IMG/VR virus record: IMGVR_UViG_3300042934_001368
Location: 1 to 31,770 of that record
Source: a virus
Direction: 5' to 3' (one strand)
Length of the DNA: 31,770 bases
Positions 1 to 31,770 of this stretch are shown piece after piece. A program made the position numbers and the translations under genes. The notes under the pieces are model-generated. The model saw nothing but the letters and a program-made list of their open reading frames with translations. It was not told the DNA's origin and searched no databases. The first letter of the stretch is position 1. Each line of letters begins with the position of its first letter.

Positions 1-447
1 TTAACCCTCCTTGATGGTAGCTTTGTCTTCAACTTGCTTCTTAATATTCTTCACAAGCGGCAATAAAAAAGGCGGCATTGAAACGCCAATGTCCACCATG
101 TTTTCTAGGATTGATATAATTTCCGAAGCTATAAGCCATATTGCTACTATGCAGCTAATCAAGAATTTAAAAGGTATATGTATCCCGGAAGCATTACTAG
201 CGTATGAGATTAACCAATCTATCATAGCCCCTATAACTACTAGGAGCCACATGCAGACTTTCTTTAAGATGCCTCGGAAGCTTTTGTAACTGTCAATCTT
301 TTGTCCTCTGTATGGGCTTGCAGCTAATCCGGTTGCATAATCAATAACATTAAGTATAACTAGAGAATAAACCGGTATTGCTAAAATTCCTAATAATCCG
401 GTAAGTGTGGAGAAAAATGCAGTAAATAATGATTTGACCTTATTCAT
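1..447 (-). CDS. Phage holin (holin_4 / TcdE-like family)
   Basis: A 148-residue membrane protein that should form the pore or lesion in the host membrane that releases endolysin at the end of infection. Hydrophobic segments lie at about residues 10-32, 65-83 and 92-112. The motif Y-x-T-G-L-x-A (about 38-43) and the charged C-terminal tail (KNIKKQVEDK) fit the toxin-secretion/phage-lysis holin family. It is the last gene of the leftward late operon inside the window and follows the tail-fibre cluster, the usual place for a lysis module. Its stop codon is the first base triplet of the window, so the gene is complete but an endolysin gene would be outside. Family assignment is by recall of the sequence pattern. 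Confidence 0.85.
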   Translation of the reverse strand: MNKVKSLFTAFFSTLTGLLGILAIPVYSLVILNVIDYATGLAASPYRGQKIDSYKSFRGILKKVCMWLLVVIGAMIDWLISYASNASGIHIPFKFLISCIVAIWLIASEIISILENMVDIGVSMPPFLLPLVKNIKKQVEDKATIKEG

Positions 448-492
448 ATTATTTTATCCCTTCTAATTTAAAATAGCACCCTTTCAGATGCT

Positions 493-639
493 TTAATCAT
501 TAATTAATTCCACTAACTCTGTGTACTGCTCTTGTGTGATACGGTTATTCATCAAAAATATATCGCACATGGATAGCAATTCTTCATCCGTTTTCTTACC
601 TAATGTAATAACCTTTTTCATGTTTTCGTATGTATTCAT
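493..639 (-). CDS. Small XkdX-like phage protein
   Basis: A 48-residue ORF beginning MNTYENMKKVITLGKKT and ending with RITQEQYTELVELIND. The ATG is preceded by AGAAAGGAG at good spacing, which supports real translation. The N-terminal MNTYEN-x-K pattern and the ITxEQY stretch resemble the short XkdX-type proteins that sit after tail-fibre genes in PBSX-like prophages, but the middle section is different, so the family call is tentative. The role of these proteins is unknown. It lies between a small tail-end gene and the holin, in the same leftward operon. Confidence 0.6.
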   Translation of the reverse strand: MNTYENMKKVITLGKKTDEELLSMCDIFLMNNRITQEQYTELVELIND

Positions 640-655
640 CTTGTGTTCTCCTTTC

Positions 656-910
656 TTATACTAACCCAAGTTCTAACATGGATAGTCTGAAATCTGTTTC
701 AACAGCAATTTCCGCAATTGTTAGTTCTAAGGATTTAGGGTTATCTTCATAAATAACCTGGTTAGGCGTGACACTGACATCAACCGCATATGGGTATTTA
801 CCATCCGGTATGTTAACTTCTAAATAAGGTATACCAACTGGCACTTCATAATTACCAGTGATATTTGACCATATCTTTCCTGTAGTGTCATAAATAATTA
901 GTGTCTTCAT
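656..910 (-). CDS. Small phage protein of the tail-fibre cluster
   Basis: An 84-residue protein starting MKTLIIYDTTGKIW, with a predicted beta-rich N-terminal part (repeated short hydrophobic strands and turn residues G, P, N) and a helical C-terminal part (ELTIAEIAVETDFRLSMLELGL). It lies directly after the tail-fibre gene and has AGGAAGTTAAAA before its ATG. Proteins of this size and shape often follow fibre genes in Firmicutes phages and may be fibre accessory or assembly factors, but this is inferred only from position. I do not recognise a defined family. Confidence 0.6.
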   Translation of the reverse strand: MKTLIIYDTTGKIWSNITGNYEVPVGIPYLEVNIPDGKYPYAVDVSVTPNQVIYEDNPKSLELTIAEIAVETDFRLSMLELGLV

Positions 911-931
911 TTTTAACTTCCTTTCTTATGC

Positions 932-2251
932 CTATTCATAGGCATACCATGTATAAGTAATGCCTCCCTGTAATACTGGTAATACAAAACCTGTTTCGGT
1001 CACTATGAATGGGTTTACAGTAGAATGCAATTTATAAGCTGCCCCGGGTCCACTAGCGGGAGCTCGGTACGAATTAAAAACTTTTGAACTTACGGCTGGG
1101 CCATGTTGGTTATATGAAACTCCATATTCTTCGGTACCATACATAGCAAATGCCACTATATTTTTTGGTAGAAACGACAATCCGCTAACTGCTGCTTGAT
1201 AAGCATTTATTACTGTACCATCCTGTAGAGTGGCATTTGATGGTGTCGAGTTAGCTAATACAGTACCCGTTGCATATTTTGTTGCCACCAGCGTACCAGT
1301 AACTTTATTACCGTTAACATAACCCGTTTTGCCACTTGATATATCTGCTGCGACTGCATTTGCATCTGCCGTGTCCACTACACTCGCCTTGCCAGGCACA
1401 CCAAATATTGTTTTACCCTTAAGTACATTTGATGTTAATAGGTTAGCATCCCCCTTAATTGTTTGCGCACCACTTAAGTACTGTCCAGCTGCTATTGTCT
1501 GATCTGTTGTGCCAGGTGTATAAGTGGCTGCAGCCTTACTTACTATCGTACCAGTTACTTTACTTCCATTCACATAAGCAGTAACGCCACTTAGTATTTG
1601 TGAGGCTGTTGCAGTGGCATCGGAAGTGAATGCTCCTAAAATACCACCCACAGTTGTTCCAGCTTTAATCACTGATGCAATTAATCCAGTAATTGCAGCC
1701 TTAACCTTACCTAACCCGTTATGGTATCCGGCCGGTATCGTATATTCGGCCCCTTCGTTCGTTAAAGTCTGTGTACCAATGCTTCCGTTGTTTGGCATGA
1801 TTCCTGGTATATTGGAATCCGTTTCGTTACTGAAAAAATCCCCGGCTAGCACATGTTCAGCAACTGCATTTCCCTCCGCGCTAGCGTCCAGAAAAAAATA
1901 TGATTGATCCTGGCTCAATATAAATGTGTACGGTTTCCCGGCAATTATTTTGGGTGCTTCGGTTGTATTTGGTTTATACACCGGCAAAGTGGCCAGATTA
2001 TTAATTTTAAGGGTTATATTACTGCTAGAGCTATTCTTACTTGCTATTATGGTAATTTTCATTCCTGGCCGGTAGGATCTTATTGTGTCGATTGTAAGGG
2101 TAAGCGCTGCTGCTGTCCCTCCGGCTGTCTTAGCGTCAAAGTCACTGATCGCTTTATCAATCGTATTAAAATTATTGTTAATTGCTTCAATGGAGACGTA
2201 TTCATTTCCATTCTGTTTTTCTAAGTTTAAGTTATTCGTGTAATTTGCCAT
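932..2251 (-). CDS. Tail fibre / receptor-binding protein with short internal repeats
   Basis: A 439-residue fibre protein. An ORF extends 16 codons further upstream, but the start chosen is MANYTNNLNLEKQ because its ATG overlaps the stop of the preceding gene as TAATG and has GAGGG before it. Residues 1-45 (NLNLEKQ...EAINNNFNTIDKAI) look like the fibre attachment segment common in Clostridia phages. The middle has degenerate repeats of the type ILSGVTAYVNGSKVTGTI, ISSGKTGYVNGNKVTGTL and VLKGKTIFGVPG, typical of beta-rich fibre shafts. The C-terminal ~100 residues (from SFLPKNIVAFAMYG) are non-repetitive and rich in Y, G and P, and are probably the tip that binds the host surface. The start also follows baseplate genes, as expected for a fibre. 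Confidence 0.85.
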   Translation of the reverse strand: MANYTNNLNLEKQNGNEYVSIEAINNNFNTIDKAISDFDAKTAGGTAAALTLTIDTIRSYRPGMKITIIASKNSSSSNITLKINNLATLPVYKPNTTEAPKIIAGKPYTFILSQDQSYFFLDASAEGNAVAEHVLAGDFFSNETDSNIPGIMPNNGSIGTQTLTNEGAEYTIPAGYHNGLGKVKAAITGLIASVIKAGTTVGGILGAFTSDATATASQILSGVTAYVNGSKVTGTIVSKAAATYTPGTTDQTIAAGQYLSGAQTIKGDANLLTSNVLKGKTIFGVPGKASVVDTADANAVAADISSGKTGYVNGNKVTGTLVATKYATGTVLANSTPSNATLQDGTVINAYQAAVSGLSFLPKNIVAFAMYGTEEYGVSYNQHGPAVSSKVFNSYRAPASGPGAAYKLHSTVNPFIVTETGFVLPVLQGGITYTWYAYE

Positions 2252-2778
2252 TATTTCGCCCTCAATCCTTCCCAGGTGTATGCATTTGCTTCGTTCCATG
2301 TCATACCCCTTATATCATTCCAGGTATTGAATACATATTCAAAGGTAAACGCTAGGTGTGCCGGTTTTATTTCATTAATTGTCAAGGTAAGTCCATCCAT
2401 GTTTAGCGGAATTCCTTTCGTGCCTACAAACTTAATCGTAAAGCTGTTATTAGCAGCATCTTCGATTACTGCAACCTCTCCGTTGCTATATGCTGCCGCG
2501 GTATCGATAATCATATTTTTAGTAGCCGTACCAACGCCCCGGATCTTTGCTTTTATTCTCTCTCTGCGAAATAAATTACTTTTCGAAACATCAACTTCAA
2601 TTCCATAAAGTTTTTCATACCGGCTTAGCACGTTTGTTGCCGTACTAACAAAGCATTGATCTATTGTTTCGCCCATATCTGCGGCCAAACTATTTACATT
2701 GTTTGATAGAATTCCTTGCAATTTAATCATTTTTTCATTTTCGGCAAATTGTGAAGGTAATAATTGAATTAGATCCAC
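2251..2778 (-). CDS. DUF2313 baseplate/tail protein (XkdU/YmfQ-like)
   Basis: A 175-residue protein starting MDLIQLLPSQFAENEKMIKLQ. The opening LLPSxF, the stretch RYEKLYGIEVD and the pattern FRRERIKAKIRG-x-GTAT match the DUF2313 (YmfQ/Mu gp48, PBSX XkdU) family of baseplate wedge proteins. The C-terminus carries a W-rich repeat (TWNDIRGMTWNEANAYTWEGL), a repetitive end often seen in these proteins where the fibre attaches. It lies between baseplate J and the fibre, the conserved order in PBSX- and P2-type tails, and its stop overlaps the fibre start. Confidence 0.85.
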   Translation of the reverse strand: MDLIQLLPSQFAENEKMIKLQGILSNNVNSLAADMGETIDQCFVSTATNVLSRYEKLYGIEVDVSKSNLFRRERIKAKIRGVGTATKNMIIDTAAAYSNGEVAVIEDAANNSFTIKFVGTKGIPLNMDGLTLTINEIKPAHLAFTFEYVFNTWNDIRGMTWNEANAYTWEGLRAK

Positions 2779-2780
2779 TT

Positions 2781-3797
2781 TTAACCCTCCTCAATTGTTA
2801 TAGTTCCGGAAATCGGCATTTCTTCGGCTCCGATAATTACATTTGACGTAGATCCATTAATGAAAAGATCTGTATAATCCGCTACGCCTGGTATTGCTAA
2901 TAAAATACTACCTATCCTTGCGACGCTGATCGAATATGTTTCAAATACAGCATCTTTTAAATAGCTGCTTAATGCGGCGGTAAAGTTTGCTATAATGTCC
3001 GGAAGCAATGCCGATCCGTCAAGCTGTACTAACGCGCTAACATCAACCATTTTTCCTGTTGGGCTTGCAACCGTTACTACCGCACCGATAGGCCGTATTG
3101 TTTCGATATGATTATAAACAAATTCCGGTAGCTCTGGATCTATTGACATGTTTTCATCGACCACAAGGATTTTAACCGTACCGTTACCATTCCACAAAGG
3201 AAACACTTTTGCGTCACCAGTGCCAGGAACTTCAAGCGCCCAATTTTTATAATCGCTTGCATTTCCGCTAGTAGAAACGGATTGAAGTTTAGTAAAGAAA
3301 CGATCCCGTAAATTATCGTCGTTTTCTTCGTCCTCTCCGCTCACGATTATATCTGTAAGTGTTGCGTTTATACCTCCTACATCGTCCAGGGCTTCTAAAG
3401 CGCCACTGTACATATTGCCTATGGTTCCTAATTGCTCGCACGTCACACTATATACATTTTCGCTCAACAACTCGCTTGTTCGGTAAGTAGTTGTTGCTAT
3501 ACTCCATCGTTTTCCGATCTCAATGGCTCCGGTAGTAATTATTTTTCTCGTTGCATACGTCGCACCCTTACGACTTATTCCATAATCTTCAACAACTCGA
3601 TCCAAATAAGTTCCGACGGCTGTATCTCCGCTTACCAGGTCAAAGAAGTTATCAAGCTGCGCATATGCCTCGGCCAACTTATAAATACATGGTGCAAGCG
3701 CCGTCCGGATGATACTGCCTTCCTGTTTGTCTACATCTTCGGTTATGAATGCCATTGCTTCGGCAAGTAAATTTTCATATGTTCTATTCTCAAACAT
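2781..3797 (-). CDS. Baseplate J-like protein (XkdT-like)
   Basis: A 338-residue baseplate wedge protein. The ORF can be extended 6 codons to a TTG, but the ATG of MFENRTYENLLAEAM overlaps the end of the upstream gene by 8 bases and is the better start. Diagnostic features are EGSIIRTALAPCIYKLAEAYAQL near the N-terminus, YLDRVVEDYGISRKGAT at about 70, and the central GEDEENDDNLRDRFFTKLQSVSTSGNASDYKNWAL, the signature region of the Baseplate_J family. In contractile tails this protein forms the outer baseplate ring that passes the trigger to the sheath. Neighbours (XkdS-like before, DUF2313 after) are in the standard order. Confidence 0.92.
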   Translation of the reverse strand: MFENRTYENLLAEAMAFITEDVDKQEGSIIRTALAPCIYKLAEAYAQLDNFFDLVSGDTAVGTYLDRVVEDYGISRKGATYATRKIITTGAIEIGKRWSIATTTYRTSELLSENVYSVTCEQLGTIGNMYSGALEALDDVGGINATLTDIIVSGEDEENDDNLRDRFFTKLQSVSTSGNASDYKNWALEVPGTGDAKVFPLWNGNGTVKILVVDENMSIDPELPEFVYNHIETIRPIGAVVTVASPTGKMVDVSALVQLDGSALLPDIIANFTAALSSYLKDAVFETYSISVARIGSILLAIPGVADYTDLFINGSTSNVIIGAEEMPISGTITIEEG

Positions 3798-4188
3798 TAA
3801 TTCCCACCGCCCCAAATAGAGTATTTAAAGTAAAAGAAATAGATAACCTATCGCCTATAATTTCGACAATAAAATTATCTATACTTTGAATATTTTTATT
3901 AATTAACAAACAATCTTCAACCAAGCGTTTTGCTTCAATATTTAGATACTCCGGTGTAAAAGATTGCTTGATTAGTTCTTCCAATTCCTGTCCATAATCC
4001 CAGGAAAATATATTATGTCTGTAACGTGGCGTAAGTAGTACATTCCAGGCCCAAACTTTTATCGCCTCTGCACCTTCGACAATCCTTCCAGTAAATTGAC
4101 CGATTTTAAGGTCAATTTCATATTCTCTCGGAATGGTTACTTTTTCTTCTTTCGCTGTTACAACGTCCGTTTCAAAAGGAAAACTCAT
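3790..4188 (-). CDS. DUF2634 baseplate protein (XkdS-like)
   Basis: A 132-residue protein starting MSFPFETDVVTAKEE. The strings YRHNIFSWDYGQELEELI and ALLTPR-like LLTPRYRHNI are typical of DUF2634/gp25-like baseplate proteins (XkdS in PBSX), related to the T4 gp25 lysozyme-like wedge core. It probably bridges hub and wedge. Its ATG overlaps the stop of the upstream DUF2577 gene by one base, and its own TGA overlaps the baseplate J start, so the three are translationally coupled. Confidence 0.88.
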   Translation of the reverse strand: MSFPFETDVVTAKEEKVTIPREYEIDLKIGQFTGRIVEGAEAIKVWAWNVLLTPRYRHNIFSWDYGQELEELIKQSFTPEYLNIEAKRLVEDCLLINKNIQSIDNFIVEIIGDRLSISFTLNTLFGAVGINV

Positions 4189-4460
4189 TATACCACCCTT
4201 TCTAGTATTGCGAATGTTGTTTCATCCAGTCGCACCACGACAACAATATCGCCCGGTTTAAGTGGTTCTATATATTCCGTAGGCGACTTATACCATCCAG
4301 TTAATAAAATATCCGAAATAAGAAGATCGTCACGATCTAAGATCAATCCATTCACGCGACATGTATCTGTGCCTGTCATTTCGGCTTTAAAAATATTTCC
4401 TATCGACTTATTGCCGGAATTTTTAATCAAATTAGCTAATTTCTCGTATCCGTTTTGCAC
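4188..4460 (-). CDS. DUF2577 baseplate protein (XkdR-like)
   Basis: A 90-residue protein matching the DUF2577 pattern (PBSX XkdR). It has an early helical segment (YEKLANLIKNSG) followed by a small OB- or SH3-like beta domain ending LKPGDIVVVVRLDETTFAILERVV. The PGDxVxV string is characteristic of spike-like OB folds, so a role in the baseplate hub or puncturing tip is plausible. It lies between the XkdQ-like hub gene and XkdS-like gene, three bases after the former. Confidence 0.82.
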   Translation of the reverse strand: MQNGYEKLANLIKNSGNKSIGNIFKAEMTGTDTCRVNGLILDRDDLLISDILLTGWYKSPTEYIEPLKPGDIVVVVRLDETTFAILERVV

Positions 4461-4462
4461 TC

Positions 4463-5434
4463 TTATTCCTCCTGGATATCCATAATATTTTTAAAAGCTA
4501 GATCCAGGCTCATGGTATAATTTCCATTTTCCCATGTGTGGCTGTCGCTCTCAATCCAAAAGATACCCGTTAAACCGGTTGCAGCATCTTTTATTCTGAC
4601 GCCGTAACCACTGATACAATAAATATTACCTAGCGCTTCAATACTGGCCGATTTATCTAATCCGATTAATATTTTCTTGGCTGCTTCTGTCGCGTTTACG
4701 CCTTCTTCTTTTGTGTAAACGTCCTGGAATATTCCATATGAATTAATCCAGTCTTGGTTTTTTACCTCTCCGATCTGTATACCGGAATCGTTATAAATCC
4801 TAACCCGGTTTACCATTGAAGAAAGACTTTCTTTGTAACTGGATTGCAGAATATTGATACCATCATCCAAAACAAAATCGTCAACAATTTGGCCCTTCTC
4901 GATAATATATAATCGATCGTTGTACATAAGCGGCATATAATTCTTTCCGTCAACATAATGAGCCTTTGTATAAGCTCGCATAATGATATTGTAATATGCC
5001 ACGCCATCGACCAAGAGGCTTTTTATATTGACTTTTGTTTCAGCGATCGATCCGGTTTTGATCTGCAATTCATTACAGATCTTGACTGTGATTTCTTCCG
5101 GCGTAATGTTTTTAAAATTATAGGTGCCGTTACTTCTTAATAGATGGTTTAAATCATCCATTCCGTTGTAAGTAACCGTTCCTGCCTCGCTGCTTCGCTC
5201 CCGATCATAAATCATGACGTTAATTAATAATCTATCGTCGTCACTATATAGTTTAATACGGTCGCCAAGCTTAATATTTAGATCCGGAATATTCTTATCG
5301 TTTGGAGAATTAAGCACTGATATATCGAGTGTCCTAGAAGCCTGGGCCGCTGATCCGGCCCAGGATACACTTGAAACATAATCCGTAATTGTATGAATGC
5401 TATTGTCTGTTCCTTTAATCCACTTAATTTTCAT
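4463..5434 (-). CDS. XkdQ-like baseplate hub protein (late control D type)
   Basis: A 323-residue protein beginning MKIKWIKGTDNSIHTITDYV. The string SVSWAGSAAQASRTLDISVLNSP and the segment LGDRIKLYSDDDRLLINVMIYDRERS fit the XkdQ/gpD family, whose members form the central hub connecting tail tube to baseplate. The later NRVRIYNDSGIQIGEV and GIFWIESDSHTWENGNYTMSLDLAF correspond to the C-terminal beta domain of the same family. It overlaps the preceding LysM gene by 4 bases (ATGA) and is followed closely by the DUF2577 gene. Confidence 0.88.
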   Translation of the reverse strand: MKIKWIKGTDNSIHTITDYVSSVSWAGSAAQASRTLDISVLNSPNDKNIPDLNIKLGDRIKLYSDDDRLLINVMIYDRERSSEAGTVTYNGMDDLNHLLRSNGTYNFKNITPEEITVKICNELQIKTGSIAETKVNIKSLLVDGVAYYNIIMRAYTKAHYVDGKNYMPLMYNDRLYIIEKGQIVDDFVLDDGINILQSSYKESLSSMVNRVRIYNDSGIQIGEVKNQDWINSYGIFQDVYTKEEGVNATEAAKKILIGLDKSASIEALGNIYCISGYGVRIKDAATGLTGIFWIESDSHTWENGNYTMSLDLAFKNIMDIQEE

Positions 5435-6060
5435 ACTTTTATCACCAACTTTTGTCCAATATGAATGATATTCGGATTTTTAATATTGTTTTGATTGGCT
5501 ATCGCATACATATTGTTTGCGCTTCCAGTGATCCTTTTTGAGATATCAAATAAGGTATCATTTTGCTTAACTGTATAATTTGTAGTTTTAATGGATTTCG
5601 AGTTTCTCGAAAGATTTGAAACCTCTATTTTCGTACTTTCCTTATTCATTTTTGGCGCCACTTCTCTAACACCTGGACGCCGGTATTCCTTTAGTTCCAG
5701 GGTGTAATAAACGTCGCCGGTGGCGTCCTGCTCTGAATGTGTAAAGCTCTCGATCGTGGCATCCATATTAATATTCGTTTCCGTAATAATTATATGGATC
5801 GGATCACTCAACCAGGATTCTATAAGTTCCACGCATTTATACGGTTTCGGAAATCCTTTGTATTGAACAACGCCGTATTCCTGGCTAGGAAAAAAAGAAG
5901 AAAGCGGAAGGGTTTTTAATCCTCGCTTTCCTATGATGTTAACTTCACCAAGCGAAACAACGTTAATACTATTGTTTTGTTGCGATACATTCACTTCAAA
6001 GCCGGAAGGCAAAACCGGCAATCTTAGTCTTTCAACGCCTTGTGATAACCATATTTGCAT
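5431..6060 (-). CDS. LysM-domain tail protein (XkdP-like)
   Basis: A 209-residue protein. The N-terminal ~125 residues (LPVLPSGFEVNVSQQNN...GEVNIIGKRGLKTLPLSSFFP) match the XkdP/gp53-like hub domain. The C-terminal ~48 residues (from about 162) form a LysM module with YTVKQNDTLFDISKRITG and GQKLVIKV. LysM binds peptidoglycan N-acetylglucosamine, so the protein should help the tail tip engage or cross the cell wall. It lies between the tape measure gene and the XkdQ-like gene, as in PBSX, and its start codon touches the tape-measure stop. Confidence 0.9.
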   Translation of the reverse strand: MQIWLSQGVERLRLPVLPSGFEVNVSQQNNSINVVSLGEVNIIGKRGLKTLPLSSFFPSQEYGVVQYKGFPKPYKCVELIESWLSDPIHIIITETNINMDATIESFTHSEQDATGDVYYTLELKEYRRPGVREVAPKMNKESTKIEVSNLSRNSKSIKTTNYTVKQNDTLFDISKRITGSANNMYAIANQNNIKNPNIIHIGQKLVIKV

Positions 6061-8126
6061 TATGCCGGTTGTACCTCCCCTGTGTTATTCATAATTTTTT
6101 CTAACTTATCAGCAAGTTTATTAACGATAGTATCAATATCCTTTTCGCTTCTAACTTCGATCCTATCAGCTAATTTTTCAATGACAACCTTAACGCTTTT
6201 CTTTCCCTCTGCTCTCGCCATTGAAATGCTCTTATCGTGCGGATATACTCTTGATCCTTTTGGAAGGTCGACGATCTCGGCGCCTTTATCATGGATCATT
6301 GCCGGGCCGCCTCCCCAATTTGGTGTGCCTTTTGCCAACATTGGAATTTGTGGAATATTAACTTTGAAATCTTTACCCCCAATGAGTGGCACCCAATCCG
6401 GAATTTTAAAGCCCATTTTATTAATTGCACCAACAACACCATTGATTAACCCGATTATTGCGTTGATAGGAGTTTTCGCTAGGGCTACAAGGCTTTCAAA
6501 TATACCGCCGAAGATCTTTTTTATTCCTTCGAAAGCCTTACTCCAATTGCCAGTAAATACGCCGCTTATAAAGGTTGTTATTCCATCAAATACCGTAAGT
6601 AGTCCAGATATAAACCCGGTTATTCCTTTTACAAATCCGGAAACAAAGCCAACGATCGCGGCAAACTGCACCTTAAACCCGGCAACAAATACCTTCGAAA
6701 GAAATGCAATGACCGGCTTTAGGAATTTAACAATGTTATTAATTGCCGGCCTTAGATTTTCAATCGCTCGGTTAATCACTTCTTTTGCTTTCTGAAATAG
6801 TTTCCCGAACATTCCTACGTCGGCACCAGATCGCTTGAATACATTTTTAATAGCAGTTCCAAAAGCAACAAAAAAGGCTTTTACCTTATTCCAGTTCTTA
6901 ATTATCAAGAAAGCTGCTATAGCGATTGCAGCAATTACCATAATAACGATACCGGCCGGACTTGTGATAAGTGCCATAACGCTTCCTGCTTTTTTAATAG
7001 CGCCGGCCACTTTTCCGAAGGTCGATACCGCCGATCCAACTCCCGTGACTAGCTTTCCGAAAATAAAAATAGCCGGCCCGATTGCTGCCGCCATTCCTGC
7101 AATTTTTAAAATCATTTCGAGTTGTTCATCACTTAAATTGCTAAACTTCTTTATCATGGAATTAGTCCATTGTAGCAATTTAGTTCCGACGGGTAGTAAT
7201 TTCGTTCCGATATTTGCGGCCGCTTCCTTTAATCCCTCTGTTAATATTCTTTGCTGATTGGCAGCGCCATCACTTGTTCTTGCAAAATCTCCCTGTGAGT
7301 TTTTTGCCTTCTCCATGACATAGTTATATCTTAACTGCACCTTTTCAGCCTGTGTTAAATCTTTATAACTTCCTTGTGCTGCTTTAGCCTGGTTTTCTAT
7401 CGCCTTGTTGTATGAAAGCTGTGCTTTTTCCGCTTGAATACTATTGCTACCGTATTTTTTTATTTTGGCATCAAGAACGCTTTGTGCAATGCTTACTTTT
7501 GCACTCATTTCGTTCATTTTTTCCTGGGATACCGTGCTTTTTAGTATACCTGTTTCAAGTGCATAGGCTTGTAGTGTGGTGTCATTCATTATAACGCCTA
7601 ATGACTTTAAACTCTCGCCCTCTCCTGTGTAAATGCCTTTTAAAGCGGTGTTTGCAATGTCAATCGATATATTTTTAAACGAAGCAAGATCACCGGCTAG
7701 CCCTACCATTTTTTGCGACATTTTAGAGGCTTGATCGGTAGATAACCCCATACCGGTAGCCATATCGCCGTAAGTTGCGGCCATATCAAGAGCAGTACCC
7801 TTTGCAATACCGTAGCTTTCAAGTGTAGTATCGGACCAACTTTTCACACTATCGGCATTATTACCAAATGCAACATCAACCTTATTCAAACTCTCCGACA
7901 TATCACTAGCCGCATTAAAACAAGCTACGCCGGCGGCAGCAATTGGCAAAGTAATCGCTGTTGATAAACCAGATCCAACAGCTGCAATATTTTTCCCGGC
8001 CTTTTGAATCTCTTTTCCCATTCGCTGCGCTTGTTTTGCGCTTCTTTCCATTGCCTTAACGGCATTACTCATAGGACTTGTAAATTTATCCACAAATCGA
8101 AGCGTAGCGTCAATGATATTTGACAT
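6060..8126 (-). CDS. Tail tape measure protein
   Basis: A 688-residue protein that sets tail length and passes through the tail tube. The N-terminus is coiled and rich in A, K and Q (NAVKAMERSAKQAQRMGKEIQKAG), followed by a PF10145-like minor tail region (VDVAFGNNADSVKSWSDTTLESYGI). Hydrophobic segments occur at about 330-360, 380-415 and 470-545. The C-terminus ends in the common AKGTPNWGGGPAMIHDKGAEIV-DLPKGSRVYP type region of clostridial tape measures. The length implies a moderately short tail, roughly 100 nm using the usual 1.5 A per residue. The gene starts inside the stop of the tail-chaperone frameshift extension (TAATG), the classic order chaperone G/GT then tape measure. Confidence 0.9.
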   Translation of the reverse strand: MSNIIDATLRFVDKFTSPMSNAVKAMERSAKQAQRMGKEIQKAGKNIAAVGSGLSTAITLPIAAAGVACFNAASDMSESLNKVDVAFGNNADSVKSWSDTTLESYGIAKGTALDMAATYGDMATGMGLSTDQASKMSQKMVGLAGDLASFKNISIDIANTALKGIYTGEGESLKSLGVIMNDTTLQAYALETGILKSTVSQEKMNEMSAKVSIAQSVLDAKIKKYGSNSIQAEKAQLSYNKAIENQAKAAQGSYKDLTQAEKVQLRYNYVMEKAKNSQGDFARTSDGAANQQRILTEGLKEAAANIGTKLLPVGTKLLQWTNSMIKKFSNLSDEQLEMILKIAGMAAAIGPAIFIFGKLVTGVGSAVSTFGKVAGAIKKAGSVMALITSPAGIVIMVIAAIAIAAFLIIKNWNKVKAFFVAFGTAIKNVFKRSGADVGMFGKLFQKAKEVINRAIENLRPAINNIVKFLKPVIAFLSKVFVAGFKVQFAAIVGFVSGFVKGITGFISGLLTVFDGITTFISGVFTGNWSKAFEGIKKIFGGIFESLVALAKTPINAIIGLINGVVGAINKMGFKIPDWVPLIGGKDFKVNIPQIPMLAKGTPNWGGGPAMIHDKGAEIVDLPKGSRVYPHDKSISMARAEGKKSVKVVIEKLADRIEVRSEKDIDTIVNKLADKLEKIMNNTGEVQPA

Positions 8127-8712
8127 TATTCACCGCCTCCTGTCCTGTCTTCCTTGCGCATATCTTCTAATTGTTGATACATAAAAGCCCGAACAATTTT
8201 CTTTTCTCCGCGGCCCATTTTTTTATATTTCATGGGTATCCAATCCTTGTACCGAAAAAGGAAGTACATTAGCTGTACTTCCCTATCGGTACTAATTAGT
8301 TTTTTATTTCTTCTTCCTCTTCCGCTTGCTCTTCGTCGTCAAAACCGCTTACCTTGGATATAAGATCTGCAATTTTAGCCATAGCACCGCCCGGGAACAA
8401 TATTTCCGCGAGATCCTTCGGTGTTGATGCACCGAAATGTTCTTGTAATGCCTGGTCTTTTAAATTTGGCTCAATAACACCCTCTAATACAAGTAAGGTA
8501 TTCTGCTTATAGATCTTTGAATAATCAGCGCGGCCCTTCTTATCCAATAGTTCCATTTGCAATTCTTGATATCTTTCCCCGTCAACCTCTTGAACTGTCA
8601 CAAAAAAAGGCTCTCCGGTCAGCTTGGAAAGCCTTTTAATTTCAATTTTTTCCGTTAGCTTCTCTTTAATTTGCTTTGCATCAACCGCAAGCAATCTTTC
8701 AACTAAATTCAT
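8126..8712 (-). CDS. Tail assembly chaperone, -1 frameshift product (G-T fusion type)
   Basis: Long form of the tail chaperone, made by a -1 slip at A AAA AAC (8305-8299). Reading continues in the new frame without a stop from 8299 to the TAA at 8128-8126, adding 57 residues to the 138-residue short form, about 195 in total. The added part reads LISTDREVQLMYFLFRYKD, then WIP, then KYKKMGRGEKKIVRAFMYQQ and a short acidic/glycine end. The TAA overlaps the tape-measure ATG as TAATG. In lambda and most long-tailed phages the short form coats the tape measure and the long form recruits tube subunits (Xu, Hendrix and Duda). The frameshift itself is inferred from sequence, not measured. Confidence 0.85.
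8249..8305 (-). promoter_or_regulatory. -1 ribosomal frameshift signal: slippery heptamer plus nested stem-loop
   Basis: On the minus strand, A AAA AAC occupies 8305-8299, in the correct phase (ATA AAA AAC TAA). After a 6-base spacer (TAATTA), GTACCGA (8292-8286) pairs with TCGGTAC (8255-8249). Nested inside, GGAAGTAC (8282-8275) pairs with GTACTTCC (8267-8260) around a 7-base loop. Together these are 15 perfect pairs directly behind a canonical slippery site at ideal spacing, and the extension ORF is open. Such signals pause the ribosome and promote slippage. Confidence 0.85.
8296..8712 (-). CDS. Tail assembly chaperone, short form (XkdN-like, G protein)
   Basis: The unshifted 138-residue product starting MNLVERLLAVDAKQIKEKL, with GGAGGG before the ATG. 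The segment FVTVQEVDGERYQELQMELLDKKG and the EGVIEPNLKDQALQEHFG stretch fit the XkdN/phage TAC family (tail assembly chaperones related to lambda gpG). The C-terminus is very acidic (DDEEQAEEEEEIKN). The slippery codons are its last two sense codons before TAA. It lies between the tail tube and tape measure genes, as expected. It should bind the tape measure during tail assembly and not be part of the finished virion. Confidence 0.88.
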   Translation of the reverse strand: MNLVERLLAVDAKQIKEKLTEKIEIKRLSKLTGEPFFVTVQEVDGERYQELQMELLDKKGRADYSKIYKQNTLLVLEGVIEPNLKDQALQEHFGASTPKDLAEILFPGGAMAKIADLISKVSGFDDEEQAEEEEEIKN

Positions 8713-8739
8713 ATGAAAACCCTCCGTCTAATTCTAAAT

Positions 8740-9171
8740 TTAAACTACGTCTAATAACTCCCATTTTCTAAAAGTAAATGGTATGCTTTGCTCGCCATTT
8801 TTCTTTAACTCCCAATCGGCAAGCGTCATTTCAGTGAATACGCAACCGATCAACTTCACTCTCTCGCAACCTAATGCGCTTGGATCGTCAAGCTTTGAAA
8901 TTATAGTAACTTCGGTTTGCTTTCCTTTTTTCAAGTTTTCACTTTGTAACTTAATAAAACGCGAAGTAATTTTATTGATCTTAACCGTACCTTTACATTC
9001 AAGGCCTGTGATCTTTGTTCCGTCCACAAGCTCCCTTGATTGACTGATGGTTTCTGTTTTGGGTGTTACTTTTGCTTCCAGGCCGGTTACTTCACTGACA
9101 TAATCACTGTCAATCCATAGTTCGCCCCAACTACCATTCATTACATATTCGGGCTTATAACCTTTTTCCAT
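8740..9171 (-). CDS. Tail tube protein (XkdM-like, DUF2001)
   Basis: A 143-residue tube protein starting MEKGYKPEYVMNGSWGELW. The pattern NGSWGELWIDSDYVSEVTGLEAKV, the SRELVDGTKITGLECKG segment and GCVFTEMTLADWELKKNGE-QSIPFTF are typical of XkdM/DUF2001, the inner tube subunit of PBSX-type contractile tails. It follows the sheath gene, as in most contractile phages, and precedes the tail chaperone gene. Confidence 0.92.
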   Translation of the reverse strand: MEKGYKPEYVMNGSWGELWIDSDYVSEVTGLEAKVTPKTETISQSRELVDGTKITGLECKGTVKINKITSRFIKLQSENLKKGKQTEVTIISKLDDPSALGCERVKLIGCVFTEMTLADWELKKNGEQSIPFTFRKWELLDVV

Positions 9172-9188
9172 ATCCTTATATTCCTTTC

Positions 9189-10250
9189 TTAAATGTTAAT
9201 AGGCAATACAACCTCTTCGATAGCATCCAGGATAGTAATAGATGCCTTTAAAAATACTTTGTCGTCGGTGTCGTACACCCGGATCGCTTGATCTGTCATG
9301 TCGTCCGTATCTACACCAGACGCCTTTATATATGCCCTTTGTGTCGTTACATCAATATCAACGGATGCAGAAGAAAGAATACCATCAAGGATAAGTTGTT
9401 CGAAATATCCACTAATCGCCGAAATAAGTAAACACTTATTATCATAGCTATTTGAAAACTTACCTATATAACTATCTTCCGTCGTTTTCGTGATATCGTC
9501 ATAGATCATATCCATTGCTTCAACGATTTTAATTTTCTTGAATTGATTTCCTTTGTCTGCTGTTGTAGTCAAGAAACTATTAATCGCCCTTGCTACTTTT
9601 ACCTTTTCACCATCATAGAAGATAAAAAATTCGCCATCGTCGACAGCTTCATCCATAGCAGACCTTGACATTCTAGTGCAATCCGTAACCTCCGGAAGCG
9701 GTGCATATGTACAGCTGATTGTTAAAGGCGTACCGGCAATGAGGCCGGCAATTCTGGAACAATACCCTTCCGCTGTAAAATCCCCGTATGTCGATTTAAT
9801 GTTTTCGGTTGTATGATTGATAATTCCTGGATCGTCAATCGCACAATCTGGCAATACTGCTTTGCACTTTTTCCCGTTCTGCCTCATGCTCTTGATCCAG
9901 GACGCAACATCCGTCGTCATGTCGTCCGCATCAACCGTAGGAATTGCCAAATAATCAAATCTTTCCGTCTCTAGGTATTCCAGAGCGTCGGTATAATCTT
10001 CGGCATTTGCCGGCAAGACATAGCAGATCACTTTTTTGGGGGCATTTTGATATCCGATCAAAGCAAGTTTGATCTGTATTTGATTGGCTGTCGTCAACGC
10101 ACCAGGTATATCCGTAATATCTAGTACGGTAAACGGATTTTCCGAAGGTACTGCATCCTTAAGGATCAGCGCTACTATGCCGCGTTGCCCTCTGGTAATA
10201 ACTTGCGCTGCTTTTTCTGTAAAACTAACATTTACGCTAGGCATTCCCAT
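9189..10250 (-). CDS. Phage tail sheath protein (XkdK-like)
   Basis: A 353-residue contractile sheath subunit. It starts MGMPSVNVSFTEKAAQVITRGQRGIVALIL, the N-terminal handshake segment of PBSX-type sheaths, with AGAGG upstream. The middle contains ALEYLETERFDYLAIPTVD and SWIKSMRQNGKKCKAVLP, a Rossmann-like sheath domain. The C-terminal half includes FFIFYDGEKVKVARAINSFLT and DDITKTTEDSYIGKFSNSYDNK, conserved in the tail_sheath families. Its presence, with tube and baseplate J, establishes that the phage has a contractile tail. It lies between the tail terminator-like and tube genes. Confidence 0.95.
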   Translation of the reverse strand: MGMPSVNVSFTEKAAQVITRGQRGIVALILKDAVPSENPFTVLDITDIPGALTTANQIQIKLALIGYQNAPKKVICYVLPANAEDYTDALEYLETERFDYLAIPTVDADDMTTDVASWIKSMRQNGKKCKAVLPDCAIDDPGIINHTTENIKSTYGDFTAEGYCSRIAGLIAGTPLTISCTYAPLPEVTDCTRMSRSAMDEAVDDGEFFIFYDGEKVKVARAINSFLTTTADKGNQFKKIKIVEAMDMIYDDITKTTEDSYIGKFSNSYDNKCLLISAISGYFEQLILDGILSSASVDIDVTTQRAYIKASGVDTDDMTDQAIRVYDTDDKVFLKASITILDAIEEVVLPINI

Positions 10251-10257
10251 ATTCTAT

Positions 10258-10695
10258 TTACCTCTTTTCTGCTTTTAATATCAGACTTCCGGCCTTTTGG
10301 CTTAAGTCTGTTCTTTCTACTGCTTCTAAATACTCAATCTCAATACTTAATTGCAGAATGTCGTTATCATCCCCGACAAACTGAAAGTCTGATTCCGTGA
10401 CCGCAATTTTACGATCATTTACCGATAATTTATAACCAAATATTTCTGTGATCTCGTCAATCTTTGTTAGGTTGTCGATTTCATTCGGCTGATCTTGAAA
10501 ATAGGTTATAATTATTGTATAGGCCAGACTTTTAAAACGCATGCTGTCATTTGATCTCTTTTTTGGTCTTAATTCAACAAAAAAGGAAGGCTTATTATAC
10601 CCTTCCTTAACTTCATTTCCATAAATTTTTATATTCGGATACTTAGCCTCTAAAAGAGAATTTGCAGCAGTATAAAGTTCAGTTAATTTAATCAT
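10258..10695 (-). CDS. Tail terminator family protein (DUF6838/XkdJ-like)
   Basis: A 145-residue protein starting MIKLTELYTAANSLLEAKYPNI and containing YGNEVKEGYNKPSFFVELRPKK and TIIITYFQDQPNEID. This pattern and its place just before the sheath gene fit the phage tail terminator family that caps the finished tube and joins it to the head. Its start overlaps the end of the preceding gene by 8 bases. The family name is by recall and could be checked by profile search. Confidence 0.8.
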   Translation of the reverse strand: MIKLTELYTAANSLLEAKYPNIKIYGNEVKEGYNKPSFFVELRPKKRSNDSMRFKSLAYTIIITYFQDQPNEIDNLTKIDEITEIFGYKLSVNDRKIAVTESDFQFVGDDNDILQLSIEIEYLEAVERTDLSQKAGSLILKAEKR

Positions 10696-11116
10696 TAAGA
10701 TTACACTCCCTTACTATGTCGTCATAAAGTTCCTGCATAACTTCCGGAATAATCTCCTGGTATTCGTCCCTTACATCCTTTACAATGTGCTTTCCTTGTA
10801 CCCACCCTACTTTTTTCCCATCTTTCGTAACTTGGTTATGTCCATTTTCGATTAAGTGAAAATGTGGTGCGGTTCCTCGGAAGTCCTTTGACATATTCAT
10901 GCCGTATCCTTTTATTTTGTCCAGTCTAAACCCCTTAACTAAATTACCAGAATGTTTACTGGTTCGCTGTCTGGTCACTTCTACAACTCTTTTTTTAAAG
11001 CCTTTTCCGGTGCTTTCCAGTCGTTCTTCGGCTAGATCTGGATATTTTTTTACGACTTGTGATAATTTCTGCTGTAACTCTTCAAAGCCTTTTAATTCAA
11101 ATCCCAAATCAGACAA
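10688..11116 (-). CDS. HK97 gp10-like neck / tail-completion protein (XkdI-like)
   Basis: A 142-residue protein starting MSDLGFELKGFEELQQKLSQVVKKYPDL. The opening E-x-x-G-F-E-E-L-x-x-K-L, the basic segment KRVVEVTRQRTSKHSGNLVKGF, and the THF-like HFHLIENGHNQV string are typical of the HK97-gp10 family. These proteins sit in the neck between head and tail. The start overlaps the end of the head-closure gene by 8 bases, showing translational coupling. Confidence 0.85.
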   Translation of the reverse strand: MSDLGFELKGFEELQQKLSQVVKKYPDLAEERLESTGKGFKKRVVEVTRQRTSKHSGNLVKGFRLDKIKGYGMNMSKDFRGTAPHFHLIENGHNQVTKDGKKVGWVQGKHIVKDVRDEYQEIIPEVMQELYDDIVRECNLND

Positions 11117-11453
11117 TCAGATCACCAACCTTATATTTGCAAAGAATTTTCAACAGTACCTTTTGTTCCTTCACATTGATTGGAGGGTATAAAATCTCTA
11201 ACCTTTTGCCGGAATAATTAATAATCATATCGCCAGTAATATCCTCCCGATATCGGATATATACCGTATATTCGATAATATCATTGCTTCTTTCGGCTTC
11301 CTTTTGATCCTTTGCGTTTGTCGGGTCTACACTCGCCCATAAGGTTTTGTACTCTTCTGGTCTTTTAACCGTTTGCTTAAGATCGTTTTTTACTTCGGTC
11401 ATTTTTAGAAAGATTATACGTTTATCCAATCTGCCAACATCGATTTTACTCAT
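11109..11453 (-). CDS. Head-tail joining / head closure protein
   Basis: A 114-residue protein starting MSKIDVGRLDKRIIFLK. R-L-D-K-R-I-I-F at the N-terminus, the YKTLWASVDP segment, and YTVYIRYREDIT-x-DMIINYSGKRLEI with the small beta barrel end are the pattern of Phage_H_T_join (SPP1 gp16-like) stoppers. It closes the portal channel after packaging. It is placed between the connector adaptor and gp10-like genes, the standard order. Confidence 0.87.
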   Translation of the reverse strand: MSKIDVGRLDKRIIFLKMTEVKNDLKQTVKRPEEYKTLWASVDPTNAKDQKEAERSNDIIEYTVYIRYREDITGDMIINYSGKRLEILYPPINVKEQKVLLKILCKYKVGDLIV

Positions 11454-11463
11454 ATCTCACCGC

Positions 11464-11763
11464 CTATAACAGATTTTCGCTATACATCCCTAATATGGTT
11501 TCAACCAAGGTGTTTAAATTCGCTTTGTCAACGTAAAGACTGCGTGTATCATACATATCCTGGACTAACACGTATACCACAATCGGAAATTCTTCATGTG
11601 CGTCTAATACTTCTTGTTCCTTAATACCAGTATAAGATTTAATGAAGGCTTTTGCTGCTGCAAGTGCTGTTTCTAAAAAGTTCTTTGTAGTTTGCGGAAG
11701 ATCTTCCAGATCTTCTTTAATGTAATCTGCTATATCTTGGATCTTAATTTCGCTAACCTTCAT
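11464..11763 (-). CDS. Head-tail connector adaptor (gp6/gp15-like)
   Basis: A 99-residue, mostly helical protein. It has the motif IADYIKEDLEDLPQ, then AKAFIKSYTGI, then FPIVVYVLVQDMYDTRSL and TLVETILGMYSENLL. This four-helix layout with AxxFIxxYTG is typical of the phage connector family (HK97 gp6, SPP1 gp15, QLRG type) that attaches below the portal. It lies between the small repeat-bearing gene and the head-closure gene. Confidence 0.87.
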   Translation of the reverse strand: MKVSEIKIQDIADYIKEDLEDLPQTTKNFLETALAAAKAFIKSYTGIKEQEVLDAHEEFPIVVYVLVQDMYDTRSLYVDKANLNTLVETILGMYSENLL

Positions 11764-11803
11764 CGGTTTACACGTCCTTTTTTGCTCTGCTTCTTGTAGC
11801 TGC

Positions 11804-12109
11804 CTATTTTTCTTCCTTTACCACTTCTTCTGTTTTCTCTGGATCTTCCTGGCTCTCCTGGTTTGCCGGATCTTCTTCCTGCTTAAGATCTTCTTGGCTC
11901 TCCTGGTTTGCCGGATCTTCTTCCTGCTTAAGATCTTCTTGGCTCTCCTGGCCTACCGTGGTAATTTCTTTTTCCGTTGGATCAACAATTTCAATGTAGC
12001 CGGCTCTTAAAAGATCTTGGAGTACAACTTTGTCGTTGCACTCCGTAACCTCATTTTTACCCATTGAAATTGCAGCGCCGGAAAAACTAGTCAACGCTTT
12101 AATTTTCAT
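11804..12109 (-). CDS. Small capsid-cluster protein with acidic tandem repeats
   Basis: A 101-residue protein. The ORF is open for 13 more codons, but the ATG of MKIKALTSFSGAAISM is preceded by AGGAGG at 8-9 bases and is the likely start. Residues 1-45 (IKALTSFSGAAISMGKNEV, then LLRAGYIEIVDP) match small phage proteins found between major capsid and connector genes. The C-terminal half is nearly all E, Q, D, K, P and contains two and a partial copy of a 15-residue unit, ESQEDLKQEEDPANQ. Function unknown. It may decorate the capsid or act in assembly; the acidic tail looks disordered. Confidence 0.75.
   Translation of the reverse strand: MKIKALTSFSGAAISMGKNEVTECNDKVVLQDLLRAGYIEIVDPTEKEITTVGQESQEDLKQEEDPANQESQEDLKQEEDPANQESQEDPEKTEEVVKEEK
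11842..11953. repeat. 45-bp tandem repeat inside the capsid-cluster gene
   Basis: Direct tandem repeat with a 45-base unit (begins GGCTCTCCTGGTTTGCCGGA on the plus strand), two full near-identical copies plus a partial third. The unit is a multiple of three and encodes 15 residues, so copy number can vary without disrupting the frame. The copies are almost identical in DNA, which suggests a recent duplication or slippage event. Confidence 0.85.
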
Positions 12110-12122
12110 ATCCTTAGTCCTC

Positions 12123-13250
12123 CTATGCAGCCATTTGAAGAACTGCAATCTTCTGCGGCTCTGTTATATTGCTGTCAGCTTCTACCCAACCAATAACACC
12201 AACAACATGTTCGTCGGCATATTTTTCGCGTAAAACTTGTATGTTTACATCTTCTGCAATCTTAATGGTTAAGCCGCTAAAATCACCGTAAACAATCGCT
12301 TTCGCTCCTGCTGCCAATGTTGGCATATTTTCATCAAGTTCAATTGGTTTACCAAGCAACATTGGCTCAAATCCGGTTGTAAAGTTATTGATAACCAGAT
12401 AATTGCCTTGTCCATCCTTAAGTTTTGCAACTACTTCGTAAGTATCTGGATGCATGATCCAAACAGCATCCTTTTGAAATCTCTTCTTAACCTTTAATTT
12501 AAGTGAAATTAATTCGTCGCCAGTGATTGCCGTTTGTGCTGCTGCCACCTTCTTATTGGTGGACGATAATGCTCCGGTCATTTTTCCGGCGGTACCCACT
12601 AAGCATTCTTTATCAAAGAAATCCGTAATTGCTTCGGCCATCTTCATAACAACATAGTTCACGAGATCAAAGTCGTTGTTGTTAACCAAGGATAAAGAAA
12701 CCTTTGTCAAAGCACCGGCAAGGAAGCCTGTTAAAGAAATAGACGTAAACTTACCAGATTTTGACGTCATGGCCGTAAACTCGGTTTGATAAGCACATGT
12801 AATCTTTTCTGTTGTCTCGTCATAAACCGGGAATACAAGTTCACCTTTCATATTGTACTTTGTTGCTCTCTGATAGATCGTTGAGATATCCTTAACCGTT
12901 TCCATGATACGCTTAGCGATTGATTTAGGAATAATAGCCCCGTTAGCGGTCTTTGTCATGTCTGCTCTGTTTTCGATTGCATCACGAAGAAAGCTGTCAA
13001 ACGCTCTTTCTTCGATCTGCTCTGCTGTAAGTTCCTTCTTTTTCTGTTCGGATGCAACGTTTAATTCCAGGTCTCGCGCTCTTTCCTCGGCCTTGATCGT
13101 AATATCCAATGCCCTAACCTCTTCGTCTAATTTATCGAATGTAGTAGCCTCTTCCGTACTCATAGCCCTATTTTCTGTTTTAGCTGCACCTAACAGCCTT
13201 TTCATATCTTCTAGTTTTGCATTCTTTTGCTCAATTAATGATTTTATCAT
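12123..13250 (-). CDS. Major capsid protein (HK97 fold)
   Basis: A 375-residue capsid protein, starting MIKSLIEQKNAKLEDMKRLL, with AGAGAGG before the ATG. Residues 1-85 form a charged coiled coil (the delta scaffold domain removed by the prohead protease in HK97-type phages). The rest has IPKSIAKRIMETVKDISTIYQRAT, FVAFP-like GELVFPVYDET, the MAEAITDFFDKECLVGT long-helix region, and AVWIMHPDTYEVVAKLKDGQGNYL with GKPIELDENMPT, a set typical of the HK97 major capsid family. It follows the protease gene, as expected. Confidence 0.94.
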   Translation of the reverse strand: MIKSLIEQKNAKLEDMKRLLGAAKTENRAMSTEEATTFDKLDEEVRALDITIKAEERARDLELNVASEQKKKELTAEQIEERAFDSFLRDAIENRADMTKTANGAIIPKSIAKRIMETVKDISTIYQRATKYNMKGELVFPVYDETTEKITCAYQTEFTAMTSKSGKFTSISLTGFLAGALTKVSLSLVNNNDFDLVNYVVMKMAEAITDFFDKECLVGTAGKMTGALSSTNKKVAAAQTAITGDELISLKLKVKKRFQKDAVWIMHPDTYEVVAKLKDGQGNYLVINNFTTGFEPMLLGKPIELDENMPTLAAGAKAIVYGDFSGLTIKIAEDVNIQVLREKYADEHVVGVIGWVEADSNITEPQKIAVLQMAA

Positions 13251-13283
13251 TTTTTTAACCTCTCTTATAATTTTTATTGAATT

Positions 13284-13309
13284 AAAAAAGCCGGCTATTA
13301 TAAGCCGAC
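13284..13309 (-). terminator. Intrinsic terminator-like hairpin between protease and major capsid genes
   Basis: On the minus strand GTCGGCT (13309-13303) pairs with AGCCGGC (13296-13290) around a 6-base loop and is followed at once by TTTTTT (13289-13284). One pair is a G-T wobble. The protease stop codon lies in the loop. It looks like a factor-independent terminator inside the late operon. Confidence 0.7.
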
Positions 13310-13924
13310 TTGCAATTCTTTTATTCTCATTTCATAAACTGAATAACTTAATGTCACTTTGTTATCCTCTTCCGGATCTTTTTTTGTTTCTTCTTCCATA
13401 CCGGATATAGTTACTTCGGTATCTTCTGATCTGGTTTCAATCTCTTCCGGATCTTCGGTATCTGCTCTTAATTCGATTGAGGTTGCAGCATAGCAAGGAA
13501 CCTTATTCATTACAATAGTGACATGATCTAGAATAAAATCCTTTACGTGCCGGATTGGTAACTGTCCGGCTCTTTCCTCGATATCGTCAGTAACCTTTTT
13601 CATACCGAAGCTCCAACCTTTTAATTTTCCATTCTTGGCCCCTTGAATAACTTCCGGATCTGTAATCGTTGTATCTGCCCTTAAGCCAATTTGATCCTCT
13701 CGTAACTCCAGGTTATTGCTTCCCGTTTGTGCCAGAACGCGCGCATCATTGTGATCTAGCGTCATTGGAATATTACCAGATCTTTCAATTGCTCGTTCAA
13801 AGGCCCTTTGTTCAATGACTTCAATCATTTTCTGACCGTTTACAATGACCGGCCGGCTTTTTCTACCTGGGACATTTACATACCCCGTAATATGCAGACC
13901 GTCAGCCCTAATTTCCACATTCAT
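13298..13924 (-). CDS. HK97-family prohead protease
   Basis: A 208-residue serine protease (peptidase U35/S78-type) that cleaves the capsid scaffold domain after assembly. Key features are the N-terminal ITGYVNVPG segment, the E-x-x-x-x-A-F-E-R-A motif (35-44), catalytic-type His58 in MTLDHND, and Ser105 in KGWSFGM, with Asp133/His134 in ILDHVTI as a further conserved position. The last ~55 residues are acidic and low-complexity, possibly a scaffold or self-cleavage tail. It lies between portal and capsid genes, the conserved order. AAGGGGTG precedes the ATG. Confidence 0.92.
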   Translation of the reverse strand: MNVEIRADGLHITGYVNVPGRKSRPVIVNGQKMIEVIEQRAFERAIERSGNIPMTLDHNDARVLAQTGSNNLELREDQIGLRADTTITDPEVIQGAKNGKLKGWSFGMKKVTDDIEERAGQLPIRHVKDFILDHVTIVMNKVPCYAATSIELRADTEDPEEIETRSEDTEVTISGMEEETKKDPEEDNKVTLSYSVYEMRIKELQVGL

Positions 13925-13936
13925 TTCATCACCCCT

Positions 13937-14137
13937 TTAAAGTGTCACTACATAATTGTTGTATTCATCAAATACATCAACCTTAGTGCAACCATGGAAA
14001 ATCAAAACATCTTTCTTTCCTTCTTTGAATTCCTTTAGATCTTCATTTAGTCTTCTGCAAACGTCTTCTGAAAGCAATCTTTCCGACTTAATAATAAATC
14101 TTAGGTTTTTGCGCTTATTTTTCGTTGTCCTCACCAC
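13937..14137 (-). CDS. Small unknown protein between portal and protease genes
   Basis: A 66-residue ORF starting at GTG, overlapping the portal 3' end by 23 bases. It has a basic N-terminus (RTTKNKRKNLRF), a helical segment (EDVCRRLNEDLKEFKEGKKDVL) and a short beta end (FHGCTKVDVFDEYNNYVV). Small ORFs of this kind recur between portal and protease genes in Firmicutes phages. Function unknown. Two adjacent GTG codons follow GGTGGTGAGG-type purine-rich bases, so the exact start is uncertain. Confidence 0.6.
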   Translation of the reverse strand: MVRTTKNKRKNLRFIIKSERLLSEDVCRRLNEDLKEFKEGKKDVLIFHGCTKVDVFDEYNNYVVTL

Positions 14138-15356
14138 CTTTCATGAATTTCATATCCTGGGTTTTATTGGTATTAGGCGTATAGATTTGTTTCGTTTTGG
14201 TATCATAAAGAGTTGCATTTAAACCAACATTGATCCAATCGATACCGAAAGCTTTCATGTTTTCCTTGTATCTCGCTTCATCGATTTTTAGTACTCCGGA
14301 TCTAATTCCAATTTCGTATGCCTCATAGCGAGTTTTCATATCGCCTTTTAACATTTCCGTTGTATCAAAATCAAAAAATAAAGATCCTTTTTCTCTTTCA
14401 AGTAAAAGATCTTTGTTTAAAGCGCTTATGATCGCCCGAAGAATAGGCATAATCCCCATCTTGAAAGCATTGTTGTATTCTTTTTCGGTTGCAGTTCCTT
14501 TAATGATGTTTAATGCGAACAAGAATATATTGCAAATTTCTTCGGAATTGGTTTTCTTATTCTCATTTAGCTGCATTTCGACACTCGAATTGCTTGCCTC
14601 CTGGAACTCCATACCTTCGTTTAGAATTACAACATTATCGCTGTTATTACTATAAAGCTTTCGCCAGGCAGCTTTTAATTTTGTCATAACTTCATCGGCA
14701 AGCTTTTTAGGCGATTTCAAAAAACCTTTTTTATTACCGCCCTTTTTCACTAGGTTTTCTTCAAATACCAGTGAGTTAAAAGCTACGCTTAGAATCAACG
14801 AATTTTCTTCTATAATGCTCTTTCCCGTTGCCCCGTCCTTGGTATTTCTAAGAACCTTAACAAATTGATCTGGTCGATAAGTGCCGCCGTTTACTAGAAT
14901 ATTAAAATCTTTAAAGATAGGATCTGTATTCATGTTAATCGAAACAAAAGTTTCATCAACATAGTGAATACTTTTCACTGTATTTAAAGACATGTTTTTG
15001 TAAGCGTAAGCGCCACGCCCTAGAAAGTAATCTTCAAGCATTGCGCGCCAAAATTGCACAGCGTCCAACGTGTCGCCGGTTTCATCATTTAATAATCGTA
15101 ATCTTGGATCGTCTTTTATTTCTATTACTTCCCCGTCGACTTCCTTGTATAACTTAATAGGCAGCATGGAAACGGTATAAGCTGCAAAGTTAATGCAGCC
15201 TTTGACGGCAGGAATATTAATTGCTTCTGCTTTCGTTAACTCGGAACGTCCCATCATGGCAGAAAGAAGAACGTCGTCAACTGGTGGCGAAGTATTTTGA
15301 TTGTCCGTTGTCTCTGCTCTCTCTTCAGCTTTATGATCTCTTTTGAAAAATCCCAC
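14115..15356 (-). CDS. Portal protein (HK97-like)
   Basis: A 413-residue portal protein forming the DNA entry ring. The ORF runs to a GTG at 15407, but the GTG at 15356 (VGFFKRDHK) has GAGGGGGTG before it and leaves the terminase gene without overlap, so it is preferred. Conserved parts are SMLPIKLYKEVDGE, LLNDETGDTLDAVQFWRAMLEDYFLGRGAYAY, and NKKTNSEEICNIFLF / GIMPILRAIISALNKDLL near the C-terminus, typical of the Phage_portal HK97 family. It lies between TerL and the protease. Confidence 0.93.
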   Translation of the reverse strand: MGFFKRDHKAEERAETTDNQNTSPPVDDVLLSAMMGRSELTKAEAINIPAVKGCINFAAYTVSMLPIKLYKEVDGEVIEIKDDPRLRLLNDETGDTLDAVQFWRAMLEDYFLGRGAYAYKNMSLNTVKSIHYVDETFVSINMNTDPIFKDFNILVNGGTYRPDQFVKVLRNTKDGATGKSIIEENSLILSVAFNSLVFEENLVKKGGNKKGFLKSPKKLADEVMTKLKAAWRKLYSNNSDNVVILNEGMEFQEASNSSVEMQLNENKKTNSEEICNIFLFALNIIKGTATEKEYNNAFKMGIMPILRAIISALNKDLLLEREKGSLFFDFDTTEMLKGDMKTRYEAYEIGIRSGVLKIDEARYKENMKAFGIDWINVGLNATLYDTKTKQIYTPNTNKTQDMKFMKGGEDNEK

Positions 15357-15375
15357 TTTATTTTCACCCCCTCTA

Positions 15376-17058
15376 TTATCCTTCTTGTACTGCAAAATCA
15401 TCGTCACTATCTAAAAGAATGTCTTGTTGCAATAAATAAACTGCAATGATCGTGCTGACAACCATATCCACTTTACCGTTTGATTTCTTTTTATTTACAT
15501 AACGATTTTTATTTGTATCGTAATCGCATTTTGCATTTTGAAAATTGGTTTCATATAATTTACTACCGTCATAGCTAAAATTCTTTTCTAATATTTTTTC
15601 GTATAATAGCTTTGTTGGTTGATGTAAGACACTGCTATGCTGTTTTACTTCTACCGTTTCATATCCGGCACTTTCTAACTTGCCGGCAGTAGACAAACAA
15701 TTATACCGGTCATATCCTACTTGGATAATTTTAACGCCGTATTTTTCTTCTAGTGTCATTATAAAATTTTCAACATACGCATAACTGATAACTTCATCAC
15801 CACAAGGAAAACATGATCCTTCTCGAATGAACCGGTTGTAATCAGTTCTTTCAATTCTGTTTTTTTCTTCAATTCTGCCTCCAGGAATGAAGGCCCATGA
15901 CTTTGCGTAGATCTTATCATTTTCAAAACAGCACATAGAGACGGATACATTGTCATTTGTCATAGCGAGATCTAAGCCGATGTATACGTCACGGCCTTTC
16001 CAGTCAAACGGTTCCTTTTCCTTGCATAATCTTAATTTGTCCAGGGATATATATTCCTCACCAGAATTACTAGGAAGGAAGTAATTCATATGCTTTGTTA
16101 AATACTCTTCACGTTCCGAAGGCTTAGCAAGTGCATTTTTTCGATTGTTCCGGATCTCGTCGTAATTTTCTTTGATCCTTAGAGGGTTAGCCATTTCAAG
16201 CCCGATATCATCCCACAAATGTTTCTCTTCGGCGTAATAGAGTAATGCGAAAACCCGGTCGTCAAACTCTAATTCCTTATATATCTTTTTCAGATAATCT
16301 AATTCATCAAGCATGATCGATTTATCTTCCGCATATGCCGTAGTCAGTTTAAACATAAGAGGATTTTTTACACTTAACTGTCCGGATCTCATTGCAAGAA
16401 TATTTTTATGATCCTTAAATGCTCCCACTTCATCGGCAATAAAAGCAGACGGTCGAATGGAATTGTTTGAATTGGCGTTTGCTGTCCTGGGTTGATAAGT
16501 TGAATGTGTTACCAGGCATTCTACGCGGCCGCTTAATGTTTTAGGGATTTTAAAGTATTTATTAACATAAGGGCTAGCCGTGAGTATTTGGTTGATTGCC
16601 TTTTTTACTTCTCCTGCTAAATCTCGATCCAAGCAGATTGAATAAAACTCCGAATACGCATCTTCTTTTAGCATTAAAATAATAATGATAAGCGCGCATA
16701 TAAATGTTTTGGCATTTTTTCGAGGAATGAAAAGCGTAACATCCCGGTATCTATACTTCTTCGTATCGTCTTTAAATCTCCATCCGAATACATTGGCAAG
16801 AAAAAAAGCCTGGAACGGTACCAAGCCTTCATAAACTGATTTTCCAATTATATTAATACCGGTTGCAAAATTTAATAGCTTTAGTAATCCATCGATGATC
16901 TGCAATTCCCCTAGATCCATATAGTACTTAAAGCTTTCATCCTCTTGTTTCGCTAGATCCCGGATAAACCAAAGACATTGTTTTTTTACTTCAAAGGTTG
17001 TTCTTTCTTTTCCGGCAATAACGTCTTCCGCGTATTGCCTCGCCTTTTCAAGTAGCAT
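15376..17058 (-). CDS. Terminase large subunit
   Basis: A 560-residue DNA packaging motor ATPase/nuclease (Terminase_1 / HK97 TerL type). The ATPase has a Walker A-like loop IPRKNAKTF (residues about 111-119), lacking the classical GKS but of the RKxxKT type used by this family, and Walker B SAFIADEVG with Asp209 and Glu210. The nuclease domain begins YIGLDLAMTNDNV with Asp363, then VGYDRYN and KVDMVVS near the end, the RNase H-like acidic residues. It follows TerS by 3 bases and precedes the portal gene. Confidence 0.95.
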   Translation of the reverse strand: MLLEKARQYAEDVIAGKERTTFEVKKQCLWFIRDLAKQEDESFKYYMDLGELQIIDGLLKLLNFATGINIIGKSVYEGLVPFQAFFLANVFGWRFKDDTKKYRYRDVTLFIPRKNAKTFICALIIIILMLKEDAYSEFYSICLDRDLAGEVKKAINQILTASPYVNKYFKIPKTLSGRVECLVTHSTYQPRTANANSNNSIRPSAFIADEVGAFKDHKNILAMRSGQLSVKNPLMFKLTTAYAEDKSIMLDELDYLKKIYKELEFDDRVFALLYYAEEKHLWDDIGLEMANPLRIKENYDEIRNNRKNALAKPSEREEYLTKHMNYFLPSNSGEEYISLDKLRLCKEKEPFDWKGRDVYIGLDLAMTNDNVSVSMCCFENDKIYAKSWAFIPGGRIEEKNRIERTDYNRFIREGSCFPCGDEVISYAYVENFIMTLEEKYGVKIIQVGYDRYNCLSTAGKLESAGYETVEVKQHSSVLHQPTKLLYEKILEKNFSYDGSKLYETNFQNAKCDYDTNKNRYVNKKKSNGKVDMVVSTIIAVYLLQQDILLDSDDDFAVQEG

Positions 17059-17061
17059 TTA

Positions 17062-17634
17062 TTATCCACCCCTTAATATTTTTAACAGTGGATCTTCTTC
17101 CTTGGGATCAACCTTTTTCGGTATGGATCTAAGCGCTGACGCAATCGTCATTACATTCTCTTTTTCTAAGTCAAACAGCATTTTCCTTTTTGAATGAATG
17201 GCCGCATCAATATTTAAAACACTGTTCATGATCCTGGCTATCTCTCTTGCAAATTCAATCATCAAGACGGCTTGTTCGCTTTCGTCGTCAATATATTCCT
17301 TTGTATCATTAAAACCTAACCTTAGTTCTTCGATCAATCGAAAGAACTCTTCTCTTTTCTTTTCCAGGTCGTGACACTCTGCCGAAATCATACAATAACG
17401 ATTGATAACTGCCTCATAAATTGCATCGTTTTTCTCTATTATTTTAAGTAAATTATTCAGCCTTTTAAATTCCGCATGTGCCACCGGATTGTTTTTTATG
17501 TCAGTTCGTTCACGCAACGCCTTGCCGGTCGCAAGCGCTGATTCTTCTTGCTTTCGCTTGTTTAATTCGGCTTTTGTTCGGTGTGATTTTTTCTCCGTTG
17601 ACAATACCTTAAATGGCTTTGTTGGTGTCGGCAT
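17062..17634 (-). CDS. Terminase small subunit (P27-like)
   Basis: A 190-residue protein. The open frame continues further up, but the ATG of MPTPTKPFKVLSTEKK is preceded by AAAGGAG at 8 bases, so this start is used. The pattern SHRTKAELNKRKQEE, then LNNLLKIIEKNDAIYEAVINRYC and a long helical C-terminal half fits the P27/Terminase_4 small-subunit family, which recognises the phage DNA for packaging and activates TerL. It lies between the HNH gene and TerL, as in cos-type Firmicutes phages. Confidence 0.82.
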   Translation of the reverse strand: MPTPTKPFKVLSTEKKSHRTKAELNKRKQEESALATGKALRERTDIKNNPVAHAEFKRLNNLLKIIEKNDAIYEAVINRYCMISAECHDLEKKREEFFRLIEELRLGFNDTKEYIDDESEQAVLMIEFAREIARIMNSVLNIDAAIHSKRKMLFDLEKENVMTIASALRSIPKKVDPKEEDPLLKILRGG

Positions 17635-17727
17635 AAAATTTACTCCTTTCTGAAATGCTGATGTGGGAATTTTTTTTATTCGAAAGAGGTCGTTCGGTGT
17701 AGGGAAAAGAGGCATAAAAGAACTTTA

Positions 17728-17739
17728 CCCCCTGGGGGG
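17728..17739. other. GC-rich inverted repeat, possible cos element
   Basis: CCCCCTGGGGGG, a run of C then G, stands out in AT-rich surroundings between the HNH and TerS genes. In HNH-bearing phages this is close to where cos sites are found. No overhang can be located from sequence alone. Confidence 0.4.
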
Positions 17740-17740
17740 A

Positions 17741-18133
17741 CTATTTTCCTCTCTTTGCCTCTTGTTCATCAATTATTTGTTGTATTTCTTCCCTTGTGAT
17801 CTCTCCGCGCTCTGCTAACTCATGATGGTAGTCACATGTAGTCAGAAGGTTGTCATTGTCTAATCTTCTATCGTAGTCCTCTTCCAGTGGCGTGTTATGA
17901 TGCACCGATAATTTGTTAAAGGTATATTGATTAGCTGTATTATGCAGTAGACGTATGCAGATCTGACAAAGGCATCTGTCACGATCGTTCTTGATTTCAT
18001 CCCGTTTATTCTGCCAGGCTTTCGAAGATCTGAACCGATCAGCTTCTGTTCTGGTTTTAAAGCTCTTCGGTTTCTTGCCACAATCATATTTTGTATCATG
18101 TATGCGACCACAATATTTACATGAACGAAGCAT
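17741..18133 (-). CDS. HNH endonuclease (packaging-associated)
   Basis: A 130-residue protein with a zinc-ribbon type start (CKYCG, residues 5-9), CQIC (56-59), and an HNH core: His78-His79 in LSVHHNTPL, Asn95 in DNLLTTC, and Cys100 with His103-His104 in CDYHHELAERGEIT. Phage HNH proteins encoded next to terminase genes (such as HK97 gp74) assist cos cleavage by the terminase (Kala et al. 2014). It is the first gene of the late block, with AAGGGGTG before its ATG. Its location supports a cos-type packaging mode. Confidence 0.9.
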   Translation of the reverse strand: MLRSCKYCGRIHDTKYDCGKKPKSFKTRTEADRFRSSKAWQNKRDEIKNDRDRCLCQICIRLLHNTANQYTFNKLSVHHNTPLEEDYDRRLDNDNLLTTCDYHHELAERGEITREEIQQIIDEQEAKRGK

Positions 18134-18165
18134 TATACTTTCACACCCCTTTATTTACATGAATC

Positions 18166-18210
18166 AAAAAGGCGCTCATATATGCTAATATGCCATATAC
18201 AAACGCCCTT
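18166..18210 (-). terminator. Possible terminator between early and late leftward blocks
   Basis: On the minus strand AAGGGCG (18210-18204) can pair with CGCCTTT (one G-T pair), with an inner stem TATATG/CATATA, followed by T residues. It ends about 33 bases before the HNH start. It could end early transcription, with the late operon then needing its own promoter or antitermination. Confidence 0.5.
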
Positions 18211-18266
18211 GTACTTTATTCAACCACTCGCCCACCCCTAGATTAATTGGTTGCTTTACCCTTCAA

Positions 18267-18283
18267 ATAAACGCTGCGTTTAT
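18267..18283. repeat. 17-bp palindrome upstream of the late operon
   Basis: ATAAACGC-T-GCGTTTAT, perfect 8-base arms around a central T, in the 255-base gene-free gap before the HNH gene. It is placed where a late activator or packaging protein could bind. About one such palindrome in two windows of this size is expected by chance, so support comes from location. Confidence 0.4.
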
Positions 18284-18388
18284 CTGCTGCCATTTGTAAT
18301 ATAAAAAGGAGATTTAAGAATATCCTAATTGCCTTGATCTTTTTTATTACATGCTAGCATTATAAATCGAAATAACGTCCTTTGTGTG

Positions 18389-18736
18389 CTAATCTTTTTT
18401 CAAGGTATCGCATTTCTTTATCACGTTATCTAGTATCTTGTTACCGATCTCCATAAATCTTTTTTGATCTGGATTATCCGGATGATGATTTCCAAGCCAT
18501 TCTTCTGGACTTTTATGTAATGCACAAATATGCCTTCTTCCCATCCTTCCCGGTTGATCCTTGTATTCATTTTCAACAAGTAATCTCGAAAGCTTATTGT
18601 CTTCAAATAAGTGTTTCACGTCACCCTCCGCAAAGAAGAGAAGATCACGTAATACTAGGCAGCTCAATCGTGCTTCTTCATATTCAACTTTTTTTCCTTC
18701 TTTTAAGTCAATAATAATTTCATTTAATTGACGCAT
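18389..18736 (-). CDS. Unknown early protein
   Basis: A 115-residue protein beginning MRQLNEIIIDLKEGKKVEYEEARLS. The ORF can extend 7 codons further, but GGAGG sits just before this ATG. The first half is helical and leucine-rich (RLSCLVLRDLLFFAEGDVKHLF). The second half is basic and polar with RRHICALHKSPEEWLGNHHPDNPDQKRF. I do not recognise a domain. It is the last gene of the early block, followed by the gap before the late operon, so a role in the early-late switch or packaging is possible but unproven. Confidence 0.65.
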   Translation of the reverse strand: MRQLNEIIIDLKEGKKVEYEEARLSCLVLRDLLFFAEGDVKHLFEDNKLSRLLVENEYKDQPGRMGRRHICALHKSPEEWLGNHHPDNPDQKRFMEIGNKILDNVIKKCDTLKKD

Positions 18737-18749
18737 TAGTACCTCCGTT

Positions 18750-19124
18750 CTATACACTGATTATTCTTGTATATCTCATGAATGTATCTTCCTTTTGCTT
18801 ATCAATCAGACATTTCATTGCTTTTTCTTTAATCTCCGGAAACGGAACACTTGCCACTATTGCGTTCATATCATAAACCGTGAAACGACTAGGTTCATTT
18901 CTTGTAATAAGCGTCCAATTGCTGCATAAAGGGATATCTTTCATTTTAATCATCATTAAATTCGTGCTTTTTTCAATAGCTCCAATATTCCAGGTTGGGT
19001 AAACGCGAGGTTTTGAAACCGAAATCGTTAAATCATTTTCCACGTGCTTTATTACATCATTAAATTTTATTGCAACCTCGTATTCCTTGTTATAGTAATA
19101 CAGTTCATTTGGATTTATTATCAT
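18750..19124 (-). CDS. Unknown early protein
   Basis: A 124-residue protein, start at ATG of MIINPNELYYYNKE (the ORF has another ATG 4 codons earlier, but AAAGGATG lies at better spacing for this one). It contains a mixed pattern, KYEVAIKFNDVIKHV-like at the start, then SVSKPRVYPTWNIGAIEKS and CSNWTLITRNEPSRFTVYDMNAIV. No known motif. It overlaps the end of the small membrane protein gene upstream, which suggests coupled translation. Confidence 0.6.
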   Translation of the reverse strand: MIINPNELYYYNKEYEVAIKFNDVIKHVENDLTISVSKPRVYPTWNIGAIEKSTNLMMIKMKDIPLCSNWTLITRNEPSRFTVYDMNAIVASVPFPEIKEKAMKCLIDKQKEDTFMRYTRIISV

Positions 19125-19353
19125 ATTCTTTAACATCCTTTCGCACTCGCCTATTTTTCTTCCTTGTGTGGCTCAATACAACCATTGTATTTCCAAGAAT
19201 TAACCCTATATTTATTATTAAATACTGCTGCCAGAACGTTATTAATAACCTGGTTGGTGTCATATCCGGATTTTCAAGCGATATTCCCCACCCGATCACA
19301 ATACAAAGGATTACTATCGTAAAACCTAATGTTTGAATTAATGCCCTTATCAT
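19105..19353 (-). CDS. Small membrane protein
   Basis: An 82-residue protein with two hydrophobic segments (about residues 5-24 and 36-60), the second followed by a strongly basic tail (HTRKKNRRVRKDVKEYDNKSK). AGGATGG precedes the ATG. The two-helix topology with a basic C-terminus could fit a holin-like or immunity (superinfection-exclusion) protein, but it sits in the early block, away from the lysis genes, so no function is assigned. Confidence 0.6.
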   Translation of the reverse strand: MIRALIQTLGFTIVILCIVIGWGISLENPDMTPTRLLITFWQQYLIINIGLILGNTMVVLSHTRKKNRRVRKDVKEYDNKSK

Positions 19354-19376
19354 AAAATTTCACCATCCTATCAAAA

Positions 19377-19634
19377 TTAAAAATTTTCTTTATATTCCTG
19401 CTCTAGTTGACTATAATAAATATCTAGTTCCTCGGATGATTGAATACAGCTGTATGTTACCCTGGTACCTTCTTTATTAGGCTTATGTATTTTCTTAACA
19501 GCCATGCCGCGTTTTGCTTCAATCATCTTGTTTACACATAATGCACGATTATATGTTAATGGTTTTTCCTTTTGTAGCTTCTTCGTAAGGTTCGGATAGA
19601 TCATTTGATATTCTTTTACCTTGATAGTATTCAC
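19377..19634 (-). CDS. Small basic unknown protein overlapping the upstream gene
   Basis: An 85-residue basic protein, start at GTG (VNTIKVKEYQM), with AAAGGA 9 bases before it; an ATG 6 codons further upstream is the alternative but has its ribosome site too close. It has KLQKEKPLTYNRALCVNKMIEAKRGMAVKK and a C-terminal ITYS-like TRVTYSCIQSSEELDIYYSQLEQEY. Small basic proteins of this kind accompany replication genes in phages, but no role is assigned. The first 86 bases lie out of frame inside the next gene, an unusually long overlap. Confidence 0.55.
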   Translation of the reverse strand: MNTIKVKEYQMIYPNLTKKLQKEKPLTYNRALCVNKMIEAKRGMAVKKIHKPNKEGTRVTYSCIQSSEELDIYYSQLEQEYKENF

Positions 19635-20037
19635 CTTTGTGCATCCTTTCACTTTTATATAAATTTACATCACTGTTATTAAATATAACTCTTCTAGTCG
19701 GTATTCCATTATCTAGCAAGCGTTCGTATATCTCCTTTACTTCACTTTTAAAATACTTTGGATAAGTTTCGTTACGCATTCTATTGGGATTAATGTCTAA
19801 ACTCCACCAATCACACACTATATGCTCTTGTGATCTAAGGTCTAAAGGATCTGTTTCGTTTATTAACAAATCCAGTATGTAGGCGAATGTTTTCCCTTGC
19901 CTTCTTCCAGTAGTTTTGATATCTAATACAATTGGCTTTTTAAGAAGATAAGCAACTTGCCATTCAAATAATTTAATTTTGAATGCCTTTTCAATTTTAA
20001 TTATTATTGCCTCTGTGATTAAAACCGGTTTATCCAT
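19549..20037 (-). CDS. Small P-loop-bearing protein
   Basis: A 162-residue protein with the opening IEKAFKIKLFEWQVAYLLKKP, followed by a Walker A-like loop TTGRRQGKTFAYIL (G44-T50). Both features resemble the N-terminal ATP-binding part of phage terminases and SF2 helicases, but the rest of an ATPase (Walker B, motif III) is not present. The later part has ETYPKYFKSEVKEIYERLLDNGIPTRRVIF. Small phage proteins of this type recur near replication genes. Whether it binds nucleotide is uncertain. Its 3' end overlaps the following gene by 86 bases. Confidence 0.6.
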   Translation of the reverse strand: MDKPVLITEAIIIKIEKAFKIKLFEWQVAYLLKKPIVLDIKTTGRRQGKTFAYILDLLINETDPLDLRSQEHIVCDWWSLDINPNRMRNETYPKYFKSEVKEIYERLLDNGIPTRRVIFNNSDVNLYKSERMHKGEYYQGKRISNDLSEPYEEATKGKTINI

Positions 20038-20042
20038 ACCTA

Positions 20043-20432
20043 TTACCTCTTTTCTGATAATAATTTAAAAAACTTTCTTCTACGATCGTAAAACATTCCT
20101 CGGCTGCATGGACAATCTAAATATTCGTAACTGATCCCCTCGGTAACATTTTTAAATATAGCTTTGAAGATATAGGGATCTGCTTCTTTTGCTGTCAGAA
20201 CAATCATTTCATTTTCACTTTGTAACTTGAAAATTTTGATTGCCTTTGCTGCTGTTGGATCTCCCGTTGTATTACCTCTTGGCATTCCATCCGAAGGTAT
20301 GCTAGAGAGAAGGCGTAATTCTTTTATTTCTTTTTCTCTCTCCTGGTACCTCTTACAAAAACGGAATAACTCCTGGTAATGATCTTCACTAATATGATAC
20401 TTTTTTAATTTTAATGACCTTCTATCCGGCAT
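20043..20432 (-). CDS. Putative late transcription activator-like protein (RinA/ArpU-like)
   Basis: A 129-residue protein starting at ATG of MPDRRSLKLKKYHIS, with GGGAGGGG just upstream; the ORF continues 17 codons further but that start lacks a ribosome site. It has an N-terminal helical part (HYQELFRFCKRYQEREKEIKEL), a conserved middle (SIPSDGMPRGNTTGDPTAAKAIK), and a helix-turn-helix-like C-terminus (VTEGISYEYLDCPCSRGMFYDRRRKFFKLL). Such proteins of Firmicutes phages (RinA/ArpU group) are thought to activate late operons. Its position near the end of the early block fits. Confidence in function is moderate. Confidence 0.6.
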   Translation of the reverse strand: MPDRRSLKLKKYHISEDHYQELFRFCKRYQEREKEIKELRLLSSIPSDGMPRGNTTGDPTAAKAIKIFKLQSENEMIVLTAKEADPYIFKAIFKNVTEGISYEYLDCPCSRGMFYDRRRKFFKLLSEKR

Positions 20433-20448
20433 CTGTTCCCCTCCCGGT

Positions 20449-20640
20449 TTAGCATATTTTATGTTTTTGAAATTCAACGCCACAATGAGGGCATTTTTTA
20501 TGTATGGTTACAATTGCTTTATCTGGATCGGAATGTAAATCCGTACTAATAACTTTTCTACAACGCGTACATATACTTGTCACGCCAGTTAAATCCGTTC
20601 CGCTAGACCAGTCTATTCCTACTACTTGCGAACTCAACAA
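20449..20640 (-). CDS. Small zinc-ribbon-like protein
   Basis: A 63-residue protein starting at TTG, overlapping the previous gene by 7 bases, with AAGGTGAT upstream. It has CTRC (about residues 24-27) and CPHC (50-53), a two-CxxC arrangement typical of a small zinc ribbon. The N-terminal part (VVGIDWSSGTDLTGV) is unlike a zinc domain. Many phage early genes of this kind are of unknown role, perhaps binding DNA or RNA polymerase. Confidence 0.6.
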   Translation of the reverse strand: MLSSQVVGIDWSSGTDLTGVTSICTRCRKVISTDLHSDPDKAIVTIHKKCPHCGVEFQKHKIC

Positions 20641-20846
20641 ATCACCTTCTTTACTTTATTGATAAAGTCCATATAAGAAATATTCTTAATTCCTTTACCA
20701 GTTACCACTACAACGAATTGAGGATAGAAACGAATAATTTTCCCTCTTTCCTCCGGGCCACCTTTGTATTTACTGGCTTTAACGACGATCTTGTCCCCTT
20801 CTTCATATTGCTGTCTAACAATACTTTTTAAGTCTGATATTGTCAT
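20634..20846 (-). CDS. Small SH3/KOW-like protein
   Basis: A 70-residue protein. It starts MTISDLKSIVRQQYEEGDKIVVKASKY, then KGGPEERGKIIRFYPQFVVVVTGKGIKNISYMDFI. The EGDKIVV and V-rich strand pattern suggest a small beta barrel such as an SH3 or KOW fold. Similar short proteins occur in many clostridial phages, function unknown. It is the first gene of a leftward segment behind the divergent rightward cassette at 20946. Confidence 0.6.
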   Translation of the reverse strand: MTISDLKSIVRQQYEEGDKIVVKASKYKGGPEERGKIIRFYPQFVVVVTGKGIKNISYMDFINKVKKVIC

Positions 20847-20881
20847 ATTCTTTAATTCTCCTTTTGTTCAAATTATTCTCA

Positions 20882-20910
20882 TTGATTAATCCGAACATTT
20901 GTTCTATAAT
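20882..20910 (+). promoter_or_regulatory. Rightward promoter of the 20946-21471 cassette
   Basis: TTGATT at 20882-20887 and TATAAT at 20905-20910, separated by exactly 17 bases; the -10 is a perfect consensus. The first gene starts 36 bases later with GTGAGG before its ATG. It reads against the surrounding leftward operon. Confidence 0.75.
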
Positions 20911-20945
20911 CTTAACATATTATTTTTATAATGTGAGGTAACCAG

Positions 20946-21227
20946 ATGAATATACCCGTAAATACAATTACTTGTTATAGCGCTGACAAAGGTTATCGCC
21001 CGTTATACTTTGAAATTAACGGCTTAACATATACTCTCGGCAACATAGTTAATACAAGAATTGAGAAGTTTGCCGGTACTCTTGCAAAAGTATTTTGTTG
21101 TTTACTCGAAAGTAATGGCACTACCTACGAAATATTGCTTAAATATCATGTACACGATCACCAATGGCTTTTGGTAGGAGGTTACGAAAATGCCTTTTTA
21201 CAATCCCCCACGCGCACCACTTATTAA
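20946..21227 (+). CDS. Moron-like small protein A (tandem paralogue pair)
   Basis: A 93-residue plus-strand protein with a beta-rich pattern: GYRPLYFEINGLTYTLGNIV, then RIEKFAG, and ending FCCLLESNGTTYEILLKY-HVHDHQWLL. It resembles small proteins seen in Clostridia genomes that have the layout R-P-x-x-F ... EK-x-AG ... Y-E-L-x-Y ... W-x-L, an observation by recall. It shares the SNG and W-x-L end pattern with the next gene. Rightward orientation with its own promoter and TATAAT suggests expression in the lysogen. Function unknown. Confidence 0.7.
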   Translation: MNIPVNTITCYSADKGYRPLYFEINGLTYTLGNIVNTRIEKFAGTLAKVFCCLLESNGTTYEILLKYHVHDHQWLLVGGYENAFLQSPTRTTY

Positions 21228-21471
21228 AGAACCCAATGGCCACCCGATAGATGTAATAGCAACTACTAATCTTTTCGGCAAGATTAGAATTGATTATATT
21301 CAGTTTACGGATGACCGCCAGGAACGTTTTACCTTTAAAATATCTAACTCGCTTTTGCGTAAAGACTTAAATTACATCGAAACATATGATTGCAATTATG
21401 TAAGTAACGGTATAATGCACACTATTACGCTTATTTTTAATGTTCTAAGTCAATTATGGGTTTTGGCCTAG
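21190..21471 (+). CDS. Moron-like small protein B (tandem paralogue pair)
   Basis: A 93-residue plus-strand protein whose start overlaps the first gene by 38 bases, with GTAGGAGG before its ATG. It contains IDVIATTNLFGKIRIDYIQF, then ERFTFKISNSLLRKDLNYIE and the end DCNYVSNGIMHTITLIFNVLSQLWVLA. The SNG-x4-I-x-L-x3-V-x4-W-x-L pattern aligns with protein A, so the two look like diverged copies of one family. It ends 4 bases into the convergent HhH gene. Function unknown. Confidence 0.7.
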   Translation: MPFYNPPRAPLIKEPNGHPIDVIATTNLFGKIRIDYIQFTDDRQERFTFKISNSLLRKDLNYIETYDCNYVSNGIMHTITLIFNVLSQLWVLA

Positions 21472-21710
21472 TTCAAATATAAAGCGTTTATCACTTCCAT
21501 GATCTCAATTGCCTTCTTTTCTCCTACTCCTTTTACTCCGGTAACGGCGGCGGCTATATCTGACGGTTTTACCCTCTTTACAGCTGCTGCCTCTGTTCCA
21601 TCTTTGAAACCCTCTATATAAATGTTAACCATAAAGGTTTCCATTTGTTTGTGATCCATTCTTTTTACATTCTTATACTGTTCTCTTGTTATTCCGAATT
21701 TCTTTCCCAT
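21468..21710 (-). CDS. Helix-hairpin-helix protein
   Basis: An 80-residue protein with a helical N-terminus (GITREQYKNVKRMDHKQMETFMVNIY-type) and a C-terminal helix-hairpin-helix: IAAAVTGVKGVGEKKAIEIMEVI, containing the hairpin GVKGVG and the following GEKKA. HhH units bind the DNA backbone without sequence preference. It follows the MmcB-like gene by 3 bases, so both may act in phage DNA repair or recombination. GGAGGG precedes the ATG. Confidence 0.75.
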   Translation of the reverse strand: MGKKFGITREQYKNVKRMDHKQMETFMVNIYIEGFKDGTEAAAVKRVKPSDIAAAVTGVKGVGEKKAIEIMEVINALYLN

Positions 21711-21713
21711 GTC

Positions 21714-22493
21714 TTAGCCCTCCATATTTTCGCCACTCGCCTGTTTTGAAATAATACTGTCCATTTCCTCAACAACTTTAGTTAGTCTCTTATGTATATC
21801 ATCAATCTTTTTAGGGTATGGCTTTGATAAGGCTTCTTCCAATCCTTTAACTGCATTCCACGAATGTATACCGTACCTGTCCATTACCTCATGCAATTCG
21901 CTTAGTTCTTTTAATTGTTCTTCTATATATCCGCTTCTTCGGTTGATATCATGAAGTTCGTTTATTCGATTGATAAGCTTACTACTTACCATATTCCCAA
22001 GCTGCCGATCATTTAATTTGCTATTTAACCAATCTTGAAAATATTCTTGCTTAGAAGAATGAAAGGGAAGTCTATCATTGTTCAGTCTATTCATGATGAT
22101 GTATAGTAACATATCTGCGTTAATCTCAATATTTCGGTGGATCGCCTTTTTCTTAGTTGTAAGGGTTTGCGTTTTTGAATTGTAATAGATTAAGCCAACA
22201 TCATTAGGCAATTCCATTCGATCGATTAATCCGGTAGGTACTACAAAATACAGCTCATGACAATAAGGCATATATTGAAAAAACTTAGTATCTCTTTGAA
22301 AATCGCTTCTGCTTATCTTAATTTCATAACCAACAATGTTAGGGTGCGCCCAACTCTTATATATGGCTAACCCGTCAAATTGTAGCATTCCGGTCATCGT
22401 CGGCCCATTCTTGCATTCGGTTATAAAGAACTCTCTTTCTTCATGCTTTCTTGCCAGAGCTTTTTTAATATCATTGCTGCTTACCTCTCCCAT
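21714..22493 (-). CDS. MmcB-like (PD-(D/E)xK fold) protein
   Basis: A 259-residue protein whose first ~120 residues match the MmcB-type pattern: LQFDGLAIYKSWAHPNIVGYEIKISRSDF-RDTKFFQYMPYCHELYFVVPTGLI. Asp40, Glu57 and Lys59 (D...E-x-K) form a nuclease-type active site as in PD-(D/E)xK enzymes. The C-terminal half is helical and charged (about 175-255), probably a separate binding or coiled-coil region. Phage MmcB-like proteins are thought to act in DNA repair or processing. It overlaps the upstream cysteine-rich gene by 23 bases. Confidence 0.75.
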   Translation of the reverse strand: MGEVSSNDIKKALARKHEEREFFITECKNGPTMTGMLQFDGLAIYKSWAHPNIVGYEIKISRSDFQRDTKFFQYMPYCHELYFVVPTGLIDRMELPNDVGLIYYNSKTQTLTTKKKAIHRNIEINADMLLYIIMNRLNNDRLPFHSSKQEYFQDWLNSKLNDRQLGNMVSSKLINRINELHDINRRSGYIEEQLKELSELHEVMDRYGIHSWNAVKGLEEALSKPYPKKIDDIHKRLTKVVEEMDSIISKQASGENMEG

Positions 22494-22953
22494 GTTTTTT
22501 CCTTTCTTGTCTATATTCGTTCATTATTCCACCATTGCAAGGAATGTTACAGTCACATATCCCACCGCACTGTAAATCTTCTTCCGGTACCGGTACGCCA
22601 ATCTCTTCTTCACTTATGAAATATCTGCATCCATAACAGATACTATCTTCATCTAATCGAAATCTTGGGTGCTTTTCCTGTTCATATCCAATATTTATCC
22701 CTATTTCAAATGTTTCGCATTTACCGTTTCGGCTTATTGAGATCGTGTCTTTTTCAAGTATGTGCATACAATTATCTTCAAAATAATGCCTACATTCAGA
22801 GTTTAAGCAAAATATACCTCTTATTATATTTTTTCTTTCCTTTTTGACTTCTGCAAAACTAGCAACGCTATGTTCACAACGACCGAATGTATTGCAATCT
22901 TTTTCATAACAACGCATCCCATCATTGTTCTTTTTGTTTTTTAGACAATTCAT
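22471..22953 (-). CDS. Cysteine-rich protein (possible zinc-binding)
   Basis: A 160-residue protein with about 14 cysteines, in clusters: C15, C20, C26 in CYEKDCNTFGRC, then C49, C54, C62 in CLNSECRHYFEDNC, followed by CYGC and a CGGICDCNIPC stretch. The first two clusters look like two copies of one C-x4-C-x(5-7)-C unit. Its ATG overlaps the ParB stop as ATGA, so it is coupled to parB. Role unknown; metal binding is likely. Confidence 0.65.
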   Translation of the reverse strand: MNCLKNKKNNDGMRCYEKDCNTFGRCEHSVASFAEVKKERKNIIRGIFCLNSECRHYFEDNCMHILEKDTISISRNGKCETFEIGINIGYEQEKHPRFRLDEDSICYGCRYFISEEEIGVPVPEEDLQCGGICDCNIPCNGGIMNEYRQERKKHGRGKQQ

Positions 22954-24461
22954 TTCGTGTTACCTTCTACCCTTTCCCTACATTTCATCATGATATCTTG
23001 CAAAACGTAGATTTCATTTTCTGTTAGGTGGATACAAATGCTTTCAAGGTCTTTAACTGTTCTCTTGGCCCAATATTTCAAATCACTTTCTATGGTCGTG
23101 ATCTCAATTACTTTGGTATAGATCATAACGTCAATCAGATCCGCTAATTCCTCGTAGAAGATATGGGCTTTCTGTCCTGCTGCTATTCTAGTTACTTCCA
23201 TTGCTGCGTCGAATAAAACCGCCTCACATTTTTCTGTCTCGCTAGTCTGTGTTATAAAGGTCGTTTTGGTACCCATGTATTCTGCAATATACAAAGACTT
23301 GTTGCCGGCGTCTTTCCAACCTTCCCAAAACTCTGTACGGAAGAAATCAGAATTTATTACTGCTGCCATGAAGTAATTAACCTTCATACCTTTATACTCT
23401 TTGTTAGGGTTAATTCTTCCGTTGATTATTAAGCTCTTTGTATCTGTCCGATCCGGTAAAGGCTGATTGTATGTAATAACGGTTTCTTGTGGCCGCTCAA
23501 CTGCTGCCTCCTGGTTATTACTTACCGGCTCCGGATCTGGTTCTGGCTCTTCTGGTGGATTGATAGCATTAAATTCGTTTTGGGCTTCTCTTGGTTCTTC
23601 CTCGATATCCTTGATCTGGTTTAATAAAATGGCTGCCGCCTCTTCTAGGCTTACATTGTTTTCTTCTGCGCACTTTATGACCTTATCTTTTAAATCTTCC
23701 GGAAGAGCTTCCATATACTCTAAAATATTCTTTTGACCTGGTAGTTGCTCTTCCGTTTCTTCTTTCTTTTCCTTGGCTTCCTTCGCTTTTAAAGATCCGG
23801 TTTCCTGGTATGTCTCGTATAAAGCCTTTTGAGCTTCTACAGTTAGGCCAGATATTTCATTCGCCGCGGAAGTGCTTATCTTTCCGGCTGCAAATTCGTC
23901 CTTAAATTCTTCGATCAAGTTGTGATCGATATTTTCTAAGGTTCCAATCTTGGTTTTATTAGTCCCTAATATAGCTGCTATAATGTCTTGCTTCTTGCCA
24001 GGTAGTTCGTTGTCCTTTTGATACTCAACAAGTAGCTCCTTTATTCTCTTAATTTCCTGCATCTTTTCAAAATCCGAACGATCTCTTTGTGTTGAGTTAG
24101 TAAAGATCAAGATTAATTCATTTCGAATGTTATCGCCGGATTCTTCAATTTTGCAATCCATCATTTCATATTCTGCCTTGCCTTCACCTATTAACTTAAG
24201 TACAGCAAGCCTTCTTTTATGTCCTGCTATTATTTCAAACTCATCTGTATCCGGGATCGGCTTTAAGACAGAATTTTGTTGAATACCAACTAATTCAATC
24301 GTTCTTGCTAGGACTTCGATTTCTTCATCGTCGATATGGTAAAAATTTTCTTTATCCGGCGCCGGTCGCATCTTGTGAACACTTACTTTAACTAATTTAA
24401 AATTGTTCTTAATGGATTGTTTGCTTTCTGCATTTAGAAAATTGTTTATGTTAAATGCCAT
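22950..24461 (-). CDS. parB: ParB/Spo0J-family partition protein
   Basis: A 503-residue ParB-like protein. The N-terminal ParB/Srx CTPase domain has the GHKRR box (IIAGHKRRLAVL, residues about 78-87), preceded by IDDEEIEVLARTIELVGIQQN and EFEIIAGH. A helix-turn-helix follows (KKQDIIAAILGTNKTKIGTL, then ISTSAANEISGL). After a Pro/Glu-rich linker (about 290-330), an extra ~150-residue domain (NPNKEYKGMKVNYFMAAVI...) makes it far longer than usual ParB (about 280-330 residues). It overlaps parA by 11 bases. Together they should bind a parS-like site and segregate DNA, or act in regulation. Confidence 0.88.
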   Translation of the reverse strand: MAFNINNFLNAESKQSIKNNFKLVKVSVHKMRPAPDKENFYHIDDEEIEVLARTIELVGIQQNSVLKPIPDTDEFEIIAGHKRRLAVLKLIGEGKAEYEMMDCKIEESGDNIRNELILIFTNSTQRDRSDFEKMQEIKRIKELLVEYQKDNELPGKKQDIIAAILGTNKTKIGTLENIDHNLIEEFKDEFAAGKISTSAANEISGLTVEAQKALYETYQETGSLKAKEAKEKKEETEEQLPGQKNILEYMEALPEDLKDKVIKCAEENNVSLEEAAAILLNQIKDIEEEPREAQNEFNAINPPEEPEPDPEPVSNNQEAAVERPQETVITYNQPLPDRTDTKSLIINGRINPNKEYKGMKVNYFMAAVINSDFFRTEFWEGWKDAGNKSLYIAEYMGTKTTFITQTSETEKCEAVLFDAAMEVTRIAAGQKAHIFYEELADLIDVMIYTKVIEITTIESDLKYWAKRTVKDLESICIHLTENEIYVLQDIMMKCRERVEGNTK

Positions 24462-25269
24462 TGTTACCGCCTTTCTCGGTACCCAAATTGGGTACGTTTC
24501 CTTCGACCATTGTCAAATACTCTGAAACGAATTTTCTGTAATCCTGTGAAGAACTGCTACGGCTCGAATACTCTGCAAGTGGCATTCTTGCAAATGAGCT
24601 TTCTCTCCACTTGTCTGTTCTTCTGATGCACTGATTAAATACCGGTACTTTGTGAACGTTCTTTAATATTTCAATTCCTTGAGCGTTAATATCATCTTTC
24701 TGATATTGAGTAATAAGGCATCCCTTAAAATTAAGCTTACCGTTGAAGTCCTCTTTTGTGTTCTCTATTTGCTCTTTGAGTATGTCAAAGCCATCAAAAG
24801 AGTATTCATCTATCATGAAAGGTATTATTACATCATCCGACATTACAAGCGCGTTTATGATACTTATATTAATATCTGGTGCATTATCTATAATGCAATA
24901 GTCGTAATCATTCTGTACCCTCTCAAAAGCTTTTCTAAATCTCGTTTGCTGCTGCCGGCCAAAATCCATCATTGTTTTTATATTAGCGGTTAATAATTCC
25001 ATGTTGGCCGAAACCATATGTAAGTTGGGATACGCTGTTTCTTTAATGATTTCTCGTACGTCAATATTTTCTTCCGTCATGACTCTTGCTATTGTGTTCT
25101 TATCTTCCTGGCTATATCGATTGAAACTTTTCGAGCCATTACCCTGTTTATCATTTTCGATATATAAAACTCTCTTTCCAAAAATTACTGCCAATATCCA
25201 TGAAAAATTAACCGAAGTTGTTGTCTTCCAGGTGCCACCCTTTAAACTGATAATTGATATTGTTCGCAT
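24451..25269 (-). CDS. parA: ParA-family ATPase with an unusual Walker A
   Basis: A 272-residue ParA/MinD-type ATPase. The P-loop reads LKGGTWKTTT: the deviant signature Lys10 and P-loop Lys15 are kept, but Gly at 14 is replaced by Trp. Further marks are NDKQGNGS (like DxDxQGN), IIDNAPDINISIIN (Walker B-like) and CLITQYQKDD. ParA proteins bind DNA non-specifically and move ParB-bound DNA. The start codon is the ATG of MRTISIISLK with AAGGAG upstream; the first 62 bases overlap the preceding gene out of frame. Confidence 0.85.
   Translation of the reverse strand: MRTISIISLKGGTWKTTTSVNFSWILAVIFGKRVLYIENDKQGNGSKSFNRYSQEDKNTIARVMTEENIDVREIIKETAYPNLHMVSANMELLTANIKTMMDFGRQQQTRFRKAFERVQNDYDYCIIDNAPDINISIINALVMSDDVIIPFMIDEYSFDGFDILKEQIENTKEDFNGKLNFKGCLITQYQKDDINAQGIEILKNVHKVPVFNQCIRRTDKWRESSFARMPLAEYSSRSSSSQDYRKFVSEYLTMVEGNVPNLGTEKGGNNGI
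24479..24495. repeat. 17-bp palindrome in the 3' end of parA (candidate ParB site)
   Basis: GTACCCAA-A-TTGGGTAC, perfect 8-base arms, 18 bases before the parB start codon. parB-proximal palindromes are typical for parS or for autoregulation. One such palindrome by chance in a 32-kb window is not improbable (about 0.5 expected), so its position is the main support. Confidence 0.4.
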
Positions 25270-25579
25270 TTTCTTTGATCTCCTTTTTTATTTTTCTAGC
25301 TTGCCTTAATACTTCGAATGTTTCTAATAATTGATCTTCCTGGTTAGTTGTATCCTCGGATAGTAGGAAAGGAAATAAACTTTTCATTTCATCGTATAAG
25401 CAATCTATTGCAATTCCTTTTCTGCGGTCTGTTGTAAAGCTTCCTACAAACTCCTTTAACAGACAGATCCAGGTATCTTTACCCAGGCTCTTTACAAGGT
25501 CGCGACTGATAAATATTTTTTTACCAAGCATATAACTCGAAAACCCTTCGTATATGTCCGGTATGACTATGTAATCCAT
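25208..25579 (-). CDS. Unknown protein overlapping parA
   Basis: A 123-residue protein starting MDYIVIPDIYEGFSSYMLG, then KDTWICLLKEFVGSFTTDRRKG and a long charged helix FEVLRQARKIKKEIKENANN. Its last 62 bases read through the ParA start and Walker A region in another frame (ending FKGWHLEDNNFG). AGTGAGG precedes its ATG. No motif is recognised, but being immediately ahead of parA it may be a partition accessory or regulator. Confidence 0.6.
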   Translation of the reverse strand: MDYIVIPDIYEGFSSYMLGKKIFISRDLVKSLGKDTWICLLKEFVGSFTTDRRKGIAIDCLYDEMKSLFPFLLSEDTTNQEDQLLETFEVLRQARKIKKEIKENANNINYQFKGWHLEDNNFG

Positions 25580-25596
25580 CTAACTGCCTCACTTTA

Positions 25597-25944
25597 TCAT
25601 TCGAATACAATATTAATGTTTTTAATTTCATCTTTACTCATTTCATCAAAATAGCCATAATCTCCACTTTTACCAAAACATAAGTATTCAAGAAAAATCT
25701 CTATTGCCTTTGACTTATTGACAATTATTTTTATTTTTGAGGAAGCATCTAATACAAACTTATCAATGTCTTCGTTTGACATGCCGTCGCCAAATATATC
25801 TAATCTCTTTAATTCTTCCTTGTATTCGCTTAAGTCTGCTTTTGTACATTCTGATAACTTCCGTCTTAATGTTTTAAATTCGCTAGATGCCGTGCGTATG
25901 GAATCAAATTCCTCTAATGGCATGGTTACAGTTGTATCACTCAT
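25597..25944 (-). CDS. Unknown early protein
   Basis: A 115-residue acidic protein (MSDTTVTMPLEEFDSIRTA...), with a helical charged middle (FKTLRRKLSECTKADLSEYKEELKRLDIFG) and an end IFLEYLCFGKSGDYGYFDEMSKDEI. The opening TVTMPLEEFD-x-I resembles other short phage proteins, but no function is known. Its ATG overlaps the stop of the upstream gene (ATGA), so the two are coupled. Confidence 0.6.
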   Translation of the reverse strand: MSDTTVTMPLEEFDSIRTASSEFKTLRRKLSECTKADLSEYKEELKRLDIFGDGMSNEDIDKFVLDASSKIKIIVNKSKAIEIFLEYLCFGKSGDYGYFDEMSKDEIKNINIVFE

Positions 25945-26252
25945 AATTTTTCATCTTCCTTTCTAAATGATTTGTAATGTTTTATTATCGTTTCCGCATC
26001 CAAACAGCTATCTACACATTCCAATGCGGTATTTGCCGGTACTCCTGCAAGTAGAACGGTTTTTAATTTGGTTAGCTGATATAAATAGCCTTCAAAGCCA
26101 TAAGCATGTTTTGAGCTGTCGTATAAGTCTTTTGCCGCTTCTGCTGTCTCTATGTCGGTTATCTCTGCAATGTCAAATAGAAGTTCGTTTTCTTTGCTTC
26201 TTAATCTGCTTTCCTGCTGTCGGATTGCTTTTACTAATGCTGTTAAACTCAA
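25941..26252 (-). CDS. Unknown helical early protein
   Basis: A 103-residue, mostly helical protein starting at TTG with AAGGAGG and about 4 bases spacing (MSLTALVKAIRQQESRLRSKEN). It has a coiled region to residue ~50 and AAKDLYDSSKHAYGFEGYLYQLTKLKTVLLAG. No motif is recognised. It lies between the HNH-like gene and the previous unknown gene in one leftward unit. Confidence 0.6.
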   Translation of the reverse strand: MSLTALVKAIRQQESRLRSKENELLFDIAEITDIETAEAAKDLYDSSKHAYGFEGYLYQLTKLKTVLLAGVPANTALECVDSCLDAETIIKHYKSFRKEDEKL

Positions 26253-26265
26253 CTTTTCCTCCTTG

Positions 26266-26559
26266 CTACAGATACGATTTGCCGTATCTTATTCGAAACT
26301 CTTCCCTGGTCCCAATTTTAGCCTCATAGACCGCTTGTCCTAACATCTTTGATAACTTCTCTGCCATAGAATTTTCATGTACCCGGTTAACTGGTTTTGT
26401 CGCCAGGTTATGGCATTCATTACAACTAGGTACCTTTAACCCGTCCTCTTCTGCTAGCTCTCTTCTGCCCTTCCCAAAAATCAAATGATGTTCACATTCG
26501 GAAGGTTTTTCACAGAAGAAACATGTTTTGTCGTATTCTGTTACTATTCCTTTGCTCAT
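26266..26559 (-). CDS. HNH-like small nuclease-type protein
   Basis: A 97-residue protein with a zinc site and HNH-like core: CFFC (13-16), His24-His25 in CEHHLIFG, and CNECHNLA (46-53). The CxxC...HH...CxxCHN order is like small phage HNH proteins of the NinG/Rap sort or HNH-EndoVII relatives. It is placed right next to the HUH Rep gene (8 bases after it), so it may act on replication intermediates. AGTGGAGG precedes the ATG. Confidence 0.7.
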   Translation of the reverse strand: MSKGIVTEYDKTCFFCEKPSECEHHLIFGKGRRELAEEDGLKVPSCNECHNLATKPVNRVHENSMAEKLSKMLGQAVYEAKIGTREEFRIRYGKSYL

Positions 26560-26567
26560 ATTCTTTT

Positions 26568-27308
26568 TTATCCTCCACTATCGTTATCTATTTGGATCAT
26601 TGTGTACCTCTGATATTCTCGGCCGGTAAAGGGGTTAATTTTGTTTATTATGGTGTCCTGGTCTATGTAGTAGCCCTTGATCGGTTTCGGATCTGCCGCC
26701 CATCTACTAGCCTTTCTTACAATCTCCATCTTGGGAAGAGGCCGTATGAGATTACGGCTGCATGAATAACGCTGCATATGGCCGCCGTCTTGTTCTTTGA
26801 AGGTCTTAGAGGTTTCCTTAATCAGATAAGCCGCCAGATCTTTATACTGGCCGGTATCATCCAATAACTTAAAATCCGGTCTACCATATTTCCATAACTG
26901 CCGTATTCTTTTGGCTACTTTTAACCCACCTATATCATTCAAGATTAAGTGATGATGTATTGCTGTGTTTTTGTACTCTGTGACATTTATGTACTTTAGA
27001 TCTTCACCGTATTTCTTATAATCAAGCCTTAAGGTATCTAGGAAGGCTTTAACACTTTTCTTAGCCTCTGCCGGTATCTGTCTATCCTCTTTGCGATATG
27101 TTAGGGTAATAAACAGATCACCTTCTTTAAAATTTGCATTAATTAAAATTCTTAGGTTTCGTTCTGCATTGGCCTGGTTTATCTTTTCCATTTCTTCGGG
27201 GGTTATATGTTCTTTTCCGGATCTGTCCTTTACCCCTGTGCTTTTGGTATAGCTCTTATAAACTTCGATCGTCTTGCCGGCTTCTATGGTTGTCTTAAAG
27301 TAAGCCAT
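26568..27308 (-). CDS. rep: HUH-type rolling-circle replication initiator (Rep_ORF2/G2P-like)
   Basis: A 246-residue Rep. The start chosen is the ATG of MAYFKTTIEAGK with AAGGTGG upstream. Motif I is LFITLTYRKE (about 65-74), the metal-binding HUH motif is His118-x-His120 in AIHHHLILN, and the catalytic Tyr is Tyr161 in DLAAYLIKETSK. The string QRYSCSRNLIRPLPK near 180-194 is typical of the rolling-circle replication-associated family that includes phage and plasmid Reps. Such enzymes nick one strand at the origin and stay joined by phosphotyrosine. In P2 phage an HUH protein starts replication. No other replication initiator is seen here. Confidence 0.88.
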   Translation of the reverse strand: MAYFKTTIEAGKTIEVYKSYTKSTGVKDRSGKEHITPEEMEKINQANAERNLRILINANFKEGDLFITLTYRKEDRQIPAEAKKSVKAFLDTLRLDYKKYGEDLKYINVTEYKNTAIHHHLILNDIGGLKVAKRIRQLWKYGRPDFKLLDDTGQYKDLAAYLIKETSKTFKEQDGGHMQRYSCSRNLIRPLPKMEIVRKASRWAADPKPIKGYYIDQDTIINKINPFTGREYQRYTMIQIDNDSGG

Positions 27309-27388
27309 AATAAAATACACCACCTTATATTTATTTTTTAGTAACTACAACCCTAAAGTTAATAGTTTGAACAAGCTACAAACGGCAT

Positions 27389-27416
27389 AGAATAAGCGTT
27401 TTTCGCTTGACTACAA
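27389..27416 (-). promoter_or_regulatory. Candidate leftward promoter for rep
   Basis: On the minus strand TTGTAG (27416-27411) and TATTCT (27394-27389) with a 16-base spacer that contains the hairpin AAGCG-AAAAA-CGCTT. It is divergent from, and overlaps the -35 box of, the rightward promoter of the candidate small RNA. It is a moderate match only. Confidence 0.4.
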
Positions 27417-27435
27417 ATACAAAATATGGTATAAT
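27407..27435 (+). promoter_or_regulatory. Strong rightward promoter of a candidate small RNA
   Basis: TTGACT (27407-27412), 17 bases, TATAAT (27430-27435) with TGG before the -10 (extended -10). It is among the best consensus matches in the window and points away from rep into a short terminated segment with no ORF. Confidence 0.75.
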
Positions 27436-27475
27436 TTACTCAAGTTGATAGAGTTTGCATATCTTGTATTTGCAG
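27411..27475. repeat. Long imperfect palindrome next to rep (candidate origin)
   Basis: Arms 27411-27428 and 27458-27475 pair over 18 bases with two mismatches in DNA; on the minus strand both mismatches become G-T pairs, giving an uninterrupted stem (CTGCAAATACAAGATATG with its partner). The inner part holds a short ACTC/GAGT stem and, on the minus strand, CAACTTGA (27447-27440), which resembles the CTTG-A nick region of phiX174 and pC194-type origins. Confidence 0.5.
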
Positions 27476-27517
27476 CTTGTAATAAAAGGTTCACGCCAAT
27501 GAACCTTTTATTTTTTT
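27442..27517 (+). ncRNA. Candidate small non-coding RNA
   Basis: The segment runs from the predicted start about 7 bases after the TATAAT to a strong terminator, roughly 76 nt with no ORF. It includes the right arm of the rep-side palindrome. Because the rightward promoter overlaps the rep promoter, its activity could affect rep expression. An antisense or origin role is inferred only. Confidence 0.5.
27484..27517 (+). terminator. Intrinsic terminator (works best rightward)
   Basis: AAAAGGTTCA, 6-base loop, TGAACCTTTT, then A and seven T residues on the plus strand. It also overlaps the stop of the leftward gene at 27508, and its minus-strand version has a weaker T tract, so it may end both transcripts. 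Confidence 0.85.
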
Positions 27518-27696
27518 GTGTCTTTCCATCTGCTTTCATACCAATATTGATTGTTGGTATCTATGTAAAACAAAAATTCTTTTACCCTTCCTGCGAAGGT
27601 CTTAAATATCTTTCCTATGAATTGCATTTCCCTTGGTCTATTCCTGTCCCCGAAACTATATGCGTTTTCCCAGGCTATTTCTAAATTGGTTTTCAT
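27508..27696 (-). CDS. Small unknown protein
   Basis: A 62-residue protein (MKTNLEIAWENAYSFGDRNRPREMQF...) rich in aromatic and charged residues (W9, Y13, F15, Y48, W51, Y52, W56 type positions). The ATG has only a weak GCGAG ribosome site. Its stop lies in the terminator hairpin that ends the rightward small RNA. Coding composition looks real, but no family is recognised. Confidence 0.5.
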   Translation of the reverse strand: MKTNLEIAWENAYSFGDRNRPREMQFIGKIFKTFAGRVKEFLFYIDTNNQYWYESRWKDTKK

Positions 27697-27709
27697 TTAT
27701 CTCGCTTTC

Positions 27710-27738
27710 TTGTCGAATTTTACAAATTGTGGTACAAT
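27710..27738 (+). promoter_or_regulatory. Rightward promoter of the 27788 gene
   Basis: TTGTCG (27710-27715), 17 bases, TACAAT (27733-27738), with TGG ahead of the -10. A 16-base near-palindrome overlaps the predicted start of transcription, so the promoter is probably regulated. Confidence 0.65.
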
Positions 27739-27746
27739 CCCCTTAC

Positions 27747-27762
27747 AGGCTTAAATAAGCCT
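27747..27762. promoter_or_regulatory. Palindromic operator-like site
   Basis: AGGCTTA-AA-TAAGCCT, 7-base arms, at about +3 to +18 relative to the predicted start of the rightward 27788 transcript. Placement would let a bound protein block initiation or early elongation. Confidence 0.5.
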
Positions 27763-27787
27763 AGTACATATTAAGGGGTTAATAAAA

Positions 27788-28141
27788 ATGAAATCTGATA
27801 AGAATGATTTTTCAATATCAAGCGAAGAAATTGAATACATTATTGCTGCTCTCAACTTATTTATTACTAATAATATTGATGGTATTTCACAGGAAAAAAA
27901 ACACGACGATAACATTATTGCTCTCTCTGCTCTTAGAAAATTAAATGCTAGGGAAACGGTTAAGAGCGGCGAAGAATACCGCGTAATGTTGGCTGCTCTC
28001 TATTACTTCCTAATTACAGTTAATAGATCTATAACCCCGATATGTACGGTAGAATTTAAACAAGAAGCTCAAAACAAGCTCGCTGTTATAAATTATTTAA
28101 TTAGTAAGATTGAGAGACTTATACATGCAAATGGGAACTAG
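27788..28141 (+). CDS. Unknown rightward (moron-like) protein
   Basis: A 117-residue plus-strand protein with AAGGGG before its ATG. It is mostly helical: SSEEIEYIIAALNLFITNNIDGI, then NIIALSALRKLN, then YRVMLAALYYFLITVNRS and AVINYLISKIERLI. It lacks a recognisable motif. It has its own promoter with a palindrome at the start site and a strong terminator 73 bases after its stop, so it is a self-contained transcription unit in the middle of leftward early genes. Confidence 0.65.
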   Translation: MKSDKNDFSISSEEIEYIIAALNLFITNNIDGISQEKKHDDNIIALSALRKLNARETVKSGEEYRVMLAALYYFLITVNRSITPICTVEFKQEAQNKLAVINYLISKIERLIHANGN

Positions 28142-28213
28142 TTTCATATGTTAAGGTGATTAAAAAATCTTCCTCTTGAAATTTACATTTAATAACTTTG
28201 ATAATCTGTTTTG

Positions 28214-28250
28214 CTGACTATGGCTTGATACGTCATAGTCAGTCTTTTTA
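28214..28250 (+). terminator. Intrinsic terminator after the 27788 gene
   Basis: CTGACTATG (28214-28222) pairs with CATAGTCAG (28234-28242), 11-base loop, followed by TCTTTTTA. A clear factor-independent terminator for the rightward unit. Confidence 0.8.
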
Positions 28251-28297
28251 TCTAACTTTTTTAAACTTGCATCCATTCTAATTTCTCCCTTCTATAA

Positions 28298-28326
28298 GTC
28301 GTTCATATGTGACACATAAGTACGAC
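28298..28326. promoter_or_regulatory. Hyphenated palindrome upstream of the 28418 gene
   Basis: TATGTG-A-CACATA (28306-28318) lies inside a wider GTCGT...ACGAC pairing (28298-28302 with 28322-28326). It is 12 bases before the -35 box of the rightward promoter, a likely operator or activator site. Confidence 0.5.
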
Positions 28327-28337
28327 AACTTTATATA

Positions 28338-28366
28338 TTGTTAAACTTTCCCTATTGACTTATAAT
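28338..28366 (+). promoter_or_regulatory. Rightward promoter of the 28418 gene
   Basis: TTGTTA (28338-28343), 17 bases, TATAAT (28361-28366). It is followed by a strong ribosome site and the gene about 50 bases later. Confidence 0.7.
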
Positions 28367-28417
28367 GTAAATACTGGATCTGCGAAATTCAGAATACATA
28401 TGAAAGGGGTAAATGTT

Positions 28418-28675
28418 ATGACTATTGACGGTGCTTTAATAACTGAACAGGGTGTTACATTTGCTATAGCTGTTGTTAAGTCGCACGTGCTTAGCAGTTC
28501 CAATCGTGAGGATGTACGGAATAGCTTTAAAACCGTATTTGGTAATGTTCCTATTATCTTAATGTCACAGGATTCTAGGGGTATTCCTACATATCACGGC
28601 AAACCAGATATAGTTAAATTTCTTGCAAGTATTCATCCAAGTCGCATTCCATTTAAGAGGTATACAGTTTCTTAA
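28418..28675 (+). CDS. Unknown small protein of a recurrent Firmicutes family
   Basis: An 85-residue plus-strand protein, start at ATG of MTIDGALITEQGVTFAI, with AAAGGGG before it; the reading frame is open 21 codons further up but the promoter and ribosome site favour this start. Conserved-looking strings are DGxxITEQGVTFAIAVVKSHVL, VPIILMSQDSRGIPTYHGKPDIVKFLASIHPSRIPFKRY. I recall similar proteins in Firmicutes mobile elements, of unknown function. Its 3' end overlaps the convergent leftward gene by 23 bases. Confidence 0.7.
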   Translation: MTIDGALITEQGVTFAIAVVKSHVLSSSNREDVRNSFKTVFGNVPIILMSQDSRGIPTYHGKPDIVKFLASIHPSRIPFKRYTVS

Positions 28676-29063
28676 TACGCTTACCTTTTAACGCTATTTT
28701 TGTATTAAGTTGCCCTTTGTGCTTCTTGCAAACCAATTGCTTTTCAAAAGTACCTGGGGCAACTTCTACAGTTTCCGGAACTATTCCTTTTCTCTTGCAG
28801 CCTAGATAAGAACAATTTACTTTTACATTTGGTATTTTTGACTGACTTGGCAAATTAACTAATTCATTGTTTTTCTTATTTAAACTAACTTTTTGACTAA
28901 AAGATAAACTTGTATCTTTTCCTACTTTCGAGGTATGCTCAATTCTTCCCTTAGTAAAATCAAGAATTGAATATGCCTCTTGTACTGTGTAGCCTTCTTG
29001 GCTCAAAATCTTAATAATCTTTTTTACGGTTTCAGCGTTCTTTTCATTCGCTTCCATAAACAT
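28653..29063 (-). CDS. Zinc-finger-like unknown protein
   Basis: A 136-residue protein, start at ATG of MFMEANEKNAET with GAAGGTGG upstream. The N-terminal ~35 residues (VKKIIKILSQEGYTVQEAYSIL-type) look like a small helix-turn-helix. The C-terminal half has a cysteine site: NCSYLGCKRKG and LVCKKHKG (C-x4-C ... C-x2-H), a plausible zinc finger. Basic at the end (KGKRIKKLYTS). It may bind DNA. It overlaps the 3' end of the convergent rightward gene. Confidence 0.65.
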   Translation of the reverse strand: MFMEANEKNAETVKKIIKILSQEGYTVQEAYSILDFTKGRIEHTSKVGKDTSLSFSQKVSLNKKNNELVNLPSQSKIPNVKVNCSYLGCKRKGIVPETVEVAPGTFEKQLVCKKHKGQLNTKIALKGKRIKKLYTS

Positions 29064-29097
29064 CAATTTCCACCTTCTTTCTATATTTGTTTAATTA

Positions 29098-29126
29098 TGG
29101 TTTATTATGTAAATTCATGGTATGAT
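29098..29126 (+). promoter_or_regulatory. Rightward promoter of the 29174 gene (extended -10)
   Basis: TATGAT at 29121-29126 with TGG just before it; TGGTTT at 29098-29103 is a weak -35 at 17-base spacing. The TGG-TATPuAT pattern is shared with the rightward promoters at 27407 and 27710. Confidence 0.5.
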
Positions 29127-29173
29127 TGTATTATCGCTATTAGGCGAAATACGAATGAAAGGAGGTTTCAACA

Positions 29174-29404
29174 ATGCGTAGATATAACCCTCCATATAAC
29201 GGTAATAGATATGTACTCAACCGCAACACTAATGAAATTCATGATTTGGATTTTGAAACTCAATCCTGCCAGATTAATGAAATAAAATCAGATCATGTAC
29301 AAAATTGTTCTTCTTATGAAGATGCTGCTTTGAGAGGCCTTTTGTTTAATGGTAAAAATCCAAATGGTTGCTATTACTGTTTACCTTCTAAAGATAACGG
29401 ATAA
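29174..29404 (+). CDS. Unknown rightward (moron-like) protein with Ada-like metal-binding pattern
   Basis: A 76-residue plus-strand protein with AAAGGAGG before its ATG. It starts RRYNPPYNGNRYVLNRNTNEIHDLDFE, has QSCQINEIK around residue 32-38, and ends with A-LRGLLFNGKNPNGCYYCLP. The C...I...S...A...G...CxxC order recalls Ada-type metal-binding domains used in DNA repair and in some small phage proteins. The match is by eye and weak. It has its own extended -10 promoter. Confidence 0.65.
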   Translation: MRRYNPPYNGNRYVLNRNTNEIHDLDFETQSCQINEIKSDHVQNCSSYEDAALRGLLFNGKNPNGCYYCLPSKDNG

Positions 29405-29571
29405 CCACTTTGGGCTATGGACTCTATTGTCTGTAGCCCTTCTTCCTCGATTTCTGTATTTAATATCTCTTCGATCATTTCAGCACTTTCCGCATCTTTG
29501 AATACATCGAATATTACAGATGAATATTTTTTAATATCTGTGATAGATCTTAATAAATCAAAACTTCTCAA
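29374..29571 (-). CDS. Small helical early protein
   Basis: A 65-residue protein starting at TTG with AAAGGAGG at good spacing. It is an acidic helix pair (LRSITDIKKYSSVIFDVFKDA, then AEMIEEILNTEIEEEG). No family is recognised. It overlaps the 3' end of the convergent rightward 29174 gene by 31 bases. Confidence 0.6.
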   Translation of the reverse strand: MRSFDLLRSITDIKKYSSVIFDVFKDAESAEMIEEILNTEIEEEGLQTIESIAQSGYPLSLEGKQ

Positions 29572-29595
29572 CTTTTTCCTCCTTTCAATTATTCA

Positions 29596-29808
29596 CTATG
29601 ATTTTTTTAAAACTTCTTCAACTGGTATTCCTAGATATTCTGCTAACTTATGAGGGCACACATGATATATGGTTCTGTATTGGCTTCTTTTTATTGATGT
29701 ACCAAAAGGCAGCCTTCCAGTTTCCAACCCGTAACGAACGGTTAGTGTCGACATTCCGGTTAATTCAGCAGCTCTTTTGACTGTTGTCCGTTGTGCTATT
29801 GTTGTCAC
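29596..29808 (-). CDS. HTH/excisionase-like DNA-binding protein
   Basis: A 70-residue protein with a helix-turn-helix: VKRAAELTGMSTLTVRYGLETGRLPFGTSIKRSQ, the pattern of excisionase and MerR-like wing HTH domains. The only upstream start is GTG, placed inside the AGGAGG ribosome site; an ATA codon lies at normal spacing. It sits 3 bases after the Cro-like gene. It may be the excisionase or an early regulator. Confidence 0.65.
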   Translation of the reverse strand: MTTIAQRTTVKRAAELTGMSTLTVRYGLETGRLPFGTSIKRSQYRTIYHVCPHKLAEYLGIPVEEVLKKS

Positions 29809-29811
29809 CTC

Positions 29812-30009
29812 CTAATCTACGGATGATGCGTCTTTGCTTATTTCCTCAACAGATACACCAAGATAATCCGCAACTTTATTAAGTTTTTTACTTCCAGGGT
29901 CGGATTTTGTCCACTTGTATAGATATCCTCGAGGAAATTCTAAATCTCGCTCCATCTGCGAAATAGAAACTTTTCTCTTCTTGCAGATTTCTTTAATTTT
30001 TAAATACAA
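29812..30009 (-). CDS. Cro-like HTH repressor
   Basis: A 65-residue XRE/Cro-type protein starting at TTG with GGAGATGG upstream. HTH core: IKEICKKRKVSISQMERDLEFPRGYLYKWTKSDPG, followed by LNKVADYLGVSVEEISKDA. It is the first leftward gene of the switch region and is opposite the CI-like gene, so it is the likely lytic-side repressor. Confidence 0.88.
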   Translation of the reverse strand: MYLKIKEICKKRKVSISQMERDLEFPRGYLYKWTKSDPGSKKLNKVADYLGVSVEEISKDASSVD

Positions 30010-30219
30010 CTTTAAACCATCTCCTTTTTACGTAATATTTTGCGAAATAATGTTGACGAACTACGCAAAACGTAATATAATTAATATCGCCAAACATTAA
30101 TTTAATAATATGCGCTTATTTCATTGTATGCGCAATATCTTGCGTAGTTCATATTTTTATTATACACAAGATATTACGCATACAATAGCTTTTTGCGCAA
30201 AAATTTGCGGAGGTCTTTT
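30010..30219. promoter_or_regulatory. Lysogeny switch region with repeated operators
   Basis: The divergent gap between the Cro-like and CI-like genes. It holds TACGTAATATTTTGCG (30029-30044), CTACGCAAAACGTAAT (30061-30076), TGCGCAATATCTTGCG (30129-30144), a further ACAAGATATTACGCATA (30166-30182) and TTTTTGCGCAAAAA (30190-30203). Several are imperfect inverted copies of a TTGCG...TACG element, the probable binding sites of the two repressors. Confidence 0.75.
30053..30081 (+). promoter_or_regulatory. Rightward promoter (toward the CI-like gene)
   Basis: TTGACG (30053-30058), 17 bases, TATAAT (30076-30081). The element 30061-30076 lies in the spacer, so a bound repressor would overlap it. 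It is the best promoter match of the switch region, 139 bases before the CI-like ATG. Confidence 0.75.
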
Positions 30220-30549
30220 ATGGACTTATACGAAAGGATTAGAGATATTGCAGAAACCAAAGGTATATCGGTTAATAAAATCGAGAAAGATTTAGGATTT
30301 GCTAGAAGTTACCTATCGAAGTTAAGAAAAAGCAGACCCAGCGGAGAAGTATTAAAGAAAATTGCTACTTATCTTGATGTATCAGTTGAGTTATTACTAA
30401 AAGATGATGCTGATAATAAGGAAGAAAAGAAAACATTTGAGCTTGATTATGAGAGTATGTTGAAAATCTACACTCGTGGTAGAAACAATCTTTCATCAGA
30501 AGAAAAAATCAGACTTGCACAAATTATTTTATCTGACAGAAATAATTAA
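30220..30549 (+). CDS. CI-like XRE repressor
   Basis: A 109-residue protein starting MDLYERIRDIAETKGISVNK with GGAGG before its ATG; upstream codons in frame lack a ribosome site. Residues 1-60 form an XRE HTH (VNKIEKDLGFARSYLSKLRKSRPSGEVL) and the C-terminal 45 residues (FELDYESMLKIYTRGRNNLSSEEKIRLAQI) are helical. It has no S24/LexA peptidase domain, so it cannot self-cleave under SOS; induction must use another route. It should keep the leftward genes off. Confidence 0.85.
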   Translation: MDLYERIRDIAETKGISVNKIEKDLGFARSYLSKLRKSRPSGEVLKKIATYLDVSVELLLKDDADNKEEKKTFELDYESMLKIYTRGRNNLSSEEKIRLAQIILSDRNN

Positions 30550-30555
30550 ATGACA

Positions 30556-30588
30556 TTAAAAAACCGCCTCTGCAAAAAACAGAGACGG
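30556..30588 (-). terminator. Intrinsic terminator between CI-like and integrase genes (minus-strand reading)
   Basis: CCGTCTCTG - loop - CAGAGGCGG with TTTTTT following, on the minus strand (30588-30556). The plus-strand version has no T tract, so it would stop leftward transcripts entering from the integrase side, not the cI transcript. Confidence 0.7.
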
Positions 30589-30711
30589 GAAATACAATAC
30601 AATAATCAGGTGATTATAATATCGCTCTAGACAAGCTTATTATAACACCTTTAACATAGATCAACAATATGTTGGGTGTATTTTTATACCCTTTTTTAGG
30701 AGGAACGAATT

Positions 30712-31770
30712 ATGAAAAATCCAAATGGATATGGTTCAGTAGTTTATCTTGGAAAAAGAAGGCGAAGGCCATTTGCTATACGTACATCATACAGTAAGGA
30801 CAATCCAGAAACCGGAGAGCGACAACAAAAATATAAGTATATTGGATATTATGAAAAATCAAAAGATGCAATTATAGCTCTTGCGAACTATAATAGTGGT
30901 TTAAAAATAAAAGAACATATATCCGTTTCAGACCAGCCTACATTTGATGAAATATATAACAACTGGTATGAATATAAAACATCGAGAAATAAGAAACCAT
31001 CAGATGGCACGTTACGTAATTATAGGCTTGCATATGGATGGAGTAAGCTGTTACACGGTAAAAAATTTATTAATATAGGTGTAGATGATATACAAGAAGT
31101 TGCAGATCAATACAATGATAAATCAGAATCCACAGTTACAATGATTAAGACTGTTATTAATCAAATGTACCAATATGCTATAAAAAGGCAGATAGTCGAG
31201 AAAAATTATACCGAATTAGTTGATTGGGAATACGTTGAAAGTGAAGAAAAGGCTCATACTCCATTTACAGATGATGAAATTGAAATATTATGGAATAACG
31301 TTGAAATTGAAGATGTCGATTTAATATTAATGATGATTTATACAGGATTTAGAGCATCAGAGTTTATTAAGTTAGAAAATGCCAATGTTGATATAGTAAA
31401 TAAATATGTTATAGGTGGAATAAAAACAGATGCTGGCACCAATAGAATGGTTGCTTTAAATGAAAAGATCTTGCCTTTATTTAAAAAGCGATATGGTACT
31501 TCTAGGTATCTCATACCTAATAGTAAAGGTACAAAATATTCTTACGGGGTTTTTTATCTTGATGTTTTCACCAGATTAATGAAACAACTAAACATGAATC
31601 ATACTCCTCACGATACAAGGCATACCTTTGCATCTTTGCTTGATAGAGTAGGTGCAAATAAAATATGTATAAAACTTCTTATGGGGCATGCTATCCCCGA
31701 TTTAACGGAGGGAGTTTACACACATAAGAATCTCCAGGATCTTCTTGAGGCAGTAAATTTAATAAAATAA
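30712..31770 (+). CDS. int: Tyrosine recombinase integrase
   Basis: A 352-residue integrase with AGGAGG before its ATG. The N-terminal part (GSVVYLGKRRRRPFAIR..., about 1-70) is arm-binding, followed by a SAM-like core-binding region (about 75-165). The catalytic domain has Arg214 in TGFRASE, Lys239 in GGIKTDAG, His300 and Arg303 in HTPHDTRHTF, His326 in LMGHA and nucleophile Tyr336 in GVYTHKN. The stop codon is the last base triplet in the window. It should insert and, with an excisionase, excise the prophage. Confidence 0.95.
   Translation: MKNPNGYGSVVYLGKRRRRPFAIRTSYSKDNPETGERQQKYKYIGYYEKSKDAIIALANYNSGLKIKEHISVSDQPTFDEIYNNWYEYKTSRNKKPSDGTLRNYRLAYGWSKLLHGKKFINIGVDDIQEVADQYNDKSESTVTMIKTVINQMYQYAIKRQIVEKNYTELVDWEYVESEEKAHTPFTDDEIEILWNNVEIEDVDLILMMIYTGFRASEFIKLENANVDIVNKYVIGGIKTDAGTNRMVALNEKILPLFKKRYGTSRYLIPNSKGTKYSYGVFYLDVFTRLMKQLNMNHTPHDTRHTFASLLDRVGANKICIKLLMGHAIPDLTEGVYTHKNLQDLLEAVNLIK

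Follow-up and report, generated by a model that had tools for sequence, protein, structure and literature searches.

A predicted programmed -1 ribosomal frameshift at the end of an XkdN-type tail assembly chaperone gene

Where does the tail assembly chaperone of this phage end? In the window, by which we mean the whole 31,770-nt stretch of viral DNA that was analysed, the chaperone gene (8296-8712, minus strand) closes with a stop codon after 138 amino acids, and a second open frame, offset by -1, runs on from the end of this gene to the start of the tape measure gene. The question is whether some ribosomes pass from the first frame into the second, so that one gene gives two proteins. We conclude, with a probability of about 0.95, that the gene uses a programmed -1 ribosomal frameshift of the lambda G/GT kind and would yield a short and a long product; this conclusion is drawn from sequence comparison and structure prediction. 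The case rests on a combination of elements and on their conservation rather than on the slippery heptamer alone. By itself AAAAAAC is weak evidence, because the window holds 17 copies on its two strands, and comparison with related loci was therefore required.

Gene identity and anatomy of the predicted slip site

The short, zero-frame form is a member of the XkdN/YqbN family by score and by structure. It matches PF08890 (Phage_TAC_5, XkdN-like; E 8.6e-20, 71.5 bits against a cut-off of 27, positions 2-135 of 135) and phrog_389 (2.6e-23). Its AlphaFold2 model (mean pLDDT 90) resembles the crystal structure of Bacillus subtilis YqbN, 3klu (E 2.6e-5, probability 1.00), an entry that was also matched by sequence profile (E 1.6e-6). 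The match of the model to the HK97 tail assembly chaperone, 2ob9, was weak, with a probability of 0.91 but an E of 0.2.

The neighbouring genes, all on the minus strand, form a tail module. Upstream of the chaperone lie a tail tube protein (8740-9171; XkdM-like, PF09393, E 1.1e-40) and a tail sheath (9189-10250; PF04984, E 9.8e-18; phrog_1480, 7.9e-128), and downstream lies the tape measure protein that governs tail length (6060-8126; 688 aa, phrog_991, E 8.8e-64). The sheath gene shows that the tail is contractile, and the gene content identifies the module as PBSX-type. The order sheath, tube, chaperone, extension and tape measure recurs in phiCD27, phiOH2, MismyG and other phages. The tape measure gene is followed by a LysM gene, XkdP-like by the PBSX gene order, and then by a YqbQ-like gene. 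Near its start, the YqbQ-like gene contains a very stable local fold of its own at about 5321-5390 (minus strand; -22.3 kcal/mol per 50 nt from 5370).

The 3' end of the chaperone gene reads ATA AAA AAC TAA. A base-by-base check places the heptamer A AAA AAC (8299-8305, minus strand, as are all features of the site) in X XXY YYZ phase, with the zero-frame stop TAA (8296-8298) directly 3' of it. A spacer of 6 nt, TAATTA (8293-8298), which includes the stop, separates the heptamer from a nested hairpin. The outer stem pairs GTACCGA (8286-8292) with TCGGTAC (8249-8255), giving 7 bp that are all Watson-Crick (8292-8286 with 8255-8249); many relatives pair one base closer on the 3' side, a register that we call B. 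The inner stem pairs AGGGAAGTACA (8274-8284) with TGTACTTCCTT (8258-8268) in 11 bp that include one G-U (8284-8274 with 8268-8258), and it closes on the loop GCTAA (8269-8273). Between the two stems, one base is unpaired on the 5' side and two on the 3' side. These are the elements of canonical -1 sites, namely an X XXY YYZ heptamer, a 6-nt spacer and a stable downstream stem.

The -1 frame (8126-8299) is open for 57 codons (8299-8129) and ends in TAA (8128-8126), which overlaps the ATG of the tape measure gene (8126-8124) as TAATG. The predicted long form thus has 138 + 57 = 195 residues. A preliminary description of this locus had reported the heptamer in the right frame, the 6-base spacer, nested stems of 7 and 8 perfect base pairs, a 57-codon extension ending at the tape measure start as TAATG, and a long form of roughly 195 residues. 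All of these coordinates and lengths hold on re-examination, the 8 bp being the perfect core of the 11-bp inner stem.

Conservation of the heptamer and the extension

Relatives were drawn from viral contigs, phage records and bacterial genomes (the genomes through locus L003), and identical sequences were removed, giving a first set of 162 loci and then a set of 218 distinct loci, the window included. An in-phase heptamer with six A is present in 218 of the 218 distinct loci tabulated (209 AAAAAAC, 7 AAAAAAG, 1 AAAAAAA and 1 AAAAAAT), so that the check proposed earlier, a comparison of homologues for a conserved slippery site, comes out in favour of a frameshift. Of the 162 loci in the first set, 161 have a distance of 7 or 10 nt between the heptamer start and the chaperone stop; 161 have a -1 extension of 46-73 codons, and the median extension is 59 codons. 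For some loci the open extension is partly a matter of selection, since they were chosen through the extension itself; genome searches with PF08890 are free of that bias and gave the same result.

Four loci lack a heptamer near the stop. One is cut by the contig end (L115), and another has A AAA AAG further upstream together with a longer zero-frame tail (L291). In the remaining two, L220 and L221, the chaperone stop is followed by a different open frame of about 159 codons, apparently a second chaperone-like gene, which makes these loci unsuitable for comparison. Stop codons in the extensions of related phages had been named beforehand as evidence that would tell against a frameshift; the one exception to an open extension is L200, a decayed prophage, where the chaperone is also broken by an internal stop and is not followed by an intact tape measure start.

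The same arrangement, an in-phase AAAAAAC followed by an extension of 56-67 codons, occurs in ten of the eleven named phages checked: PBP180 (a defective phage of B. pumilus), phiC2, phiCD27, CD1801, Jimmer1, Abouo, phiOH2, Lj771, phiAQ113 and MismyG. The exception is EJ-1, whose ORF55 (1138-1734 of locus L228; NC_005294, 30163-30759) is a single frame of 198 aa, in which an extra A just upstream of the intact heptamer fuses chaperone and extension. That a described phage has its frames fused by one base counts against the proposal. However, two contigs with 98-99% protein identity to EJ-1 (L238 and L239) do not have this base, and the extra A is on that account a private mutation or a sequencing error.

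The extension also changes in the manner of a protein-coding sequence. Across 177 pairs of extensions differing by 3-30%, which are not independent of one another, substitutions numbered 2799 at third positions against 1269 at first and 946 at second positions, a pattern that indicates coding. The window's extension matches phrog_2722, a family of unknown function (E 9.9e-13), and its model is alpha-helical (mean pLDDT 85). Taken alone, the extension had no significant structural match in the PDB, and Pfam and NCBIfam scans of 12 diverse extensions returned nothing useful and no known lambda T-like domain; the lack of a match to such a domain counts against the lambda comparison.

A coding frame could also be a separate small gene, not fused to the chaperone and started either at an ATG within the hairpin (8269-8267) or at the following one, some 12 codons further along. 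Record annotators and the PHROG families treat the downstream frame in this way: PV036455 annotates a separate hypothetical protein, and the phrog_2722 alignment begins only at the internal Met. The residues that precede this Met (KKLI.TD.EV) are nevertheless in frame and conserved. In some relatives (L002, L126, L127 and others), GGGGAGGT stands in the 5' arm of the inner stem about 8 nt before an in-frame ATG, where it resembles a ribosome-binding site. Such signals are not general, however: a 5-nt Shine-Dalgarno match to any start in the first 30 codons occurs in only 40 of 160 relatives, 9 of the 160 have no start codon at all in that stretch, and neither ATG of the window has a match of this length. 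A separate gene would, moreover, leave the near-invariant heptamer unexplained. We consider it very unlikely that the downstream frame is expressed in this way instead of by frameshifting, and note that a minor extra product could arise from an internal ATG; in the relatives just named, the RBS-like sequence lies buried in the hairpin.

Most of the records examined show the short gene alone or accompanied by a small separate hypothetical gene, and the XkdN/YqbN family models and the records examined contain only the short form or two genes, with no annotation of a frameshift that joins them. One of the record searches used a hand-made blend of the relatives' extensions, which served solely to find annotated records.

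Strength and covariation of the downstream hairpin

An 86-nt segment containing the hairpin folds at -30.0 kcal/mol (z -6.95), a value equalled by none of 200 shuffles. The 50 nt that follow the heptamer (-25.7) are more stable than all 6,344 windows of a scan of both strands of the 31.8 kb, made with 50-nt windows at 10-base steps. When the same peptide is recoded with synonymous codons, none of 200 recodings folds as well as the hairpin (z -4.0), and an Rfam search matched it to no known RNA family. Among the relatives it ranks 23rd of 217 by fold energy, and nested hairpins of its shape are usual in close relatives of the window. The hairpin is thus strong but not exceptional, and the comparison does not support the earlier remark on its unusual strength and compactness for a PBSX-type phage.

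Compensatory stem changes, which had likewise been proposed as a check, are found in the close relatives. In 24 of them, 89.6% of cells pair in the register used by most, a figure inflated by the choice of these relatives for good inner pairing; the counts of covariation and a swap test on 88 sequences are fairer evidence for the stem. In the majority register the 24 relatives have 30 doubly changed cells against 8.1 after shuffling, a number reached in none of 500 shuffles, and sliding the arms removes the signal. When the outer 3' arm is placed one base further out, as in the window itself, the count is 23 such cells against 11.0. Variants of the outer stem include ACC..CGG, ACG..CGT and GCG..CGC, and the accompanying codon changes are synonymous or conservative. 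In the swap test, exchanging arms among the 88 relatives gave poorer pairing than the native arms in every one of 1,000 trials (inner stem 7.95 native against 7.57, outer stem 4.75 against 4.20). These data indicate that the hairpin is kept as a structure in the window's close relatives. The site agrees in this with a canonical -1 signal, in which a stable RNA structure 5-9 nt after the heptamer is maintained by compensatory change.

The downstream structure is not universal. Fold z relative to synonymous recoding is below -2 in 65% of 160 relatives, about one third of the relatives give no fold signal clearly above such recoding, and more distant groups have different stems.

The hairpin and the A run allow two further explanations. 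An RNA polymerase slipping on the six A could add one A to some mRNAs, which would cause the same frame change and the same long form. Six A is a short run for transcriptional slippage, and this process does not need the X XXY YYZ codon phase that is kept throughout the relatives; a conserved downstream hairpin with coding-compatible covariation is, in addition, typical of ribosomal frameshifting. We give transcriptional slippage almost no weight. The other explanation casts the hairpin as an intrinsic terminator, or as an attenuator, lying between the chaperone and tape measure genes, as a short T run after the inner stem and a T-rich 3' side might suggest. However, the T run consists of conserved Leu-Phe codons and leads into the 3' arm of the outer stem, a scan of the coding strand here finds no terminator, and termination at this point would cut off the tape measure gene. 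A terminator or attenuator is extremely improbable.

Proposed mechanism, known systems and the wider family

From the anatomy, conservation, coding extension and covarying hairpin observed here, we infer slippage of the following kind. Most ribosomes would read A AAA AAC, meet the adjoining TAA and release the 138-aa chaperone. The smaller share that the nested hairpin, 6 nt downstream, causes to pause would slip one base back, exchanging AAA AAC for AAA AAA and reading CTA next, and would continue for 57 codons to give the 195-aa long form. The slip rate would set the ratio of short to long form. If the parallel with lambda holds, the short form may coat the tape measure protein, and the long form, through its helical tail, may recruit the tail tube subunit.

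The -1 frameshift of lambda G/GT and its counterparts in long-tailed phages were reportedly described by Levin in 1993 and by Xu, Hendrix and Duda in 2004. In lambda, both gpG and gpGT interact with the tape measure, and the T part is responsible for binding the tail tube subunit (PMC5009743); lambda-type frameshifting in long-tailed phages and canonical -1 sites with hairpin stimulators are reviewed in the same source. Like lambda G/GT, the present chaperone lies between the tail tube (or major tail protein) and the tape measure, with a -1 slip near its end, an open extension that reaches the tape measure start, and two expected products. The preliminary assignment to this kind of frameshift agrees with the gene position, the phased heptamer and the open extension conserved at the protein level. 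Unlike lambda, whose slip site is a G-rich heptamer, this phage would slip at A_AAA_AAC and has a contractile, PBSX-type tail; its zero-frame stop adjoins the slip site, a strong covarying hairpin follows 6 nt downstream, and no sequence relation was found for its extension. The choice of heptamer counts against the proposal to some degree, since in E. coli A_AAA_AAG slips more readily than A_AAA_AAC (PMC5009743), whereas this phage family nearly always has A_AAA_AAC.

Whether heptamer and hairpin compensate for one another can be asked within the family. The median fold z is +0.27 for loci with A AAA AAG or A AAA AAA and -2.79 for those with A AAA AAC (Mann-Whitney p 0.0008, a value inflated by related loci that represent perhaps four independent origins), and six of the seven testable loci of the former kind (L163, L171, L173, L180, L188 and L215) have no or a weak hairpin signal. 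Against this trend, an AAG locus, L222, has a strong fold; the A AAA AAT locus, L257, also folds strongly. We put forward a trade-off between slip-site strength and stimulator strength in XkdN-type chaperones as a tentative idea that is more doubtful than probable. If it were true, a more slippery heptamer would make the hairpin unnecessary for the same product ratio.

Frameshifts of this kind have long been known, and we make no claim of a first report for XkdN-type chaperones. A literature search for an XkdN or PBSX frameshift, which covered mostly open papers so that absence carries little weight, found no statement of one; neither the near-invariance of the heptamer across the XkdN family nor a reassignment of PHROG families was found stated in the literature searched. 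Six PHROG families of unknown function (2722, 10943, 20560, 28231, 5646 and 33439) have matches among the frameshifted tails of XkdN-type chaperones, and by these matches they represent frameshifted ends of the XkdN chaperone, which gene callers miss or split. The findings support a predicted two-product chaperone in a very common class of contractile-tail phages of Firmicutes. One nearly fixed heptamer combined with a varying stimulator offers a natural test set for how slip rates are set in bacteria, and both the PHROG reassignment and the heptamer/hairpin trade-off are worth following up.

Elsewhere in the window, ParB-like and ParA-like partition genes (22950-25269, minus strand; phrog_4715 and phrog_164) raise the possibility that this phage persists as a plasmid prophage.
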